Assembly: GCF_028692895.1 (NCBI RefSeq)
Contig: NZ_JAQUWN010000001.1
Location: forward strand, 1 to 64,000
Origin: Pseudodesulfovibrio sp.
Lineage (GTDB): Bacteria; Desulfobacterota; Desulfovibrionia; Desulfovibrionales; Desulfovibrionaceae
DNA length: 64,000 bases
Reading direction: 5' to 3'
In this document: one piece after another, positions 1 through 64,000 of the stretch
How positions within the stretch are numbered: the first letter of the stretch is position 1
Layout: every line of letters starts with the position of its first letter
Notes under the pieces: generated by a model
Told to the model about the DNA's origin: nothing
Database searches by the model: none
The model's input: only the letters and a program-made list of their open reading frames with translations
Position numbers and translations under genes: made by a program

Positions 1-1
1 C

Positions 2-1027
2 TACGACGAATCCACCCACGCCGCCCGCGTGGCCGAACACCTGGGCACCGAACACACCACCCTCGTCGCCACCCCGGCCCACGCCCTCGACCTCGTCCGC
101 CAACTGCCCGACATCTACGACGAGCCTTTCTCCGACGCCTCGCAACTGCCCACCCACCTGGTGGCCGCCCTGACCCGGCAACACGTCACCGTCTGCCTCA
201 CCGGCGACGGCGGCGACGAATCCTTCGGCGGCTACAACCGACACTTCTGGGCCCCCTCCCTCTGGACGCGCCTCGCCCCCCTGCCCGCCCCCCTGCGCTC
301 CCTCGCGGCCCGCGCCATGCGCCTGCTCCCCCCCGGCGGCTGGGACCACCTCTTCCGCCTCGCCGACCCCGTCCTCCCGGCCCGCGCCAAGATCCGCACG
401 CCCGGACACAAGGCCCATAAACTCGCCGACGCCCTCGACGCCCAGACCCGCGAAGACCTCTACAAACGCCTCGCCTCCACCTGGCCCGACCCCGCCGCCC
501 TCCTATCCGGCGCAACCGAACCGCCGACCGCCCCGGACCAGCCCGAAACCTGGCCCCCCCTGCCCGACTTCACCCGCTGGATGCAGTTCATCGACACCCT
601 CGCCTACCTGCCCGGCGACGTGCTCCAGAAAGTCGACCGCGCCACCATGGCCGTGGCCCTCGAATCCCGCGCACCTTTCCTCGACCACCACGTCGTCGAG
701 TTCGCCTGGAGCCTGCCCCTCCCCCTCCTCGTCTCCGGCAACCAGGGCAAACTCCTCCTGCGCACCCTCCTCGACCGCTTCGTCCCCCGCTCCCTCGTCG
801 AACGACCCAAAGCCGGGTTCGACGTGCCCCTCGACCAGTGGCTGCGCGGACCCCTGCGCAACTGGGCCGCCAACCTGCTCGAACCCGAACGCCTGCGCCA
901 ACAAGGACTCCTCAACCCCGAACCCGTGCGGCGCTGCCTCGCCGACCACCTGGCCGGACGCCGCAACAACCAGTACCGTCTGTGGAACCTGCTCATGCTT
1001 GAGGCATGGCTCGAAAGGTGGATGTAA
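2..1027 (+). CDS. asnB: Asparagine synthetase (glutamine-hydrolysing), C-terminal part; 5' end outside window
   Basis: The reading frame is open from the first bases of the window, so this is the 3' part of a longer gene. It encodes the ATP-dependent synthetase domain that transfers amide nitrogen to aspartate or an aspartate-like acceptor. The motif LTGDGGDESFGGYNRH, near base 200, is characteristic of this domain. So is the block around base 600-690, with LPGDVLQKVDRATMAVALE followed by SRAPFLD. The N-terminal glutaminase domain would lie upstream of base 1 and cannot be checked. Homologues in surface-polysaccharide clusters amidate sugars or exopolysaccharide precursors, so the substrate is uncertain. 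Codon use is strongly C-ending. The stop is followed 13 bases later by a dispersed repeat island. Confidence 0.9.
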   Translation, partial: YDESTHAARVAEHLGTEHTTLVATPAHALDLVRQLPDIYDEPFSDASQLPTHLVAALTRQHVTVCLTGDGGDESFGGYNRHFWAPSLWTRLAPLPAPLRSLAARAMRLLPPGGWDHLFRLADPVLPARAKIRTPGHKAHKLADALDAQTREDLYKRLASTWPDPAALLSGATEPPTAPDQPETWPPLPDFTRWMQFIDTLAYLPGDVLQKVDRATMAVALESRAPFLDHHVVEFAWSLPLPLLVSGNQGKLLLRTLLDRFVPRSLVERPKAGFDVPLDQWLRGPLRNWAANLLEPERLRQQGLLNPEPVRRCLADHLAGRRNNQYRLWNLLMLEAWLERWM

Positions 1028-1040
1028 GCACGGAGGAAGA

Positions 1041-1709
1041 ATGCCTCCGGCGGCCCTCCGGGGGCCACTTCGTGGAGACCAGGGCGCTGCCCTGGACCCG
1101 CCAAAGGCGAGCCTTATCGCTGCTGTCTTCATCCGTAAGGCTCGAAGACTCGCCAACGGCTGAAGCTGGAATCCACTCTCCGCTTTCGCGGGGGCATAAC
1201 TTGGCAGGACGACTCATGCGCGGAGACGGACTGCTCGCTCGCCCCCGCCGTGCCGGGTAACGGCTGGGCCCGAGAAAAACGGGCGGGGATACGTGCCGCT
1301 TACCGGAACACCTCCCGCCGCTTTTCTCGGCCCCAGCCGGGGTGTTTTTTGAAGACAAAGAAACAGGTCAATTTTAAAATCAAGAACCCCGCCTCTGCAA
1401 ATGTCTCAGACGCCGTAACGACAGGCTTTTCAAATCTTCACCAAGCAGTTCACACGGCGTGGGCTAGTGTCCTGAAAGGTTTGGCCGGTCCATTTCCGTC
1501 CCGAAGGGCGGGAATGGACCGGCCAAACCTTTCAGGACGCCGCTCAGCCGCCGCCAGCCAATCCCCCCGCTCACCAACTCCCAATCCCCCGAGCTACTCG
1601 CCCGCGAAGCGGAGATGGGGGTGCAGGGGCTTTGTCCCTGCCGGGTCCAGGGCAGCGCCCTGGTCGCGCCGAAGGCGGCCCCCGCCGGCGAGGCGGCCGC
1701 CGGAGGCAT
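1041..1709. repeat. Intergenic repeat island A, bounded by 15-bp inverted repeats
   Basis: ATGCCTCCGGCGGCC at 1041-1055 is repeated in perfect inverted orientation at 1695-1709. Inside are two convergent copies of a shared block, GAGACCAGGGCGCTGCCCTG followed by GACCCG: plus-strand at 1075-1100, minus-strand at about 1642-1665. Each block is followed, in its own direction, by a long inverted repeat of unrelated sequence. The plus unit has arms at 1261-1287 and 1314-1339. The minus unit has arms at 1469-1497 and 1511-1538. The island fills the gap between the convergent asnB and terC genes, and I see no credible gene in it. Related islands lie at 4305-4572 and 42359-42735. Confidence 0.8.
1261..1349 (+). 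terminator. Long hairpin with T-run downstream of asnB
   Basis: Arms at 1261-1287 and 1314-1339 pair almost completely. A T-rich tail follows at 1344-1349. The 26-base loop is longer than usual for an intrinsic terminator. It may end asnB transcription and is also the hairpin module of repeat island A. Confidence 0.55.
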
Positions 1710-1733
1710 TCCCCGCGCCAGTCCAGCCCAGCC

Positions 1734-2462
1734 CTATCCCTGCGCGTTGCGCGCGCGCAATTTTTTCATGCGCAGGTTCAGGAATTCGACGAACAGGGAG
1801 AAGGCCATGGCGAAGTAGATATAGCCTCGGTCGATGTGCTTGTGCATGCCTTCGGCCATGAGAAAGATGCCGACGAGGAGGAGGAAGGCGAAGGCGAGCA
1901 TTTGGACGGTGGGGTGGTTGGAGACGAAGGTGCTGACGGGTCTGGAGAAGAGGAGCATGACGCCGACGGCGATGACGATGGCGGCGATCATGACGGTGAG
2001 GTGTTGCGCCATGCCCACGGCGGTGATGACGGAGTCGAGGGAGAAGACGATGTCGAGGAGCATGATTTGGATGACGGCGGAGGCGAGGGAGCTGACGGAC
2101 CGGGCCCCGGCGGTTTCCCGGCCGGGCTCTTCGAGTTTGTCGTGGATCTCGTGGGTGGCCTTGGCGAGGAGGAAGAGACCGCCCAGAAGGAGCACGACGT
2201 CGCGTCCGGACACGGTATGTCCCCACGCGGTGAAGAGGGGCGCGGTGAGGCCCATGATGGCGGAGATGGCGAGAAGCAGGGCGATGCGGGTAATCATGGC
2301 CAGGGCGATGCCAAGTCTCCGGGCGGTGTCCCGGGTCGTGTCGGGCAGTTTGTTGGTGACGACCACGACGAAGACGATGTTGTCGATGCCGAGCACGATT
2401 TCGAGACCGGCGAGGGTGATGAGAGCGACGAGGTTTTCGAGGGTCCAGAGTCCTTCCAGCAT
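1734..2462 (-). CDS. TerC-family integral membrane protein
   Basis: This 242-residue protein belongs to the TerC/YkoY family of inner-membrane proteins, linked to tellurite resistance and to manganese or other metal-ion export at the membrane. The N-terminal helices carry the conserved acidic motif LEIVLGIDNIVF (residues about 20-31). A second acidic motif, DIVFSLDSVITAVGM, lies in the middle. About seven hydrophobic segments are visible. The length is slightly short but usual for single-domain members. A GGAG ribosome binding site precedes the ATG. It is convergent with asnB and divergent from pgl, with island A just beyond its stop. The transported substrate cannot be assigned. Confidence 0.88.
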   Translation of the reverse strand: MLEGLWTLENLVALITLAGLEIVLGIDNIVFVVVVTNKLPDTTRDTARRLGIALAMITRIALLLAISAIMGLTAPLFTAWGHTVSGRDVVLLLGGLFLLAKATHEIHDKLEEPGRETAGARSVSSLASAVIQIMLLDIVFSLDSVITAVGMAQHLTVMIAAIVIAVGVMLLFSRPVSTFVSNHPTVQMLAFAFLLLVGIFLMAEGMHKHIDRGYIYFAMAFSLFVEFLNLRMKKLRARNAQG

Positions 2463-2592
2463 ATTGGCTCCGTGTTGGTGGGGGGTGGGCGGACGGAGTA
2501 TGTGAGATGGCTGTTATAAAATCAAGGTCAAGCGATTGACGCGAACCTTCGGGTATGAAATGGTCCCCGGCAAACCCTAGTCGGAGGAAGGC

Positions 2593-3324
2593 ATGGCGGA
2601 TTTTCATGTATTCGAGGACACTGCGGCCGTAACCGAGGCGGCGGCGCGTCTTTTTGCCGATCTTTCCCATCAGGCGCTGTATGAGCGCGGGCGGTTCACG
2701 GTGGCGCTTTCCGGCGGTTCGACGCCGGTGCCGCTGTTTCAGCGGCTGACGTTTTCCCCCTGGTGTTCGGCCATCCCATGGAACCGCACCTTGTTTTTCT
2801 GGGGTGACGACCGGGCCGTGGGTCCTGAGCACGAGTACAGCAACTATCGCATGGCGCGGGTGACGCTGCTGGACCACGTGCCGGTGGCGGAGGAGAACGT
2901 GATCCGGATTCGGGGCGAGCTGGGCGCCGTGGAGGCGGCCAAGGCGTACAAGGCCGACCTGGCCGAGGCCTTCGGGCCGTGCGGCGCGCCCCGGTTCGAC
3001 CTGGTGATCCAGGGCGTGGGCATGGACGGACACACGGCCTCGCTGTTTCCGGGCGGGCCGGAGCTGGAGGCCACATCCTGGGTGGTGCCGGTTTCCAATG
3101 CCTCGGCCGACCCGGCCGTGGACCGCGTGACCCTGAGCCTGCCGGTCTTCAACCGTGCGCGCACGGCGCTTTTTTTGGCCACGGGCACAGGCAAGGCTCC
3201 GGTGGTGCGCGACGTGGTCAACGATCCCGCGGCGATGGACCGGTATCCGGCTGCGCGCGTGGAGGCGGAGCAGACGCTCTGGTACGTGGACGAGAACGCC
3301 TTCAGCCTGGCCAAGAAGGGCTGA
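2593..3324 (+). CDS. pgl: 6-phosphogluconolactonase
   Basis: This 243-residue cytosolic enzyme of the oxidative pentose phosphate pathway hydrolyses 6-phosphogluconolactone to 6-phosphogluconate. It belongs to the glucosamine-6-phosphate isomerase/DevB family. Visible motifs are ALSGGSTPVPLFQRL near residue 37, the FFWGDDRAVG and YSNYRMA segments near residues 73-95, and GVGMDGHTASLFPG near residue 142. The length matches the family. The start is supported by a strong CGGAGGAAGG site 7-8 bases upstream. It appears to be monocistronic and ends in an intrinsic terminator. No glucose-6-phosphate dehydrogenase gene is in the window. Confidence 0.92.
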   Translation: MADFHVFEDTAAVTEAAARLFADLSHQALYERGRFTVALSGGSTPVPLFQRLTFSPWCSAIPWNRTLFFWGDDRAVGPEHEYSNYRMARVTLLDHVPVAEENVIRIRGELGAVEAAKAYKADLAEAFGPCGAPRFDLVIQGVGMDGHTASLFPGGPELEATSWVVPVSNASADPAVDRVTLSLPVFNRARTALFLATGTGKAPVVRDVVNDPAAMDRYPAARVEAEQTLWYVDENAFSLAKKG

Positions 3325-3346
3325 TTGCTTCGACCATACAATGCAG

Positions 3347-3384
3347 GAAGGTGCGTCGTACAATACGGCGCACCTTCTTTTTTT
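3347..3384 (+). terminator. Intrinsic terminator after pgl
   Basis: GAAGGTGCG at 3347-3355 pairs with CGCACCTTC at 3369-3377 and is followed by seven T residues. It lies 23 bases after the pgl stop. Confidence 0.8.
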
Positions 3385-3421
3385 CATTCGATATTCATCC
3401 GGGTGTAAATCGGAGAATTTG

Positions 3422-4294
3422 CTAGATGCCTTCTCCGGCCGGTTCGGGGTCCTGGGCCGGGGGATCGTCCATGTCCGGCGGCGGGCCGGGTTTTTCCTCT
3501 TCGACCCCGGCGTCGGGCAGGTTGGCCAGCCGCGTCTCCACGACCTTGGGGTTGGGGTAGGTGGTGCGGATGGATTCCAGGAGTTCCCGGGTCTTGGCGT
3601 AGTTGCGCTCGTTCTCGTAGATGTCGGCCAGCAGGAAGATGGAGAGGGCCCGGGTCTCGTCGCTCACGTCCGGCAGGTCCAGAAGCGTGTCCACGGCGCG
3701 TTTCGACTGGCTCCAGTTGGAGATGAACGAATAGCTCTGGGCCAGCTCGTAGAGGCATTTGGCCTTGGATTCGTTGTTCGGGGCCGCGTCCGCGCAGTTG
3801 GACAGCGTGGCGGTGACCAGGTCGTAGTTGCCCATGGCCCGGTAGAGCTTGGCCATGCGCATCTGGGTCTGGCACATCCGCTCGGGATTTCCGGCCGCGT
3901 GCACCAGACATTTTTCGTATGATTCCACTGCCTTGGTCAGGTTTCCCAACTGCGAATAGACGTCGCCCAGCCGGTTCATGATCCGCCAGGCCTCGTCCGG
4001 GTCGGTGCCGAGCTCCAGATACATGGCCTCCAGGAGCACCACGGCCCGATCCAGCTCGCCCTTGATGTTCACGGCGATCTCGCTCAGCCGCTCCCAGGCC
4101 TCCTTGCGGAACTTGCCCTGGGGCTCGACCTGGAGATAGCGCTCGTATCCCTTCTCGGCCTCCAGGTAGAAGCCCTTGGAATAGGCGTCGCGCGCCTGCT
4201 CCAGGTCCTCGGCCCCGGCCGAGCCGGACCGCGAGCAGCCCACCAGCGCCAGAAGCGCCAGGACCACCGCCATATATGCCATCGCTCGCCGCAT
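3422..4294 (-). CDS. TPR-repeat outer-membrane-type lipoprotein
   Basis: This 290-residue protein starts with a short lipoprotein signal peptide ending in the lipobox LVGC (Cys about residue 20), so export and lipid anchoring are likely. The rest is a helical array of tetratricopeptide-like repeats. Phrases such as AYSKGFYLEAEKGYERYL and DVYSQLGNLTKAVESYEKC recur with about 34-residue spacing from residue 33 to about 240. The tail is Pro/Glu-rich. TPR lipoproteins act as scaffolds (BamD and cell-envelope assembly factors are examples), but I cannot assign a partner. An internal ATG at codon 5 or 8 could be the true start, with the lipobox kept. It is read in the same direction as gyrA but separated from it by repeat island B. 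Confidence 0.75.
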   Translation of the reverse strand: MRRAMAYMAVVLALLALVGCSRSGSAGAEDLEQARDAYSKGFYLEAEKGYERYLQVEPQGKFRKEAWERLSEIAVNIKGELDRAVVLLEAMYLELGTDPDEAWRIMNRLGDVYSQLGNLTKAVESYEKCLVHAAGNPERMCQTQMRMAKLYRAMGNYDLVTATLSNCADAAPNNESKAKCLYELAQSYSFISNWSQSKRAVDTLLDLPDVSDETRALSIFLLADIYENERNYAKTRELLESIRTTYPNPKVVETRLANLPDAGVEEEKPGPPPDMDDPPAQDPEPAGEGI

Positions 4295-4304
4295 CGTCGT
4301 CAGA

Positions 4305-4572
4305 ATGCCTCCGGCGGCTTAAGAACCTTTTGAAAAAGGTTCTTAAGAATCTCCAAAACTTTTTAACGCGCTTCGCGGGTCAAAGCGGGGGTGGGTAGAG
4401 CCTATTGAAATCCAATGGGCAACGCCGAACCCCATTCAGAAACAACCATGGTTTCAACCCCTCCCAAGCGAAGCGTAGCCAAAAAGTTTGGGAAGGGGAT
4501 GGGTTGCGCGGGGAAGGGAAGGGGAGAACCCTTTTCAAAGGGTTTCCCCTTCCCCCCGGCCGCCGGAGGCAT
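4305..4572. repeat. Intergenic repeat island B, bounded by 14-bp inverted repeats
   Basis: ATGCCTCCGGCGGC at 4305-4318 is inverted at 4559-4572. The left half carries an AAGAACCTTTTGAAAAAGG-type hairpin (about 4320-4348), then AAAACTTTTT and a CGCTTCGCGGG motif. The right half carries the gyrA terminator hairpin, plus AAAAAGTTTGGGAAGGG and CGAAGCG in inverted orientation. It therefore looks like two convergent units joined head to head. No gene is visible. Confidence 0.7.
4510..4556 (-). terminator. Hairpin terminator downstream of gyrA
   Basis: A nested inverted repeat is centred near base 4536, with an AACCCTT / AAGGGTT core and GGGGA / TCCCC flanks. It follows the gyrA stop on the minus strand. 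It has no long T-run, so efficiency is uncertain. It forms the right half of repeat island B. Confidence 0.5.
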
Positions 4573-4575
4573 TTT

Positions 4576-7017
4576 CTATGCTTCCGTGATTTCCTCGTCG
4601 TCGTCCATGACCAGGTCGAACCCGGCCACGCTGTTGCCTTCGTCCATGCGCACCAGGCGGACGCCCTGGGTGGCGCGGCCGCGCGTCAGCGAGACCTCGG
4701 ACACGGACATGCGGATGATCTTGTTCTGGGTGGTCAGCAGGATGACGTCGTCGGTCTCGTTGACCATGCGCGCGCCCACGACCTTGCCGGTCTTGTTGGT
4801 CAGGCGCATGTTCAGGATGCCCTTGCCGCCGCGCGACTGGCCCCGGTACTGGTCGATGCCGGTGCGCTTGCCGAAGCCGCCCTCGCTGACCGTGAGCAAC
4901 TGGTCGCGTTCCGGATCGCCGGTGACCTCGCAGGACACGACCACGTCGTCGCCGCGCAGGGCCATGCCCTTGACGCCGGCGGTGGCGCGGCCCATGGGCC
5001 GGGCGTCGTCGATATGGAAGCGGATGGCCGAGCCGTCGCGGCTGACCAGGATGCAGTCCACGTCCGGCTCCACCTCGCGCACGGTCATCAGTTCGTCATT
5101 GTCGCGCAGGTTGACGGCCCGGATGCCGGTGGCCCGGCAGTTGCCGTACAAGCCGATGGACGAACGCTTTATCATGCCCTTGCGGGTCACGAACAGGAAG
5201 AAGCGGTCGTCCGCGAATTCGCGAAGGGAGAGGGCGGTGGCGATGTGCTCGTCCTTCTCCAGCGGCAGCAGGTTGTTGACGTGGCCGCCCTTGGCGTAGC
5301 GCGAGCCCTCGGGCACCTGGTGGACCTTGATCTTGAACATCTTGCCCAGGTTGGTGAACAGGACCAGGTGCTGATGGTTGGTGGTCAGCATGAAGGTGTG
5401 GATGAAGTCGCCGTCGCCGGTCTGCACGCCAGCGATGCCCTTTCCGCCCCGTTTCTGGGCCGTGTAGTTGGAGAGCGGGGTGCGCTTGATGTAGCCGCGG
5501 CGGGAGAGGGTGATGACGGTTTCCTCGTCCGGGATGAGGTCCTCGATGTCGATGGCGTCGAGGTCGGCCATGAGCAGCTCGGACTTGCGCGGGGTGGCGT
5601 AGCCCTCCTTGATCTCGGTCAGTTCCTGGCGGATGACCGACTTGAGCACTTCCTCGTTCTCCAGGATGGACTTGTAGTATTCGATCTTCTTGAGCAGCTC
5701 GGCCAGTTCCTCCAGCAGCTTCTCGCGCTCCAGGCCGGTCAGCTTCTGAAGGCGCATGTCGAGGATGGCCTTGGCCTGGATCTCGGACAGTGAGAAGCGG
5801 GACATGAGGGCGTCGCGCGCCTCCTCGGGCGACTTGGACGCCCGGATCAGCCGGACGACCTCGTCGATGTTGTCGAGCGCGATGCGGAGGCCTTCCAGGA
5901 TGTGGACGCGCTTCTCGCACTTGTCGAGGTCGAACTTGGTGCGGCGGATGACCACCTCGCGGCGGTGCTCCAGGAAGTGGGACAGGGCCTCCTTGAGGTT
6001 CAGGAGCATGGGCCGCTTGCCCACCACGGCCATCATGTTGATGCCGAAGCTCGTCTCAAGCGGCGTGTACTTGTAGAGCGCGTTGACGATGATGTCCGGA
6101 ATGGCGCCGCGCTTGAGGTCCATGACGATGCGGATGCCCTTGCGGTCCGACTCGTCGCGCAGGTCGGCGATGCCGTCGATGCGCTTCTCGTGGACCAGGG
6201 CCGCGATCTTCTCCACCAGGGTGGACTTGTTGAGCGCGAAGGGAATCTCGCGGATTATGATCCGCTCCTTGTGCCCCTTCTTGGCCTCCTCGACCTCGAC
6301 AACGCCCCGGATCTTGATGGAGCCCCGGCCGGTGGTGTAGGCGTCGGTCAGCCCCTGGCCGCCGAAGATGGTGCCGCCGGTGGGGAAGTCCGGGCCCTTG
6401 ACGTACTGCATGATGTCGGCCACCGAGCAACCGGGGTTGTCCAGCAGGTGGACGGTGCCGTCGATGAGCTCGCCCAGGTTGTGGGGCGGTATGTTGGTGG
6501 CCATGCCGACCGCGATTCCGGTGCTGCCGTTGAGGAGCAGGTTGGGCACCTTGGTGGGCAGGACCAGGGGCTCCTGCAGGGAGTTGTCGTAGTTGGGCCC
6601 GAAGTCGACGGTGTTCTTGTCGATGTCGCCGAGGAACTCGGAACAGAGCCGGGCCATGCGCACTTCGGTGTAACGCATGGCGGCCGCGGAGTCGCCGTCG
6701 ATGGAGCCGAAGTTGCCCTGGCCGTCCACCAGCGTGTCGCGCATGGAGAAGTCCTGGGCCATGCGGACCAGGGCGTCGTAGACGGCGGAGTCGCCGTGCG
6801 GGTGGTATTTACCGATGACGTCGCCGACCACGCGCGCGGACTTCTTGTACGGACGGTTGAAGTAGTTGCCCAGGTCGTGCATGGCGAAGAGAATGCGCCG
6901 GTGGACGGGTTTCAGGCCGTCCCGCACGTCGGGTATCGCGCGTCCGATGATGACGGACAGCGAATACTCCAGGTAACTCTTCTTCATCTCCCGTTCGATG
7001 GTAATCGTATCGCTCAT
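4576..7017 (-). CDS. gyrA: DNA gyrase subunit A
   Basis: This 813-residue breakage-reunion subunit of DNA gyrase introduces negative supercoils with GyrB. The N-terminal domain carries the active-site tyrosine in [11 protein letters not shown] (Tyr116). The quinolone-resistance region [17 protein letters not shown] retains Ser77 and Asp81, equivalent to the sensitive-type Ser83 and Asp87 of Escherichia coli. The GyrA-box QKRGGKG near residue 525 begins the DNA-wrapping beta-propeller domain and marks this as gyrase rather than topoisomerase IV. The length is normal. The start is supported by CAGGAGGC upstream. It lies 253 bases downstream of gyrB in the same direction. Confidence 0.97.
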
Positions 7018-7270
7018 TCAGCCTCCTGGGATGCCTCGGGCGGGCCTGTCGGCCGTCGCCCCCGGCGGTCGCGGAAACCGGAAAACGGTCGCCGGGACGC
7101 TCCCAAACTGTTTGTTCCGCCGCCTGCCGGACCGGGTCGAACCTCCCTGACCGGACCTGCGGCGAACCGTTGCTGTCGTGTTCTCTAAAAGTAATCCACT
7201 GTGGCCGGCCTTCTGCCGCGCGGGTCACGCTTGTCCCTGGACCCGGTGGCGGCGGCTCGGCCGGTCTCGC

Positions 7271-9670
<2,400 letters not shown>

Positions 9671-10846
9671 CTACGCATTTTCCTCGGTGTAGTAAGTCTC
9701 TTCCTGGATCATCATCGGCATGACGATGACCTGGTAGTCCTTGTCGTCCGGTCCGGTGACGCCGCAGGGCGCCTCGGTGCCGGTCAGGGTGAACTTGACG
9801 GTGTCTGAATTGAAGTGGTTCAGGATGTCGATCAGGTGCCGGGTCGGGAAGGCGATGCGCTGCATGGACCCGGTGAAGGTCGCGTCCAGGGACTCGCGCG
9901 CCGTGCCGGTCTCCTGGCCCTGGGCCGAGATGGTGACCTCGTTGCCGCCGAAGGCGAAGTAGGCGCAGCGGTTGGAGTCGGTGTTGAACAGGGCCACGCG
10001 GGACAGGGCGTCCACCAGCTCCATGCGCTTGACCTCCAGGGTCGAGACGTCGGGATCGCCGAGCTTGGCCAGGAAGTTGTGGTAGTTGGGATACTGGTAA
10101 TAGGAGAGCGGCAGGGTGAAGGTCTCGCGCTGGTTGCCGGTGCGGAAGAAGAGCCGCTTCTCGGAGATGGCCAGTTCGATCTCGTCGGCGGTGAGCCATT
10201 TCTTGAGCTCGGCCAGGTACTTCTTCTGGATCAGCACGCCCTCCTCGGGGAGCATGGCGTGGATGTCGTCGTTCAGGAAGTTGAACATGGCGAACTGGTG
10301 GCCGTTCAGGCCGCAGACCTCCACCTTCTTCACCCCGCCCTCTTCGCGCGGCGCGAAGTAGATGCAGGCGATGGCCTCCATGGAGTCCTCGTCCGAGATG
10401 CAGAACGAGATCTTCTCGATGATCTCGTGCAGGAAGTCGCCGGACCAGAACACGGTGTTGTCCTCGGGAAATGCCGAGAACTTCTGGAACCACTCGGGGT
10501 CGTTGACCGGAAACTTGTACTTCCTGGCCTTCTGCTCCACCAGGACGTTGGCGGACTCGTCGTCCGTGCGGATGGTCAGCTCGCCCTGGTCGGAGCGAAG
10601 CTGCTTGACCAGGTCGTAGAAGGCCCGGCCCTGGACGCCAGCCAGTCCGTCATTCTCGATGGAGGCCGGGTAGGACCCTTTGAACTCCAGGTTGGAGTCG
10701 GTGGACATCACGTTCAGGTTCCCGTTTTCGCACTGGAGCCAGATGGTCCGCAGGAAGGCGGCGCCCGTCTTGGCCGGGATGATGTTCGCCGACTTCTGCA
10801 GGCCTTCGATGATCTCGTCTCTGTTCACTTTCAAAAACATAAACAA
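9671..10846 (-). CDS. dnaN: DNA polymerase III beta subunit (sliding clamp)
   Basis: This 391-residue protein is the ring-shaped processivity clamp that tethers DNA polymerase III and other partners to DNA. Three consecutive clamp domains fit the sequence. The N terminus has the FLKVNRDEIIEGLQKSANII start and the centre has the PLSYYQYPNYHNFL block. The C-terminal domain has the end motif DYQVIVMPMMIQ, which includes the VMPM(M/R) signature of the partner-binding pocket. It is a little longer than the usual 366-378 residues. GATATTGTT and AAGGAGAT precede the ATG, the latter being a strong ribosome binding site. Its stop abuts gyrB. Confidence 0.96.
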   Translation of the reverse strand: MFMFLKVNRDEIIEGLQKSANIIPAKTGAAFLRTIWLQCENGNLNVMSTDSNLEFKGSYPASIENDGLAGVQGRAFYDLVKQLRSDQGELTIRTDDESANVLVEQKARKYKFPVNDPEWFQKFSAFPEDNTVFWSGDFLHEIIEKISFCISDEDSMEAIACIYFAPREEGGVKKVEVCGLNGHQFAMFNFLNDDIHAMLPEEGVLIQKKYLAELKKWLTADEIELAISEKRLFFRTGNQRETFTLPLSYYQYPNYHNFLAKLGDPDVSTLEVKRMELVDALSRVALFNTDSNRCAYFAFGGNEVTISAQGQETGTARESLDATFTGSMQRIAFPTRHLIDILNHFNSDTVKFTLTGTEAPCGVTGPDDKDYQVIVMPMMIQEETYYTEENA

Positions 10847-10988
10847 TATCTCCTTAATTGGGATTTATTGTCCCGGTTCTTATGTTCGTTTCCAGCTTAT
10901 CATGCCGGAATGAATGAAGATTATATGCACACATCCTGGTTCGTCGTTCAGGTGCCGGTTTTCCAAACTCCCTGTCCGTCGCTCTCGC

Positions 10989-12320
10989 TCACGACATGCG
11001 ACATTTTTGCTTCAGGGTTTTCAACAGTTGTTTCAATTCCATGTCATCTTCCTGTAATTGATCGATTTTTTTTACGGAGTACAGGACCGTGGAGTGGTCC
11101 TTGCCCCCAAAGGCGCGGCCCAGGGAGGGGTAGGAGGTGTTCAGCATGGTCCGGCACAGGAACATGGCCACCTGCCTGGCCTGGGCGATGTTCTGGTGCC
11201 GCTTGGCCCCGGTCAGGTCCTTGACGTGGATGTTGAAATGCTCGCTGACCACGCTCATGATCTTCTTGGGCGTCAGGTCGTCCGTGGCCTTCTCCTCGGT
11301 GTTGGAGAGGATGTGCTGGAAGTCCTTCTGGGTCAGGTCCTTCTTGACCAGCTCCTTGAAGGCGAAGAGCTTGAGCAGGATGCCCTGGAGATAGCGGAAG
11401 TCCGTGAACCGCTGGGCCAGGGTCAGGATCTGCTCCTTGGACAGGTTGAGGCGCTTGAGTCGGCACTGGCGCTGGATGTATCCGACCCGAATCTCCAGGT
11501 CCGGCTCCTTGAGGGTGACGATGAGCCCCCAGCCCAGCCGGGATTGCAGGCTCTCGTCCAGGAAGTCGTAGCTCGTCACCTTGTCGCGGCAGGCGATGAC
11601 CATCTGCTTCTTGTTGTCGTAGAAGTGGTTGAAGATGTTCACCAGCTCCTGCTGGAAATGCGGATATTCCCGGATCTTCTGGAAGTCGTCCAGGAACAGG
11701 AATTCATACTCGAACAGGTGGTTGCGGGCCCGGAACGGGTCGCCCCGGAACTGGATGGTGTAGAGCGAGTTGAGCTCGTCCATGGTGCCCATGAAAATGG
11801 CCGAGTAGTCGTGCTTCTTGCTGATCTCGTTGCCCACGGACTTGATGAGGTGGGTCTTGCCCGAACCGCCCGGCCCGCAGATGATGAACGGGTTGAACAG
11901 CGAGCCCGACTGCTTGGAGACCTCCTTGGCCGAGGCGATGGGGAAGTAGTTCTTCTTGTTGATGAGGAAGGTGTCGAAGGTGAATTCCTGGCCGAAGGGG
12001 AAGTCGATGCGCTTGACCAGCTCCACGGCCTGGACGCCCTTGGACCGGTCCACCGCGCCGTTGTCCCGGTAGCTGACCACGTATCCCGCGCCCAGGTACA
12101 TGTTGAGCTGCGCCTCGAAGCGGTCCTGGATTTCGCTTTCGAACCACTTGGCGAAAAAAGCATGGGGAAAACCCACGGTGACCCGCTTGTTTTCCTCGTC
12201 GTATTCGAACTGCAACGGGTCGAACCAGCGCTTGAGATCGTCGTCCGAATTGGTCTGCAGAAGATGGGTGCGAAGACTTTGTTTCACGCTGAACCGAACC
12301 GTTGTACCGTGGTTTTCCAA
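10989..12320 (-). CDS. dnaA: Chromosomal replication initiator DnaA
   Basis: This AAA+ ATPase binds DnaA boxes and opens the replication origin. Domain III has Walker A GPGGSGKTHLI and Walker B FLFLDDFQ. Domain IV has the DNA-recognition signature GGKDHSTVLYSVKKID near the C terminus. At 443 residues the linker between domains I and III is short. The longest frame starts at a TTG (12318-12320) with no convincing ribosome binding site. A GTG at 12287, giving VKQSLRTHLL, aligns better with how related DnaA proteins begin and is a serious alternative start. It is separated from dnaN by 142 bases. I see no DnaA-box cluster on either side. Confidence 0.95.
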   Translation of the reverse strand: MENHGTTVRFSVKQSLRTHLLQTNSDDDLKRWFDPLQFEYDEENKRVTVGFPHAFFAKWFESEIQDRFEAQLNMYLGAGYVVSYRDNGAVDRSKGVQAVELVKRIDFPFGQEFTFDTFLINKKNYFPIASAKEVSKQSGSLFNPFIICGPGGSGKTHLIKSVGNEISKKHDYSAIFMGTMDELNSLYTIQFRGDPFRARNHLFEYEFLFLDDFQKIREYPHFQQELVNIFNHFYDNKKQMVIACRDKVTSYDFLDESLQSRLGWGLIVTLKEPDLEIRVGYIQRQCRLKRLNLSKEQILTLAQRFTDFRYLQGILLKLFAFKELVKKDLTQKDFQHILSNTEEKATDDLTPKKIMSVVSEHFNIHVKDLTGAKRHQNIAQARQVAMFLCRTMLNTSYPSLGRAFGGKDHSTVLYSVKKIDQLQEDDMELKQLLKTLKQKCRMS

Positions 12321-12903
12321 CTACGTTGATTTACAGCTATAAAAATCGGCTATATCGAGTCTAAAGAAAATCCCGAAATTCCTTCGACCATATACATTAA
12401 AATACCCGGGAAGCCAAGCGCCGAGGCCCGGTTCGGGTCAAAAAAACTCACCTGCGCCAATTTCTGGCGGCATCCGATCCCCCGTACTGGAAATACCGGA
12501 GTTAGTACACGACAACACGCTTGAATAACTACGAAATTAATTGTGATATTGAGTGGCTTGTCCAGGGGCGGTTCGCGCCGGGCCAGGACCGTCTTGTGCC
12601 CGGCGCGGATTTCTACTAATTACCAGGCGATCGGGAGCGGGGGGAAGGGGAGAGGGGTCCGGTTCCGGAAACGCTCTTTTTCCTTCCCCCCGCCTCCGCG
12701 TCCCAAACGGAGACGCGACCCGACACGCCGGTCGGGGTACAAGGGGCCTGAGGGGCCCGCAGACGCATTTTTCGCACCCGGCCCCTCTGGTACACGGGAT
12801 TTGAAAATTGAACGCGGCATGGCCGCGAAACGAACAAGAGAGCCCGGGAACCGGACAGCGGTTCCCCCCGCCCCCCAGCCGGGAGGGCATATGGAGGTAC
12901 TTC
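12321..12903. other. Long intergenic region between dnaA and the homocysteine gene
   Basis: These 583 bases contain no credible gene. The dnaA-proximal 200 bases are AT-richer (for example ATACATTAAAATA) and probably hold divergent promoters. A perfect hairpin with 10-base arms lies at 12574-12583 and 12598-12607, with no T-run. A second structured stretch lies at about 12728-12800, where GTACAAGGGGCC can partly pair with GGCCCCTCTGGTAC. No consensus DnaA box (TTATNCACA) and no riboswitch consensus I know was found. Confidence 0.6.
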
Positions 12904-14073
12904 ATGGCTCAATTTCAGGTGAACAAGACCATCGCCGAGATCAACGAACGGATCCGCAAAGGCAAGGCCGTGGTGGTCAACGCCGAGGAAATGATCCGCA
13001 TCGTGCAAAAGGAAGGCAAGGTCCGCGCCGCCCAGGAGGTGGACGTGGTCACCACCGGCACCTTCTCGCCCATGTGCTCGTCCGGCGTGCTCTTCAACAT
13101 CGGCCAGCAGCCGCCCGTCATGAAGGTGTCCAAGCTCTGGCTCAACAACGTGCCCTGCTACTGCGGCATCGCCGCCGTGGACGCCTACGTCGGCGCCACC
13201 GAGCCCTCCGAGGACGACCCGCTCAACAAGGTCCACCCCGGCCGCTTCGCCTACGGCGGCGGGCACGTCATCGAGGACCTGCTGCGCGGCAAGGCCGTGC
13301 ACCTGCGCGCCACCGCCTTCGGCACCGACTGCTACCCGCGCCGCGAGCTCGACAAGGACATCACCCTGGCCGACCTGCCCAACGCGTGGATGCTCAACCC
13401 GCGCAACTGCTACCAGAACTACAACGCGGCCGTGAACCTGACCAGCCGGACCATCTATACCTACATGGGCCCGCTCAAGTCCAACTGCGCCAACTGCAAC
13501 TTCGCCACGGCGGGCCAGCTCTCGCCGCTCTTCAACGACCCCTACTTCAGGACCATCGGGCTGGGCACCCGCATCTTCCTGGGCGGCGGCATCGGCTACG
13601 TCATCGGCGAAGGCACCCAGCACGTCCAGAAGCCCAAGCGCAACGAGCGCGGCCTGCCCGTCAACCCTGCGGGAACCCTCATGCTCAAGGGCGACCTCAA
13701 GCAGATGGACGCCCACTACGTGCGCGGCCAGTCCCTCACCGGCTACGGTCCGTCCCTGGCCGTGGGCGTGGGCATCCCCATCCCCATGCTGAACGAGGAA
13801 ATGGCATGGTTCACCGCCGTGTCCGACGCCGACATCACCATGCCGGTCAAGGACTACGGCTACGACTACCCCAACGGCATCCCGCGCGAGCTCGCCCGGG
13901 TCACCTTCGAGCAGCTCCGCTCCGGCGAGATCGAGGTCAATGGCAAGAAAACGTCCACCGTGCCCGTCACCTCCTATTCCATGTCCCTCGAAATCGCCGA
14001 TAAACTGAAAAAATGGATCGAAAACGGCAAGTTCCTCCTGACCGAAAAGGTCGAGAACATTCCGAGCTTCTAA
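12904..14073 (+). CDS. DUF39-family homocysteine biosynthesis protein
   Basis: This 389-residue protein belongs to the DUF39 (HcyBio) family. In methanogens and Desulfovibrio the family is linked genetically to making homocysteine from aspartate semialdehyde and sulfide without O-acyl-homoserine. Supporting features are the conserved start MAQFQVNKTIAEINERI, the CSSGVLFNIGQQPP block and Cys-containing segments NCYQNY and NCANCNFATAG near residues 175-200. The usual partner is a NIL/4Fe-4S ferredoxin protein, which is not adjacent here. The start was chosen for its GGAGGT site 5 bases upstream rather than an in-frame ATG at 12808. It may have a long structured leader. Confidence 0.82.
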   Translation: MAQFQVNKTIAEINERIRKGKAVVVNAEEMIRIVQKEGKVRAAQEVDVVTTGTFSPMCSSGVLFNIGQQPPVMKVSKLWLNNVPCYCGIAAVDAYVGATEPSEDDPLNKVHPGRFAYGGGHVIEDLLRGKAVHLRATAFGTDCYPRRELDKDITLADLPNAWMLNPRNCYQNYNAAVNLTSRTIYTYMGPLKSNCANCNFATAGQLSPLFNDPYFRTIGLGTRIFLGGGIGYVIGEGTQHVQKPKRNERGLPVNPAGTLMLKGDLKQMDAHYVRGQSLTGYGPSLAVGVGIPIPMLNEEMAWFTAVSDADITMPVKDYGYDYPNGIPRELARVTFEQLRSGEIEVNGKKTSTVPVTSYSMSLEIADKLKKWIENGKFLLTEKVENIPSF

Positions 14074-14094
14074 GTCCCGAAATAACTGCACGTC

Positions 14095-14130
14095 AAAAAA
14101 GGCTGCCGGACCTGTCCGGCAGCCTTTTTC
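14095..14130. terminator. Bidirectional intrinsic terminator
   Basis: GGCTGCCGGA (14101-14110) pairs perfectly with TCCGGCAGCC (14115-14124) around a CCTG loop. Five T residues follow on the plus side and an A-run (14095-14100) precedes it. It can therefore end both the homocysteine gene and the minus-strand FmdE gene. Confidence 0.88.
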
Positions 14131-14183
14131 GCGGTCTTTGTGCGGGGATGATGTGTTGATTGTATGGACGGAGTGGGAAGAGC

Positions 14184-14795
14184 CTACAGTTTCTGATCGA
14201 TCTCCCGGAAGCAGGGGATGCAGTAGGTCTCGCCGCCCATGCGACGGGTGCGGGATTCCATGGTGGATTCGCCGCAACGGGCGCAGGGGATGCTTTCGAG
14301 GACGCGGGGAGGCCGGGGGAGCCCCTTGTCCACGGGGGTTACGTTGAAGAGGTCGTCCAGGTCCATCCGCATGAGGTGCTGCTGGAGCCGGGCGCGCAGG
14401 TCGGCGATGGCTTCGCGTTCCTGTTCGGTGATGCGTCCCTGGGCCTCCTTGTTGGTCAGGTCGCGGTATTCGGTGAAGAGGCCGTTGCGCGCGGTGGTGT
14501 CGAGCACGGCGCGGACGCCCTTGCCGGTATCGCGGTTGAAGAAGGAGAAGGCCATCTTGCCGTAGTCGCGGTGGATGAAGTTGCCCTTGCCCAGGGTGCA
14601 GCCGGTGATGAACTGGATGGCGTCCACGCCGCACATGTCGGTTTCGGCGATGGCGACCATGTTGATGACGGCGGGGTCGCCGACGTCGCGCAGGGCGAGT
14701 TCGGCGGCGCGGATGCCGATGGACAGGCCGGGGCAGACGTGGCCGTGGTAGGAGATGGTGGCGCGGATGATCTGGTCGGGGATGGTGCAGGGCAT
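14184..14795 (-). CDS. FmdE-family protein with C-terminal zinc ribbon
   Basis: This 203-residue protein has an N-terminal FmdE domain (HGHVCPGLSIGIRAAELAL near residue 17, the AETDMCGVDAIQ motif near residue 50, and GCTLGKGNF near residue 65). It has a C-terminal CARCGE...CIPCF zinc ribbon near residues 170-195. FmdE was named for a gene beside methanogen formylmethanofuran dehydrogenase, a molybdenum or tungsten enzyme. In sulfate reducers FmdE proteins often sit beside transporters. Here it follows three ABC transporter genes in the same direction, 24 bases after the ATPase gene, so it is probably the last gene of that operon. Its biochemical role is not established. Confidence 0.85.
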   Translation of the reverse strand: MPCTIPDQIIRATISYHGHVCPGLSIGIRAAELALRDVGDPAVINMVAIAETDMCGVDAIQFITGCTLGKGNFIHRDYGKMAFSFFNRDTGKGVRAVLDTTARNGLFTEYRDLTNKEAQGRITEQEREAIADLRARLQQHLMRMDLDDLFNVTPVDKGLPRPPRVLESIPCARCGESTMESRTRRMGGETYCIPCFREIDQKL

Positions 14796-14819
14796 GGCTG
14801 GTTCCTTGGGGGTTCGGGT

Positions 14820-15575
14820 TCAGGCGGCGGGGACGACCATGAGGCGTCCGCTGACGTTGTGGATATCCACGGGCAGGCCGTAGACCTCTTCGACGACCTC
14901 GGGTGTGACCTGGCAGGCCGGGCCGGTGGAGTGGATGCGGCCGTTCTTGAGGAAGAGGACCTTGTCGGCGTATCGCAGGGCGGTGTTCAGGTCGTGCATG
15001 GTCATGATGGCCCCGAGGTGGTGCTCGGTGATGATGTGGCGGAGCATGTTCAGGATGTCCACCTGGCTTTTGAGGTCCAGCGAGCTGGTCGGTTCGTCGA
15101 GCAGGAGCAGGCGCGGCTCCTGGACCATGGCGCGGGCGATGGCGACCTTTTGCAGCTCGCCGCCGCTGAGCTGGTCGATGTAGCGCAGGGCGAGGTGTTC
15201 CATGTGCAGGTGGCGGATGGCCGAGTCCACGATCTTGAGGTCATGGTCGGCGACCTTCCATTTGACGTGGGGCTTGCGGCCCATGAGCACGGCGTCGAAC
15301 ACGGTCAGCCGGGCCGAGTCCGAGCGCTGGGCCACGTAGCCGATGGTCAGGGCGATCTCGTGGGGGCGCATCCGCAGGACGTTGCGGTCCTCCACGAGCA
15401 CGGCGCCGGAGGAGGGGGCGTGGATGGCGTTGATGCACTTGAGCAGGGTGGTCTTGCCCACGCCGTTGGGGCCGAGGATGGCCAGGAGTTCGCCGCCTTC
15501 GAGGCGGAAGTCCACATTGCCGAGGACCTGGTGGCCGCCGTAGCGGAAGTCCAGGTCCGAGACCGAGAGGATCAT
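14820..15575 (-). CDS. FecCD-type ABC transporter ATP-binding protein
   Basis: This 251-residue cytoplasmic ATPase powers a metal-chelate-type importer. Motifs are Walker A GPNGVGKTTLL (near residue 35), the Q-loop region GYVAQRSDSA, signature LSGGELQKVAIARAM and Walker B RLLLLDEPTSSLDL, followed by the H-loop in MTMHDLN. The architecture matches FepC/BtuD/MolC proteins. Its ATG overlaps the permease stop by 4 bases (ATGA), showing tight coupling. The C-terminal extension of about 30 residues after the ABC domain is common in this class. The substrate could be iron-siderophore, cobalamin, heme or an oxyanion. Confidence 0.9.
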   Translation of the reverse strand: MILSVSDLDFRYGGHQVLGNVDFRLEGGELLAILGPNGVGKTTLLKCINAIHAPSSGAVLVEDRNVLRMRPHEIALTIGYVAQRSDSARLTVFDAVLMGRKPHVKWKVADHDLKIVDSAIRHLHMEHLALRYIDQLSGGELQKVAIARAMVQEPRLLLLDEPTSSLDLKSQVDILNMLRHIITEHHLGAIMTMHDLNTALRYADKVLFLKNGRIHSTGPACQVTPEVVEEVYGLPVDIHNVSGRLMVVPAA

Positions 15576-16642
15576 CGTTTTTGCCCCCTGATGATGAGGT
15601 AGATGAAGACCGGCGCGCCCATGAAGGCGGTCAGCACGGACACGGGCAGGACGTGCGGCGCGAGGATGAGCCGGGCCACGGTGTCGGACAGCAGGAGGAG
15701 CAGGCCGCCCAGCAGCAGCGAGGCGGGGATGAGGAAACGGTGGTCCGAGCCGATGACGCGGCGCACCATGTGGGGCACGACCAGGCCCACGAAGCCGATG
15801 ATGCCGAGGAAGGCGATGACGAAGGCGGTGAGCAGAGAGGCCAGGAGCATGCCGACCATCCGGACGCGCTCCACGCGCACGCCCAGCCCCTTGGCGGTCT
15901 CGTCGCCCGCGTCGATGGCGTTGTAGTTCCAGCTATTGGCGATGAAGTAGGCGGAGCAGAGCACGGTGGCTGCGCTGATGATGCCGACTTCGGCCCAGGA
16001 GGCCCGGGCGGTGTCGCCGAATGTCCAGAAGACCATGGCCGCGAGCTGCACGTCGTCCGCGAAGTATTGCAGGAACATGGTCCCGGCGGTGAAGAGCGCG
16101 CCCAGCGCCACGCCGGTGAGGACCATGACCTCGGGCGTGGCCCCGCGCAGGCGGGACACGCCGATGATGACGCCGGCGGCCGCCAGGCTGAAGGCGAAGG
16201 CCACGGCCGTGGTCAGCCAGGGGTCGGTGATGTTCACGGCGTCGCCCTGGGAGGAGGCCATGACGCCGCCTCCCAGCGTCATGACGGACAGGGCCGCGCC
16301 GAAGGCGGCGGCGTGGGAGATGCCCAGGGTGAAGGGCGAGCCCAGCGGGTTGCGCAGGATGGACTGCATGGCCGCGCCGGACACGGAAAGGGCGGCCCCG
16401 GCCATGATGGCGGCCAGGGCCTGGGGCAGCCGGATGTTCCAGACGATGGCGTCCACCCGCCGGGGCACGTCCAGCCCGGCCAGGCTCTTGGCCACGGCCG
16501 AGAGGGGCAGGCCCGCCGCGCCCAGCGAGATGGCGGCCATCAGGCACAGGACCAGGGCCACGGCGCTGACGCCGATGAGCGCCGCCTTGCGTCCGACGTA
16601 ACGCCGGTATTCCTCGGGAACCTGCCCGTCGGCGAAGTGCAT
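15572..16642 (-). CDS. FecCD-family ABC transporter permease
   Basis: This 356-residue inner-membrane permease has about ten hydrophobic segments. The family-typical blocks are GAALSVSGAAMQSILRNPL followed by GSPFTLGISHAAAFGAA, FLGIIGFVGLVVPHMVRR, and the C-terminal LPVSVLTAFMGAPVFIYLI. The start at 16642 is preferred over an in-frame upstream ATG. It lies one base after the binding-protein stop and gives the normal hydrophilic N terminus of FecCD proteins. It sits between the binding-protein and ATPase genes in one operon and is expected to form a homodimer. Confidence 0.92.
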   Translation of the reverse strand: MHFADGQVPEEYRRYVGRKAALIGVSAVALVLCLMAAISLGAAGLPLSAVAKSLAGLDVPRRVDAIVWNIRLPQALAAIMAGAALSVSGAAMQSILRNPLGSPFTLGISHAAAFGAALSVMTLGGGVMASSQGDAVNITDPWLTTAVAFAFSLAAAGVIIGVSRLRGATPEVMVLTGVALGALFTAGTMFLQYFADDVQLAAMVFWTFGDTARASWAEVGIISAATVLCSAYFIANSWNYNAIDAGDETAKGLGVRVERVRMVGMLLASLLTAFVIAFLGIIGFVGLVVPHMVRRVIGSDHRFLIPASLLLGGLLLLLSDTVARLILAPHVLPVSVLTAFMGAPVFIYLIIRGQKR

Positions 16643-16643
16643 G

Positions 16644-17744
16644 CTACCGCAGCGGGACGGGCTTGTAGGCCAGGTTCCGGAACATGGCGTCCATGTCCTT
16701 GAACACCGGCTTGCCCACCAGGAAGGTGAAGATTTCATCCGCCTTGGCCGCCGGGTCCACGTCCGCGAACCGGCCGGGGTAGAGCAGCTTGCCGATGAAG
16801 TAGGCGTTGGCCAGGGTGCAGCCGAAGTTGCTGGTGTACCAGTTGTAGGGCAGCAGGCCGTAGACCTTGCCCTGCTTGACGGCGGTCAGGGTCTGGTAGG
16901 CCGGGTCGTGGCGCAGTTCGAAGAGGCCGCCGGTCTCGTCGCCGAGCTGGAGGGTGGAGAGGTCCAGGAAGAGGAAGTCCGGGTTCCACTTGACGATCAT
17001 CTCCTTGGAGACGTCGGCGTGGGAGAGCTCCTTGCCCTTGAGACCTTCGCGATAGGCCAGGTTGTTCGCGTTGACGAACTGGAAGGGCGGGTAGGCGGGC
17101 TCGGTGGACTGGTAGCCGTGCGGCCCCTTGAAGGCCACGCCGCCCACGAAGACCGTGGGGCGCTTGTCGGCCGGGATGTCCGCCGTGCGCTGCCGCAGGT
17201 CGTCGATGAGCCCCTGCATGTAGGCGATGACCGCCCCGGCGCGTTCTTCCTTGCCCACGACCTCGCCCACGATGCGCAGGGACCGGAACAGGTCCTTCTT
17301 GTAGCTGAACAGGTTGCCGTAATTGAGGGTGACCACGGGAATGCCTGTCTTCCGGGCCAGCTCGTCCGGGTCGTGGCCCATGGTCGGGTAGGTCTTGAGG
17401 ATGACCTGGGGCTGCGGGTCCAGCGTCAGGATCAGCTCCGGGTTGTCGTGCCCCCGGAACTCGCCGAAGACAGGCATCTTGCGGAACTGCGGGTTGGCGA
17501 TGGAATAGGGCCGCGCGTCGAAGGCGCGCCGCCGCGTCTCGATGTCGTCCACGGCCACGATCCGGTCCTGGGCCTGGAGGTAGGTCAGCAGCCTGAGCGA
17601 GCCCGGCCCGGAGCAGATGACGCGCTCCACCTTGTCCGGAATGACCACGGACTTGCCCCGTCCGTCCTCCACCGCGCGCTCACCGGCCAGGGCGGCCGCC
17701 GCCATGGCCAAGACCAGGACCAACGCATAGATACAACGTTTCAT
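16644..17744 (-). CDS. Periplasmic substrate-binding protein of FecBCD-type transporter
   Basis: This 366-residue protein has a clear signal peptide (basic MKRC start, hydrophobic core, AAALA cleavage region near residue 20). A TroA/FecB-like binding fold follows: RAVEDGRGKSVVIPDKVERVICS, LILTLDPQPQVILKT, and VKWNPDFLFLDLSTL. It is the first gene of the operon binding protein-permease-ATPase-FmdE. The ligand is not evident. The FmdE link to molybdenum or tungsten enzymes makes a molybdate/tungstate or metal-chelate role a possibility only. A cluster of dyads lies directly upstream. Confidence 0.88.
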   Translation of the reverse strand: MKRCIYALVLVLAMAAAALAGERAVEDGRGKSVVIPDKVERVICSGPGSLRLLTYLQAQDRIVAVDDIETRRRAFDARPYSIANPQFRKMPVFGEFRGHDNPELILTLDPQPQVILKTYPTMGHDPDELARKTGIPVVTLNYGNLFSYKKDLFRSLRIVGEVVGKEERAGAVIAYMQGLIDDLRQRTADIPADKRPTVFVGGVAFKGPHGYQSTEPAYPPFQFVNANNLAYREGLKGKELSHADVSKEMIVKWNPDFLFLDLSTLQLGDETGGLFELRHDPAYQTLTAVKQGKVYGLLPYNWYTSNFGCTLANAYFIGKLLYPGRFADVDPAAKADEIFTFLVGKPVFKDMDAMFRNLAYKPVPLR

Positions 17745-17761
17745 TCGATCACCCTTTTACG

Positions 17762-17814
17762 CATATGATTGATATGAAGTATCACCTATGTTGTCATGAA
17801 TCATGAAAAGGTGA
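17762..17814. promoter_or_regulatory. Nested dyads upstream of the FecBCD-type operon
   Basis: Three symmetric elements lie in 53 bases upstream of the binding-protein start. They are CATAT-N5-ATATG (17762-17776), TCATGA-A-TCATGA (17794-17806), and TCACCT-N21-AGGTGA enclosing the latter (17782-17814). This suggests an operator, but the regulator is not identified and no metal-regulator consensus is clearly matched. Confidence 0.45.
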
Positions 17815-18002
17815 CACGGGAGGACCCTAGGCAATCTCCGGATTCCCGTCAAGGCCATCCGGAATTTCAGGCTGTTGCGCGATGATTTGGGTGGCGGGGA
17901 ACGAACGCGCGCAAGGGCGGCCGGCGGGGAGCCGGGCCAAAGGCGCGCCGTTGGGCCGCGTCAGGGGGAGCATGGCCGGTGCAGGCCGTTGGGGGCCGGG
18001 GC

Positions 18003-18890
18003 TCAGCCCTCGTCTTCCCTGGGGAACGAGCCGGGCTTGAGCAGGGTCATTGGCGGCGGGTTGAACAGGTCGTAGGGGTTGGCCACGGCCTCGGTGAGCT
18101 GGTGGATCAGGTCCACGTTGTAGGTCATGGGCTGCGGTTCGCAGGGCAGGGCTCCCCTGGCGCACACGGCGATGAGCTTGGTGGCGAAGAAGGCGGCGTA
18201 GGAGGGCCGGATGTCCTTGGGATATTGGATGGTGAAGGGGGGCATATCCGGGTATTTGCGCTGCACTTCCGTGGGCGGGAACTGGATGGTGGTCAGCCCT
18301 CGCTTGGCCTGGATGACTTCCCGCGTGGCGTCGGCCCCGAGCTCCAGGCAGTATTGCCGGACCTCGTAGCCGCCGATGGCCAGGACCGTGAGCAGGCTGG
18401 CCGGGGTGTACCAGCGGAGGTGTCCGGGGTGCCATATGCCGTGGCCGTAGGGGAAGCGGCCGGACATGATCTCGTACTGCAATCGCCAGTGCAGCAGGTT
18501 GGGCGTGGAGATGATGGCCAGCCCGCCCTCGGCCAGGTAGTCCCGGATGCGGGCCAGGGTTTGCCAGGGGTCGAAGAGGTGCTCCACGAAGTCGTGCATG
18601 ATGACGAGGTTGAAGAATCCCTTGTACCTGGCGGGCAGGATCTCCTCCTTTTCGATGTCCGCCACCCCGGCGTAGTCCACGAAGTGGCGCAGCCTGGCGA
18701 TGGCGTCCTGGTCCATGTCCACGCCGTAGAGCTCGGTGCACGCCTTGTCCCGCTGGAGCCGGAGCAGGAGCCCGCCACGGCCGCACCCCACGTCCAGGAT
18801 GCGCGACGCGCCCTCGGGAACCATTTCGAAAACGGCCTTGCGCATGATCGAGGAATTGATGATCGAGATTCTGAGTTGTTCCAGGGTCAC
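18003..18890 (-). CDS. Class I SAM-dependent methyltransferase
   Basis: This 295-residue protein carries the S-adenosylmethionine-binding motif ILDVGCGRGGLLLRL (residues about 30-44), the acidic loop GVDMDQDAIARL and a post-motif block FNLVIMHDFVEHLFDPW. Then comes AEGGLAIISTPN, as in Methyltransf_11/UbiE-like enzymes. HPGHLRWYTPASLLTVL resembles the small-molecule or glycan methyltransferases found in polysaccharide clusters. The acceptor is unknown. It starts at a GTG with a GGAGG site 5 bases upstream. It appears to be monocistronic, with the 258 bases to the next gene start holding no gene. Confidence 0.85.
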   Translation of the reverse strand: MTLEQLRISIINSSIMRKAVFEMVPEGASRILDVGCGRGGLLLRLQRDKACTELYGVDMDQDAIARLRHFVDYAGVADIEKEEILPARYKGFFNLVIMHDFVEHLFDPWQTLARIRDYLAEGGLAIISTPNLLHWRLQYEIMSGRFPYGHGIWHPGHLRWYTPASLLTVLAIGGYEVRQYCLELGADATREVIQAKRGLTTIQFPPTEVQRKYPDMPPFTIQYPKDIRPSYAAFFATKLIAVCARGALPCEPQPMTYNVDLIHQLTEAVANPYDLFNPPPMTLLKPGSFPREDEG

Positions 18891-19025
18891 GGGAGCCTCC
18901 AGGCGGTGTTTTCCCTTCTCTAACCAATTTCCCCAAACAAAAAAAGGCGCTCCTTTTCACGCCCATGCCATACGCGCGAGGCGCGGCCAACCGTTCGGGA
19001 AGGGGCTTGGATGGGCCGGAGACGA

Positions 19026-19064
19026 AAAAAAACGGCCTGTCCGACCGAGGTCGGGCAGGCCGTT
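19026..19064 (-). terminator. Intrinsic terminator of the 2-oxoacid oxidoreductase operon
   Basis: The arms 19031-19046 and 19049-19064 pair with one G-T wobble. On the minus strand the hairpin is followed by an eight-base T-run (19025-19032 as A on the plus strand). It lies 23 bases after the last gene's stop. Confidence 0.88.
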
Positions 19065-19086
19065 CAATTGTTCGCGTCCGGCGCGG

Positions 19087-19629
19087 CTAGCCGATGGTTT
19101 CGGCTCCCGCGTTGATGGCGTCGGTATTGGCCGGGATGAGCTTGTGGTAGCGCTTCGAGATCACGTTCTCCAGGGAGCCGATAACGGCCGAGAGGGGGAT
19201 GATCTTCGTGGCCTGGACGAAGGCCCCGATGGCGACCATGTTGGCCATGCGCGAGTTGCCGAGCTTGTCGGCGATCTCGTTGCAGGGCACGGCGTGGCAG
19301 TCGAGGCGCTTTGTGTCCGCGAGGCTCATGTCGATGAGCGACGAGTTGATGATGTGCACGCCGCCGTCCTGGACCCGGGGCTGGAACTTGTCCAGCGACG
19401 GGCGGTTCATGGCGATGAGCGACTTGGGCCGCAGGATGATGGGCGACCCGATGTCCTCCTCGGAGAGGACCACCGTGCAGTTGGCGGTGCCGCCGCGCAT
19501 TTCCGGCCCGTAGACCGGGATGTAGGTGACGTTGAGGCCGTCCTTCATGCCCGCGTAGGCCAGCAGGTTGCCGATGAGCATGACGCCCTGGCCGCCGAAG
19601 CCCGCGATGATGGTGTCCATGTAGCGCAT
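19087..19629 (-). CDS. 2-oxoacid:ferredoxin oxidoreductase, gamma subunit
   Basis: This 180-residue protein begins MRYMDTIIAGFGGQGVMLIG, the standard start of the gamma subunit, which helps bind coenzyme A and complete the active site of 2-oxoacid:ferredoxin oxidoreductases. The YIPVYGPEMRGGTANCTV motif is typical. The start at 19629 overlaps the beta-subunit stop by one base (TGATG), and the size fits the family. It is the last gene of a four-gene operon encoding ferredoxin, alpha, beta and gamma subunits. The enzyme oxidatively decarboxylates a 2-oxoacid to acyl-CoA while reducing ferredoxin. In anaerobes it also works in the reductive direction. Confidence 0.9.
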   Translation of the reverse strand: MRYMDTIIAGFGGQGVMLIGNLLAYAGMKDGLNVTYIPVYGPEMRGGTANCTVVLSEEDIGSPIILRPKSLIAMNRPSLDKFQPRVQDGGVHIINSSLIDMSLADTKRLDCHAVPCNEIADKLGNSRMANMVAIGAFVQATKIIPLSAVIGSLENVISKRYHKLIPANTDAINAGAETIG

Positions 19630-20399
19630 CAGCAGACACCTCCTTCGTCGGAGACGTCCTTGAAGACGCCGAGGGGGAAGTAGGGGATCATCTCGGTCTC
19701 GATGCGTTCGTTGGCCTTGACGGGGGTCATCTTCCAGTTGGTCGGACAGGCGGAGAGCAGCTCCACGAAGCCGAAGCCGGTGTTGCTCAGTTGGAACTCG
19801 AAGGCCTTCTTGATGTATTTCTTGGCCGTCTTGATGTTCTTGACGTTGTTGAGCGCGGCCCGGGCCGCGAAGGCGGTGCCGCCCAGGGAGGCGATGATCT
19901 CGGTCATCTTGATGGGCGCGCCCTCGTGGGTCATGCACCGTCCGGCCGGGCTGGTGGTGGTCACCTGGCCCAGCAGGGTGGTGGGGGCCATCTGGCCGCC
20001 GGTCATGCCGTAGACCGTGTTGTTGACGAAGACCACGCAGACCTTCTCGCCCCGGTTGGCGGCGTGGATGATCTCCGCCATGCCGATGGAGGCGAGGTCG
20101 CCGTCGCCCTGGTAGGTGAAGACGAACTTGTCGGGCCGGGCGCGCTTGACGCCGGTGGCCACCGCCGGGGCGCGGCCGTGGGGCGCTTCAACGGAGTCCA
20201 CGTTCAGGTAGTTGTAGAGGAAGACGGAGCAGCCGATGGAGGCGATGAGGATGGCGTTTTCGGCCAGCCCCAGCTCGTCCAGCACCTCGCCCACCAGCCG
20301 GTGGGCCACGCCGTGGTGGCAGCCGGGGCAGTAGTGGGTGGCGCGGTCGATGACGGACTCGGGCTTCCGGAAGACGATCTTTTCAGCGGACTGGGTCAT
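19629..20399 (-). CDS. 2-oxoacid:ferredoxin oxidoreductase, beta (TPP-binding) subunit
   Basis: This 256-residue subunit binds thiamine diphosphate. The cofactor motif is YQGDGDLASIGMAEIIHAAN (residues about 95-114), followed by VNNTVYGMTGGQMAPTT. The N-terminal YCPGCHHG carries the cysteine pair that starts these subunits. The length agrees with VorA/KorB-class beta subunits. The stop overlaps the gamma-subunit start. The substrate is best read from the alpha subunit, which looks branched-chain (VOR) rather than 2-oxoglutarate specific, but motifs alone do not settle this. Confidence 0.92.
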   Translation of the reverse strand: MTQSAEKIVFRKPESVIDRATHYCPGCHHGVAHRLVGEVLDELGLAENAILIASIGCSVFLYNYLNVDSVEAPHGRAPAVATGVKRARPDKFVFTYQGDGDLASIGMAEIIHAANRGEKVCVVFVNNTVYGMTGGQMAPTTLLGQVTTTSPAGRCMTHEGAPIKMTEIIASLGGTAFAARAALNNVKNIKTAKKYIKKAFEFQLSNTGFGFVELLSACPTNWKMTPVKANERIETEMIPYFPLGVFKDVSDEGGVC

Positions 20400-21470
20400 T
20401 TATTTACCCTCCAGGCAGTTGAGGATGGGTTCCTCCAGTTCGTCCGGGGTGGGCATGTTGCCGGGATAGATGGGGTGGAAGCCGGAGTCGGCCACCGTGC
20501 GGATGGCGAGGCGGACGTCGTCCACCATCTGGCCCAGGTTGTGTTCGATGGTCAGGAACCGCTTCCCTTCCTTGGCCAGCTTGAGCAGCGGCTCGGAGGG
20601 GTAGGGGTAGAGGGTGATGGGCCGGAACAGGCCGACCTTCCTGCCTTCCTTGCGGAACTTGCGGACCACGGACTTGGCGATGCGGCCGATGGAGCCGTAG
20701 GCGCAGATGACCAGCTCGGCGTCGGCGCACTCGAACAGCTCGGCCTCGGCCAGCTTTTCCCAGCTCGCGTACTTGGCCTGGAGGTGCCTGTTCTGCCCGG
20801 CCAGCTCGCCTTCGCCCAGGAAGAGGGACTTGAGCAGCCGTTTTTCGCGGCCGCCGGTCCGTCCGTTCAGGCACCAGTCGCGACCGGCTTCCTCGTCGAT
20901 GTTCTCCGGGGTCCACGGGGTGATGGGCTCCTTCATCTGGCCGAGGATGGCGTCGCCCAGGATGAGGACCGGGTTGCGCTGCGTAAAGGCGATGTCAAAG
21001 GCGCGGATGGTCAGGTCGTAGGCCTCCTGGACCGTGCCGGGGGCCAGGGTGAAGTGGCGGTAGTCGCCATGTCCGCCGCCACGGGTGGACTGGTAGTAGT
21101 CGCCCTGGGCCGGGCCGATGTCGCCCAGTCCCGGGCCGCCCCGGTTCATGTTGACGATGACGGCCGGGAGCTCCGAGCCCGCCATGTAGGAGATGGCCTC
21201 CTGCTTGAGCGCGACGCCGGGGGACGACGAAGAGGTCATGGCGCGGATGCCCGCGGCCCCGGCGCCCAGCAGCATGTTGGCCGCGGCCACCTCGGACTCC
21301 GCCTGGACGAAGTCGCCCCCGGCCTTGATGATCTCGGAGGACATGAACTCCGGGATGTCGTTCTGGGGCGTGATGGGGTAGCCGAAAAAGCACTTGCACT
21401 TGGCGGCCAGAGCGCCTCGGGCGATGGCCTCGTTGCCTTTGACGAAGATGCGTTCGGGTTGCTTGCTCAT
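20400..21470 (-). CDS. vorB: 2-oxoacid:ferredoxin oxidoreductase, alpha subunit, VorB-like
   Basis: This 356-residue subunit starts MSKQPERIFVKGNEAIARGA and carries FFGYPITPQNDIPEFMS, the QAESEVAAANMLLGAGAAG block, MTSSSSPGVALKQE, and GGPGLGDIGPAQGDY followed by GGGHGDYR. This pattern, and the length near 355, resemble 3-methyl-2-oxobutanoate:ferredoxin oxidoreductase subunit VorB more than 2-oxoglutarate enzymes. Many genomes annotate the same gene as korA. The start lies one base after the ferredoxin stop. The stop is immediately followed by the beta gene. The substrate remains an inference. Confidence 0.85.
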   Translation of the reverse strand: MSKQPERIFVKGNEAIARGALAAKCKCFFGYPITPQNDIPEFMSSEIIKAGGDFVQAESEVAAANMLLGAGAAGIRAMTSSSSPGVALKQEAISYMAGSELPAVIVNMNRGGPGLGDIGPAQGDYYQSTRGGGHGDYRHFTLAPGTVQEAYDLTIRAFDIAFTQRNPVLILGDAILGQMKEPITPWTPENIDEEAGRDWCLNGRTGGREKRLLKSLFLGEGELAGQNRHLQAKYASWEKLAEAELFECADAELVICAYGSIGRIAKSVVRKFRKEGRKVGLFRPITLYPYPSEPLLKLAKEGKRFLTIEHNLGQMVDDVRLAIRTVADSGFHPIYPGNMPTPDELEEPILNCLEGK

Positions 21471-21471
21471 G

Positions 21472-21705
21472 CTATTCCCCCTTCTTTTTCTTGGGGGTTT
21501 TGTAGACGGTGATCGCCACGTCGGGGCAGATCTGGGCGCAGGACGCGCAGCCGGTACATTTGTCCGCATCGGCTTCGCAAACCTCGGCGACCTTGTAACC
21601 GCTGACGTTGAATCGGTCCGACTGGACGATGATGCCAACGGGGCAGACCGTGGTGCAGAGCAGACAACCTTTGCACCGGTCTTCCTGGACTACGATTCGG
21701 GACAT
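21472..21705 (-). CDS. 2x[4Fe-4S] ferredoxin subunit of the 2-oxoacid oxidoreductase
   Basis: This 77-residue protein has two ferredoxin motifs, CKGCLLCTTVCPVG (residues about 11-24) and CTGCASCAQICPD (about 50-62). This is enough for two [4Fe-4S] clusters that carry electrons from the TPP site to free ferredoxin. The tail is Lys-rich. It is the first gene of the operon ferredoxin-alpha-beta-gamma, a common order for KOR/VOR enzymes. The promoter should lie between 21706 and the queA end at 21746, which leaves only about 40 bases. Readthrough from queA is therefore possible. Confidence 0.93.
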   Translation of the reverse strand: MSRIVVQEDRCKGCLLCTTVCPVGIIVQSDRFNVSGYKVAEVCEADADKCTGCASCAQICPDVAITVYKTPKKKKGE

Positions 21706-21745
21706 GCAATAGACTCCGGTTTGATGGGGATTACGTCTCCAGCCA

Positions 21746-22840
21746 TTACCTTATCAGCATCGCGTCTCCGTAGGAGAAGAAGCGAAACCCGTTTTCGAGC
21801 GCGTAGTTGTAGGCCGATAGGACCCTCGCCCTTCCGGCCAAGGCCGCAATCATAATGATGAGGGATGACTCTGGCAAATGAAAGTTTGTGAGCATTGCGT
21901 CCACCACCTTGAAGGTGTAGCCCGGCTTGATGAAGATGTCTGTTTCACCTGAAAATTCGGCTATTTCGCCGCAGGCCCGGTACATGCCCTCCAGGGTGCG
22001 CGCGCTGGTGGTGCCGATGGCGACCACGGGGCGGCCCTCCGCCTTGGCCCGGTTCACCGCGTCGACGGTTTCACGTGAAACCTCGATGTACTCGGCGTGC
22101 ATCCGGTGGTTGCGGATGTCCGGCTCGCGCACCGGGCTGAAGGTGCCGTAGCCCACGTAGAGGGTGACCTCGGCCCAGGTGAACCCGCGTCCGGCCAGCC
22201 CGGCCCGCAGCTCGGGCGTGAAGTGCAGCCCGGCCGTGGGCGCGGCCACCGAGCCGGTCTTGGCCTCGCTCGAATAGGTGGTCTGGTAGCGCTCGCGGTC
22301 CGCCGCCGAGTCGGGACGCCGGATGTAGGGCGGCAGGGGAAGGTGGCCCATGGCCTGGAAATGGCCGGTCAGGTCCCCGCGCCAGCACAGGCGGACACGC
22401 CAGCGGCCGAAGGGCGAGGGCTCCTCGGCGAGGAGGAACAGGTCGTCGCTGATGGTCACCCGGCTGCCGGGCTTGGGCGACTTGGAGGCGCGCAGCAGCC
22501 CCTCGGCCGGGGCCGCGAGCCAGCCGTCGCCCAGGTCGGGGGCGGGGGCGGGCGCGAGCAGGGGCAGGGGCGTGAGCAGCAGGAACTCCACCCGCCCGCC
22601 CGTGGGCTTCATCCCGAAGATGCGGGCCGGGATGACGCGGGAGTTGTTGGCCACAAGCAGCGCGCCCTCCGGCAGATAGTCGGCCAGTTCGGTGAACCGG
22701 GCCGGGGTGAGCGTGTCCGCCGCCCGGTCGAGCACGAGCAGGCGCGAGCCGTCGCGCCGGTCGGCGGGTTGCTGGGCTATGCGATCCTCGGGCAGGTCGT
22801 AGTCGTAGCTCGCCAGCCGGAAGTCCTGGGGTATTTCCAT
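21746..22840 (-). CDS. queA: S-adenosylmethionine:tRNA ribosyltransferase-isomerase
   Basis: This 364-residue enzyme of queuosine biosynthesis transfers the ribosyl part of S-adenosylmethionine to preQ1-modified tRNA. Signature segments are the N-terminal YDLPEDRIAQQP, RLLVLDR, LLVANNSRVIPARIFGMK, AAPTAGLHFTP, EVTLYVGYGTFSPV, and the C-terminal NFHLPESSLIIMIAALAG and GFRFFSYGDAMLI. The start at 22840 (MEIPQDFRL) is preferred over an upstream in-frame ATG. The gene contains a perfect internal parS core at 22067-22082. Confidence 0.95.
   Translation of the reverse strand: MEIPQDFRLASYDYDLPEDRIAQQPADRRDGSRLLVLDRAADTLTPARFTELADYLPEGALLVANNSRVIPARIFGMKPTGGRVEFLLLTPLPLLAPAPAPDLGDGWLAAPAEGLLRASKSPKPGSRVTISDDLFLLAEEPSPFGRWRVRLCWRGDLTGHFQAMGHLPLPPYIRRPDSAADRERYQTTYSSEAKTGSVAAPTAGLHFTPELRAGLAGRGFTWAEVTLYVGYGTFSPVREPDIRNHRMHAEYIEVSRETVDAVNRAKAEGRPVVAIGTTSARTLEGMYRACGEIAEFSGETDIFIKPGYTFKVVDAMLTNFHLPESSLIIMIAALAGRARVLSAYNYALENGFRFFSYGDAMLIR
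22067..22082. promoter_or_regulatory. parS: parS site inside queA
   Basis: GGTTTCACGTGAAACC contains the 14-base palindrome GTTTCACGTGAAAC that is the ParB-binding core of bacterial parS. It lies in coding sequence about 5.6 kb from the two parS sites upstream of parA. A weaker match (TGTTTCACCTGAAAAT) lies about 110 bases away at 21941-21956. Confidence 0.85.
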
Positions 22841-22981
22841 ATATGAAGTCCGTCCCTCGATTGGTGACCTCTTGTAACCCATTGAAACCATGAGGTGTAG
22901 GCTTTTTTATTCCAATGATTGCGGTTGGATGCCACGCTTTCGTCCAGCTCCGGGGTTGGGACTTGCCATTGCTCGTAATCC

Positions 22982-22999
22982 TGGTATTTCATTATACCA
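22982..22999. promoter_or_regulatory. Palindrome overlapping the start of the HTH gene
   Basis: TGGTAT-N6-ATACCA is a perfect dyad with 6-base arms, and its last base is the A of the ATG. A TTGCCA element at 22963-22968 could be a -35 box. The arrangement fits autorepression by the encoded HTH protein. Confidence 0.45.
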
Positions 23000-23673
23000 T
23001 GAATTGGCTTTCCGTGGCTGAGATAGCCAAGCTTACCCGCATCCCCGCGCCGACGGCCCGTCGGTACGCTTCCCTGTTCAAGGACTTCCTGAACGGACGC
23101 AAGATGGGCCGGATCACCAAGTACCCCGAGGACAGCCTCGTGGTTTTCGAACGGATTTCGCGAATGTACGGCGAGGGCAAGGTCACGGCGGAGATCGAGG
23201 ACGGCCTCAAGCGCGAGTTCACGCGCACCATCGAGGTGGAGCGCGAGGCCGAGCCGCCCGTGCGCGGGGAGATGTTCGCCGAGCTGGCGGGCGTCTTCAA
23301 CGGGGTCATGGGCAAGGTGGCGTCCTGCATGGAGGTCATCGCCAACCAGAAGTCGGTCATCGAGCGGCAGCAGGACGACATTCAGAAGCTCAAGACCGCC
23401 TTTGTCCTGCTCGCCCGCAGCCAGAAGAAGATGAAACAGTTGCCCGGACCGTCCGACGTCCTGCCCGAGGAGATCCTCCGCCAGACCCAGGCCCTGGAGC
23501 AGAAGGACGCGGAGATCGAGGAGATGGCGCTGAAGCTCAGTTTCGACACCTCGGACATCAAGGCCAAGATGCAGATCCTGGAGTCGGAGCTCATCCGGCT
23601 GCGCAAGGACCGCCGGGAGATGGAGAAGTACCTCCAGGACAAGATCGACCGCCTCAAGGACGCCGCCTCCTGA
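22999..23673 (+). CDS. MerR-type HTH protein with long C-terminal coiled coil
   Basis: This 224-residue protein has an N-terminal winged-helix segment, WLSVAEIAKLTRIPAPTARRY (residues about 3-23) followed by FLNGRKMGRITKYPEDSL. This is the pattern of MerR/excisionase-like DNA-binding domains. From about residue 100 the sequence is charged and heptad-like (NQKSVIERQQDDIQKLKTAF, and later RLRKDRREMEKYLQDKIDRL), predicting a coiled coil for self-association. No ligand-binding domain is apparent. No ribosome binding site is obvious before the ATG, where a palindrome sits instead. The function is unknown; a regulator or nucleoid-associated protein is plausible. Confidence 0.75.
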   Translation: MNWLSVAEIAKLTRIPAPTARRYASLFKDFLNGRKMGRITKYPEDSLVVFERISRMYGEGKVTAEIEDGLKREFTRTIEVEREAEPPVRGEMFAELAGVFNGVMGKVASCMEVIANQKSVIERQQDDIQKLKTAFVLLARSQKKMKQLPGPSDVLPEEILRQTQALEQKDAEIEEMALKLSFDTSDIKAKMQILESELIRLRKDRREMEKYLQDKIDRLKDAAS

Positions 23674-23748
23674 CCTTTTCTTTTGGCCCGCGTCCTGTTA
23701 CACGGGCCACAGCTCCGGCCAACCTCAAGAACGTACCAGGAGGAAGTT

Positions 23749-24213
23749 ATGCGTTCTTTCGTGAAAACGCTCGTCATGGTTTCCCTGCTCATGCTCTTCG
23801 CCGCGTGCACCACCACCAGCGGCGGCCAGAGCGCGGACACCGATCCCGCGGGCGGCACCCAGGCCGCCCAGCAGGCTCCCGACTACTACTACGACTTCGA
23901 CGACATCCTTATTCCCAAGGAAATCTCCTACCAGAACGACGACTCCTACAAGCTGGACAATTCCAAGTTCCGCGCGGCCATCATGAAGTTCAAGGGCCGC
24001 GTCGAGGTCCTGGAGCTGGTCCAGTATTTCGTCAACAACATGTCCAAGGACAATTGGAAGCTCATCTCCAACAACAAGACCGGCGCGCTTTCCGTCCTTT
24101 CGTTCGAGAAGTACAACAAGAGCTGCGTCATCCAGGTCGAGGACTCCTTCGGATCGGCCAAGATCACCATATTCGCCGTGGAGCTCAAGGACGCCGCGGT
24201 CAAGGACAAGTAG
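23749..24213 (+). CDS. Conserved hypothetical lipoprotein
   Basis: This 154-residue protein has a lipoprotein signal peptide with lipobox FAAC at about residues 18-21. A Thr/Ser/Gly/Ala/Gln-rich linker follows, then a compact mixed alpha/beta domain. The domain includes DILIPKEISYQNDDSYKLDN, GRVEVLELVQYFVNNMSKDNW and SFEKYNKSCVIQVED. I do not recognise a named family with certainty. The start at 23749 is supported by an AGGAGGAAG site. It is 4 bases from coaBC and in the same direction, and may be co-transcribed with it. An envelope location is inferred from the signal. Confidence 0.75.
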   Translation: MRSFVKTLVMVSLLMLFAACTTTSGGQSADTDPAGGTQAAQQAPDYYYDFDDILIPKEISYQNDDSYKLDNSKFRAAIMKFKGRVEVLELVQYFVNNMSKDNWKLISNNKTGALSVLSFEKYNKSCVIQVEDSFGSAKITIFAVELKDAAVKDK

Positions 24214-24217
24214 CGAC

Positions 24218-25441
24218 ATGCAGCCCCATTACCGCTTCGCCGGATTCCTGGGCAAGCGCGTCCATCTCGGCGTCACCGGTTCCATCGCCGCCTACAAGGC
24301 GCTCGACCTCCTGCGCTCCCTGCAGGAGGCGGGTTGCCTTGTTTCCGCCACACTGACCGACGGGGCCGCCGAGTTCGTCCGGCCCCTGTCCTTCGAGGCC
24401 CTGGGGGCCTCGCCGGTGTACGGCTCCATGTTCGAAGGCTCGCCCTCCGGTTCCGCCTTCGGCCACCTGGAGCCGGGCCAGGCCGCCCACGCCATGGTCA
24501 TCGCCCCGGCCACGGCCGCGACCATCGCGCGCCTCGCCTTCGGACTGGCCGACGACATGCTCTCCTGCCAGGCCCTGGCCTTCCCGGGGCCCAAGATAGT
24601 TGCCCCGGCCATGAACCCGCGCATGTGGGAGGCCCCGGCCACCCGGCGCAACTGGGAGATGCTCGGCGAACTCGGCTACATCCGCGTCCGGCCCTGGAGC
24701 GGGCATGTGGCCTGCGGCGACACCGGCGAGGGCCGCCTGGCTCCGGTGGAGGAGATTTTCGCGTCCGTGCTCCGAGCGCTGGCGCCTCAGGACCTGGCCG
24801 GCCGGAAGGTCCTGGTCACCCTCGGCCCCACGCGCGAGCCGTGGGACGCGGTCCGGTTCTGGTCCAACCCGTCCTCCGGGCTCATGGGCGCGTGCCTGGC
24901 CATGGCCGCACACCTGCGCGGGGCCGACGTCACCGTTGTGGCCGGGCCCACCGTCCTGACCTTTCCCGAGGCCGTCCGCGTGGTCCCCGTGACCACGGCC
25001 CGGCAGATGTTCGAAGTGGCCACGGACCTGTGGCCGTCCATGGATGTTGCCTGCTGCACCGCCGCCGTGGCCGACTTCCGGCCCGTGCCCTTTGGCGAGA
25101 CCAAGTTCAAGAAGGCCTCCGGCGCGGGGCAGGGCATTACCGTGGAGTTCACGCCCAACCCGGACATCCTGCGCACGCTCGGCGAGGCCAAGCGGGATGG
25201 ACAGCGTCTCATCGGCTTCGCCGCCGAGACCGGCGACCTCAAGGCCGAGGCCGGGCGAAAGCTGCAAAGCAAGCGGTTGGACATCATCGCGGCCAACGAC
25301 ATTTCCAAGGCGGGAAGCGGGTTCGCCAGCGCGACCAACGAGATGTACGTGCTCGACGCCGCCGGGCGCAGGGAGACCTGGCCCCAACTCGACAAGACCG
25401 AAGTGGCCTGGCGTTTATGGGATCACCTTCTGCTCGACTGA
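24218..25441 (+). CDS. coaBC: Bifunctional phosphopantothenoylcysteine decarboxylase / phosphopantothenate-cysteine ligase
   Basis: This 407-residue cytosolic enzyme joins cysteine to 4'-phosphopantothenate and decarboxylates the product to 4'-phosphopantetheine in coenzyme A synthesis. The CoaC flavoprotein half comes first: HLGVTGSIAAYKALDLLRSL, MVIAPATAATIARLAFGLAD, and VAPAMNPRMWEAPATRRN with a catalytic-type Asn. The CoaB half follows: VLVTLGPTREPWDAVRFWSN, SSGLMGACLA, AAVADFRP, and KASGAGQGITVEF. The length is normal. The next gene's start overlaps its last 25 bases. Confidence 0.95.
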   Translation: MQPHYRFAGFLGKRVHLGVTGSIAAYKALDLLRSLQEAGCLVSATLTDGAAEFVRPLSFEALGASPVYGSMFEGSPSGSAFGHLEPGQAAHAMVIAPATAATIARLAFGLADDMLSCQALAFPGPKIVAPAMNPRMWEAPATRRNWEMLGELGYIRVRPWSGHVACGDTGEGRLAPVEEIFASVLRALAPQDLAGRKVLVTLGPTREPWDAVRFWSNPSSGLMGACLAMAAHLRGADVTVVAGPTVLTFPEAVRVVPVTTARQMFEVATDLWPSMDVACCTAAVADFRPVPFGETKFKKASGAGQGITVEFTPNPDILRTLGEAKRDGQRLIGFAAETGDLKAEAGRKLQSKRLDIIAANDISKAGSGFASATNEMYVLDAAGRRETWPQLDKTEVAWRLWDHLLLD

Positions 25442-26160
25442 ACGTGCCGGAGCATCTGCGTCCGTGGCTGGAATCCGGGCTGGAGCACGTCTTCCATCCC
25501 GGCGGCCCCGTCGCGGCCGAGGCCGTGGCGGCGACGCCCGCTCAGGCCCTGCCTCTGACCCCGCAGCCGCCTGCACAGTCCAATCACTGTCCGGTTCCGG
25601 CGCAGACGTCTTCCGTCCCGGAAAAAGCTGCGCGTCAGGACAGGGCGGTGGGGGCGTCCCGTCCGACGCCCGAGGCGTTTCGCGAACCGACAGGCAGTTC
25701 GTCCGCGTCTGCGGGACCGGCCTTCCCCGAGCCGTGGGCCTCATACCTGAAGCTGGTCGCCCCCGGTCACAAGATGGTCTGGACCTACATGGAGCTCGGC
25801 CTGGACCTGGGCGGGCAAAAGGACGAACGGCGGCGCGCCGTTGTGGCCAACCTGATCCGGCACCTCCGGCTGCCGCCCCGGCCCGTGGCCTTCTGGCCCG
25901 TGGCCGCGTTGCAGTCCGGCCGCCTCGTCCCCGACCGGGAACTTTTCTGGCGCGGCTGGCGGCTCTGGAAAACCCCGCATGTTGTTTGCTTCGGCCGGGA
26001 CGCCCTCCGGGTCATCCTGCCGGAAGCCGACCCAGCCCGCTCCATGCACATGCTCCGCGACGTCATGGTCCACGTCCTGCCTTCCATGGGCGAGCTCGTC
26101 GCCATGCTCCCGCATGAACAGCAACTGGCCGTCAGCGCCTTGGCGAACCTCCGGTTCTAG
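25417..26160 (+). CDS. Hypothetical protein translationally coupled to coaBC
   Basis: The predicted protein has 247 residues if it starts at the ATG within the coaBC 3' end (25417). A GTG at 25444 is an alternative that would remove the overlap. It has a short N-terminal segment, a Pro/Ala/Ser-rich linker (residues about 30-105) and a conserved-looking C-terminal domain. That domain contains LVAPGHKMVWTYMELGLDLG, RHLRLPPRPVAFWPVAAL, FWRGWRLWKTPHVVCFGRDA and VHVLPSMGELVAML. I do not recognise the domain. The spacing implies co-expression with coaBC, but no link to coenzyme A chemistry can be shown. Confidence 0.6.
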   Translation: MGSPSARLNVPEHLRPWLESGLEHVFHPGGPVAAEAVAATPAQALPLTPQPPAQSNHCPVPAQTSSVPEKAARQDRAVGASRPTPEAFREPTGSSSASAGPAFPEPWASYLKLVAPGHKMVWTYMELGLDLGGQKDERRRAVVANLIRHLRLPPRPVAFWPVAALQSGRLVPDRELFWRGWRLWKTPHVVCFGRDALRVILPEADPARSMHMLRDVMVHVLPSMGELVAMLPHEQQLAVSALANLRF

Positions 26161-26520
26161 CCGGCCGCCCCTTTTTGTGGAAGGTTCTATGGGAAGCGCC
26201 CGGATATCGCGTCAGGCGGCCGTTTCACGCATTTTTGTCCCGGATGGGGGGAGCCGGTCGGAATTGTCGGAAAAATGCCGTGGGCCGCGAATGTGGAAGA
26301 TGAGTAGCAACATTTTGAAATATATTATTTTTTATTGCGCATCTCTTGCGTCCGCGCGATGAGGCGCTGTTTTGGCCCCTAAAATCATCTTTTCCCGGCT
26401 TGCCCAACCAAGGCGGGGTAACGTATGTGGTTGCTGCAATCACGGTGAGGCCTTCGCCTCGCCCCTCGGACTAATCGTCGCCGCATGATGCGGCCACAGC
26501 GAAAGGATCAGCAAGGACTC
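26161..26520. other. Intergenic region upstream of the epimerase gene
   Basis: These 360 bases hold no credible gene. An AT-rich run (TTTTGAAATATATTATTTTT, 26312-26331) stands out from the GC-rich surroundings and could be a promoter with an upstream element. A small hairpin, GAGGC-CTTC-GCCTC type, lies near 26448-26461. AAGGATCAGCAAGGACT precedes the epimerase ATG. Confidence 0.5.
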
Positions 26521-27528
26521 ATGAAGATTCTCGTCACCGGCGCGGCCGGTTTTATCGGATTCCACCTGTCGAGAGTGTTGACCGGCGAAGGCCATGAAGT
26601 GGTCGGCCTGGACAATCTGAACGACTATTACGATGTGAACCTCAAGAAGCAGCGGCTCGCCATCCTCCAGGAAAGCCCGCTTTTCAAGCACGCGAACATC
26701 TCCCTTGAGGACAACGCTCCCATGGCCGAGCTCTTCGCATCCGAGAAGTTCACCCATGTGGTCAACCTGGCCGCCCAGGCAGGGGTGCGCTATTCCATCG
26801 AGAACCCGCGCTCCTACGTGGACTCCAATGTGGTCGGGTTCCTCAACGTCCTTGAAGGGTGCCGCCATAACAAGGTGCAGCACCTTGTCTACGCCTCGTC
26901 CAGTTCGGTCTACGGCCTGAACACCAAGATGCCGCTTGATCCGCACGAGGCCGTGGATCACCCCATGAGCCTTTACGCCGCCACCAAGAAGGCCAATGAG
27001 ATGATGGCCCACTCCTACAGCAACCTCTATGGCCTGCCGACCACCGGCCTGCGCTTTTTCACGGTCTACGGACCCTGGGGTCGGCCGGACATGGCGCTCT
27101 TCCTGTTCACCAAGAACATCCTGGAGGGCAAGCCCATCAATGTATTCAACCACGGCAAGATGCGTCGTGATTTCACATACATCGACGATATCGTCGAGGG
27201 CGTGGTCCGCGTGGTCAAGCACACGGCCGCCCCGAATGCCGCCTGGGACGGCGACCATCCGGACCCCTGCTCCAGCACGGTTCCCTACCGAATTTACAAC
27301 ATCGGAAACAATTCCGTTGTGGAGCTCTCCCGCTATATCGAGGTCATCGAGGAAGTGGTGGGCAAGAAGGCCATCTGCAACTACATGGACATGCAGCCCG
27401 GCGACGTACCCGCCACCGAGGCGGACGTCAGCGATCTGGTGGCTGATGTGGGTTTCAAGCCTGACACCACCATTGAATACGGCATTCGGAAATTCATTGA
27501 GTGGTACAGAGAGTATTACAACGTCTAA
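26521..27528 (+). CDS. NAD-dependent nucleotide-sugar epimerase, UDP-glucuronate 4-epimerase type
   Basis: This 335-residue short-chain dehydrogenase/epimerase has the NAD-binding motif [16 protein letters not shown] at residues about 4-19. It has the catalytic YxxxK in [10 protein letters not shown] (near residue 160) and a preceding Ser-rich YASSSSVYG motif. [37 protein letters not shown] and the C-terminal [16 protein letters not shown] are typical of UDP-glucuronate 4-epimerases that make UDP-galacturonate for capsule or lipopolysaccharide. The start at MKILVTG is chosen over an upstream in-frame ATG. It appears to be monocistronic, with a strong terminator. Confidence 0.9.
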
Positions 27529-27564
27529 TTTTGCCTCATATCAAGGCAAATCCCGACGATATAC

Positions 27565-27595
27565 AGGCGGGCGCTTCGGCGCCCGCCTTTTTTTT
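27565..27595 (+). terminator. Intrinsic terminator after the epimerase gene
   Basis: GGCGGGCGC (27566-27574) pairs with GCGCCCGCC (27579-27587) around a TTCG tetraloop, followed by eight T residues. Confidence 0.93.
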
Positions 27596-27669
27596 CGCCA
27601 CCTGTTTCCATTTTGGCGTTGCCTTATTTTTCGAATCCGCCTAGGAACGGATGAAAGGGTGCCTTTGAG

Positions 27670-27685
27670 TGTTTCACGTGAAACA
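27670..27685. promoter_or_regulatory. parS: parS site 1 upstream of parA
   Basis: TGTTTCACGTGAAACA is a perfect 16-base match to the bacterial parS consensus bound by ParB. It lies 71 bases before the parA start. Confidence 0.95.
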
Positions 27686-27704
27686 CTCACCTGATCACCA
27701 TGAT

Positions 27705-27720
27705 TGTTTCACGTGAAACG
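27705..27720. promoter_or_regulatory. parS: parS site 2 upstream of parA
   Basis: TGTTTCACGTGAAACG matches the parS consensus at 15 of 16 positions, with its centre 35 bases from that of site 1. Tandem sites here may nucleate the ParB complex and could also affect parA expression. Confidence 0.93.
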
Positions 27721-27755
27721 CGTGAGCGGATCGAGAACAAGCAAGCGAGGACTCC

Positions 27756-28529
27756 GTGGCGAGAAAAATCGTTGTGGCGAATCAGAAGGGCGGCGTCGGC
27801 AAGACGACCACGGCCGTGAACCTGGCCGCGTCCCTGGCTGTGATGGAAAAAAAGGTGCTTCTGGTGGACTGCGACCCCCAAGGCAACGCCTCCAGCGGGC
27901 TCGGTTTCTACCCCGGCGACAAGCGGGAGAATGTCTACACTGTGCTTTTCGAGCCCAAGAACATCCGGCGGGCCATCTACGAGACCGATGTGCCGTACCT
28001 CTCCATCCTGCCGGGAACGCAGGATCTGGTCGGCGCGGAGATCGAGCTGGTGGATAAATTGGGGCGGGAGTATTACCTGCGGGACTTGCTGAGCATGGCG
28101 GACGAGGATTTTGACTACATCCTCATCGACTGCCCGCCGTCTCTGGGGCTGCTCACGGTCAACGCCCTGTGCGCGGCCACCGAGCTCTTGGTGCCCCTAC
28201 AGTGCGAGTATTACGCTTTGGAGGGCATTGCGCAACTGCTCATGACCTACGAGCTCGTGCGCAAGCGGTTGAATAGCGATCTGGACATCCTGGGCGTGGT
28301 CCTGACCATGTACGACTCGCGAAACCGGCTCTCCTGGCAGGTCAAGAACGAGGTGCGCAAGGCGTTCCCGCAGCACCTGTTCGAGACGATCATCCCGCGC
28401 AACGTGCGTCTGTCCGAGGCCCCGAGCTTCGGCAAGCCCGTGATCAACTATGATATCAAGTCGCGCGGCGCGGAGGCCTATCTGGCCCTGGCCCAGGAAG
28501 TGGCGAAAAGCACGACCGCCAGAGGTTAG
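27756..28529 (+). CDS. parA: Chromosome partitioning ATPase ParA (Soj)
   Basis: This 257-residue deviant Walker-type ATPase works with ParB-parS complexes to segregate chromosome origins. Motifs are KGGVGKTTTAVNLAASLA with the signature lysine (residues about 10-27), DCDPQGNASSGLG, the Walker B region YILIDCPPSLGLLTVNA and the C-terminal SFGKPVINYD. It starts at a GTG with an AGCGAGGA site upstream. Size and motifs match chromosomal ParA without an N-terminal HTH. Unlike the common parAB operon, a gene on the opposite strand separates it from parB. Confidence 0.96.
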   Translation: MARKIVVANQKGGVGKTTTAVNLAASLAVMEKKVLLVDCDPQGNASSGLGFYPGDKRENVYTVLFEPKNIRRAIYETDVPYLSILPGTQDLVGAEIELVDKLGREYYLRDLLSMADEDFDYILIDCPPSLGLLTVNALCAATELLVPLQCEYYALEGIAQLLMTYELVRKRLNSDLDILGVVLTMYDSRNRLSWQVKNEVRKAFPQHLFETIIPRNVRLSEAPSFGKPVINYDIKSRGAEAYLALAQEVAKSTTARG

Positions 28530-28595
28530 CGGCTGTTCTTTCTCATGAAGATCACGAGTGCTCGACCCCGTCGATCACCGTGATCCGGCGGCGGA

Positions 28596-29021
28596 TCAGT
28601 ACCGGCCTTCCTTGTTCTGGAGCTTTTCGCCCTGGAAGGGGGTGCATTCGGTGACGATGGTGTCCTTGAAGTGCTTCTTGACCACCTTGGTCAGGCAGTT
28701 GCGGCACTGAAAGGAGACCAGGCCTGCCAGGTTGGCGGCGGTCAGCCGGAACTTGCGCGGATCGTCGGCGGCCCAGTCCTCGGTGGTGTTGCCGCAAACC
28801 GAGCAGGTCACGTCGGTGTCCACCGGGTAGTCGAAGTCCCAGTACTCCTGGAGGGTCTCCCAGTCGCCGAGGGGTTCGGGCTTTTCGGGCGGGGTGCTTT
28901 GCTCCGCGAGGCCCAGGCGGGCGAGGACGTCGTCGCGAACGACCGCCCACGCCTCGGCGGAGAGCAGGGCGCCGATGGGGTTGCCGTCTTTGTCGAAAAG
29001 TTCGTGGATGTGGTCGGCCAT
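28596..29021 (-). CDS. Hypothetical protein with two CxxC zinc-ribbon knuckles
   Basis: This 141-residue protein starts MADHIHELFDKDGNPIGALL. In its second half it has two cysteine pairs, CSVCGN and CRNC, about 40 residues apart, a probable zinc ribbon. The remainder is acidic. No known family was recognised. It lies between parA (convergent) and parB (divergent) on the opposite strand and so interrupts the usual parAB pair. The start at 29021 was chosen because the upstream extension is low-complexity and overlaps parB. A partitioning role is not shown. Confidence 0.65.
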   Translation of the reverse strand: MADHIHELFDKDGNPIGALLSAEAWAVVRDDVLARLGLAEQSTPPEKPEPLGDWETLQEYWDFDYPVDTDVTCSVCGNTTEDWAADDPRKFRLTAANLAGLVSFQCRNCLTKVVKKHFKDTIVTECTPFQGEKLQNKEGRY

Positions 29022-29115
29022 GGGATGCTCCGGTCGGTTACGTGTTTGAGGGGCGTTATAGGCGCAAAAGCACCATGGGGCAAGGTGCAATGCGGGAAGC
29101 AGAAGGAGAGGATAT

Positions 29116-30033
29116 ATGTCATTACCCAGCAAGGGGCTTGGCCGTGGGCTGGACGCGCTGCTCGGCGGCGTCCGCGAGGACGAACGGAAGACCTCGGATT
29201 CCTCCGAGGTCAGGCGGATTTCGCTCTCGGCCATTACGCCCAACCCGCATCAGCCGCGCCGGGAATTCTCCCGGGAAGGGCTGGACGACCTGGCCGCCTC
29301 CATCAAGGTGCGCGGCGTCCTGCAGCCAGTGCTTGTCCGGCCGCTTGGCGACAGTCGCTACGAGCTGGTGGCGGGCGAACGACGTCTGCGCGCTTCCAGG
29401 CTGGCCGGGCTGGACGAGATTCCGGCCCTGGTCCGGGAGATGACGGACCAGGAGAGCCTGGCCATCGCCCTGATCGAGAATTTGCAGCGCGAGGACCTGA
29501 ACGCGGTGGAGGAGGCGCTCGGCTACCAACAGTTGCAGCAGCAGTTCGGCCTGAGCCAGGAGGAGCTGGCCCGCCAGGTGGGCAAGAGCCGGTCCGCCGT
29601 GGCCAACTCGCTTCGCCTGCTCAACCTGCCGGACGAGGTCAGGGCCGACATCCAGCAGGGAACCCTGAGCGCGGGCCACGGCCGGGCGATCATGGCCGTG
29701 ACCGAGGCCGACGCCCAGGGCGCGCTGCACCGCCGTATCGCCGAAAACGGACTGACCGTGCGCCAAGCCGAGGCGCAGGCCTCGTTCTGGAAGGAACATG
29801 GCCGGTTGCCCGGGGCCGAGGAAATCGGCCAGGCCCCGCGTCCCGCCCCAGTCCGGGAAGAGGCCGCTCCCACTGATCCCCGCCTGACCAATCTCCAGGA
29901 GGCGCTCGGCGAGTTGCTGAATGTTAAGGTAAGGATTGCGGGCACCACGGATAAGGGCAAGATTACCGTCAGTTACAAGAACGAAAGTGATTTGCGGATT
30001 CTTGCGGAAAAGCTCGGGGCGGAATTCGTCTGA
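29116..30033 (+). CDS. parB: Chromosome partitioning protein ParB (Spo0J)
   Basis: This 305-residue CTP-dependent DNA clamp loads at parS and slides along the chromosome. It begins with the ParA-stimulating segment KGLGRGLDALLGG, then SAITPNPHQPRREFSREGL and the CTP-binding GERRLRASRLAGL motif. ENLQREDLNAVEEALGYQQL and the HTH segment LSQEELARQVGKSRSAVANS follow. A C-terminal dimerisation domain ends at GAEFV. An AAGGAGAGG site precedes the start. Its targets are visible at 27670, 27705 and 22067. Confidence 0.96.
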   Translation: MSLPSKGLGRGLDALLGGVREDERKTSDSSEVRRISLSAITPNPHQPRREFSREGLDDLAASIKVRGVLQPVLVRPLGDSRYELVAGERRLRASRLAGLDEIPALVREMTDQESLAIALIENLQREDLNAVEEALGYQQLQQQFGLSQEELARQVGKSRSAVANSLRLLNLPDEVRADIQQGTLSAGHGRAIMAVTEADAQGALHRRIAENGLTVRQAEAQASFWKEHGRLPGAEEIGQAPRPAPVREEAAPTDPRLTNLQEALGELLNVKVRIAGTTDKGKITVSYKNESDLRILAEKLGAEFV

Positions 30034-30163
30034 ACCCGCACCGGGGAAGAGTGATCCGCCATCGATCTTCCGCCGATAGGGCGGTGATGATCCGGCCCTG
30101 AGGGTCAGGCGACGATCATCGGACAGCGCGAATCATACATTCTGATTACATATTAAAATTCGC

Positions 30164-31183
30164 ATGGTTGGAACTATGACACTGAAGCAGATTAGAAAGG
30201 CCATCGAGGCCCTTGCCGGGAAGAGGGTCATGATCATTGGCGACCTTATGCTCGACCATTACATGATCGGCGAGGTGGACCGCATCTCGCCTGAGGCCCC
30301 CGTTCCCGTGGTGCGCGTGGTGCGCGAATCCTCGCTCCTGGGCGGGGCGGGAAACGTGGCCCGCAACATCGTGTCCCTGGGCGGCCGGGCCCTGCTCGTG
30401 GCCGCCGTGGGTACGGACGAGGACGGCGAGCGGCTGGACAAGCTCTGCCGCGACGCGGAGATCAAGACCAAGCTCATCCGCGACCCGGCCCGGCCCACCA
30501 CCAAGAAAACCCGGATCATCGCCGCGAACCAGCAGGTGGTGCGCGTGGACCAGGAGCTGGCCGTGCCCCTGCAGGTGGCGGAGCTCGATTCCCTCTTCGC
30601 CTACCTGGAGGGCGTTATCGACAACTATCCAGTGATAATCCTTTCCGACTACGGCAAGGGCTTCATCTGCGAGGATTTCATGTGCCGGTTCATGCGCATG
30701 GTGGAGCGGTGCGAGCGCCGACCGCTCATCCTTGTCGACCCCAAGACCGTGAACTACGACCTCTACCGGGGCGTGGACCTGCTTACGCCCAACACCAAGG
30801 AGGCGGGAGAGGGGGCGGGGCTGCCGGTCAAGAGCCAGGACACCGTGATCCGCGCCGGGCGCGCCCTGTTCGAACGCCTGGGATGCCGCAACCTGCTTAT
30901 CACCATGGGCGGCGACGGCATGGCCCTGTTCGAGGGGCCCGGCACGGTCAGCCACATCCCTACCTTCGCCCAGAAGGTCTTTGACGTCACCGGTGCGGGT
31001 GACACCGTCATCGCAACCGTGGCCCTCGGGCTCTCTGCCGGGCTGGACCTGCTCACCGCCTGCACCCTGGCCAACTATGCGGCCGGGGTGGTCGTGGGGC
31101 AGATCGGTGCGGCCACGGCCTCCATCGAGGACCTGTACCTGGCCATGGAAGAACTCCCGGAGCCCGAAGTCGAGGCGTGGTAG
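30164..31183 (+). CDS. rfaE1: D-glycero-beta-D-manno-heptose-7-phosphate kinase
   Basis: This 339-residue PfkB/ribokinase-family enzyme phosphorylates heptose 7-phosphate on the way to ADP-heptose for lipopolysaccharide inner core. Motifs are IIGDLMLDHYMIGEVDRIS followed by PEAPVPVV, LLGGAGNVARN and the kinase signature FDVTGAGDTVIATVAL near residue 275. The nucleotidyltransferase domain of bifunctional HldE is absent, so this is the kinase-only form. The start could be 30164 or the ATG at 30176; neither has a strong ribosome binding site. A dyad, GATGATC...GATCATC, lies upstream at about 30086-30120. Confidence 0.88.
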   Translation: MVGTMTLKQIRKAIEALAGKRVMIIGDLMLDHYMIGEVDRISPEAPVPVVRVVRESSLLGGAGNVARNIVSLGGRALLVAAVGTDEDGERLDKLCRDAEIKTKLIRDPARPTTKKTRIIAANQQVVRVDQELAVPLQVAELDSLFAYLEGVIDNYPVIILSDYGKGFICEDFMCRFMRMVERCERRPLILVDPKTVNYDLYRGVDLLTPNTKEAGEGAGLPVKSQDTVIRAGRALFERLGCRNLLITMGGDGMALFEGPGTVSHIPTFAQKVFDVTGAGDTVIATVALGLSAGLDLLTACTLANYAAGVVVGQIGAATASIEDLYLAMEELPEPEVEAW

Positions 31184-31289
31184 CCGCAAAGGAATACAAG
31201 ATGAAACCACGCCGGAAATCGGTGTGTTGCCATCGTAAACAGTAATAACCGCAACTCTCCGCAAAAGATGTCGCGGATCGGGGTGCATC

Positions 31290-32594
31290 ATGCCGAAAAA
31301 AAAGGCTTCCTACGATACCACCATCGGGAACCTGGGCCCGGCCAAGATCGGAACGCCGCAGAAGCTCAGCAAATATAGAAATGATTCCGAACCGTTGACC
31401 CTGATGATGACCGGCGAGGAACTCTGCGAGCTCGGGAACGAAACCCTGGCCATGCGGTTCGAAAAGGCGGGCCCTCGGGAAAAGATCTACTTCGATCCCT
31501 CCAAGACCAAGTGCGCCATCGTCACCTGCGGCGGCCTGTGCCCCGGCATCAACGACGTCATCCGCGCCATCGTCAACGAGGCCCACTACAACTACGGCAT
31601 CCGCACCGTCATCGGCATCCGCTTCGGCCTGCGCGGCTTCATCCCGCGCTACGGATACGATGTGGCCGAACTGACCCCGCAGTCCGTGTCGGAAATCCAC
31701 CACTTCGGCGGCACCGTGCTCGGCTCCTCGCGCGGGCCCCAGGACCCCGGCGAGATCGTCGACTCACTGGAGCGCATGAACGTCAACGTCCTCTTCGTCA
31801 TCGGCGGGGACGGGACCATGTGCGCGGCCAAGGCGATCGTCGATGAAATATCCAAGCGCGGAAGGAAGATAGCTGTTATCGGCGTGCCCAAGACCATCGA
31901 TAACGACATCAACTTCATCACCCGCTCCTTCGGTTTCGACACCGCCGTGGAAAAAGCCACCGAGGCAATCCAGAGCGCCCACGTCGAGGCCACGGGCATG
32001 GATATGGGCGTCGGCCTGGTCAAGCTCATGGGCCGCGAGGCCGGGTTCATCGCCGCCCAGGCCACCCTGGCCATGCGAGAAGTCAACTTCCTGCTCGTGC
32101 CGGAGGCGGACCTGAACCTGGACGGCGAGGACGGATTCCTCATGGCCCTGGAACGGCGGCTGCGTCGCCGCGGCCACGCCCTTATCGTCTGCGCCGAGGG
32201 CGCGGGACAAGACCTGCTCCTGCGCGAGGAGCGCAAGGACCCGTCCGGCAACCGGCGGCTGGCCGACATCTGCTCCCTGCTCATGGAGCGGATCAAGACG
32301 CACTTCGAGTCCACGGACATGGAAATGTTCATGAAATTCATCGACCCAAGCTACATGATCCGCTCGGTCCCGGCCAATGCGGGGGATCGCGTCTACTGCG
32401 GCTTCCTTGGCCAGAATGCAGTCCATGCCGCCATGGCCGGAAAAACCGGGATGGTCGTGGCCCAGCTCAAGTCGAGCATGGTCCACCTGCCCCTCGACCT
32501 GGTCACGGCAAAACGCCGCTCCCTGAACGTGGAGTCCGACTACTGGCGCGCGGTCATGGAAGCCACCGGCCAGCAGGATTACTACAAGGACTAG
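31290..32594 (+). CDS. pfkA: 6-phosphofructokinase, long ATP-dependent type
   Basis: This 434-residue phosphofructokinase of glycolysis has an N-terminal extension of about 70 residues before TCGGLCPGINDVIRAIV. Nucleotide-site residues are GGDGTMCAAKAI, where Gly after GGD predicts ATP rather than pyrophosphate. The catalytic segment is GVPKTIDNDINFI, where Lys replaces the Gly of Escherichia coli. The Gly/Lys combination is known in plant-type, trypanosome and spirochete enzymes that use ATP. Further blocks are GLVKLMGREAGFIAA and PSYMIRSVPANAGDRV. It follows rfaE1 by 106 bases and ends at a strong terminator. Confidence 0.9.
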   Translation: MPKKKASYDTTIGNLGPAKIGTPQKLSKYRNDSEPLTLMMTGEELCELGNETLAMRFEKAGPREKIYFDPSKTKCAIVTCGGLCPGINDVIRAIVNEAHYNYGIRTVIGIRFGLRGFIPRYGYDVAELTPQSVSEIHHFGGTVLGSSRGPQDPGEIVDSLERMNVNVLFVIGGDGTMCAAKAIVDEISKRGRKIAVIGVPKTIDNDINFITRSFGFDTAVEKATEAIQSAHVEATGMDMGVGLVKLMGREAGFIAAQATLAMREVNFLLVPEADLNLDGEDGFLMALERRLRRRGHALIVCAEGAGQDLLLREERKDPSGNRRLADICSLLMERIKTHFESTDMEMFMKFIDPSYMIRSVPANAGDRVYCGFLGQNAVHAAMAGKTGMVVAQLKSSMVHLPLDLVTAKRRSLNVESDYWRAVMEATGQQDYYKD

Positions 32595-32664
32595 CCAAGG
32601 CCCGGTGCAGGTCTGCAAGCCGGCTCCATCCCTTAACAAGCCTTAACCAAATGGAAAACAAAGA

Positions 32665-32692
32665 AAAAGGGAGTCCTTTCGGACTCCCTTTT
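32665..32692. terminator. Bidirectional intrinsic terminator
   Basis: Perfect 12-base arms AAAAGGGAGTCC and GGACTCCCTTTT surround a TTTC loop. It separates pfkA from the convergent gene that ends at 32712. Confidence 0.92.
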
Positions 32693-32711
32693 CGCGTCAA
32701 CCGGAAAAAAC

Positions 32712-33116
32712 CTATTCGTTGACGGCGAGACGGCGGCGGACCTGTTCGCTGACCTGACGGCCGGCGCTTTCCTTTTCCGCCTCCATGGCCACGGCCAGCA
32801 GCTCGAAAAGCTCGTCGTAGGAAAATTCCAGGGAAAGGCTGCCGTTGGAGGCGATGCAGCTCTCCTCGCGCTCCTCGATGCGATACGCGCGGCGCTCGCG
32901 AGCATGACCGATGGCGGAAATGATGCCGTAGGAAAGATGGCCGTCCTGATCGCGGTAGAGCTTCTCCATGGTCAGCATGCCGCTGTGGTCGTCAAAATAC
33001 ATCTCCTCGCCGATGAGCTGGCCCGTGACCGGGATGTCCTGCCCGAAATCGTTGGGCAGATTGACTTTGAGGATGGGATCGGTGCCGCTGAGACCACCAA
33101 TAACCTTGTTCGACAT
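32712..33116 (-). CDS. Conserved hypothetical protein
   Basis: This 134-residue protein starts MSNKVIGGLSGTDPILKVNL and has no signal peptide or membrane segment. The first two thirds look beta-rich (QLIGEEMYFDDHSGMLTMEK, then YGIISAIG). The last third is a charged helix, FSYDELFELLAVAMEAEKES. I do not recognise a family. It lies 11 bases downstream of the small HTH gene in the same direction, so the two probably form an operon. Confidence 0.6.
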   Translation of the reverse strand: MSNKVIGGLSGTDPILKVNLPNDFGQDIPVTGQLIGEEMYFDDHSGMLTMEKLYRDQDGHLSYGIISAIGHARERRAYRIEEREESCIASNGSLSLEFSYDELFELLAVAMEAEKESAGRQVSEQVRRRLAVNE

Positions 33117-33127
33117 GCGCTTGCTCC

Positions 33128-33382
33128 TTAGTCCAAGGGAAGTTTGTATTGATCCGAAACCGGTTTCCTCTTCGACGGGGCGACCGGTTCGTTCAGTCCG
33201 TTTTCAATGAAATCCAGCAGGGCCTGCTCCGGAACGCGCCACTGGCTGCCGATCTTCACGGCACGGATGGTCCCGTCCGTAATCAAGCGGTATGCCGTGC
33301 GCTGATGAACCCTCAGCAACTCCGCTACCTCCTTCACCGTCAAAAGGGCGGGAGGCTTGGTCGATTCTTTGTTGTTCACCAT
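33128..33382 (-). CDS. Excisionase-family HTH DNA-binding protein
   Basis: This 84-residue protein has the helix-turn-helix pattern LLTVKEVAELLRVHQRTAYR followed by LITDGTIRAVKIGSQWRVPEQAL. This is the signature of the small excisionase/MerR-like domain (HTH_17). Such proteins act as recombination directionality factors on mobile elements or as plain regulators. No integrase is nearby, so regulation is more likely. A TTGACA-N5-TGTCAA dyad lies upstream at 33411-33427 and could be its operator or part of its promoter. Confidence 0.8.
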   Translation of the reverse strand: MVNNKESTKPPALLTVKEVAELLRVHQRTAYRLITDGTIRAVKIGSQWRVPEQALLDFIENGLNEPVAPSKRKPVSDQYKLPLD

Positions 33383-33920
33383 GTCACATCAGACCTGCGA
33401 TGTTCACTCTTTGACATAAGGTGTCAAAGATTGTCAACAAAGTACAACGTTGTCCCACAAAGTCTAGAGAATTTCTAAAGACAGCCGAACGGGCGGGATT
33501 ACGGGAGGTTGTTGTCCATTAGGGAAGGCTATAGCAGAATCCGTGCAAAAACATAATGGGAAAAAACCACGAATTGAACAATTCAATGACTGAATTCAAT
33601 GAAGAAATTCTAGAAAATGTCATAGGTTTATCATGAGCAGAACTGTGGGCTAAAGTATAAATATTTATGAATTTCAGGATGATATGTAGTCGAGAATAAC
33701 TTGGACAAAATTAGGGCAAAAAACACAAAAGATTGAAGTCTGTTGTGGTAAGCGTTGCCGGAGAGGATGAAGAAACGGAAAGGGGTAGGTGGGGACTGGC
33801 GAGACCCTGGGAATTACAGTCGATTGAAGTTGATTGAAGAGGCGGTGAACTCGGGAGCCGTCGACAGCTTGGGCCCAAAAGGGGCGCGAATGGGGTTGAC
33901 CCTCAGCTTACTTCAAGATT
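33383..33920. other. AT-rich intergenic block with repeats
   Basis: These 538 bases hold no convincing gene and include the most AT-rich stretch of the window (about 33540-33740). A TTGACA-N5-TGTCAA dyad lies at 33411-33427. A palindrome, GAATTG-AA-CAATTC, lies at 33571-33584. A direct repeat, ATTCAATGA spaced by CTGA (33581-33602), overlaps it. The block could be an acquired scar, a promoter region or an origin-like element. Confidence 0.5.
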
Positions 33921-34700
33921 TCAACTGGTTGCTTTGGAGGCCGAGATGATGACGTCCTTGCCGAGGAAAAGGGCATTGGTCAGCAGCGTCTTGGCGATGT
34001 ATCGATTGTAGGCGATGTTCTCCGGCTTGGTCTTGTCGTGGTCCTGCGCCTTCTTTTTGTATTTCAGCAGGTAATAGTTCGTGGTCAGGGCGATGAGGGG
34101 CTTGAGCAGCAGGAACATCTTGTCGCTGGCCTGGTAGTAGGAGGCGTCCACGGACCGCACCTCGTAGCCGGTCTTGCGGAGGAAATAGTCCATCTCGGGG
34201 TAGCCGATCAGGTTGATGTGGCCCTCGCCCATGTGGATGCCGAGGTTGATGGGCGACTTCATGCCCCGGTAGAAGCCGGACATGAGGTAGAGGAAGCGGG
34301 AGCGGATCTGGAGCCGGTTGGGGAAGGTCAGGATAAGGGTCCCGCCCGGCTTGAGGATGCGGTGAAACTCGCGCAGGGTATGCGGCACGGATTCGACGTG
34401 TTCAATGACTTCGCGGCAGATGACCACGTCATAGGTGTCGTCAGGCAGGTCGAGGGGGCGGTTCAGGTCGGCGAAATGCTCCTCGATGTCCTCGAAGCCG
34501 CAGGGGTAATAGTTGGAGATGCTGACCCGGTGACCCTGGTCGCGCAACTGGCGGGAGAGGATGGCGGAACCGGCGCTGGCCTCGAAGATGTGGCAGGGCC
34601 GGTCCGGAATGGAGGCGCAGATGACGGCGTCCTTGAGGACGTCGCGACGGTGTTTCTTTACGGTCTCGCCGCCGATGGTCACGTCGATGTATTTTTTCAT
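33921..34700 (-). CDS. Class I SAM-dependent methyltransferase
   Basis: This 259-residue protein has a SAM-binding N-terminal half. The first motif is an atypical FEASAGSAILSRQLRDQG (residues about 39-56). Next come an acidic block, DTYDVVICREVIEHVESVPH, and KPGGTLILTFPN, typical of Methyltransf_11. GHINLIGYPEMDYFLRKTGY follows, and the C terminus has hydrophobic-aromatic segments (LIALTTNYYLLKYKKK). The substrate is unknown; similar proteins act on lipids or glycans. It is separated from the HTH gene by the AT-rich block and is not obviously in an operon. Confidence 0.8.
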   Translation of the reverse strand: MKKYIDVTIGGETVKKHRRDVLKDAVICASIPDRPCHIFEASAGSAILSRQLRDQGHRVSISNYYPCGFEDIEEHFADLNRPLDLPDDTYDVVICREVIEHVESVPHTLREFHRILKPGGTLILTFPNRLQIRSRFLYLMSGFYRGMKSPINLGIHMGEGHINLIGYPEMDYFLRKTGYEVRSVDASYYQASDKMFLLLKPLIALTTNYYLLKYKKKAQDHDKTKPENIAYNRYIAKTLLTNALFLGKDVIISASKATS

Positions 34701-34806
34701 GGGTGCTCCGGGGGGTCTTACTAGCGGGGTTGCACCGGCTTTGCAACCATTCGTTCTGCCCGGGCCGCGTTGAAGCGGGCCGGGGGCGTGAGGCCGAGGC
34801 AGGGGA

Positions 34807-35280
34807 TCACTCCGTCACCTCGTCCAGGAGGACGAAGAGCGGCTCGGTGAGGTCGTCTTCCAACTGGTCGGTCATCTGGCGCATGATCCGCTTGAAATAG
34901 CGGCGGTCGTTGACGGTCAGCCCCTGGTGCACGGTCCGGCGCAGGTCCTCAATGGCCTCGACGACAAGTCGGTGCGAAGTCCGGCCCTTTTCCGTCAGGG
35001 TGATGGCGTGGTGCCGTCGGTCCTCGGGGTTGGGGGTGCGCAGGATCAGCCCGTCACGCTCCATGCGACGCAGAGTGTTGGACAGGGTGGCCTGCTCGAC
35101 GTCGAGCTGGCCCTTGAGTTCGGTTTGGGTGACGTCGTCCGCCAGCCAGAGGTGCTGAAGGACCGCCAGGTAGCCGGGATTGACGTCGTAAGGGGCCAAC
35201 CGGCTGCGCAGCGCACGGTCGTACAGCCGGTGAAAACGCGAGAGCTGGCAGTAAAAAAGGTCGTTGTTGCTATCTTCCAT
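34807..35280 (-). CDS. MarR-family transcriptional regulator
   Basis: This 157-residue winged-helix regulator has the MarR pattern LAVLQHLWLADDVTQTELKG followed by LDVEQATLSNTLRRMERDGL, and the wing LRTPNPEDRRHHAITLTEKG. Flanking helices form the dimer interface. MarR proteins usually repress efflux or stress genes and release DNA on binding small phenolic or oxidised ligands. Immediately upstream is an ATAGC-AG-GCTAT near-palindrome. A near-identical site lies upstream of the TetR gene at 39986, suggesting autoregulation and a wider local regulon. It is divergent from larE. Confidence 0.9.
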   Translation of the reverse strand: MEDSNNDLFYCQLSRFHRLYDRALRSRLAPYDVNPGYLAVLQHLWLADDVTQTELKGQLDVEQATLSNTLRRMERDGLILRTPNPEDRRHHAITLTEKGRTSHRLVVEAIEDLRRTVHQGLTVNDRRYFKRIMRQMTDQLEDDLTEPLFVLLDEVTE

Positions 35281-35302
35281 GATTCCAGTGGGTAATATGA
35301 CG

Positions 35303-35327
35303 AATAGCCAAATATATAGCAGGCTAT
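35303..35327. promoter_or_regulatory. Candidate MarR operator between marR and larE
   Basis: ATAGCAGGCTAT at 35316-35327 is nearly symmetric (ATAGC-AG-GCTAT), and a further ATAGCC half-site lies at 35304-35309. It sits 23 bases upstream of the marR start, in the shared divergent promoter region. Confidence 0.5.
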
Positions 35328-35441
35328 GTCAAGCCGGTCCGCGTGTCAACCGGGGAGTGCCGGGCCGGGGCGGGTGGCGGGGGGGGGCAGGCGCGGGCGA
35401 AAGGAGTTGAAGCCGGGGCTGGGCTGGGCTAGGTTTCGCGT

Positions 35442-36203
35442 ATGCGGATGGATCTGTTGCAGGCGTCGATTGCGGACAAGGCGGGGCAGGGCGGCTGCGT
35501 TGTGGTGGCCCTTTCCGGCGGGGTGGACAGTTCGCTGGTCGCCCTGGCCGCGTTCCGGGCCGTGGGCGAACGCGCCATCGCCGTGACCGGGGACCACGAG
35601 CTGGTGGCCCGGCGCGAGCTGGACCGCGCGGCGGAGCTGGCGGCCCTTATCGGCATGGCCCACCGGGTGCTGCCCGTCGAGCCGCTGGACGATCCATTGG
35701 TGCGAGGCAACGGCCCGGACCGGTGCTACGGGTGCAAGCGGGCGTTGTTCCGCGCCATCCGGGAGGCCTTGGGCGCGGACTGCCTGGTCCTGGACGGGAC
35801 CAATGCGGACGATGATCCGGCCCGGCCGGGGCTGCGGGCCGTACGCGAGTGGGGCGTGGTCTCGCCCCTCAAGGCGTGCGGGCTGTGCAAGTCGGACGTG
35901 CGGGCCCTGGCCCGGGAGTCCGGGCTGCCCACCTGGGACCGGCCGTCCGAGAGCTGCCTGGCCACGCGGATACCCACGGGGACTCCGCTGGAACCGGGGG
36001 AGCTGGCCCTGGTGGACCGGCTCGAATCCTTCTTCCATGCGCGCGGGGTCGAGTCCCTGCGCGTCCGGCCTGATAATCTGATGGCGACTGTGGAGTACAT
36101 GCCGGAACACAGTGAAATAGTAGATAAATTGCGTGATAATTTCGCGGCGGAAATCGAGGGGATCGGCCTGAGATCATGCCGATTCAGGGAGTGGCGGGAA
36201 TGA
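35442..36203 (+). CDS. larE: Nickel-pincer cofactor sulfur-insertion protein LarE, three-cysteine type
   Basis: This 253-residue PP-loop enzyme adenylates and then adds sulfur to the pyridinium dicarboxylate precursor of the nickel-pincer nucleotide. The PP-loop is VVALSGGVDSSLVALAA (residues about 21-37). Conserved Cys172 in PSESCLATRIPTG corresponds to the sacrificial cysteine of Lactobacillus LarE. Two further cysteines, Cys95 and Cys98 in DRCYGCKRALF, suggest the variant that uses a [4Fe-4S] cluster and works catalytically; this is an inference from known three-cysteine homologues. The stop overlaps the larB start (ATGA). Confidence 0.9.
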   Translation: MRMDLLQASIADKAGQGGCVVVALSGGVDSSLVALAAFRAVGERAIAVTGDHELVARRELDRAAELAALIGMAHRVLPVEPLDDPLVRGNGPDRCYGCKRALFRAIREALGADCLVLDGTNADDDPARPGLRAVREWGVVSPLKACGLCKSDVRALARESGLPTWDRPSESCLATRIPTGTPLEPGELALVDRLESFFHARGVESLRVRPDNLMATVEYMPEHSEIVDKLRDNFAAEIEGIGLRSCRFREWRE

Positions 36204-36949
36204 GCCCGGAACAGATTCTCGAAGCATACGCGGCCGGGCGGATGACCATGGAGGAGGCCAAGCGCCGGTTGCTCGGTCAACTGGTGGTGGACGCCGGCTG
36301 CGCCCAGTTGGACCTGCACCGCGAGGCGCGGGCGGGCGGTCCGGAGGTGGTCTACTGCGCGGGCAAGACTCCGGAGCAGGTGGCGGTTATTTTCGGTCGG
36401 CTGGCGGCCCATGGCGGCCGGGCGTTGGGAACCCGGGCCGAGCCCGCTCATGCGGCGGCGCTCCCGGCCTCGCTGGACGCCGTTTACGACCCGGTCTCGC
36501 GGCTGCTGCGCGTGGGGCCCGACCCGGAGCCGCGCGGCCGCATACTGATCCTCTCGGCCGGGACTTCGGACATGCCGGTGGCCGAGGAGGCCGCGGGCAC
36601 GGCCCGTTTCCTGGGCAGCGGAGTGGCCTGCCGCCACGACTGCGGGGTGGCGGGCATTCACCGGCTTTTCACGGCCATGGAGGACGTGGCGGGCGCCACG
36701 GCCCTGGTGGTTGTGGCGGGCATGGAGGGCGCGCTGCCGTCCGTGGTGGGCGGGCTGACCGACCTGCCGGTGGTGGCCGTGCCCACCAGCGTTGGCTACG
36801 GCGCGAGCTTCCAGGGCCTGGCCGCACTGCTGGCCATGATGAATTCCTGCGCGCCGGGCGTGGGCGTGGTCAACATCGACAACGGATTCGGCGCGGGCTT
36901 CCTGGCCCACAAGATCAACATGCGCGCGGTCCGGGGCCCGGTCGCCTGA
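36200..36949 (+). CDS. larB: Nickel-pincer cofactor biosynthesis carboxylase/hydrolase LarB
   Basis: This 249-residue protein of the PurE-like LarB family carboxylates nicotinic acid adenine dinucleotide and hydrolyses the phosphoanhydride, the first step to the nickel-pincer nucleotide. The N-terminal helical part (EQILEAYAAGRMTMEEAKRR) is followed by the core with VVYCAGKTPEQV, LILSAGTSDMPVAEEAAGTA and VPTSVGYGASFQGLAALLAM. The conserved catalytic cysteine lies in MNSCAPGVGVVNIDNGFGAG. The start at 36200 is chosen for the 4-base overlap with larE; an in-frame ATG at 36176 is possible. Confidence 0.92.
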   Translation: MSPEQILEAYAAGRMTMEEAKRRLLGQLVVDAGCAQLDLHREARAGGPEVVYCAGKTPEQVAVIFGRLAAHGGRALGTRAEPAHAAALPASLDAVYDPVSRLLRVGPDPEPRGRILILSAGTSDMPVAEEAAGTARFLGSGVACRHDCGVAGIHRLFTAMEDVAGATALVVVAGMEGALPSVVGGLTDLPVVAVPTSVGYGASFQGLAALLAMMNSCAPGVGVVNIDNGFGAGFLAHKINMRAVRGPVA

Positions 36950-37030
36950 CCGATGGGCCGAACGGTGCACGAGGTTGCCGAAAGGCGGCCGGGCGTGTAC
37001 CGGTGAGATGAATTGCAAACCGGAGCGAAG

Positions 37031-37819
37031 ATGCGCACACTCTATCTGGACTGTTCCTCGGGCGTGAGCGGGGACATGCTGCTGTCGGCCATGGCTCACG
37101 CGCTGGAAGAGACCGCCGGGCCAGGCAACGGGTTCGCCCGGCTGGGCGAGTCGCTGGACAGGCTCGGGCTGGCGGGCTTCGCCCTGCACTGGTCGCAAAA
37201 GAAGGTCGGCGGCATCGCCACCTGGCACCTGGATGTGGAGCAGACCGCTGACCAGCCTCTGCGGACCTATTCCAACCTCGTGAAGATCGTGGAGGACAGC
37301 GCGCTTTCGCCCGAGGAGGCGAAGCGGGCCATCCAGGCCCTGACCCTGCTCGGCCGGGCCGAGGCCAAGGTCCACGGCGTTGACCTGGAGACGGTCCACT
37401 TCCACGAGATCGGGGCTGTGGACACCATTGTGGACGTTGTGGGCGCCATGGTCCTGCTGGAGGCGCTGGAGGCCGTGGAGACGGTCGTCTCGCCCGTGGA
37501 TCTCGGGTCGGGATTCGTGACCTGTGCGCATGGCAAAATGCCTGTTCCGGCACCGGCTTGCGCCGAACTGGCCAAGGGGTTGGCCACCTTCGGCTCCGAC
37601 TGCGGCATGGAGCGGGCCACCCCCACGGGCCTGGCCATCCTGCGGACCATTGCACGGGATTGCGGTCCGCAGCCCATGGGCAGGGTCCTGGCGGTGGGCT
37701 ACGGCTCGGGCGGGCGATCCTGCGACGAGCAGCCCACCTACGTGCGCGCCTTCCTCTTGGAGACGGTTGTGGGCAAGAAACCCGTGCGTCACCATCATTC
37801 CGCACATCATCATGCGTGA
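37031..37819 (+). CDS. larC: Nickel-insertion protein LarC, N-terminal (LarC1) half only
   Basis: This 262-residue protein matches the first half of LarC, the CTP-dependent cyclometallase that inserts nickel into the pincer nucleotide. Motifs are TLYLDCSSGVSGDMLLSAM, VETVHFHEIGAVDTIVDVVG, GKMPVPAPACAELAKG and AVGYGSGGRS. It stops after a His-rich tail (HHHSAHHHA), near where other LarC proteins continue into the C-terminal domain. Full LarC is about 400-430 residues. No LarC2-like sequence follows in any frame, because a DUF3431 gene occupies the site and overlaps by 8 bases. The start at 37031 has a GGAGCG site; 37013 is possible. Confidence 0.85.
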   Translation: MRTLYLDCSSGVSGDMLLSAMAHALEETAGPGNGFARLGESLDRLGLAGFALHWSQKKVGGIATWHLDVEQTADQPLRTYSNLVKIVEDSALSPEEAKRAIQALTLLGRAEAKVHGVDLETVHFHEIGAVDTIVDVVGAMVLLEALEAVETVVSPVDLGSGFVTCAHGKMPVPAPACAELAKGLATFGSDCGMERATPTGLAILRTIARDCGPQPMGRVLAVGYGSGGRSCDEQPTYVRAFLLETVVGKKPVRHHHSAHHHA

Positions 37820-38477
37820 TACGGTCGAGGTGATCATCGCCCGATACCGGGAGGACGTCTCCTGGGCCGATGAGCTGGGCTATGATTACGTCGTGTACGA
37901 CAAGGGGGACGATGCGCCAACTGGCGCTGTCCCGCTGCCGAACATCGGGCGGGAGGCGCATACCTATTTCACCCATGTCGTGCGCGAGTACGACAACCTG
38001 GCCAGGGTCAACGTCTTTGTCCAGGGCGATCCGTTCGATCACATTGATCGGACGGGGCGGGGCACGCCGGCGATGTTGCGGTCGATGATTGCGGACGTTG
38101 CGGACGGTCGCGTTCCGTTCCGGGGGTTCGCCTGGTTCCGGCTGGAGTGCGACGCGCTGGGGCGGCCGCACGACATGCGCCTTGAAAGCAACCGGGGCCG
38201 CTGGTCCGGGTGGGGCAAGGACATCCCGGTGGGGACGGTCTTCACCGCGCTCTTCGCCGCCGCGCCGCCCGAGCGGATAGTGGCTCGGGCGCCGACCGGC
38301 GTTTTCGCCGTCACGGGTGAGCGCATCCGGACCCGGCCGCGCGCCTTCTACGAGCACGCCCTGCGCCTGGCGGAGCGGGACCCGGACGACGCGAACAACA
38401 CCGGCCACGCCATCGAGCGGCTCTGGCAATACATATTCAACGGCAACACGGCCTGGAACCGGGAGCGCTATGACTAG
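37812..38477 (+). CDS. DUF3431 domain protein
   Basis: This 221-residue protein shows the DUF3431 pattern: a short N-terminal strand (MRDTVEVIIARYREDVSWAD), LPNIGREAHTYFTHVVREYD followed by NLARVNVFVQGDPFDH, and a C-terminal WQYIFNGNTAWN. DUF3431 members occur in fungi and bacteria, often near glycan-modifying genes. The fold is suspected to be glycosyltransferase-like, but no activity is established. Its start overlaps the larC stop by 8 bases, so it is translationally coupled to larC. No signal peptide is seen. Confidence 0.8.
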   Translation: MRDTVEVIIARYREDVSWADELGYDYVVYDKGDDAPTGAVPLPNIGREAHTYFTHVVREYDNLARVNVFVQGDPFDHIDRTGRGTPAMLRSMIADVADGRVPFRGFAWFRLECDALGRPHDMRLESNRGRWSGWGKDIPVGTVFTALFAAAPPERIVARAPTGVFAVTGERIRTRPRAFYEHALRLAERDPDDANNTGHAIERLWQYIFNGNTAWNRERYD

Positions 38478-38543
38478 GGCGGCGGGCGCTGGACGCGGGG
38501 CAGGGCGGATCGCGGCCGTCCCGTACGTGGAGGCGGTCCGCTG

Positions 38544-39764
38544 ATGCTGCCGCTCAACCTGCGCATCGCCGTGTCGTCGCTCCGGGCGCACAAGTGGCGG
38601 GCCATCCTGGCCATGCTCGGCGTGTTCCTCGGGGCCCTGGCCTTCACCGGGGTGCAGCACGTCTCGGAAATCCTGGTCCGCCGGGCCGAGATCGAGACGG
38701 AGCAGCTCGGGCCTAACCTCTATGCGGTCCTGGCCGGGCAGATCCGGTTCCGCCGCAGCGGCGAGATGCGCACGGACGGGAACATCAAGACCTTTCAGCT
38801 CTCGGACGCGCAGGCGCTCATCGACGGGGTTCCGTCGGTCCTGGAGGGCGCGCCCTTCGTCAGCGCCAACCTGCAGGTGCGGGGAGGCGGCAACGCGGTC
38901 ACGGCCAAAATTCTGGCCACCTGGCCGCAGTACCAGAGCATCCGCAGTTTTTATCCGGACACGGGCCGGTTCTTCACCGGGCGGGAAGTGGAGGAGCGGG
39001 CCAAGGTCTGCGTGCTCGGCCGCAAGATCGCCGAGCGGCTCTTCGGCCGGGCGGAGAACGCGGTGGGCCGCCTGGTCTACCTTTACCGCGCCTCGTTCCA
39101 CGTCGTCGGCGTCATGGAGGGCAAGGGGCGCGACGTCTCGGGCGAGGACCAGGACGAATACCTGCTCATGCCGCTTTCCACCTACATGCGCCGGGCGAGC
39201 AACCAGACCTGGGTAAACGGCGTGTTCCTGCGCCTGGACGGCGAGGCCGGCCTGGACCAGGTCCAGGCCTCTGTCAACGCCATCATGCGCAGTCGCCACG
39301 CCCTGACGCCGGGCGAGCCGGACGACTTCGCCTCCATGACCCCGCGCGACGCCATGCAGTTGCAGCGCCAGGCCCTGGACCTGATGTCCACCCTGGGCGG
39401 CATCTCGTCGGTCATCTCCTTCGCCGTGGGCGGGCTGGGCATCCTCTCCATCATGATCCTGGTGGTGCGCGCCCGGCGGGTGGAGATCGGGGTGCGCCGG
39501 GCCGTGGGGGGCCGCAGGCGCGACATCGTGCGCCAGTTCCTCTTCGAGTCCGCGCTTATGGCCGGGGTGGGCGGAGCCCTCGGCGTGGCCACCACCCTGG
39601 TCCTGGTCGTGGTGGGCTGCAACGTGGCCGACCTGCCCCTGGTCCTTGACCCGACGAGCCTGGTCGCGACCCTGGCGGGTTCCTGCCTGCTCGGCGTGGC
39701 GGCCGGGGCCTACCCGGCCTGGCAGGCGGCGCACATTGAAATCCTCGACATCCTGAGAAATTAG
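38544..39764 (+). CDS. MacB/FtsX-type ABC transporter permease
   Basis: This 406-residue inner-membrane protein has one N-terminal transmembrane helix (WRAILAMLGVFLGALAFTGV). A large periplasmic MacB-like domain of about 230 residues follows. The C-terminal FtsX domain has three helices, containing SVISFAVGGLGILSIMILVV, RRVEIGVRRAVGGRRRDIVRQF and a final AGSCLLGVAAGAYPAWQAAH. Such permeases work with a separate ATPase in efflux or lipoprotein/envelope stress systems. No ATPase gene is adjacent, so the partner is elsewhere or missing. It lies 66 bases after the DUF3431 gene in the same direction. Confidence 0.88.
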   Translation: MLPLNLRIAVSSLRAHKWRAILAMLGVFLGALAFTGVQHVSEILVRRAEIETEQLGPNLYAVLAGQIRFRRSGEMRTDGNIKTFQLSDAQALIDGVPSVLEGAPFVSANLQVRGGGNAVTAKILATWPQYQSIRSFYPDTGRFFTGREVEERAKVCVLGRKIAERLFGRAENAVGRLVYLYRASFHVVGVMEGKGRDVSGEDQDEYLLMPLSTYMRRASNQTWVNGVFLRLDGEAGLDQVQASVNAIMRSRHALTPGEPDDFASMTPRDAMQLQRQALDLMSTLGGISSVISFAVGGLGILSIMILVVRARRVEIGVRRAVGGRRRDIVRQFLFESALMAGVGGALGVATTLVLVVVGCNVADLPLVLDPTSLVATLAGSCLLGVAAGAYPAWQAAHIEILDILRN

Positions 39765-39799
39765 CTTACCATCCAAAATCATTGCTGATACAAAGTAAC

Positions 39800-39837
39800 A
39801 TAGCTGGCTATTCAATTGAAAAACAGCCGGCTATTTA
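39800..39837. promoter_or_regulatory. Second copy of the marR-type operator, upstream of the TetR gene
   Basis: ATAGCTGGCTAT at 39800-39811 differs from the marR/larE site at 35316 by a single base. ACAGCCGGCTAT lies 23 bases further on (39823-39834). AT-rich sequence surrounds both, suggesting a promoter for the TetR gene. Confidence 0.5.
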
Positions 39838-39985
39838 AATGTCGGTCCCGCTACCAGGAGAACATCACAAGGCATGATAATTTTCATCAGGCGGTTGACG
39901 CGGCGTCGGCGTTGCTGTCCTATGAACGGGGATAGTCCGGCCTGCGATCGGCACGGCCGTGACGGGGACCAGGGGGAAGATCGCA

Positions 39986-40591
39986 ATGCAAGACGAGGAA
40001 AAGACGTTCGAGGAACTGGCTCGCCGCCGACGGATCATCCGGGCCGCCGTGGAGTGTTTCGGCAAAAAGGGCGTCCGGGACGTGGACATAGACGAAATCG
40101 CGGCCAGGGCGGGGGTGGACGTCGCCCAGATCGAGGAAGATTTCACCTGCAAAGCCTTCCTGGTCTGCGCGGCCGGTGCGGACCAGCTCAACGACGCAAT
40201 CAACGACTATGTGGCCTCCATGCCCGAGGCCAGCCTCGACGACAAGATCATGTTCATCATCAAGCGGCGATGCCAGTGCCTGAGCGAGATGCAGGAAGAG
40301 GCGGACATCTTCTACCGGCTGGCCCTGGAGGGTGAGCAGCCGTGGTCCGACACCCTGGACCAGTTCATCTGGCATCTCTCCGTGCATTTCGCCACGCTCG
40401 TCGAACACTCGGTGCGCACCGGCGAGCTCCAGGCCGAAACCGACGTCTCCACCACGGTCAAAACCCTGGTTTCCATCTACCTGGCCGGGGTGGCCACCAT
40501 CGGCATGCGGGCCATGCGGTTCGACGCTGAAAAGGTGCTGCAATTCATCGAACCCCAGGTCCGGCTGCTCTTCTCCTGCCATAAGTCCTGA
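39986..40591 (+). CDS. TetR/AcrR-family transcriptional regulator
   Basis: This 201-residue regulator has an N-terminal HTH of the TetR type: ARRRRIIRAAVECFGKKGVR then DVDIDEIAARAGVDVAQIEE (residues about 13-52). In most TetR proteins the turn ends in a YYHF-like motif; here it is IEEDFTCKAF. The C-terminal helical domain is the usual ligand-binding and dimerisation part. The start at 39986 has a GGGGGAAG site 10 bases upstream; 39959 is an alternative. It lies upstream of a decayed second TetR gene and an RND efflux pair, so it may regulate the pump. Confidence 0.85.
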   Translation: MQDEEKTFEELARRRRIIRAAVECFGKKGVRDVDIDEIAARAGVDVAQIEEDFTCKAFLVCAAGADQLNDAINDYVASMPEASLDDKIMFIIKRRCQCLSEMQEEADIFYRLALEGEQPWSDTLDQFIWHLSVHFATLVEHSVRTGELQAETDVSTTVKTLVSIYLAGVATIGMRAMRFDAEKVLQFIEPQVRLLFSCHKS

Positions 40592-40700
40592 CCCGGCGCT
40601 GGCCCGGGCCACGTTCGCCTCCCACGCCTTCATCCCTTCCTCCGCACGCGGGCCGCCTTGTTGCGCCCGGCGTGGGAAGCGGCGGCCCTTGCCACAATTC

Positions 40701-40733
40701 GCAAACAGCGTTTATAAAGCGAAGAGTGTTTGC
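40701..40733. promoter_or_regulatory. Inverted repeat upstream of the decayed TetR gene
   Basis: GCAAACA (40701-40707) and TGTTTGC (40727-40733) are perfect inverted copies 19 bases apart, ending 12 bases before the pseudogene's start codon. This is a likely former autoregulatory operator. Confidence 0.45.
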
Positions 40734-40744
40734 TGGCCCTGGCA

Positions 40745-41245
40745 ATGAGCAAGCAACAACGAAGGAAACGTGACCGGGAAGCCATGGGGCGGCGCATCCT
40801 GGACGCAGCCAGGACCCTGTTGGTCCGCCGGGGCTGTCCATGCGGGGCGTCGCCTCGGCCATCGAGTACAGCCCGGCGGCCCTTTACCGGTATTTCTGCA
40901 ACAAGCTCGAAATCCTCCCGGACTGCGCGAAGAGGGCTTCGTTCGGTTCGTGGCCTCCCGGCGCGAGCTCCAGCACACCGAGCACGACCCCCTTGAGCGG
41001 CTGCGCGTGGGCGGTGCAGCTACGCGGCTTTCGCCATCAACGAGCCGGAATACTTCCGGCTCATGTTCTGCACCAACTGCCGGGAGGTTGACCTGGAAGA
41101 AGAAAAGGCGAAAAACTCCCGTGATTCAGACGAGCTCTTTCGCTCCTCCGTGCGGGGCTGCGTCGCCGCCCTCGCCAATGAAACGGACATCGAACGGGTC
41201 GTCGGGCACATCGTCGGCCTCGGCCTGCGGCCCGGATTCCGGTGA
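40745..41245 (+). pseudogene. Frameshifted TetR-family regulator
   Basis: TetR sequence continues across three reading frames. The first piece is MSKQQRRKRDREAMGRRILD then AARTLLVRRG. A shift near 40831-40840 leads into LSMRGVASAIEYSPAALYRY then FCNKLEIL. A second shift near 40905-40925 leads into REEGFVRFVASRRELQHTEH. A third near 41006-41026 leads into the C-terminal part with AYAAFAINEPEYFRLMFCTN and EVDLEEEKAKNSRDSDELFR. The order and spacing are those of one intact ancestor of about 167 residues. Multiple indels within 250 bases indicate decay, unless the assembly is locally poor. It lies directly upstream of the RND adaptor and was probably its regulator. Confidence 0.8.
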
Positions 41246-41279
41246 TCTCAGCAACCATTCACCAACAGGTGAGCTTGCC

Positions 41280-42344
41280 ATGAACTATCTCATACCACTG
41301 CTTTTTCTGGCCCTGCTCCTCGCAGGCTGCAACGACGACAAAAAAGTCGAAAGCGCCGTACCGGCGCACACGGCCGCCGCCGAGGCCCCGGCTCCGACCC
41401 CGGAACCCGCCGCCGCTCCGGCCGCGCCGGCCCAAAGCTTCATCGCCCGGTCCGCCGCGCGCGAGGCCGCCCTTACCGGTTTCACGCGCGCCCGCAACTC
41501 CATGACCCTGGTCTCCGAGGAGTCCGGCCGCGTGCACAAGGTGGTGGCCGACGTGGGCGACACCCTGAACACGTTCGGCCTCTTCGCCGAGCTCGACACC
41601 ACCTTCATCGAGCTCGACCTGGAACAGAACCGGGCCGACCAGGCCCGACTCCTGTCCGAGGTGGCCTACAACAAGAAGGAAATGGACCGCTACCAGGCTC
41701 TGGTCAAAAGCAAGAACGCCGCCCAGTCGACCCTTGACAACAACATCCGCGCCCACCAGTCCGCCCTGCAGCAACTGCGCGCCAAGCAGATCGAGGAGCG
41801 CGTACTTTCGGAACGCATGAAGCGCTTCTCCCTGCTCGGCCCTTCCGGCTGGAAGGTCGTCACCCGCTACATCGAGCCCGGCGAGTGGGTCACCAAGGGA
41901 GAAAAGGTCGCCGAACTCGGGCGTTACGACGTGCTCCTCGTGCCCTTCGCCCTGACCAGCGCCGAATACCGCGTCCTCAAGGACAAAAAGGACATCCGCC
42001 TGCGCATGACCGACCTCGACCGGATCGTCGAGGCCACCATCGCCCGCGTCTCGCCCGGCTTCGATCCCCAGTCGCGCAAGATCAACGTGGACCTGGAAAT
42101 AACCACCGGCGACTTCGAGTTCCGCGGCGGCCTGCGCGCCGAACTGCTTCTCGACCTGCCCGACCCCGGCGGGGCCGTGCTCGTGCCCAAGTCCGCCCTG
42201 GTCAAGGCCTACGAGGAATACTTCCTGGTCACCCCGGACAACCAGCGCGTCCGCGTCGTCCTCCTCGGCGCCGCCGAAGACGACCTGCGCCGCGTCTCCA
42301 GCCCGGACGTGCGGCCGGGAGACAGGTTTCTGCTGAACCCGTAG
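41280..42344 (+). CDS. RND efflux periplasmic adaptor (membrane fusion) lipoprotein
   Basis: This 354-residue protein has a lipoprotein signal with lipobox LLAGC (Cys near residue 17), an Ala/Pro-rich linker and HlyD/AcrA-like domains. These are the lipoyl half-motif around MTLVSEESGRVHKVVADVGD, a helical hairpin (DQARLLSEVAYNKKEMDRYQ, then LVKSKNAAQSTLDNN), and beta-barrel segments with GGLRAELLLDLPDPGGAVLVP. It bridges the inner-membrane pump and an outer-membrane channel. The next gene encodes the pump, 399 bases downstream across repeat island C. No TolC-like gene is in the window. Confidence 0.9.
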   Translation: MNYLIPLLFLALLLAGCNDDKKVESAVPAHTAAAEAPAPTPEPAAAPAAPAQSFIARSAAREAALTGFTRARNSMTLVSEESGRVHKVVADVGDTLNTFGLFAELDTTFIELDLEQNRADQARLLSEVAYNKKEMDRYQALVKSKNAAQSTLDNNIRAHQSALQQLRAKQIEERVLSERMKRFSLLGPSGWKVVTRYIEPGEWVTKGEKVAELGRYDVLLVPFALTSAEYRVLKDKKDIRLRMTDLDRIVEATIARVSPGFDPQSRKINVDLEITTGDFEFRGGLRAELLLDLPDPGGAVLVPKSALVKAYEEYFLVTPDNQRVRVVLLGAAEDDLRRVSSPDVRPGDRFLLNP

Positions 42345-42358
42345 GCGCGGCATGGGGG

Positions 42359-42735
42359 ATGACTCCGGCGGCCCCTTCGGGGAGACCAGGGCGCTGCCCT
42401 GGACCCGGCAGGGACAAAGCCCCTGCACCCCACTCTCCGCTTCGCGGGGGCAGAGCCCGATGGCTGGGCGGCGCGGTCCGGACGGCGTGCGGGGCGGTCA
42501 GGCGGCGTCCGGGAGTCTTCGGGTGGGCCGCTTTCGCCCGCCGGGACGAAAACAGCCCGCCCGAAGACTCCCGGACAGTGGCCCGGTTGAAGAGGGGGGA
42601 GTGTTTGGGGGAGAAAAGGGGATTAAAACAATTTGTTTTGTTATTTCAAATGCCTTTAAAATTGGACTTGAACGTTTGACATTGCGGTAGTCGCACGGAT
42701 CAACTTGGCCCGCTCCCCCCGGCCGCCGGAGGCAT
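42359..42735. repeat. Intergenic repeat island C, between RND adaptor and pump genes
   Basis: ATGACTCCGGCGGCC at 42359-42373 and GGCCGCCGGAGGCAT at 42721-42735 are inverted copies with one mismatch. The inner block GAGACCAGGGCGCTGCCCTG plus GACCCG is at 42382-42407, followed by GGGACAAAGCCCCTGCACCC and a CTCCGCTTCGCGGGGGC motif. A 30-base imperfect hairpin then follows (42507-42536 with 42547-42576). It has the same modules in the same order as island A. It separates two genes expected to be co-transcribed. Confidence 0.8.
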
Positions 42736-42743
42736 CTTCATCC

Positions 42744-45700
42744 ATGATACGCGAGATAGTGCATTATACGCTCAGGCAGAAGGTTTTGGTGAACCTTGTG
42801 TTTGTGGTGTTGATGGTGGTCGGGGTGTTTTGCGTCTTCAACCTGCCGGTGGAGCGGTATCCAGACGTGCGCATGGGCCAGGTGGTGATCAGCGGTTTTT
42901 TGCCCGGCGCGAGTCCGGCCGAGGTGGAGACGCTGGTCACGCGCAAGATCGAGGACGCGCTGGAGGACCTGGAGAACGTGGAGTACATCCGTTCGCGGTC
43001 GTTTCGGCAGCGCGCCTCGGTCATGGTCAAGTTTCTGGACGATACCGACTACGACGCTTTGTATGACGAATTGCGATTCAAGGTGTTGTCGATCCAGAAC
43101 GATCTGCCCGAGGAAATGGACCCGCCGACGTTCACGGTGATCCGGGTGAGCGAGTGGCTGCCGGTGATTTCGGTGAACCTGACCGGGGACAGGGCCAACC
43201 GGGCGTTGACGCTGATGGCTGAGGAGATGCGCATCCCGTTGCAGCGCATTCCGGGGGTCAAGGAGGTGCAGATCAACGGCGAGTTCACGCGCGAGTTCCA
43301 CGTCTCGCTCGATCCGGGCAAGATGATGCGGCTCGGCGTGACCTTCGACGAGGTGGCCAAGGCGCTGAGCGGGGCGAACTTTTCGGTCCCGGCTGGCGAT
43401 TTCGTCAGCGATTCCGGCGAGTACGTCATCGTGGCGGACGAGAAGTTCCGGTCGCGGGACAAGATCGCGGCCACGGTGGTACGGCGCGACGGCGACGGCT
43501 CGTTCGTGACGGTGGGCGACGTGATCAGCGAGGCGGGCATGGCCTATCGCGATCCCTTCGTGATCTCGTCGGTGAACGGCAAGGACTCGGTGTCGGTGAA
43601 GATCATCAAGACCCCGGGGGGCAACGCCCTGGACATCGGGGCGGCGGTGGAGCGTGTGGTGGCGGATTTCCGGCCCATCCTGGACAGGGAGGGCGTGACC
43701 CCGGTCATGACCCAGGACCAGCGGGTCTACATCAACGAGAACATCGACACCCTGGGGTCCAACCTGCTGCTGGGCATCGTCCTGGTCTGCGGCTGCATCT
43801 GGCTGGTGATGGGTTTCCGCAACGCCATGCTGACCACGGTGGGCATCCCGTTCTCGTTTTTGGTGACCATGATAATCATGTGGCTCACCAACAACTCCAT
43901 CAATGAAATCACACTGTTTTCCTTTGTGCTCGTCAGCGGCATCATCGTGGACGACGCCATCGTGGTGGTGGAGAACATCTACCGCCACGTCCAGGAGGGG
44001 CGGCCGCTCAAGGAGGCGGTGGTGGAGGGCGCGAGCGAGGTCTGCATCCCGGTGCTGGCGGCCACCTCCACCACGGTGGCGGCGTTCCTGCCCATGCTCA
44101 TCATGACCGGGTCCACGGGCGAGTTTTTCGCCCTCGTGCCCAAGGCCGTGAGCTTCGCGCTTCTGGCGTCCATGGCCGAGTGCCTGCTCATTTTGCCGCC
44201 GCATTTTCTGGACTGGCCGGGGGCCAGGCGGCTTCGGAGCGAGTCGCGCACGCACAGCCGCCGCGCCGCCGACCCCCGGTTCCTGGTCGCGTTGCGGGGC
44301 GGGGTGGACCGCGTCCTCGGGCTGACCATGCGCCATCGCCGGAAGTCCCTGGTGGTGGTGTTCGGGGCGTTCATCCTGGCCATCGTCACCCTCGTCGTGT
44401 CCGTGACCGGGGCCATGCCGCTGTTGCGCATCAAATTCTTCCCGGACGAGTACAGCCTGTTCTACGTGTCCATGGAGGGGCCGGTGGGCACGGACGTCTA
44501 CGCCACATCGGACAAGGCCAAGTCCGTGGCCGCCTTCCTGCACGGGCTGGGGCCGGGCGCGGTCCAGGCCGCGTCCGCCCTGGCGGGCATGGACATCACC
44601 GAGGATTACGAGAACGTGTTCGGGTCCAACAGGGCCATCGTCATCGTGGAGATGCCCGCCAGGGACGCGCAGCATTTCGCCGAGAATCCGGACAACGACC
44701 CGCAGCTCCTGCTCGACATCGTGCGGCGAAAGCTGGAGCCCCATGAAAAGGGCGGCTGGACCATGCACGTCTGGGCGGAAAAGGGCGGACCGCCATCGGG
44801 AAAGGACCTGAACATCCGGGTTCTCGGCCCGGACCAGCAGGCCGTGCGCGCCCTCAAGGACGACGTGGACGGCTGGCTCCGGCACAACAAGGCCATCGCC
44901 CCGTACCTGACCGACTTCAAGACCGACACGGGCACGGACAACCGCGTCTTCCGGTTCAGTTCGGACAGCGCGCGCATCTCGGAGTACGGGCTTACACCGT
45001 CCCAGGTGGTGGCCCTGGCGGGCGGCCTGCTGGACGGCCGGTTCGTGGGCAAATTCCGGGCCTCGGACGAGGACATCGACCTGCGGCTCAAGATCGACAA
45101 GCGGTTCCTCAAGAACCCGGAGGACGCCCTAAGCATCCCTATCCTGGAGGACGACCAGGGGCCGGTGCGCGTGGGCGACCTGGTCACGGTCGGCACCTAT
45201 CGCGAGCCGGGGCAGCTCAACCGGTTCCAGCGGCAGCGGGCCGTGACCATCACGGCCAACATCCGCCCCGGCGCGCCGGTCAACGCCCCGAGCGTGGTCC
45301 ACGACATCCGCGCCTATTACGGCACCATAAAGGCCGAATATCCCGGCGCGACCCTCAACTTCGCCGGAGAATACGAGTCCACAGGTCGATCGTTCACCTC
45401 GCTGACCTACGCCTTTCTCATCGCCATCCTGCTGATATACACGATTCTGGCCTGCCAGTTCCAGTCGTACGTCCAGCCGGTAATTATCCTCTCGGCCGTG
45501 GCCTTCGCCCTGACCGGCGTGGTCTTCGGGACCATGCTGACGCGCTCGCTGTTCACCGTGAACAGCTTCATCGCCACGGTCGGCGTCACCGGCGTGGTGG
45601 TCAACGACTCGCTGGTCCTGCTCGACTTCATCAATCGGCTCTATGCGGCCGGGTACTCCCGGGCCGAGGCCGTGCGGGAGGGCGTGCGCATCCGGCTGCG

Positions 45701-45986
45701 GCCCATCCTGCTGACCACCCTGACCACGACGCTGGGCCTGCTGCCCATGGCCGTAGGCATCCCGTCGTATTCGCTGGTCTGGGGGACCATGGCCACCACC
45801 TTCGTCACCGGGTTGTGCGTGGCGACGACGCTGACGTTGTTCATCATGCCCGTTGAATGGGATTTGTTGATGCGATGGAGCGAGAAGAGGGAGCGGAAGC
45901 GGCGCGAGCGCGAGGGCGGGGAAACCGGTGGCGCTCGCGGGGAGGCCGAGGTTGTCGCGGAGGCGGATGAGGGAGAGGGCCGGTAG
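42744..45986 (+). CDS. RND-family efflux pump, inner-membrane subunit (HAE-1/AcrB-like)
   Basis: This 1080-residue proton-driven transporter has the standard duplicated architecture. An N-terminal helix (YTLRQKVLVNLVFVVLMVVG) precedes a first periplasmic domain, helices around 340-500, a loop, a helix near 540 (VVVFGAFILAIVTLVVSVTG), a second periplasmic domain and C-terminal helices. The helix with LVSGIIVDDAIVVVENIYRH carries the RND acidic pair for proton relay. PVERYPDVRMGQVVISGFLP with GASPAEVE is the usual N-terminal signature. The start at 42744 is preferred over an in-frame ATG within the repeat island. The C-terminal tail is highly charged. The substrate is unknown. Confidence 0.93.
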   Translation: MIREIVHYTLRQKVLVNLVFVVLMVVGVFCVFNLPVERYPDVRMGQVVISGFLPGASPAEVETLVTRKIEDALEDLENVEYIRSRSFRQRASVMVKFLDDTDYDALYDELRFKVLSIQNDLPEEMDPPTFTVIRVSEWLPVISVNLTGDRANRALTLMAEEMRIPLQRIPGVKEVQINGEFTREFHVSLDPGKMMRLGVTFDEVAKALSGANFSVPAGDFVSDSGEYVIVADEKFRSRDKIAATVVRRDGDGSFVTVGDVISEAGMAYRDPFVISSVNGKDSVSVKIIKTPGGNALDIGAAVERVVADFRPILDREGVTPVMTQDQRVYINENIDTLGSNLLLGIVLVCGCIWLVMGFRNAMLTTVGIPFSFLVTMIIMWLTNNSINEITLFSFVLVSGIIVDDAIVVVENIYRHVQEGRPLKEAVVEGASEVCIPVLAATSTTVAAFLPMLIMTGSTGEFFALVPKAVSFALLASMAECLLILPPHFLDWPGARRLRSESRTHSRRAADPRFLVALRGGVDRVLGLTMRHRRKSLVVVFGAFILAIVTLVVSVTGAMPLLRIKFFPDEYSLFYVSMEGPVGTDVYATSDKAKSVAAFLHGLGPGAVQAASALAGMDITEDYENVFGSNRAIVIVEMPARDAQHFAENPDNDPQLLLDIVRRKLEPHEKGGWTMHVWAEKGGPPSGKDLNIRVLGPDQQAVRALKDDVDGWLRHNKAIAPYLTDFKTDTGTDNRVFRFSSDSARISEYGLTPSQVVALAGGLLDGRFVGKFRASDEDIDLRLKIDKRFLKNPEDALSIPILEDDQGPVRVGDLVTVGTYREPGQLNRFQRQRAVTITANIRPGAPVNAPSVVHDIRAYYGTIKAEYPGATLNFAGEYESTGRSFTSLTYAFLIAILLIYTILACQFQSYVQPVIILSAVAFALTGVVFGTMLTRSLFTVNSFIATVGVTGVVVNDSLVLLDFINRLYAAGYSRAEAVREGVRIRLRPILLTTLTTTLGLLPMAVGIPSYSLVWGTMATTFVTGLCVATTLTLFIMPVEWDLLMRWSEKRERKRREREGGETGGARGEAEVVAEADEGEGR

Positions 45987-46193
45987 TCTGGAGTTTTTAT
46001 AGAAATTTTCTGGAGAAGTGAAGAGAGAACGAGAATTGTTGACAGTTTTTGTGTGGGGTGGGGGAGTTTGAGGGAGGGGAAGGCAGGCGGCGGCTTGGAA
46101 GTGTGACGAGAGCCGGGGGAAGCGTTGGCTTCCCCCTCCACGTTTTTTTAATGCCCTGCGCGGGCGGCGGTTCTTTTTTTGCTGTGTGGATTG

Positions 46194-46391
46194 TCAAATC
46201 AAACTGAACGCCTCGGCAAGTCCGCGCTCCTCAATAATTCCCAAGGGTGTCCTGTAGCCAAATTTTTTCCTTGGTCGATGGTTTATAAGATCAACCGCCC
46301 ACTTCAATTTGCTTGGATCGGCGAAGTTTGAAGATTTTCGTTTTGGATAGAACTGCCGCAACAAGCCGTTCGTCTGTTCGTTCAGAGCTCT
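46194..46391 (-). pseudogene. IS30-family transposase, C-terminal fragment
   Basis: The minus-strand reading contains LNEQTNGLLRQFYPKRKSSN, then WAVDLINHRPRKKFGYRTPL and EERGL. This is the distinctive C-terminal end of IS30-type DDE transposases (NExTNGLxRQYFPK ... LNxRPRKxLgyxTP). Only about 65 residues remain; the catalytic core is missing upstream and the preceding sequence is unrelated. No terminal inverted repeats were found by eye. Confidence 0.8.
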
Positions 46392-46710
46392 CTCGTTGGG
46401 TGCCTGGGGGCAGCTTGCCCGCCGACGTGTTGCGCCGCCAAGCCTCCGATCCAAGCGGGGCGGCTCCATTTCTCCCGGTAAGTTACTGCCATCCCTCCGC
46501 GAAAGCGCCTTGCATTACGCCCAACCGGCCGGGTGGCCCCATGGAGCCGCCTTGCCCGCATGGTCGGCTGCTAACCGTCGGAACACAGGGCTGGGCTTGG
46601 CTCATCAACTCAGACAAACTACGGCCCCGGGCGTTTTCCTTCAGCTCCTTCCGTTGCGGATGATCGGGCCTCCCCTCTCTTTTCGCCCGCCGCCACGCCG
46701 AATCGACAAA

Positions 46711-46742
46711 CGAAAAGCCCCTGCCGACACATCGGCAGGGGC
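46711..46742 (-). terminator. Intrinsic terminator of hcp
   Basis: Perfect 11-base arms, GCCCCTGCCGA and TCGGCAGGGGC (46717-46727 and 46732-46742), lie 26 bases after the hcp stop. On the minus strand they are followed by TTTTCG. Confidence 0.8.
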
Positions 46743-46768
46743 CTGGCTTTCGATTCGTGCGCGTCCGC

Positions 46769-48376
46769 TTAGCCGAGGATGGACTTGAGGTCTTCGTCCG
46801 GCGTCGCAATCGGCGCAATGTTGTAGGTGTTCACCAGATAGTTCAGCACGTTGGGCGTAAGGAACGCGGGCAGGCTGGGCCCGAGCTTGATGTTCCGGAT
46901 GCCAAGGGCGAGGAGGGACAGCAAAATGGCCACGGCCTTCTGCTCGTACCAGGACAGGACCAGGGAGAGCGGCAGGTCGTTGACGTCGCAGTCGAAGGCC
47001 TTGGCCAGGGCCAGGGCGATCTGCACGGCGGAGTAGGCGTCGTTGCACTGGCCCACGTCCAGCAGGCGGGGGATGCCGCCGATGTCGCCGAGCTGCTTGT
47101 CGAAGAAGCGGAACTTGCCGCAGGCCAGGGTCAGGACGATGGTGTCGGCCGGGGTCTTTTCCACGAACTCGGTGTAGTAGTTGCGGCCGGGCTTGGCGCC
47201 GTCGCAGCCGCCCACCAGGAAGAAGTGGCGGATCTTGCCCGCCTTGACCGCGTCGATGACCGTGCCCGCCACGGACATGACCGCGTTGCGCGCGAAACCG
47301 ACCATGACCGAGCCCTTGTCCGCGTCGGCCGCGAACCCGTCCATGGCCAGGGCGCGCTCGATGACCGGGGTGAAGTCCTCGTTGCCCACGTGCACCGCGC
47401 CGGGCCAGCCGACCAGGCCGGTGGTGAAGATGTTCTCCATGTATCCCTTGGGCTTCTGGATGCAGTTGGTGGTCATCAGGATGGCGCCGGGGAACTCGGC
47501 GAATTCCTTTTGCTGGTTTTGCCAGGCCGTGCCGTAGTGGCCCGCGAGGTGGGGGTACTTCTTGAGGCCCGGATAGCCGTGGCAGGGGAGCATTTCGCCG
47601 TGGGTGTAGACGTTGACGCCCTTGCCCTCGGTCTGCCTGAGCAGGGTCTCCAGGTCCTTGAGGTCGTGGCCGGAGATCAGGATGGCCTTGCCCGCGGTGG
47701 GGCCGAGCTTGACCGGGGTCGGGACCGGGTGGCCGTAGGCCGAGGTGTTGGCGTCGTCCAGCAGCTCCATGGCCCGGATGTTGACGCGGCCGCATTCCAG
47801 CCCGGCTTCGATGGCCTGCTCCAGGGTCAGGTCGCGCGACAGGGTGGCGGCCAGAAGGACCTGGATCTTGTGGTGGAGCTCGGGGTCCTCCTTGCCGAGG
47901 ATGGCGGCGTGGTCGGCATATGCGCACACGCCCTTGAGGCCGTAGGTCAGGGTCTGCTTGAGGGACTTGATGTCCGCGTTCAGCTCGGGGTCGTTTTCGA
48001 TGCCGTAGGTTTTGCCCTGGGCCACGAGGGCGTCGAGGCCGACGGCCGGGAGGAGCACGGCCGGGCCGTCGAAGAGCACGCCCGAGACCTTGGCGCGCAG
48101 TCCGTCGCGCAGGCGCACGCATTCGTCGATGAGTGCGACGAAGCGCGCGTCGTCGAAATTCACGTTGGTCAGGGTGGAGAAGACGGCGGCCGCGACAAAG
48201 CGGTTCACGGCCGGGTCGTCGACGCCCTGGGCGCGGGCGGCCACGGCCACCTGGGCCAACCCCTTGGCCAGGTAGAGGAGCAGGTCCTGCAGGCTGGCGG
48301 TGGAGTCCTTCTTGCCGCAGACGCCGACTTTGGTGCAGCCGCCGTTGGCGGTCTGTTCGCATTGGTAACAAAACAT
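46769..48376 (-). CDS. hcp: Hybrid cluster protein (hydroxylamine reductase)
   Basis: This 535-residue cytoplasmic iron-sulfur protein reduces hydroxylamine and nitric oxide in vitro and protects anaerobes from nitrosative stress. Cysteines 3, 6, 14 and 20 of the N-terminal MFCYQCEQTANGGCTKVGVC bind the cubane cluster. The hybrid-cluster ligands lie in the C-terminal domain, including GGCDGAKPGRNYYTEF, LACGKFRFF and DVGQCNDAYSA. The start at 48376 has an AGGAGGC site. Upstream, a TTTGAGTCAAA palindrome (48454-48464) could be part of a CRP/FNR-type operator, but the spacing is atypical for known HcpR sites. Confidence 0.95.
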   Translation of the reverse strand: MFCYQCEQTANGGCTKVGVCGKKDSTASLQDLLLYLAKGLAQVAVAARAQGVDDPAVNRFVAAAVFSTLTNVNFDDARFVALIDECVRLRDGLRAKVSGVLFDGPAVLLPAVGLDALVAQGKTYGIENDPELNADIKSLKQTLTYGLKGVCAYADHAAILGKEDPELHHKIQVLLAATLSRDLTLEQAIEAGLECGRVNIRAMELLDDANTSAYGHPVPTPVKLGPTAGKAILISGHDLKDLETLLRQTEGKGVNVYTHGEMLPCHGYPGLKKYPHLAGHYGTAWQNQQKEFAEFPGAILMTTNCIQKPKGYMENIFTTGLVGWPGAVHVGNEDFTPVIERALAMDGFAADADKGSVMVGFARNAVMSVAGTVIDAVKAGKIRHFFLVGGCDGAKPGRNYYTEFVEKTPADTIVLTLACGKFRFFDKQLGDIGGIPRLLDVGQCNDAYSAVQIALALAKAFDCDVNDLPLSLVLSWYEQKAVAILLSLLALGIRNIKLGPSLPAFLTPNVLNYLVNTYNIAPIATPDEDLKSILG

Positions 48377-48543
48377 GGGTTGCCTCCTTGGGTTGGTGGG
48401 TGGATTGCGTTGTGAGGCCCCAACATAGCGGAGGGCGGCGGGCGTTTGTATGATTTGAGTCAAAAAACAGTGCAAAACCGAAAAAATGGCTGGCAGGATT
48501 CCTGCTAGGGGGAGGGTAAGGCATTTTTTGCCCGGGAGAATCC

Positions 48544-49164
48544 ATGCTCGAATCCGTTTTCATCAAATCCTCGGCCTTTGACGCCTTTGCGCCGTTGAGC
48601 CACGAGACCGTGGTCATGGTCCTGCCCTACATCGACCAGGCCATGGCCGAGCGGGCCGAGGCGATCCTGTGCCGACGCGCCGAGCAGGACGGGCTGCTCG
48701 TCCTGGTGGACGACGACGAGCGCATGGGCTTCATCCGCGTGGCCAACCTCGTCTACCTGCGCACCCGGTCGCCGCTCTTCGGCTACCTGGCCCAGGACGC
48801 CTATCCGGGCATGTACTGGCTCCGGGAGGGGGTCGGGCTGCTGGAGCGGACGGGCAAGGGACTGCTGGCCTTCAACGAGGGCCGTTTCTTCGGCACCCTG
48901 GCGGCCTTCGGCCTGGCGCGGCGCGCCTGGCTGGCCCGGCTCTATCGCAACATGCTTTTCTATCCGGGATACCACTCGCAGTACGGCGATACCGAGCTTT
49001 CGGCCATCGCCTACGCCACGGGGCAGCTCGCCTTCAATCCCAACGCCCTGTTGATCGAGGTGGACTACGAGAAGCACGCCAAGGCCAACCATGCCGGGGA
49101 CGACGCCCTGTACAAGGCGCGGCTGGCCGCGGGATTCGACGGCCTGATTCCGGCCGGGACGTAG
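48544..49164 (+). CDS. Hypothetical protein, possibly GT-A glycosyltransferase-like
   Basis: This 206-residue protein has an N-terminal strand (ETVVMVLPYIDQ), an acidic motif LLVLVDDDERMGF near residue 56, FNEGRFFGTLAAFG in the middle and GYHSQYGDTELSAIAYATGQ near residue 145. NPNALLIEVDYEKHAK follows. This order loosely resembles nucleotide-sugar glycosyltransferases (DXD-like motif, later acidic residue, His near the end), but the match is too weak to assign. It has no signal peptide. It is divergent from hcp, with a GGGAGA site upstream. Confidence 0.55.
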   Translation: MLESVFIKSSAFDAFAPLSHETVVMVLPYIDQAMAERAEAILCRRAEQDGLLVLVDDDERMGFIRVANLVYLRTRSPLFGYLAQDAYPGMYWLREGVGLLERTGKGLLAFNEGRFFGTLAAFGLARRAWLARLYRNMLFYPGYHSQYGDTELSAIAYATGQLAFNPNALLIEVDYEKHAKANHAGDDALYKARLAAGFDGLIPAGT

Positions 49165-49268
49165 GGCGTCTCGCCTCCGGCGGGCCGGCGGATGCAACCC
49201 TCTTTATTTGTTGCCGTCTTTTTGGTAGAGCAAGAAATCTTCTCTCCCTTCAACGCCGGGTCGCCGCC

Positions 49269-52832
<3,564 letters not shown>

Positions 52833-52941
52833 GCGCGGCCCGGAAGGTGGAATTCTAATCGAATTCGCGCGTGTTTTCGGATAACGTGATGATCTCATTG
52901 GTCGGTTGCATTGTGGAGGGAGCCAAGCCTGGAGGGAAACC

Positions 52942-54114
52942 ATGGGTGAGGGATACGACATCTCCGAATTGAGGAAGTTCGTCGCCCCGGAGTTCGTCTT
53001 CGGCGCGGGGGCGGCCGAGCTGGCCGGGCAATATGCGGCCAACCTTTCGGTGAAGCGGGCGCTGGTCGTCTCCGGCCCGAGGCTGGAAGGGCTGGGGGTG
53101 ACCGGGGCCGTGGCCGACGTTCTGGCCGCCGAGGGCGTGGCCCCCGTGGTCTACACCGACGTCTCGCCCAACCCGCGCGACGCCGAGGTCATGGCCGGGG
53201 CCGAGGTCTTCCGCCGCGAGGGGTGCGACGCAATTGTGGCCGTGGGCGGCGGCAGCCCCATGGACTGCGCAAAGGCCATCGGCATCGTCTGCACCAACGG
53301 CCGGCACGTCCTGGATTTCGAGGGGGTGGACCGCGTGAAGCGGCCCGGACCGCCCATGATCTGCGTGCCCACCACCGCGGGCACGGCCGCGGACATCTCC
53401 CAGTTCTGCATCATCAACGACGTGGGCCGGAAGGTGAAGATCGCCATCGTTTCCAAGACCATGGTTCCGGACGTGGCCCTCATCGACCCCCTGCTGACCG
53501 TGAGCATGGACGACCGGCTCACGGCCTACACCGGCCTGGACGCCCTGACCCACGCGGTGGAGGCCTATGTCTCCAACGCCAGCTCTGCCGTAACCGATCT
53601 GCACGCCCTGGAGGCGGTGCGGCTTGTCCGCCGCCACCTGCTCCGGGCCGTGGAGCGGCCGGGCGACCTGGAGGCGCGCTCCGGCATGATGCTCGCCTCC
53701 ACCTATGCGGGCCTGGCCTTCTCCAACGCCATTCTCGGGGCGGTGCACGCCATGGCCCACAGCCTGGGCGGCCTGCTCGACCTGCCCCACGGGCTGTGCA
53801 ACGCCATTCTCCTGGATCACGTGGCGGCCTTCAACTATCGGGCCGAACCGGCCAAGTACCGCCGCCTGGGCATCGCCCTGGGGGCCGACATCCCGGACGC
53901 CATGCCCGAGGACGAGGCCGGGGAGGCTGTGCTGGAGGCCCTGCGCAGCCTCAAGCGGTCCGTGGGCATCCGCGACAACCTGGCCGAGCTGGGCGTGACT
54001 CCGGCCGACCTGCCCCTGCTGGCGCAGAAGGCCCTGGCCGACGCCTGTATGCTGACCAACCCCAGGCAGCCCTCGGCCGCCGAAGTGATGGAAATCTATG
54101 AAGCGGCGTGCTGA
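52942..54114 (+). CDS. ercA: Iron-containing alcohol dehydrogenase-like regulatory protein ErcA
   Basis: This 390-residue group III alcohol dehydrogenase-like protein begins with ISELRKFVAPEFVFGAGAAE and has AVGGGSPMDCAKAIGIVCTN, ICVPTTAGTAADISQF, NASSAVTDLHALEAVRL and metal-ligand His segments in GAVHAMAHSLGGLLDLPHGL. The match is to ErcA, which in Pseudomonas belongs to the regulatory network for alcohol oxidation and is paired with the sensor kinase ErcS. The pairing recurs here: the next gene is a PAS histidine kinase whose start overlaps ercA by 17 bases. Catalytic activity on alcohols is possible but a sensing role fits better. The start at 52942 replaces an in-frame ATG at 52906. Confidence 0.88.
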   Translation: MGEGYDISELRKFVAPEFVFGAGAAELAGQYAANLSVKRALVVSGPRLEGLGVTGAVADVLAAEGVAPVVYTDVSPNPRDAEVMAGAEVFRREGCDAIVAVGGGSPMDCAKAIGIVCTNGRHVLDFEGVDRVKRPGPPMICVPTTAGTAADISQFCIINDVGRKVKIAIVSKTMVPDVALIDPLLTVSMDDRLTAYTGLDALTHAVEAYVSNASSAVTDLHALEAVRLVRRHLLRAVERPGDLEARSGMMLASTYAGLAFSNAILGAVHAMAHSLGGLLDLPHGLCNAILLDHVAAFNYRAEPAKYRRLGIALGADIPDAMPEDEAGEAVLEALRSLKRSVGIRDNLAELGVTPADLPLLAQKALADACMLTNPRQPSAAEVMEIYEAAC

Positions 54115-55393
54115 CCCGCCCGTTCCCGCCCCGGCCGACCGGGGAGAGGAGCGGGCCAAGCTGATAGGGCTGGGCAAGCGGTCCATCAGCAAGAGCTACT
54201 ACCCCGAACTGCGGGCCCGGCTGGAGGAGCTGGAACGGTTCCGGGGCCTGCTGGACCAGGTCTCGGACGCCATCTTCGTGGTGGACGCCGTCTCGGGGCT
54301 GGTCCTGGACGCCTCGGGCGCGGTGAAGGCCATGCTCGGCTGCGCCGCCGGGGAGCTCAAGGGGATCGAATTCGCAAAGCTCCTGCCGGAGCATATCGCG
54401 CGCTACGCCGCAAACCTGTTCAACCACAAGAACGAGGTGCTGCAACTGGAGACCGAGTTCCACCATCCGGTCTGCGGGGACGCCCCGGCCGTGCCGGTGG
54501 AGATGTCCCTGCGCCTCGTGGAGCAGCAGGGGGACCGCTGCGCCGTCATCGTGGCCCGCGACATCTCGGAGCGGCGGCGCAACGAAGAGGCGCTGCGCAA
54601 GAGCCACGACGAGCTGGAGATCCGGGTCCGGGAGCGGACCCGCGAGCTGGACCGGGCCAACCGGGCCAAGAGCGAATTCCTGTCCATCGTCTCCCACGAG
54701 CTGCGAACGCCGCTGACCTCGGTCCTCGGCTTCGCCAAGATCACCCGCAAGAAGCTTGCGGAAACGGTCTTTCCGGCCGTGGAAAGCTGCGGGGACGAAA
54801 AGGTGCGGCGCGAGATGATCCGGGCGGGTCGCAACCTCGACATCATCGTCTCCGAGGGCGAACGCCTTACCGCCCTGATCAACGACGTGCTCGACCTGGC
54901 CAAGCTGGAGGCCAACCGCATCGACTACCGCATGGAGCGCCTGCGCCCCGGGGAATTCATCGAACGCTCCATGGAGGCCTCGGACGCAATGTTCGAGGAG
55001 GCGGGCCTGGCCTTCCTGGCCGAAGTGGCCGACGACCTGCCCCGGGTCCGGGGCGACCGCGACCGGCTCATCCAGGTCCTGGTCAACCTCTTCTCCAACG
55101 CCGCGAAGTTTACGGACAAGGGCAGCGTCACCTGCCGTGCCGAGCGGGCCGGGGGATACGTCAAGATCAGCGTGGCCGATACCGGGACCGGCATCCCGCA
55201 GCCGCTTTTGGGGGCCATTTTCGACAAGTTCGTGCAGGGCGAGGGCAGCCTGGCCGACCGCCCGCGCGGCACCGGCCTGGGACTGCCCATCTGCCGCCAC
55301 ATCATCGAGGGACACGGCGGCCACATCTGGGCCGAAAGCGGGGAGGGGGCGGGCAGCCGGTTCGTCTTCACCCTGCCCGCGCTCAGGGAGTGA
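54098..55393 (+). CDS. PAS sensor histidine kinase coupled to ercA
   Basis: This 431-residue soluble kinase has an N-terminal tail with GKRSISKSYYPELRARLEEL, one PAS domain (about 50-165; DQVSDAIFVVDAVSGLVLDA) and a short coiled coil. HisKA has His200 in [16 protein letters not shown]. The HATPase domain has NLFSNAAKF, ADTGTGIPQPL, GTGLGLPICRHIIEGHGG. There is no receiver domain or transmembrane helix. Its start lies within the ercA 3' end, so ErcA and this kinase are probably made together; it fills the place of ErcS. The partner response regulator is not adjacent. Confidence 0.88.
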   Translation: MKRRADPPVPAPADRGEERAKLIGLGKRSISKSYYPELRARLEELERFRGLLDQVSDAIFVVDAVSGLVLDASGAVKAMLGCAAGELKGIEFAKLLPEHIARYAANLFNHKNEVLQLETEFHHPVCGDAPAVPVEMSLRLVEQQGDRCAVIVARDISERRRNEEALRKSHDELEIRVRERTRELDRANRAKSEFLSIVSHELRTPLTSVLGFAKITRKKLAETVFPAVESCGDEKVRREMIRAGRNLDIIVSEGERLTALINDVLDLAKLEANRIDYRMERLRPGEFIERSMEASDAMFEEAGLAFLAEVADDLPRVRGDRDRLIQVLVNLFSNAAKFTDKGSVTCRAERAGGYVKISVADTGTGIPQPLLGAIFDKFVQGEGSLADRPRGTGLGLPICRHIIEGHGGHIWAESGEGAGSRFVFTLPALRE

Positions 55394-55440
55394 CCGCTCC
55401 GGCCGCTCCCCCGTTCCGATAACATTCCGTCGGCAGCCGC

Positions 55441-56205
55441 CTAGTAGCGGAAGAGATAGCGCCGGGCGATCTTGTTGTAGGCGCCGTCCCGGCGCATCTG
55501 GTCCAGGGCCTCGCCCAGGCGCTGGAGGACGTCCTCCTTCTCCGGCAGGTCCGCCGCGCGCGACATGGCCAGGTAGGCGGGCTGCTGGTCCACCAGCTTC
55601 TTGGACAGGTAGGTGATGGAGCTGGTCATGCCCATGGCCTTGAGTCGGTAGTAGGTGACGTCGATGTTGCCCGCGAAGGCCTGGGTCTCGTCCATTATCA
55701 GCCCGCGCAGGCTGGAGGAGAGGTCCGGATAGTCCTTGACCGCCACCAGGCCGGCCGACGCGGCGTCGGCGAAGGCCTCGCCCAGGAAAGTGCCCTGGAC
55801 CCGGCCAACGGTCTTGCCCTTCAGGTCGTCGTATGCGCCGAAGGGGAAGGTGTCGCCCACCTTGGTGAACAGGACGAAATCGCTGCTGTGCACGGGCGAG
55901 GCCTCCATGAACAGGCCGATCTTGTCGCGCTCCGGGTTGCGGAACAGGGCGAAGGCCCCGTCGCAGGAGCCGTCCTTGAGCATTCGCAGCACCTGGTCCA
56001 GGGGCTTCAGCTCGATGTCGATGGTGACGCCCGCCTTGTCGGCCGCGGCCTGGAGCAGCTCCACGTCGATGCCTGCCGGAGCGCCGTCGATGAGCATGGA
56101 ATAGGGCGCGAAGTCGATGTCGGCCACGAACTTCACCGGCCGGGCCTGGGCGGGAGCGGCCAGCACGGTCAGGCCGAGCAGGGCGGCGAGCAGCAGGGTT
56201 CGCAT
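55441..56205 (-). CDS. Family 3 periplasmic solute-binding protein, orphan
   Basis: This 254-residue exported protein has a signal peptide (residues 1-21, cleavage near AQA). Its SBP_bac_3 fold resembles amino-acid-binding proteins: FVADIDFAPYSMLIDGAPAG followed by IDVELLQAAADKAGV, and GSCDGAFALFRNPER, ending with EALDQMRRDGAYNKIARRYL. No permease or ATPase gene is adjacent. Similar stand-alone proteins in Desulfovibrio lie beside signalling genes and may present ligands to sensors rather than drive uptake. It is convergent with the ercA kinase gene and divergent from the large hybrid kinase. Confidence 0.85.
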   Translation of the reverse strand: MRTLLLAALLGLTVLAAPAQARPVKFVADIDFAPYSMLIDGAPAGIDVELLQAAADKAGVTIDIELKPLDQVLRMLKDGSCDGAFALFRNPERDKIGLFMEASPVHSSDFVLFTKVGDTFPFGAYDDLKGKTVGRVQGTFLGEAFADAASAGLVAVKDYPDLSSSLRGLIMDETQAFAGNIDVTYYRLKAMGMTSSITYLSKKLVDQQPAYLAMSRAADLPEKEDVLQRLGEALDQMRRDGAYNKIARRYLFRY

Positions 56206-56368
56206 GGCGTTTCTCCTGAAAAATTACGGGTTGGTGTTGGACGATACCCGGTTCCGGGGCGTGAGACAAGCTTGGGACTGTGACGGTCGCGGAATAATAA
56301 TAACCTTTTGTCGCGGTTCGGAGTAAGCGGTTGTTCAGTCGAAAGTCATCCAGCGCCAGGGAGCGGCT

Positions 56369-59300
56369 GTGCCGGGGAAAAAACACGTACTGCTCATAGA
56401 CGACAACGCGTCCTTCCGGGACCTGGTGGCGAGCCATCTTGAGCGGCGCGGCCACCGGGTCTCCGCCGCCGGGGACGGGCCGTCCGGGCTGGCGCTGTTC
56501 GCCGGGGGGGGCGTTTCCGCCGTGCTGGTGGACCTGCGAATGCCCGGCATGGACGGCCACATGGTGCTGGCCGAGCTGGCGTCCCGGTCGGAGACGACAC
56601 CGCTCATCGTCATCTCGGGCGCCACCGGCCGCGACGACGCCATCCGGGCCATGCGCAACGGGGCCTGGGACTTCGTGGTCAAGGACGGGGATGTCCTGGA
56701 CGAACTGGACCATGCCCTGTGCAAGGCCTTTGAGCGGGCGGGCTACCTGGCTGCCCAGGGCCGGAGGCTGGCCCACGAGACCTGCGAGCGCGAGCGCGCC
56801 CAGGAGGCCCTGGCCAACCAGCTCGCCTTTCTTCAGGTCATCATCGACGCCGTGCCCGACCACATCTTCTACAAGGACCTCGCGGGGCGGTACCTGGGCT
56901 GCAACCAGGCCTTCGCCGCGTTCATGGGCAGGCCTCGCGAGGCGTTGCTCGGGTTGCGGGTTTCCGACGTGAGCCCGGCGGCGGAGGCGGCCGTGTACGA
57001 GGAAATGGACCGGCGGCTGCTGGCCCGCCCGGACGAGGCCCAGGCCCGCGATATTGACAGCGTCATCGACGGCAAGGCGCGCCACCTCATCGTGCGCAAG
57101 GCGGTCTTTCGGGGCCGGTCCGGGAGCCCGGCCGGCATCGTCGGCGTGTTCTCGGACATGACCCGGCAGCAGGAATATGCGCAAAAGCTGCGCCAGAACG
57201 AGGAGCGGATGCGGGCCATGCTTGACGCCTCGCCCCTGCCCATCGTCATCGTCAACCTGGAGACCGGCCGGACCCTCTTCGCCAACCGGCGGGCTTCCGA
57301 GCAGTTCGGATTCCCCCTGGAGGAGGCCGTGGGGCTGCGGGCGCGCCGGTTCTACGACGACCCAGCCTCCCGCGACCGCCTGGCCGAGCGCCTGCTGGCC
57401 CAGGGGCGGCTCAGCGGCGTGGAGCTCCTGATGCGCCGAACGGACGGGAGCCGGTTCTGGTGCCAGGCCTCGGCCGCGCTCATGGAGCTGGACGGGGCCA
57501 GGGTGGTCTTCATCTCTTTTTCGGACATCACGGCCCGCAAGGACCTGGAGGCGGCGCTGGAGAAATACGAGTTCATCGCCAACGCCTCCCACGATCTGAT
57601 GACCCTCTCCAGCCGGGACCACGTCTACGAGGCGGCCAACCGGGCCTACCTCGAACAGTTGGGCCGCCCCCGTGAGGCGGTGGTGGGCCGTTCCGTGGCC
57701 GAGGTCTGGGGCGAGGAGTCGTTCCGGGAATACATCCAGCCCCATTTCAGTAGTTGCCTCGAAGGGCACACGGTTTCCTACCAGGCCCGGTTCTCGTTCC
57801 CCGGGAGCGGGGAGCGGGATTACGAAGTGTTCATGTATCCCTATTCCGGGGCGGACGGCCGGGTCAGCCATGTGGCCACGGTCTCGCGCGACATCACGGA
57901 GCGCAAGCTGGCCGAGGACCGGCTGCGCGAGGCCCTGGAGCAGGTGGAGGCCATCCAGGACAACGCCATCTTCGGCGTGGGCCTGTTCGACGACGACACC
58001 ATCGTCCGCATCAACCAGCGGGGGGCGGATATCTTCGGCCGCACCCCGGAGAGCCTGGCGGGGGACCATCCCTCGCGCTATTTCCCCTCCGAGCGGCAGT
58101 ACCGGAGCTTTCGCCGCCGCTGCATCCACGGCCTGGTCACCGCCGGCGCGTACCAGACCGAACAGCAGTTCCGCCGCGCCGACGGCGCGCTCATCTGGAC
58201 CCAGCTTTCGGCCCAGGCCATGGACCGGGCCGACCTGTCCCAGGGCGTCATCTGGACCATCCTGGACATCACGGAGCGGCGCTTCAACGAGACCGTGACC
58301 CGGATGCTCTACCAGATCTCCAACGCCGTGACCACGACCTCGGACCTGGGCGAGCTCTATGAGCACATCCACGCCGTGCTGGACGAGGCCATCGAGGCGG
58401 CCAACTTCTTCATCGCCCTGCTGGACCGGCGGCGGACCCGGCTGGAGTTCACCTACTTCGAGGACGCGCACGACGATTTCCGGGGGGCGGTCTTCCTCAT
58501 CCACGAGGCCAGCGCCACCAGCCTGTCCGTGGAGGTCATCCGCACGGGCCGCCCTCTGCTGGTCACCACCCGCGAGCTGCCCGAGCGCGACCGGCCCCGG
58601 TCCGCGGGCGGCGCTGGCGCGGTCTGCATGGTGCGCGAAGCCTTCCTGCGCGAGCGGGGAGCGGACGACGCGTCCATGCTCGGCACCCGGTCCGAGGCCT
58701 GGCTGGGCGTGCCGCTCCGGGTCAAGGGCGAGGTGGTCGGGGTCATGGCAGTGCAGTCCTACTCTAACCCCTTTCAGTATTCGGACCGGGATGTGAACCT
58801 GCTGGTCTCGGTCTCCGAGCAGGTGGCCCTGGCCATCGAGCGCAAGGGCATCGAGCAGGACCTGCGCATGGCCCGCGACCTGGCCGAGGCCGCCAACCAT
58901 TCCAAGAATGAATTCCTGGCCAACATGAGCCACGAGCTGCGCACCCCGCTCAACGGCGTGCTCGGTATGCTTCAACTGGCCCAGACCACCCGGCTCACCG
59001 AGGAGCAGCGGGACTACGTGGACACCGCCCTGACCTCGGGCCGCAGCCTCCTCTCCATCCTCAACGACATCCTGGATTTTTCCAAGATGGAGGCGGGCAA
59101 GCTGGAGGTGGTGGCCGAGCGCTTTTCGCTCGCCACCCTGGTCCAGGACGTGGTCTCGACCTTCCGGGGGCAGGTGGTGGAGCGGGGGCTGGCCCTCTAC
59201 AGCCGCATCTACGGCGACTTCCCGGACACCTTGGTGGGGGCCAAGAGCCGCCTGCGGCAGATCCTGTTCAACGTGGTGGGAAACGGCGTCAAGTTCACCG

Positions 59301-60037
59301 AGCGGGGCGAGGTGGCCCTCGAGGTCTCCCTGCTCCACCTGGACCCCTCCGTCCACCGGTTGCGCCTGCTCTTCTCGGTGCGCGACACGGGCATCGGCAT
59401 CCCGGACGACGCCATCCGCAGCATCTTCGAGCCCTTCACCCAGGTGGACGGCTCCTACATGCGCCGCCACCAGGGCACGGGGCTGGGCCTGGGCATCGTC
59501 AAGCGGCTGGTCAGCCTCATGGGCGGCGTTCTGTCCATCGACACCGAGGAGGGCCGGGGCACCACCGTGCACATGGCCTTCAGCCTGGGCTACGAGCCGT
59601 CGAGCAGGGCCGAGGAAAGCGCCGCCCGCCTGGCGCCTCCTCCTCCGCCCCGGCGGCTCTCCCTGCTCCTGGTGGAGGACAACCGGGTCAACCGGCTCAT
59701 GGCCGAGCGCATGCTGGCCAAGCTGGGCCACGCTGTCCGGACCGCGCAGAACGGCGAGGAGGCCATCGAGATGCTGCGCAGGCACGCCTTCGACGGGGTG
59801 TTCATGGACATCCAGATGCCGGGCATGGACGGGCTGGAGGCCACCGGGCTGATCCGCTCGGCCGGGCCCGGCTCCGGCATCGATCCGGACATCCCCGTCA
59901 TCGCCATGACCGCCCACGCCATGATCGGGGACCGGGAGATGTTCATGAAGAACGGCATGACCGGCTACATCGCCAAGCCGGTGGACATGAAGGGGCTGGA
60001 GGATACCCTGGCCCGGCTGTTCTTTCGCCGGGAATGA
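56369..60037 (+). CDS. Large soluble hybrid kinase: REC-PAS4-GAF-HisKA-HATPase-REC
   Basis: This 1222-residue protein has no membrane segment. It begins with a receiver domain (Asp55 in [12 protein letters not shown]), so it can accept phosphate from another kinase. Four PAS domains follow (starting near residues 150, 280, 398 and 523) and a GAF domain (about 650-830). HisKA has His855 in [15 protein letters not shown], followed by HATPase ([22 protein letters not shown]) and a C-terminal receiver with Asp1147 in [12 protein letters not shown]. It starts at a GTG with an AGGGAG site upstream. It probably works as a phosphorelay integrator; input and output are unknown. Confidence 0.9.
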
Positions 60038-60091
60038 CCCGCGAGCGCCGTCAGGGAGGACTCCCGGTCCGCCGCGCCGCCCGGAAAGGGG

Positions 60092-60100
60092 TGTGGATAA
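60092..60100 (-). promoter_or_regulatory. Isolated perfect DnaA box
   Basis: TGTGGATAA is the exact reverse complement of the DnaA box TTATCCACA. It lies between the large hybrid kinase and HD-GYP genes. It is the only perfect match I found in the window, and no others cluster with it. Confidence 0.5.
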
Positions 60101-60193
60101 CTCGGACGGACAAGGGGGCGTGACGGCGGATGGTCTAGCAAAATTCACGATTTTAACTAGATTTTGTTGTCGATCTGCACTATTGCTGACCGG

Positions 60194-61174
60194 ATGGCTG
60201 TGTTGTCCCGAGCCGCCCGTCCGGTCTCCTATTTCCCGGTGTCTCCGGTGATGCTGTTCCCGGAGGCTTTGGGGGATTTCTCCGTCTACCTCTGGCAGGG
60301 AGGGGACTTCGTCCTCTATACCCGTTCCGGGCAGAAGTTCACGCTTCGCCACCGCCAGTCGCTGCACAGCAACGGGGTCAATGAGGTCTACGTCCGCAGT
60401 TCGGAAAAGGCGCAGTACGAGCAGTACATCGAGCGCAACCTGGGGTCCATCCTGCTGGACGAGTCCCTGCCCATCAAGCTCAGGTCCCGCGTCTTCTACG
60501 AGGCGTCCGCCGTGGTCATGCAGGACGTCTTCGACAACCGGCTGCCCACCGCGCTCAGGGCCCGGCACTTCGAGCGCATCGCGGAGATCGTCAAGAGCTC
60601 CATCAAGTTCCTGGCCTCGGACAACACCCTGTCCACCGTGGCCCCCTTCATCTCCCACGACTACAAGACGTACACCCACTGCATGCACGTCTTTATTTAT
60701 TCGGTGGCCGTTTTCCAGACCTACGGCATGAGCGACACCGAGATCTTCGAGTGCGCCCTGGGTGCGCTGCTCCACGACGTGGGCAAGGCCAAGATTCCCC
60801 GGCGCATCCTGAACAAGCGGGGGGCTCTGACCATGTCCGAGCGGGCGGTCATCAAGGAGCACCCGGTCCACGGGGTGTCCATGTGCGCCCACCTGCCCAT
60901 GACCCAGAACACCATCAACTGCATCCTCTTCCACCACGAAAAGCTGGACGGCACCGGGTATCCGGCCGGGCTCAAGGGCGACAACCTGCCCCTGCCGGTG
61001 CGCATCATCTCCATGGCCGACGTCTACGACGCCCTGACCACGGAGCGGCCCTACGCCGAGGCCATCCCCCCCTACGAGGCCCTGACCCTCATGCGCCACG
61101 ACATGCGCCAGGCCTTGGACATGGTCGTGTTCAAGCGGTTCGTGGCCGTGCTGAGCGGCGCGGACATGATCTGA
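60194..61174 (+). CDS. HD-GYP domain cyclic-di-GMP phosphodiesterase
   Basis: The 326-residue protein has an N-terminal region of about 130 residues (FSVYLWQGGDFVLYTRSGQK is a PilZ-like or DUF3391-like stretch). A C-terminal HD-GYP domain follows, with SHDYKTYTHCMHVFIYSVAV, the metal-binding LLHDVGKAKIPRRIL and HHEKLDGTGYPAGLKG. These are all expected catalytic residues, so hydrolysis of cyclic-di-GMP is likely. The start is uncertain: a TTG at 60164, ATG at 60194 and ATG at 60251 are all in frame without strong ribosome binding sites. It is followed by a GGDEF gene, pairing breakdown with synthesis. Confidence 0.88.
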   Translation: MAVLSRAARPVSYFPVSPVMLFPEALGDFSVYLWQGGDFVLYTRSGQKFTLRHRQSLHSNGVNEVYVRSSEKAQYEQYIERNLGSILLDESLPIKLRSRVFYEASAVVMQDVFDNRLPTALRARHFERIAEIVKSSIKFLASDNTLSTVAPFISHDYKTYTHCMHVFIYSVAVFQTYGMSDTEIFECALGALLHDVGKAKIPRRILNKRGALTMSERAVIKEHPVHGVSMCAHLPMTQNTINCILFHHEKLDGTGYPAGLKGDNLPLPVRIISMADVYDALTTERPYAEAIPPYEALTLMRHDMRQALDMVVFKRFVAVLSGADMI

Positions 61175-61250
61175 TTTTCGCATTCCTCCGGAGCGGAAAA
61201 CCCTTGGCCTGTCCCCGCGCGCAAGGTATAGCGAAATCAGGAGCATCCCC

Positions 61251-62312
61251 ATGGCATCGACTCGAAAAAAAGACGTTGGACTCTGTTTCCCCGACATCCT
61301 CAAGCGGTTCGGCATCGGCGACGATCCGGACTGGCTGGCCGTCGTCCTCTTTGTGCGCAACCTGCTGCGGCACCTCACGGTCTATTCCGACGAGAAGAAG
61401 CGGGAGATACAGCAGGAGGTCTTCCGCGAACTGGCGCGCAAGGACTTCTCGCACGAGCGGTTCGACGCGGTCGTCGCCATGCTCGACATGTACCTGATGC
61501 AGACCATCGGCGCCCTGGAGCTGGAGGAGTCGCTGGCCCTGGAGAGGCGGTCGGCCGTGGCCCTGCTCAAGGAGATGGACGCGGTCATCGACTCCATCCG
61601 GGGCAACAGCGAACGCCAGACCCGAAAGCTCGACGACTTCCGGGACCGGACCGTGGGCGTCATCGAGTCCTCCGAGGAGCGCTCGGCCATCGTCTCCCGT
61701 GTGCGTGACATGTTCCAGGAGCTCATCCAGGAGTTCCGGGAGGAGGCCAGGGAACTGAACGACCGGGCCCGGATGCTGGAGCGCACCGCCAACTTCGACC
61801 CCCTGCTCACCGGGCTGCACAATCGCCGCGCCCTGGACGCCTACCTGCAGGAGACCGTGTCGGCCCAGACGGACGATTCCCTGCCCCTGTCCCTCATCAT
61901 GTTCGACGTGGATCACTTCAAGCGGGTCAACGACACCCACGGCCATCAGGTGGGCGACGACGTGCTCCGGGTCCTGGCGGGCATCGTCTCGGCCAACGCC
62001 ATCCAGTACCGGGGCTTCGCGGCCCGCTACGGCGGCGAGGAGCTGGTCGTGATCCTGAAGAACATCCCCCAGAACATCGCCTTGCTCTGCGCCGAGTCCA
62101 TCCGGTGCGAGGTGGAGCGCTACGACTTCCGGCCGCGCAACGACGGGCAGCTCTCCGAGACCCCGGTGCGCTTCACGGTCTCGGCGGGCGTGGCCCAGTG
62201 GCAGCCCGGCTGGGACGCGGGCAAGCTGGTCAGCACGGCGGACGCGGCCCTGTACCGGGCCAAGAACAGCGGCCGAAACAACGTGGCGGCCCACGGCGTG
62301 GGCGACAAATAG
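61251..62312 (+). CDS. GGDEF diguanylate cyclase
   Basis: This 353-residue soluble protein has an N-terminal helical half with long coiled-coil stretches (EFREEARELNDRARMLERTA leading into the catalytic domain). The C-terminal GGDEF domain starts with NFDPLLTGLHNRRALDAYL, has MFDVDHFKRVNDTHGHQVGD and the active-site loop RYGGEELVVIL, a functional GGEEF variant. The product-inhibition RxxD motif is absent (QYRG at that position). The N-terminal region resembles the sensing half of Vibrio-type helical cyclases, but its input is unknown. It lies 76 bases downstream of the HD-GYP gene. Confidence 0.9.
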   Translation: MASTRKKDVGLCFPDILKRFGIGDDPDWLAVVLFVRNLLRHLTVYSDEKKREIQQEVFRELARKDFSHERFDAVVAMLDMYLMQTIGALELEESLALERRSAVALLKEMDAVIDSIRGNSERQTRKLDDFRDRTVGVIESSEERSAIVSRVRDMFQELIQEFREEARELNDRARMLERTANFDPLLTGLHNRRALDAYLQETVSAQTDDSLPLSLIMFDVDHFKRVNDTHGHQVGDDVLRVLAGIVSANAIQYRGFAARYGGEELVVILKNIPQNIALLCAESIRCEVERYDFRPRNDGQLSETPVRFTVSAGVAQWQPGWDAGKLVSTADAALYRAKNSGRNNVAAHGVGDK

Positions 62313-62346
62313 CTTACCGGCAAGCGCCGGTCGTTATCGGCACGAA

Positions 62347-63471
62347 ATGTTGCATAAACAGACTTTCCGATGGCTGGTGATCCTTGGCGTTGCGCTGGCG
62401 GCCATGACCTGTCCGTGTCTGGCCCTCTCGTGCCTGGCCGGGGATGTGGCGCTCCTGCATTCCGCCGGATCGGCGGACGGCTGGACCCGGTCCGTGGCGC
62501 GCGGCCTGTGCGCCGGGGACGACCCGGCCTGCCGGGTGTCCGAGATCTTTTTGGGAGACGCCGAGGAGGGCGAGGAGTTCTTCGAGACGCTGCACGACCG
62601 GCTCTGCCCGGACTGGTGTGCGCGCACCCCGGACGCGGTGGTGGCCGACGGCGAGGTGGCCTTCGCCTTCGCCCGCAAGTACCGGGGCGAGCTGTTCGGC
62701 GACGCGCCCGTGATCTACCTGGGCATGTCCAGGCCCGAGGCCGGGATCGCGGAGCAGTGCGGCCGCTGCTCGGGCGTGCCGCTCCGGCTCGGGGTGGAGT
62801 GGACGGTGGACCTCATCTTCAGGCTGCGGCCCGAGACTTCCATCGTGGTGGCGCTCATGGACGACGACGTGGCGAACCAGCCGTTGCGAGCCCGGGTGGA
62901 GGCGGCCATGGAGCCGCACCTGGACCGCGCCCGGCTGATCTTTCCCGGCCACGAGCCCGGCGACGACGGCGGGCTGGACGAGTCCGACCTGGCCTCGGTG
63001 GCCGGGAGCGTGCCCGTGGGCGGGGCGGTCCTGTTCCTGCGTTTCGCCCTGGACAAGGCGGGCAACCCCGTGGACGAGGACGGCTGCGCGCGCATGGTGG
63101 CGAGGCGCAGTCAGGCCCCGGTCTACGTCCTGACCGACCGTTTCCTGGGCGACGGCGTGCTCGGCGGGGTGGTGGCGGTGGGCGAGGACCAGGCGCGCGA
63201 GGCCGCGAACCTGGCCGCCCGGCTCCGGGAAGGGGCCGGGGAGGCGGCGTCGCAGGGCGTGAAACCTCGCGCCGTGGTGGACCTGACGGTGCTGGCCCGG
63301 TTCGGCATTCCGGCCGACCGGCTGCCCGCTGTGTGCGCGGGGATCAATCCCGTGGACCCGCCAGAACCCGCCTCCGCCCTGGGGGCGGCGGGCATGTGGC
63401 TGCCCGCGCTCTTCCTGGCGCTGCCCGCCTGGCTGCTGATCCGGCGGCTACGCGCCAAGCAGCTCAAGTAG
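62347..63471 (+). CDS. Sensor-only membrane protein with periplasmic binding-protein-like domain
   Basis: This 374-residue protein has an N-terminal signal/anchor (WLVILGVALAAMTCPCLA) and a long periplasmic domain. A C-terminal transmembrane helix (WLPALFLALPAWLLIRRL) is followed by only a few basic residues. The periplasmic part follows the layout of the sensor domain in the kinase at 49269: ARKYRGELFGDAPVIYLGMS corresponds to RRYHGLLFPGVPVVFCGVNH there, and DRFLGDGVLGGVVAVGEDQA to DFDLGHGIVGGLLTSGREQG. No kinase or cyclase domain is attached. It may be a decayed receptor or a partner subunit. Confidence 0.65.
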   Translation: MLHKQTFRWLVILGVALAAMTCPCLALSCLAGDVALLHSAGSADGWTRSVARGLCAGDDPACRVSEIFLGDAEEGEEFFETLHDRLCPDWCARTPDAVVADGEVAFAFARKYRGELFGDAPVIYLGMSRPEAGIAEQCGRCSGVPLRLGVEWTVDLIFRLRPETSIVVALMDDDVANQPLRARVEAAMEPHLDRARLIFPGHEPGDDGGLDESDLASVAGSVPVGGAVLFLRFALDKAGNPVDEDGCARMVARRSQAPVYVLTDRFLGDGVLGGVVAVGEDQAREAANLAARLREGAGEAASQGVKPRAVVDLTVLARFGIPADRLPAVCAGINPVDPPEPASALGAAGMWLPALFLALPAWLLIRRLRAKQLK

Positions 63472-63624
63472 ATACGCGCCCTGGACCACGACCATCAGGG
63501 CCGTGGCGGCCATGGCCACCAGGATCATGCGCCGTGTTTCGCGCCCGACCTTGTCGCAGATGTCGGCCAGTTGGCCTGACATATATTCCGTCGTATATTT
63601 CGGGTGGTTGTACCAAAGGACCAT
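63448..63624 (-). CDS. Small single-helix membrane protein
   Basis: This predicted 58-residue protein has a soluble start (MVLWYNHPKYTTEYMSGQLA), a basic segment (VGRETRRM) and one C-terminal transmembrane helix (ILVAMAATALMVVVQGAYLL). A GGGAGG site 8 bases before the ATG supports translation from 63624. Its last 24 bases overlap the 3' end of the sensor-only gene on the other strand. The function is unknown. Confidence 0.5.
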   Translation of the reverse strand: MVLWYNHPKYTTEYMSGQLADICDKVGRETRRMILVAMAATALMVVVQGAYLLELLGA

Positions 63625-63756
63625 GCGGGGCCTCCCTCGTGGACAGGACGTTGGTTGAAGCCCAGACACTATGCCGCGCGCGGGGAATGCGCCGCCGCAT
63701 TGGTGACGCCTCCATGTCGCGATGGTTACGCGCGAACGGAATTTGGGTGACGCGTG

Positions 63757-63981
63757 TCAGCGCAGGAAGATGTAAAGGGCGGCCAGTGCCCAGAGCAGGG
63801 CGGCGGCGGCCGAGGCCGCCGGGATCATCCACCACTTGAGGCGCACGGCCCGCCCGCGCAGCCGGAAGGTGGCGCAGCAGGAAAAGAGGCTGAGGGCCAT
63901 CTGGGCGAGCAGGCCGGAGGCCGCCAGGGCGGGCAGGGCCAGGAGCCAGAGGACGGGGTCGGTGATCCAGGGACCGTTCAC
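63757..63981 (-). CDS. Small membrane protein, possibly extending beyond the window
   Basis: The predicted 74-residue protein has two hydrophobic helices (LWLLALPALAASGLLAQMAL and PAASAAAALLWALAALYIFL) separated by a basic loop, LRGRAVRLKWW. The apparent start is a GTG at 63981 with no clear ribosome binding site. The frame stays open to the window edge, so the gene may be longer. No family was recognised. Confidence 0.45.
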   Translation of the reverse strand: MNGPWITDPVLWLLALPALAASGLLAQMALSLFSCCATFRLRGRAVRLKWWMIPAASAAAALLWALAALYIFLR

Positions 63982-64000
63982 GGGGCGTTCCGGGCGGGGC

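Follow-up and report, generated by a model that had tools for sequence, protein, structure and literature searches.

Why should a perfect copy of the parS core lie inside queA, within the coding sequence of a gene 5.6 kb from the parS pair that precedes parA, and 5.7 kb from the parA start? The copy may be a working auxiliary site for ParB, or it may be a coincidence of codons; if it is a working site, it may have arisen once or several times. We addressed these questions in a stretch of 64,000 nucleotides from Pseudodesulfovibrio sp. (the window), in the rest of this genome (G000) and in relatives from the same genus, family and order.

The queA palindrome and parS-like satellites around parAB

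The features of the window on which the question turns are as follows.

21746-22840, minus strand: queA (S-adenosylmethionine:tRNA ribosyltransferase-isomerase), the host gene; Pfam Queuosine_synth PF02547, 3e-118
21942-21955, unstranded: GTTTCACCTGAAAA, with two mismatches to parS, where QueA has its conserved GETD motif; selection for this match is improbable
22068-22081, unstranded: perfect parS core GTTTCACGTGAAAC in queA, 14/14 bases of the palindromic core
27671-27684, unstranded: parA-proximal parS 1, perfect 16-mer TGTTTCACGTGAAACA
27706-27719, unstranded: parA-proximal parS 2, TGTTTCACGTGAAACG
27756-28529, plus strand: parA
29116-30033, plus strand: parB, with ParB_N and HTH_ParB domains

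The first-pass annotation had reported a perfect 14-base palindrome within queA and two sites before parA, and we found all three in place, each as a perfect copy. The queA copy is coding on the minus strand, where its codons GTT TCA CGT GAA AC(C) read V-S-R-E-T. One more base on each side makes it a 16-base palindrome (22067-22082, GGTTTCACGTGAAACC) with G..C as the outer pair. The parA-proximal sites usually have T..A, from which one of the two in this genome also departs, on one side; T..A is common among parS and was not taken as defining. Seven parS matches with three or fewer mismatches occur in the window, whereas 100 shuffles averaged 1.42 and never came to seven. The genome as a whole (3.69 Mb, 132 contigs) has three sites with at most one mismatch, all of them perfect and all within 5.7 kb. 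Judged by sequence, the queA 14-mer is a parS, and a chance occurrence is very unlikely.

A degenerate match had also been reported about 110 bases away. It does exist, with two mismatches, at 112 bases from the perfect site, a spacing that we still find mildly surprising. Genome-wide, four sites have exactly two mismatches versus five matches (two or fewer mismatches) for a reversed control pattern, so the two-mismatch class is not above chance in number. The 21942 match is probably a by-product of the conserved GETD motif of QueA and not of selection for ParB binding. As a second selected parS we rejected it for lack of support.

parS-like satellites cluster around parAB across the genus and the family. 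In the 36 genus genomes (~134 Mb), the perfect 14-mer occurs twice in 33 genomes, once in two (G003 and G011) and three times only here; all copies except the one in queA lie 50-105 bases before a parA match, leaving the queA copy as the only perfect one away from parA-proximal sites. With one mismatch allowed, the same genomes have 84 sites, 70 of them parA-proximal and 14 elsewhere. Six of these 14 (in G000, G003, G010, G011, G017 and G028) fall within the 487,662 bases around parAB and queA, where ~0.03 would be expected from nine reversed-pattern matches over the same 36 genomes; the other eight lie outside. The 79 further family loci, each covering up to 20 kb around parB, hold 133 sites with at most one mismatch, 107 just upstream of parB and 26 outside that zone. 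For 100 palindromes of the same composition, the number corresponding to these 26 has a mean of 0.11 and a maximum of 2; sites are often common by descent, and the 26 satellites are not 26 independent events. Taken together, 31 of 117 parB loci (36 genus, 2 g28 and 79 family) have a satellite outside the primary zone and 12 have one inside queA, a gene that not every locus includes (it lies outside the locus stretch in 7 of the 36 genus loci).

The primary sites vary as well. The site upstream of parB shows a lineage-wide one-base departure, GTTTCATGTGAAAC, in 13 of 13 g40 loci, and in six loci of g3, g15 and g36 it reads GTTTCCCGTGAAAC or its complement, one base off the palindrome (the variant loci are L183, L184, L215, L216 and L218-L232). 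Further one-mismatch parS are found 25-47 kb from the primary sites in G015, G016, G020 and g38 genomes; the sequence is GTTTCGCGTGAAAC in G016 and in the four g38 genomes with both sites on one contig. Four genomes (G089, G221, G236 and G243) have 9-15 sites each with at most one mismatch, where most of the 247 family genomes have 0-4.

Conservation of the queA register

Conservation of the palindrome inside a gene had been expected to constrain the codons of queA, which a comparison of synonymous sites among relatives should reveal. Genus-wide, it does not. In the 36 genus queA genes, the site shows less codon homozygosity than expected: the V, P/S and T columns rank 278, 277 and 249 of 292, and the R and E columns are too variable to score. 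The same profile picks up a block of invariant codons near the queA 3' end and is therefore able to see such signals. The site is absent from 33 of the 36 genomes, where this register has 5-8 mismatches and drifts freely. Synonymous conservation across the genus was accordingly rejected as proof of function, the site columns being among the least conserved of queA.

The expectation does hold in a subset of relatives. We aligned 81 queA genes (36 from the genus, 3 from g28 and 42 from family loci, with truncated G078 and G081 dropped; the other family loci do not include queA). The same register reads GTTCCACGTGAAAC in G010, G028, G047, G087 and G109 and is perfect in this genome; the remaining 75 genes have 5-10 mismatches. 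G010 and G028 are members of the genus (GTT CCA CGT GAA AC(A), one mismatch from parS), and the other three are the genomes by which the sister genus g13 is sampled, all of which carry the site. An exact context pattern, which would miss sites with other mismatches, finds the same six genomes and no others in 288 family and 348 order genomes. Strict identity at the codon level sets the five GTTCCAC carriers apart: they agree over seven codons, GAA GTT CCA CGT GAA ACA GCC, the longest identical run in their queA genes (the next longest is 4), and elsewhere in the gene, 24.6% (0.246) of the residues invariant across the five are encoded by one and the same codon.

Other genes and positions host satellites too. 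In genus g29, queA contains GCTTCACGTGAAAC in another frame and place (L-H-V-K-P, ~300 bases from the start). This site is present in six of the 11 loci fetched (G094, G151, G171, G192, G198 and G210), absent from the other five, and its carriers form a clade with support 1.00. Codon conservation of the g29 site was discarded as evidence, the four-codon run being matched by three other runs of equal length. In G003, G037, G070 and G079 a satellite lies in the gene that follows coaBC (the homologue of 25420-26157). A tentative and rather doubtful generalization is that queA is a recurrent favoured satellite host in the family, with two positions in three genera. Selection would then favour a second loading point on the side of queA, ~5-7 kb away from the parA-proximal site, QueA loops would tolerate the residues, and the satellite would turn over while the parA-proximal site stayed fixed.

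One origin or several

We consider it most probable (roughly 0.7), from the sequences compared, that the queA site is a real auxiliary parS that had a single origin before the two genera split, was repeatedly lost and has been retained here. One origin with at least five losses is favoured over independent gains by nearly three to one. The 14-mer of this genome is one base away from that of the five other carriers and at least five bases away from the other 75 queA genes, its nearest relatives being 6-8 bases off. In a tree built from seven proteins, QueA not among them, g13 is sister to the genus (support 1.00) and G010/G028 stand beside G017/G027 (support 1.00). The same tree groups G000 with G029, G001, G002 and G012 (support 0.84, and 0.99 in a smaller genus tree); one of the losses depends on this placement of G000 at support 0.84. 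In 26 of the 33 non-carriers, queA and parA are found together on a single stretch and in their usual order; between the two genes of these genomes, a median of 554 registers (range 10-820) resemble parS no less closely than this one does. Repeated accidental arrival at this register is therefore unlikely.

Under a single origin, GTTCCACGTGAAAC would already have been present in queA of the common ancestor of the genus and its sister genus, and most lineages would have lost the site through redundancy. In this genome it would have been retained, and a single C-to-T substitution, replacing Pro by Ser in QueA, would have made the palindrome perfect. We infer the single origin as well as this direction of change. 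In other species a single parS is reported to be enough (PMC4368675; PMC7083940), so the queA site may be dispensable, which fits easy loss.

Exchange between the genera was also considered. Transfer of the whole queA gene was rejected because in the queA tree G010/G028 still group with G017/G027 (support 0.99); short gene conversion between genera may have taken place. Between the queA genes of G000 and G010 alone, 121 of 1067 14-base windows differ by at most one base, so this pair by itself proves little.

The strongest competitor of a single origin is a real parS gained three times independently in queA (in G000, in G010/G028 and in the sister genus), the loop tolerating V-P/S-R-E-T and a satellite being selected at about this distance. 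We hold this to be unlikely, if well short of negligible. Three gains without loss are slightly better in likelihood (lnL -13.8; a regime of rare gain and frequent loss reaches about -15.6) in a two-state presence/absence model that is blind to sequence, and the separate parS elsewhere in the g29 queA indicates that the gene is reused as a host. However, the genus non-carriers are 5-8 bases off, and with so many registers as close or closer in 26 of the 33, the same register would not be expected thrice; moreover, the five carriers agree both in their non-perfect variant and in their silent codons.

Far less probable, and in our estimation very unlikely, is that the V-S-R-E-T codons coincide with parS by chance and the palindrome has no ParB role. 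Val and Thr do stand at the segment ends in 36 of 36 genus QueA proteins, and the nearby degenerate match probably has a coding origin of such kind. Yet chance would also have to account for 26 satellites in the 79 family loci versus 0.11 expected, and for a perfect queA copy when no other perfect one lies off the parA-proximal sites in 36 genomes. Least probable of all is that the codons are conserved for a function of queA (translation, an RNA structure or the site of another protein) and that their likeness to parS is accidental. The coding sequence of queA does contain a further conserved signal, promoter-like and close to the 3' end, but the palindrome stretch drifts in the 33 genus genomes without parS, and in the five carriers it is the palindrome that the seven unchanged codons cover.

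The promoter-like stretch, TTGCCA-N17-TATGAT at 21849-21877 on the minus strand, lies inside the 3' end of queA and faces downstream ferredoxin/oxidoreductase genes. All 36 genus members share its codons CAT TTG CCA and ATT ATG, and the full motif is present in 27 of 36 genus genes and 33 of the 81 in the family set, versus 13 of 7200 synonymous resamplings.

Possible role, chromosomal setting and known systems

We infer ParB binding and a loading role for the queA site. At this site, ParB made from the neighbouring parB would be loaded as a clamp that depends on CTP and would then slide into the flanks, in line with reports of CTP-dependent escape of ParB from parS and of its sliding (PMC7053999, PMC8367383). 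The queA site would act as a second loading point, separated from the parA-proximal pair by ~5.6 kb and the intervening genes, and would widen or reinforce the ParB-covered zone. The earlier suggestion that it extends the ParB nucleation zone is plausible on this analysis. Sequence comparison matches the ParB of the window with Spo0J and ParB proteins of solved structure. By our mapping it has Arg and Gly at the equivalents of Caulobacter ParB positions 173 and 201, which are reported to go with parS binding specificity (PMC7383237). The half-sites of the variant common to the relatives, GTTCCAC and GTTTCAC, are described as heptamers preferred by Pseudomonas aeruginosa ParB (PMC10419367).

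The queA site should lie near the replication origin, as suggested by the sampled GC skew of one complete relative, G004. In 20 sampled stretches of that genome, the skew stays below zero up to 0.98 Mb and is above zero in most stretches between 1.12 and 2.74 Mb, with exceptions at 1.37, 2.34 and 3.70 Mb; a stretch at 585 kb (GC 0.11, probably largely masked) was set aside. Given this switch, the origin should lie near parAB, which is at 1.15 Mb in G004. Within the window itself no clear GC-skew switch was seen, and DnaA boxes gave one match versus 0.77 expected.

A second gene for a DnaA-like protein, scoring under the cut-off of the DnaA family, lies at 11004-12275 on the minus strand, ~15 kb from parA. 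At least two DnaA matches were found in each of the 17 genus genomes tested. The full DnaA is encoded elsewhere (C9 here), and in G004 it lies 1.5 Mb from parAB; the second DnaA copy of G035 is ~155 kb from parAB. The plus-strand gene adjoining queA (22999-23673) encodes a protein with, by eye, a helix-turn-helix-like start followed by a long helical, coiled-coil-like part. This protein has no Pfam match and is present in 28 of 28 other queA-containing genus loci at 65-81% identity.

The locus offers a natural case of a centromere-like site that overlaps a protein gene, with conservation at the codon level in some lineages and loss in others. The worth of an auxiliary parS can hence be asked of natural variation and not of engineered deletions alone. 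A scan for synonymous conservation confined to one genus can miss a site that turns over.

Bacillus subtilis has a parS inside spo0J, TGTTCCACGTGAAACA. This site is likewise intragenic and has the same GTTCCACGTGAAAC core as the five relatives, but its host is the ParB gene itself, whereas here the host is queA.

Nine of ten predicted parS of Pseudomonas aeruginosa are reported as most likely in genes (PMC4368675). As in that species, parS copies here stand in coding sequence beside intergenic ones. Unlike there, where most sites are genic, here there is one queA satellite, whose register recurs in a sister genus and which is absent from most of its own genus. In Corynebacterium glutamicum, parS1 lies in trpCF at the far end of the parS cluster and is described as loading ParB alone (PMC7083940). 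The queA site is similarly a single coding-sequence parS at the far end of its cluster; the C. glutamicum cluster has ten sites within 35 kb, and the present one three within 5.7 kb. Among the matches listed for intragenic or Desulfovibrio parS, the titles and opening lines of the abstracts report no parS in queA. Intragenic parS are already known (PMC4368675, PMC7083940), and extra sites are ordinary. What is unusual here is the patchy, codon-exact retention across two genera, together with the reuse of queA as a host.
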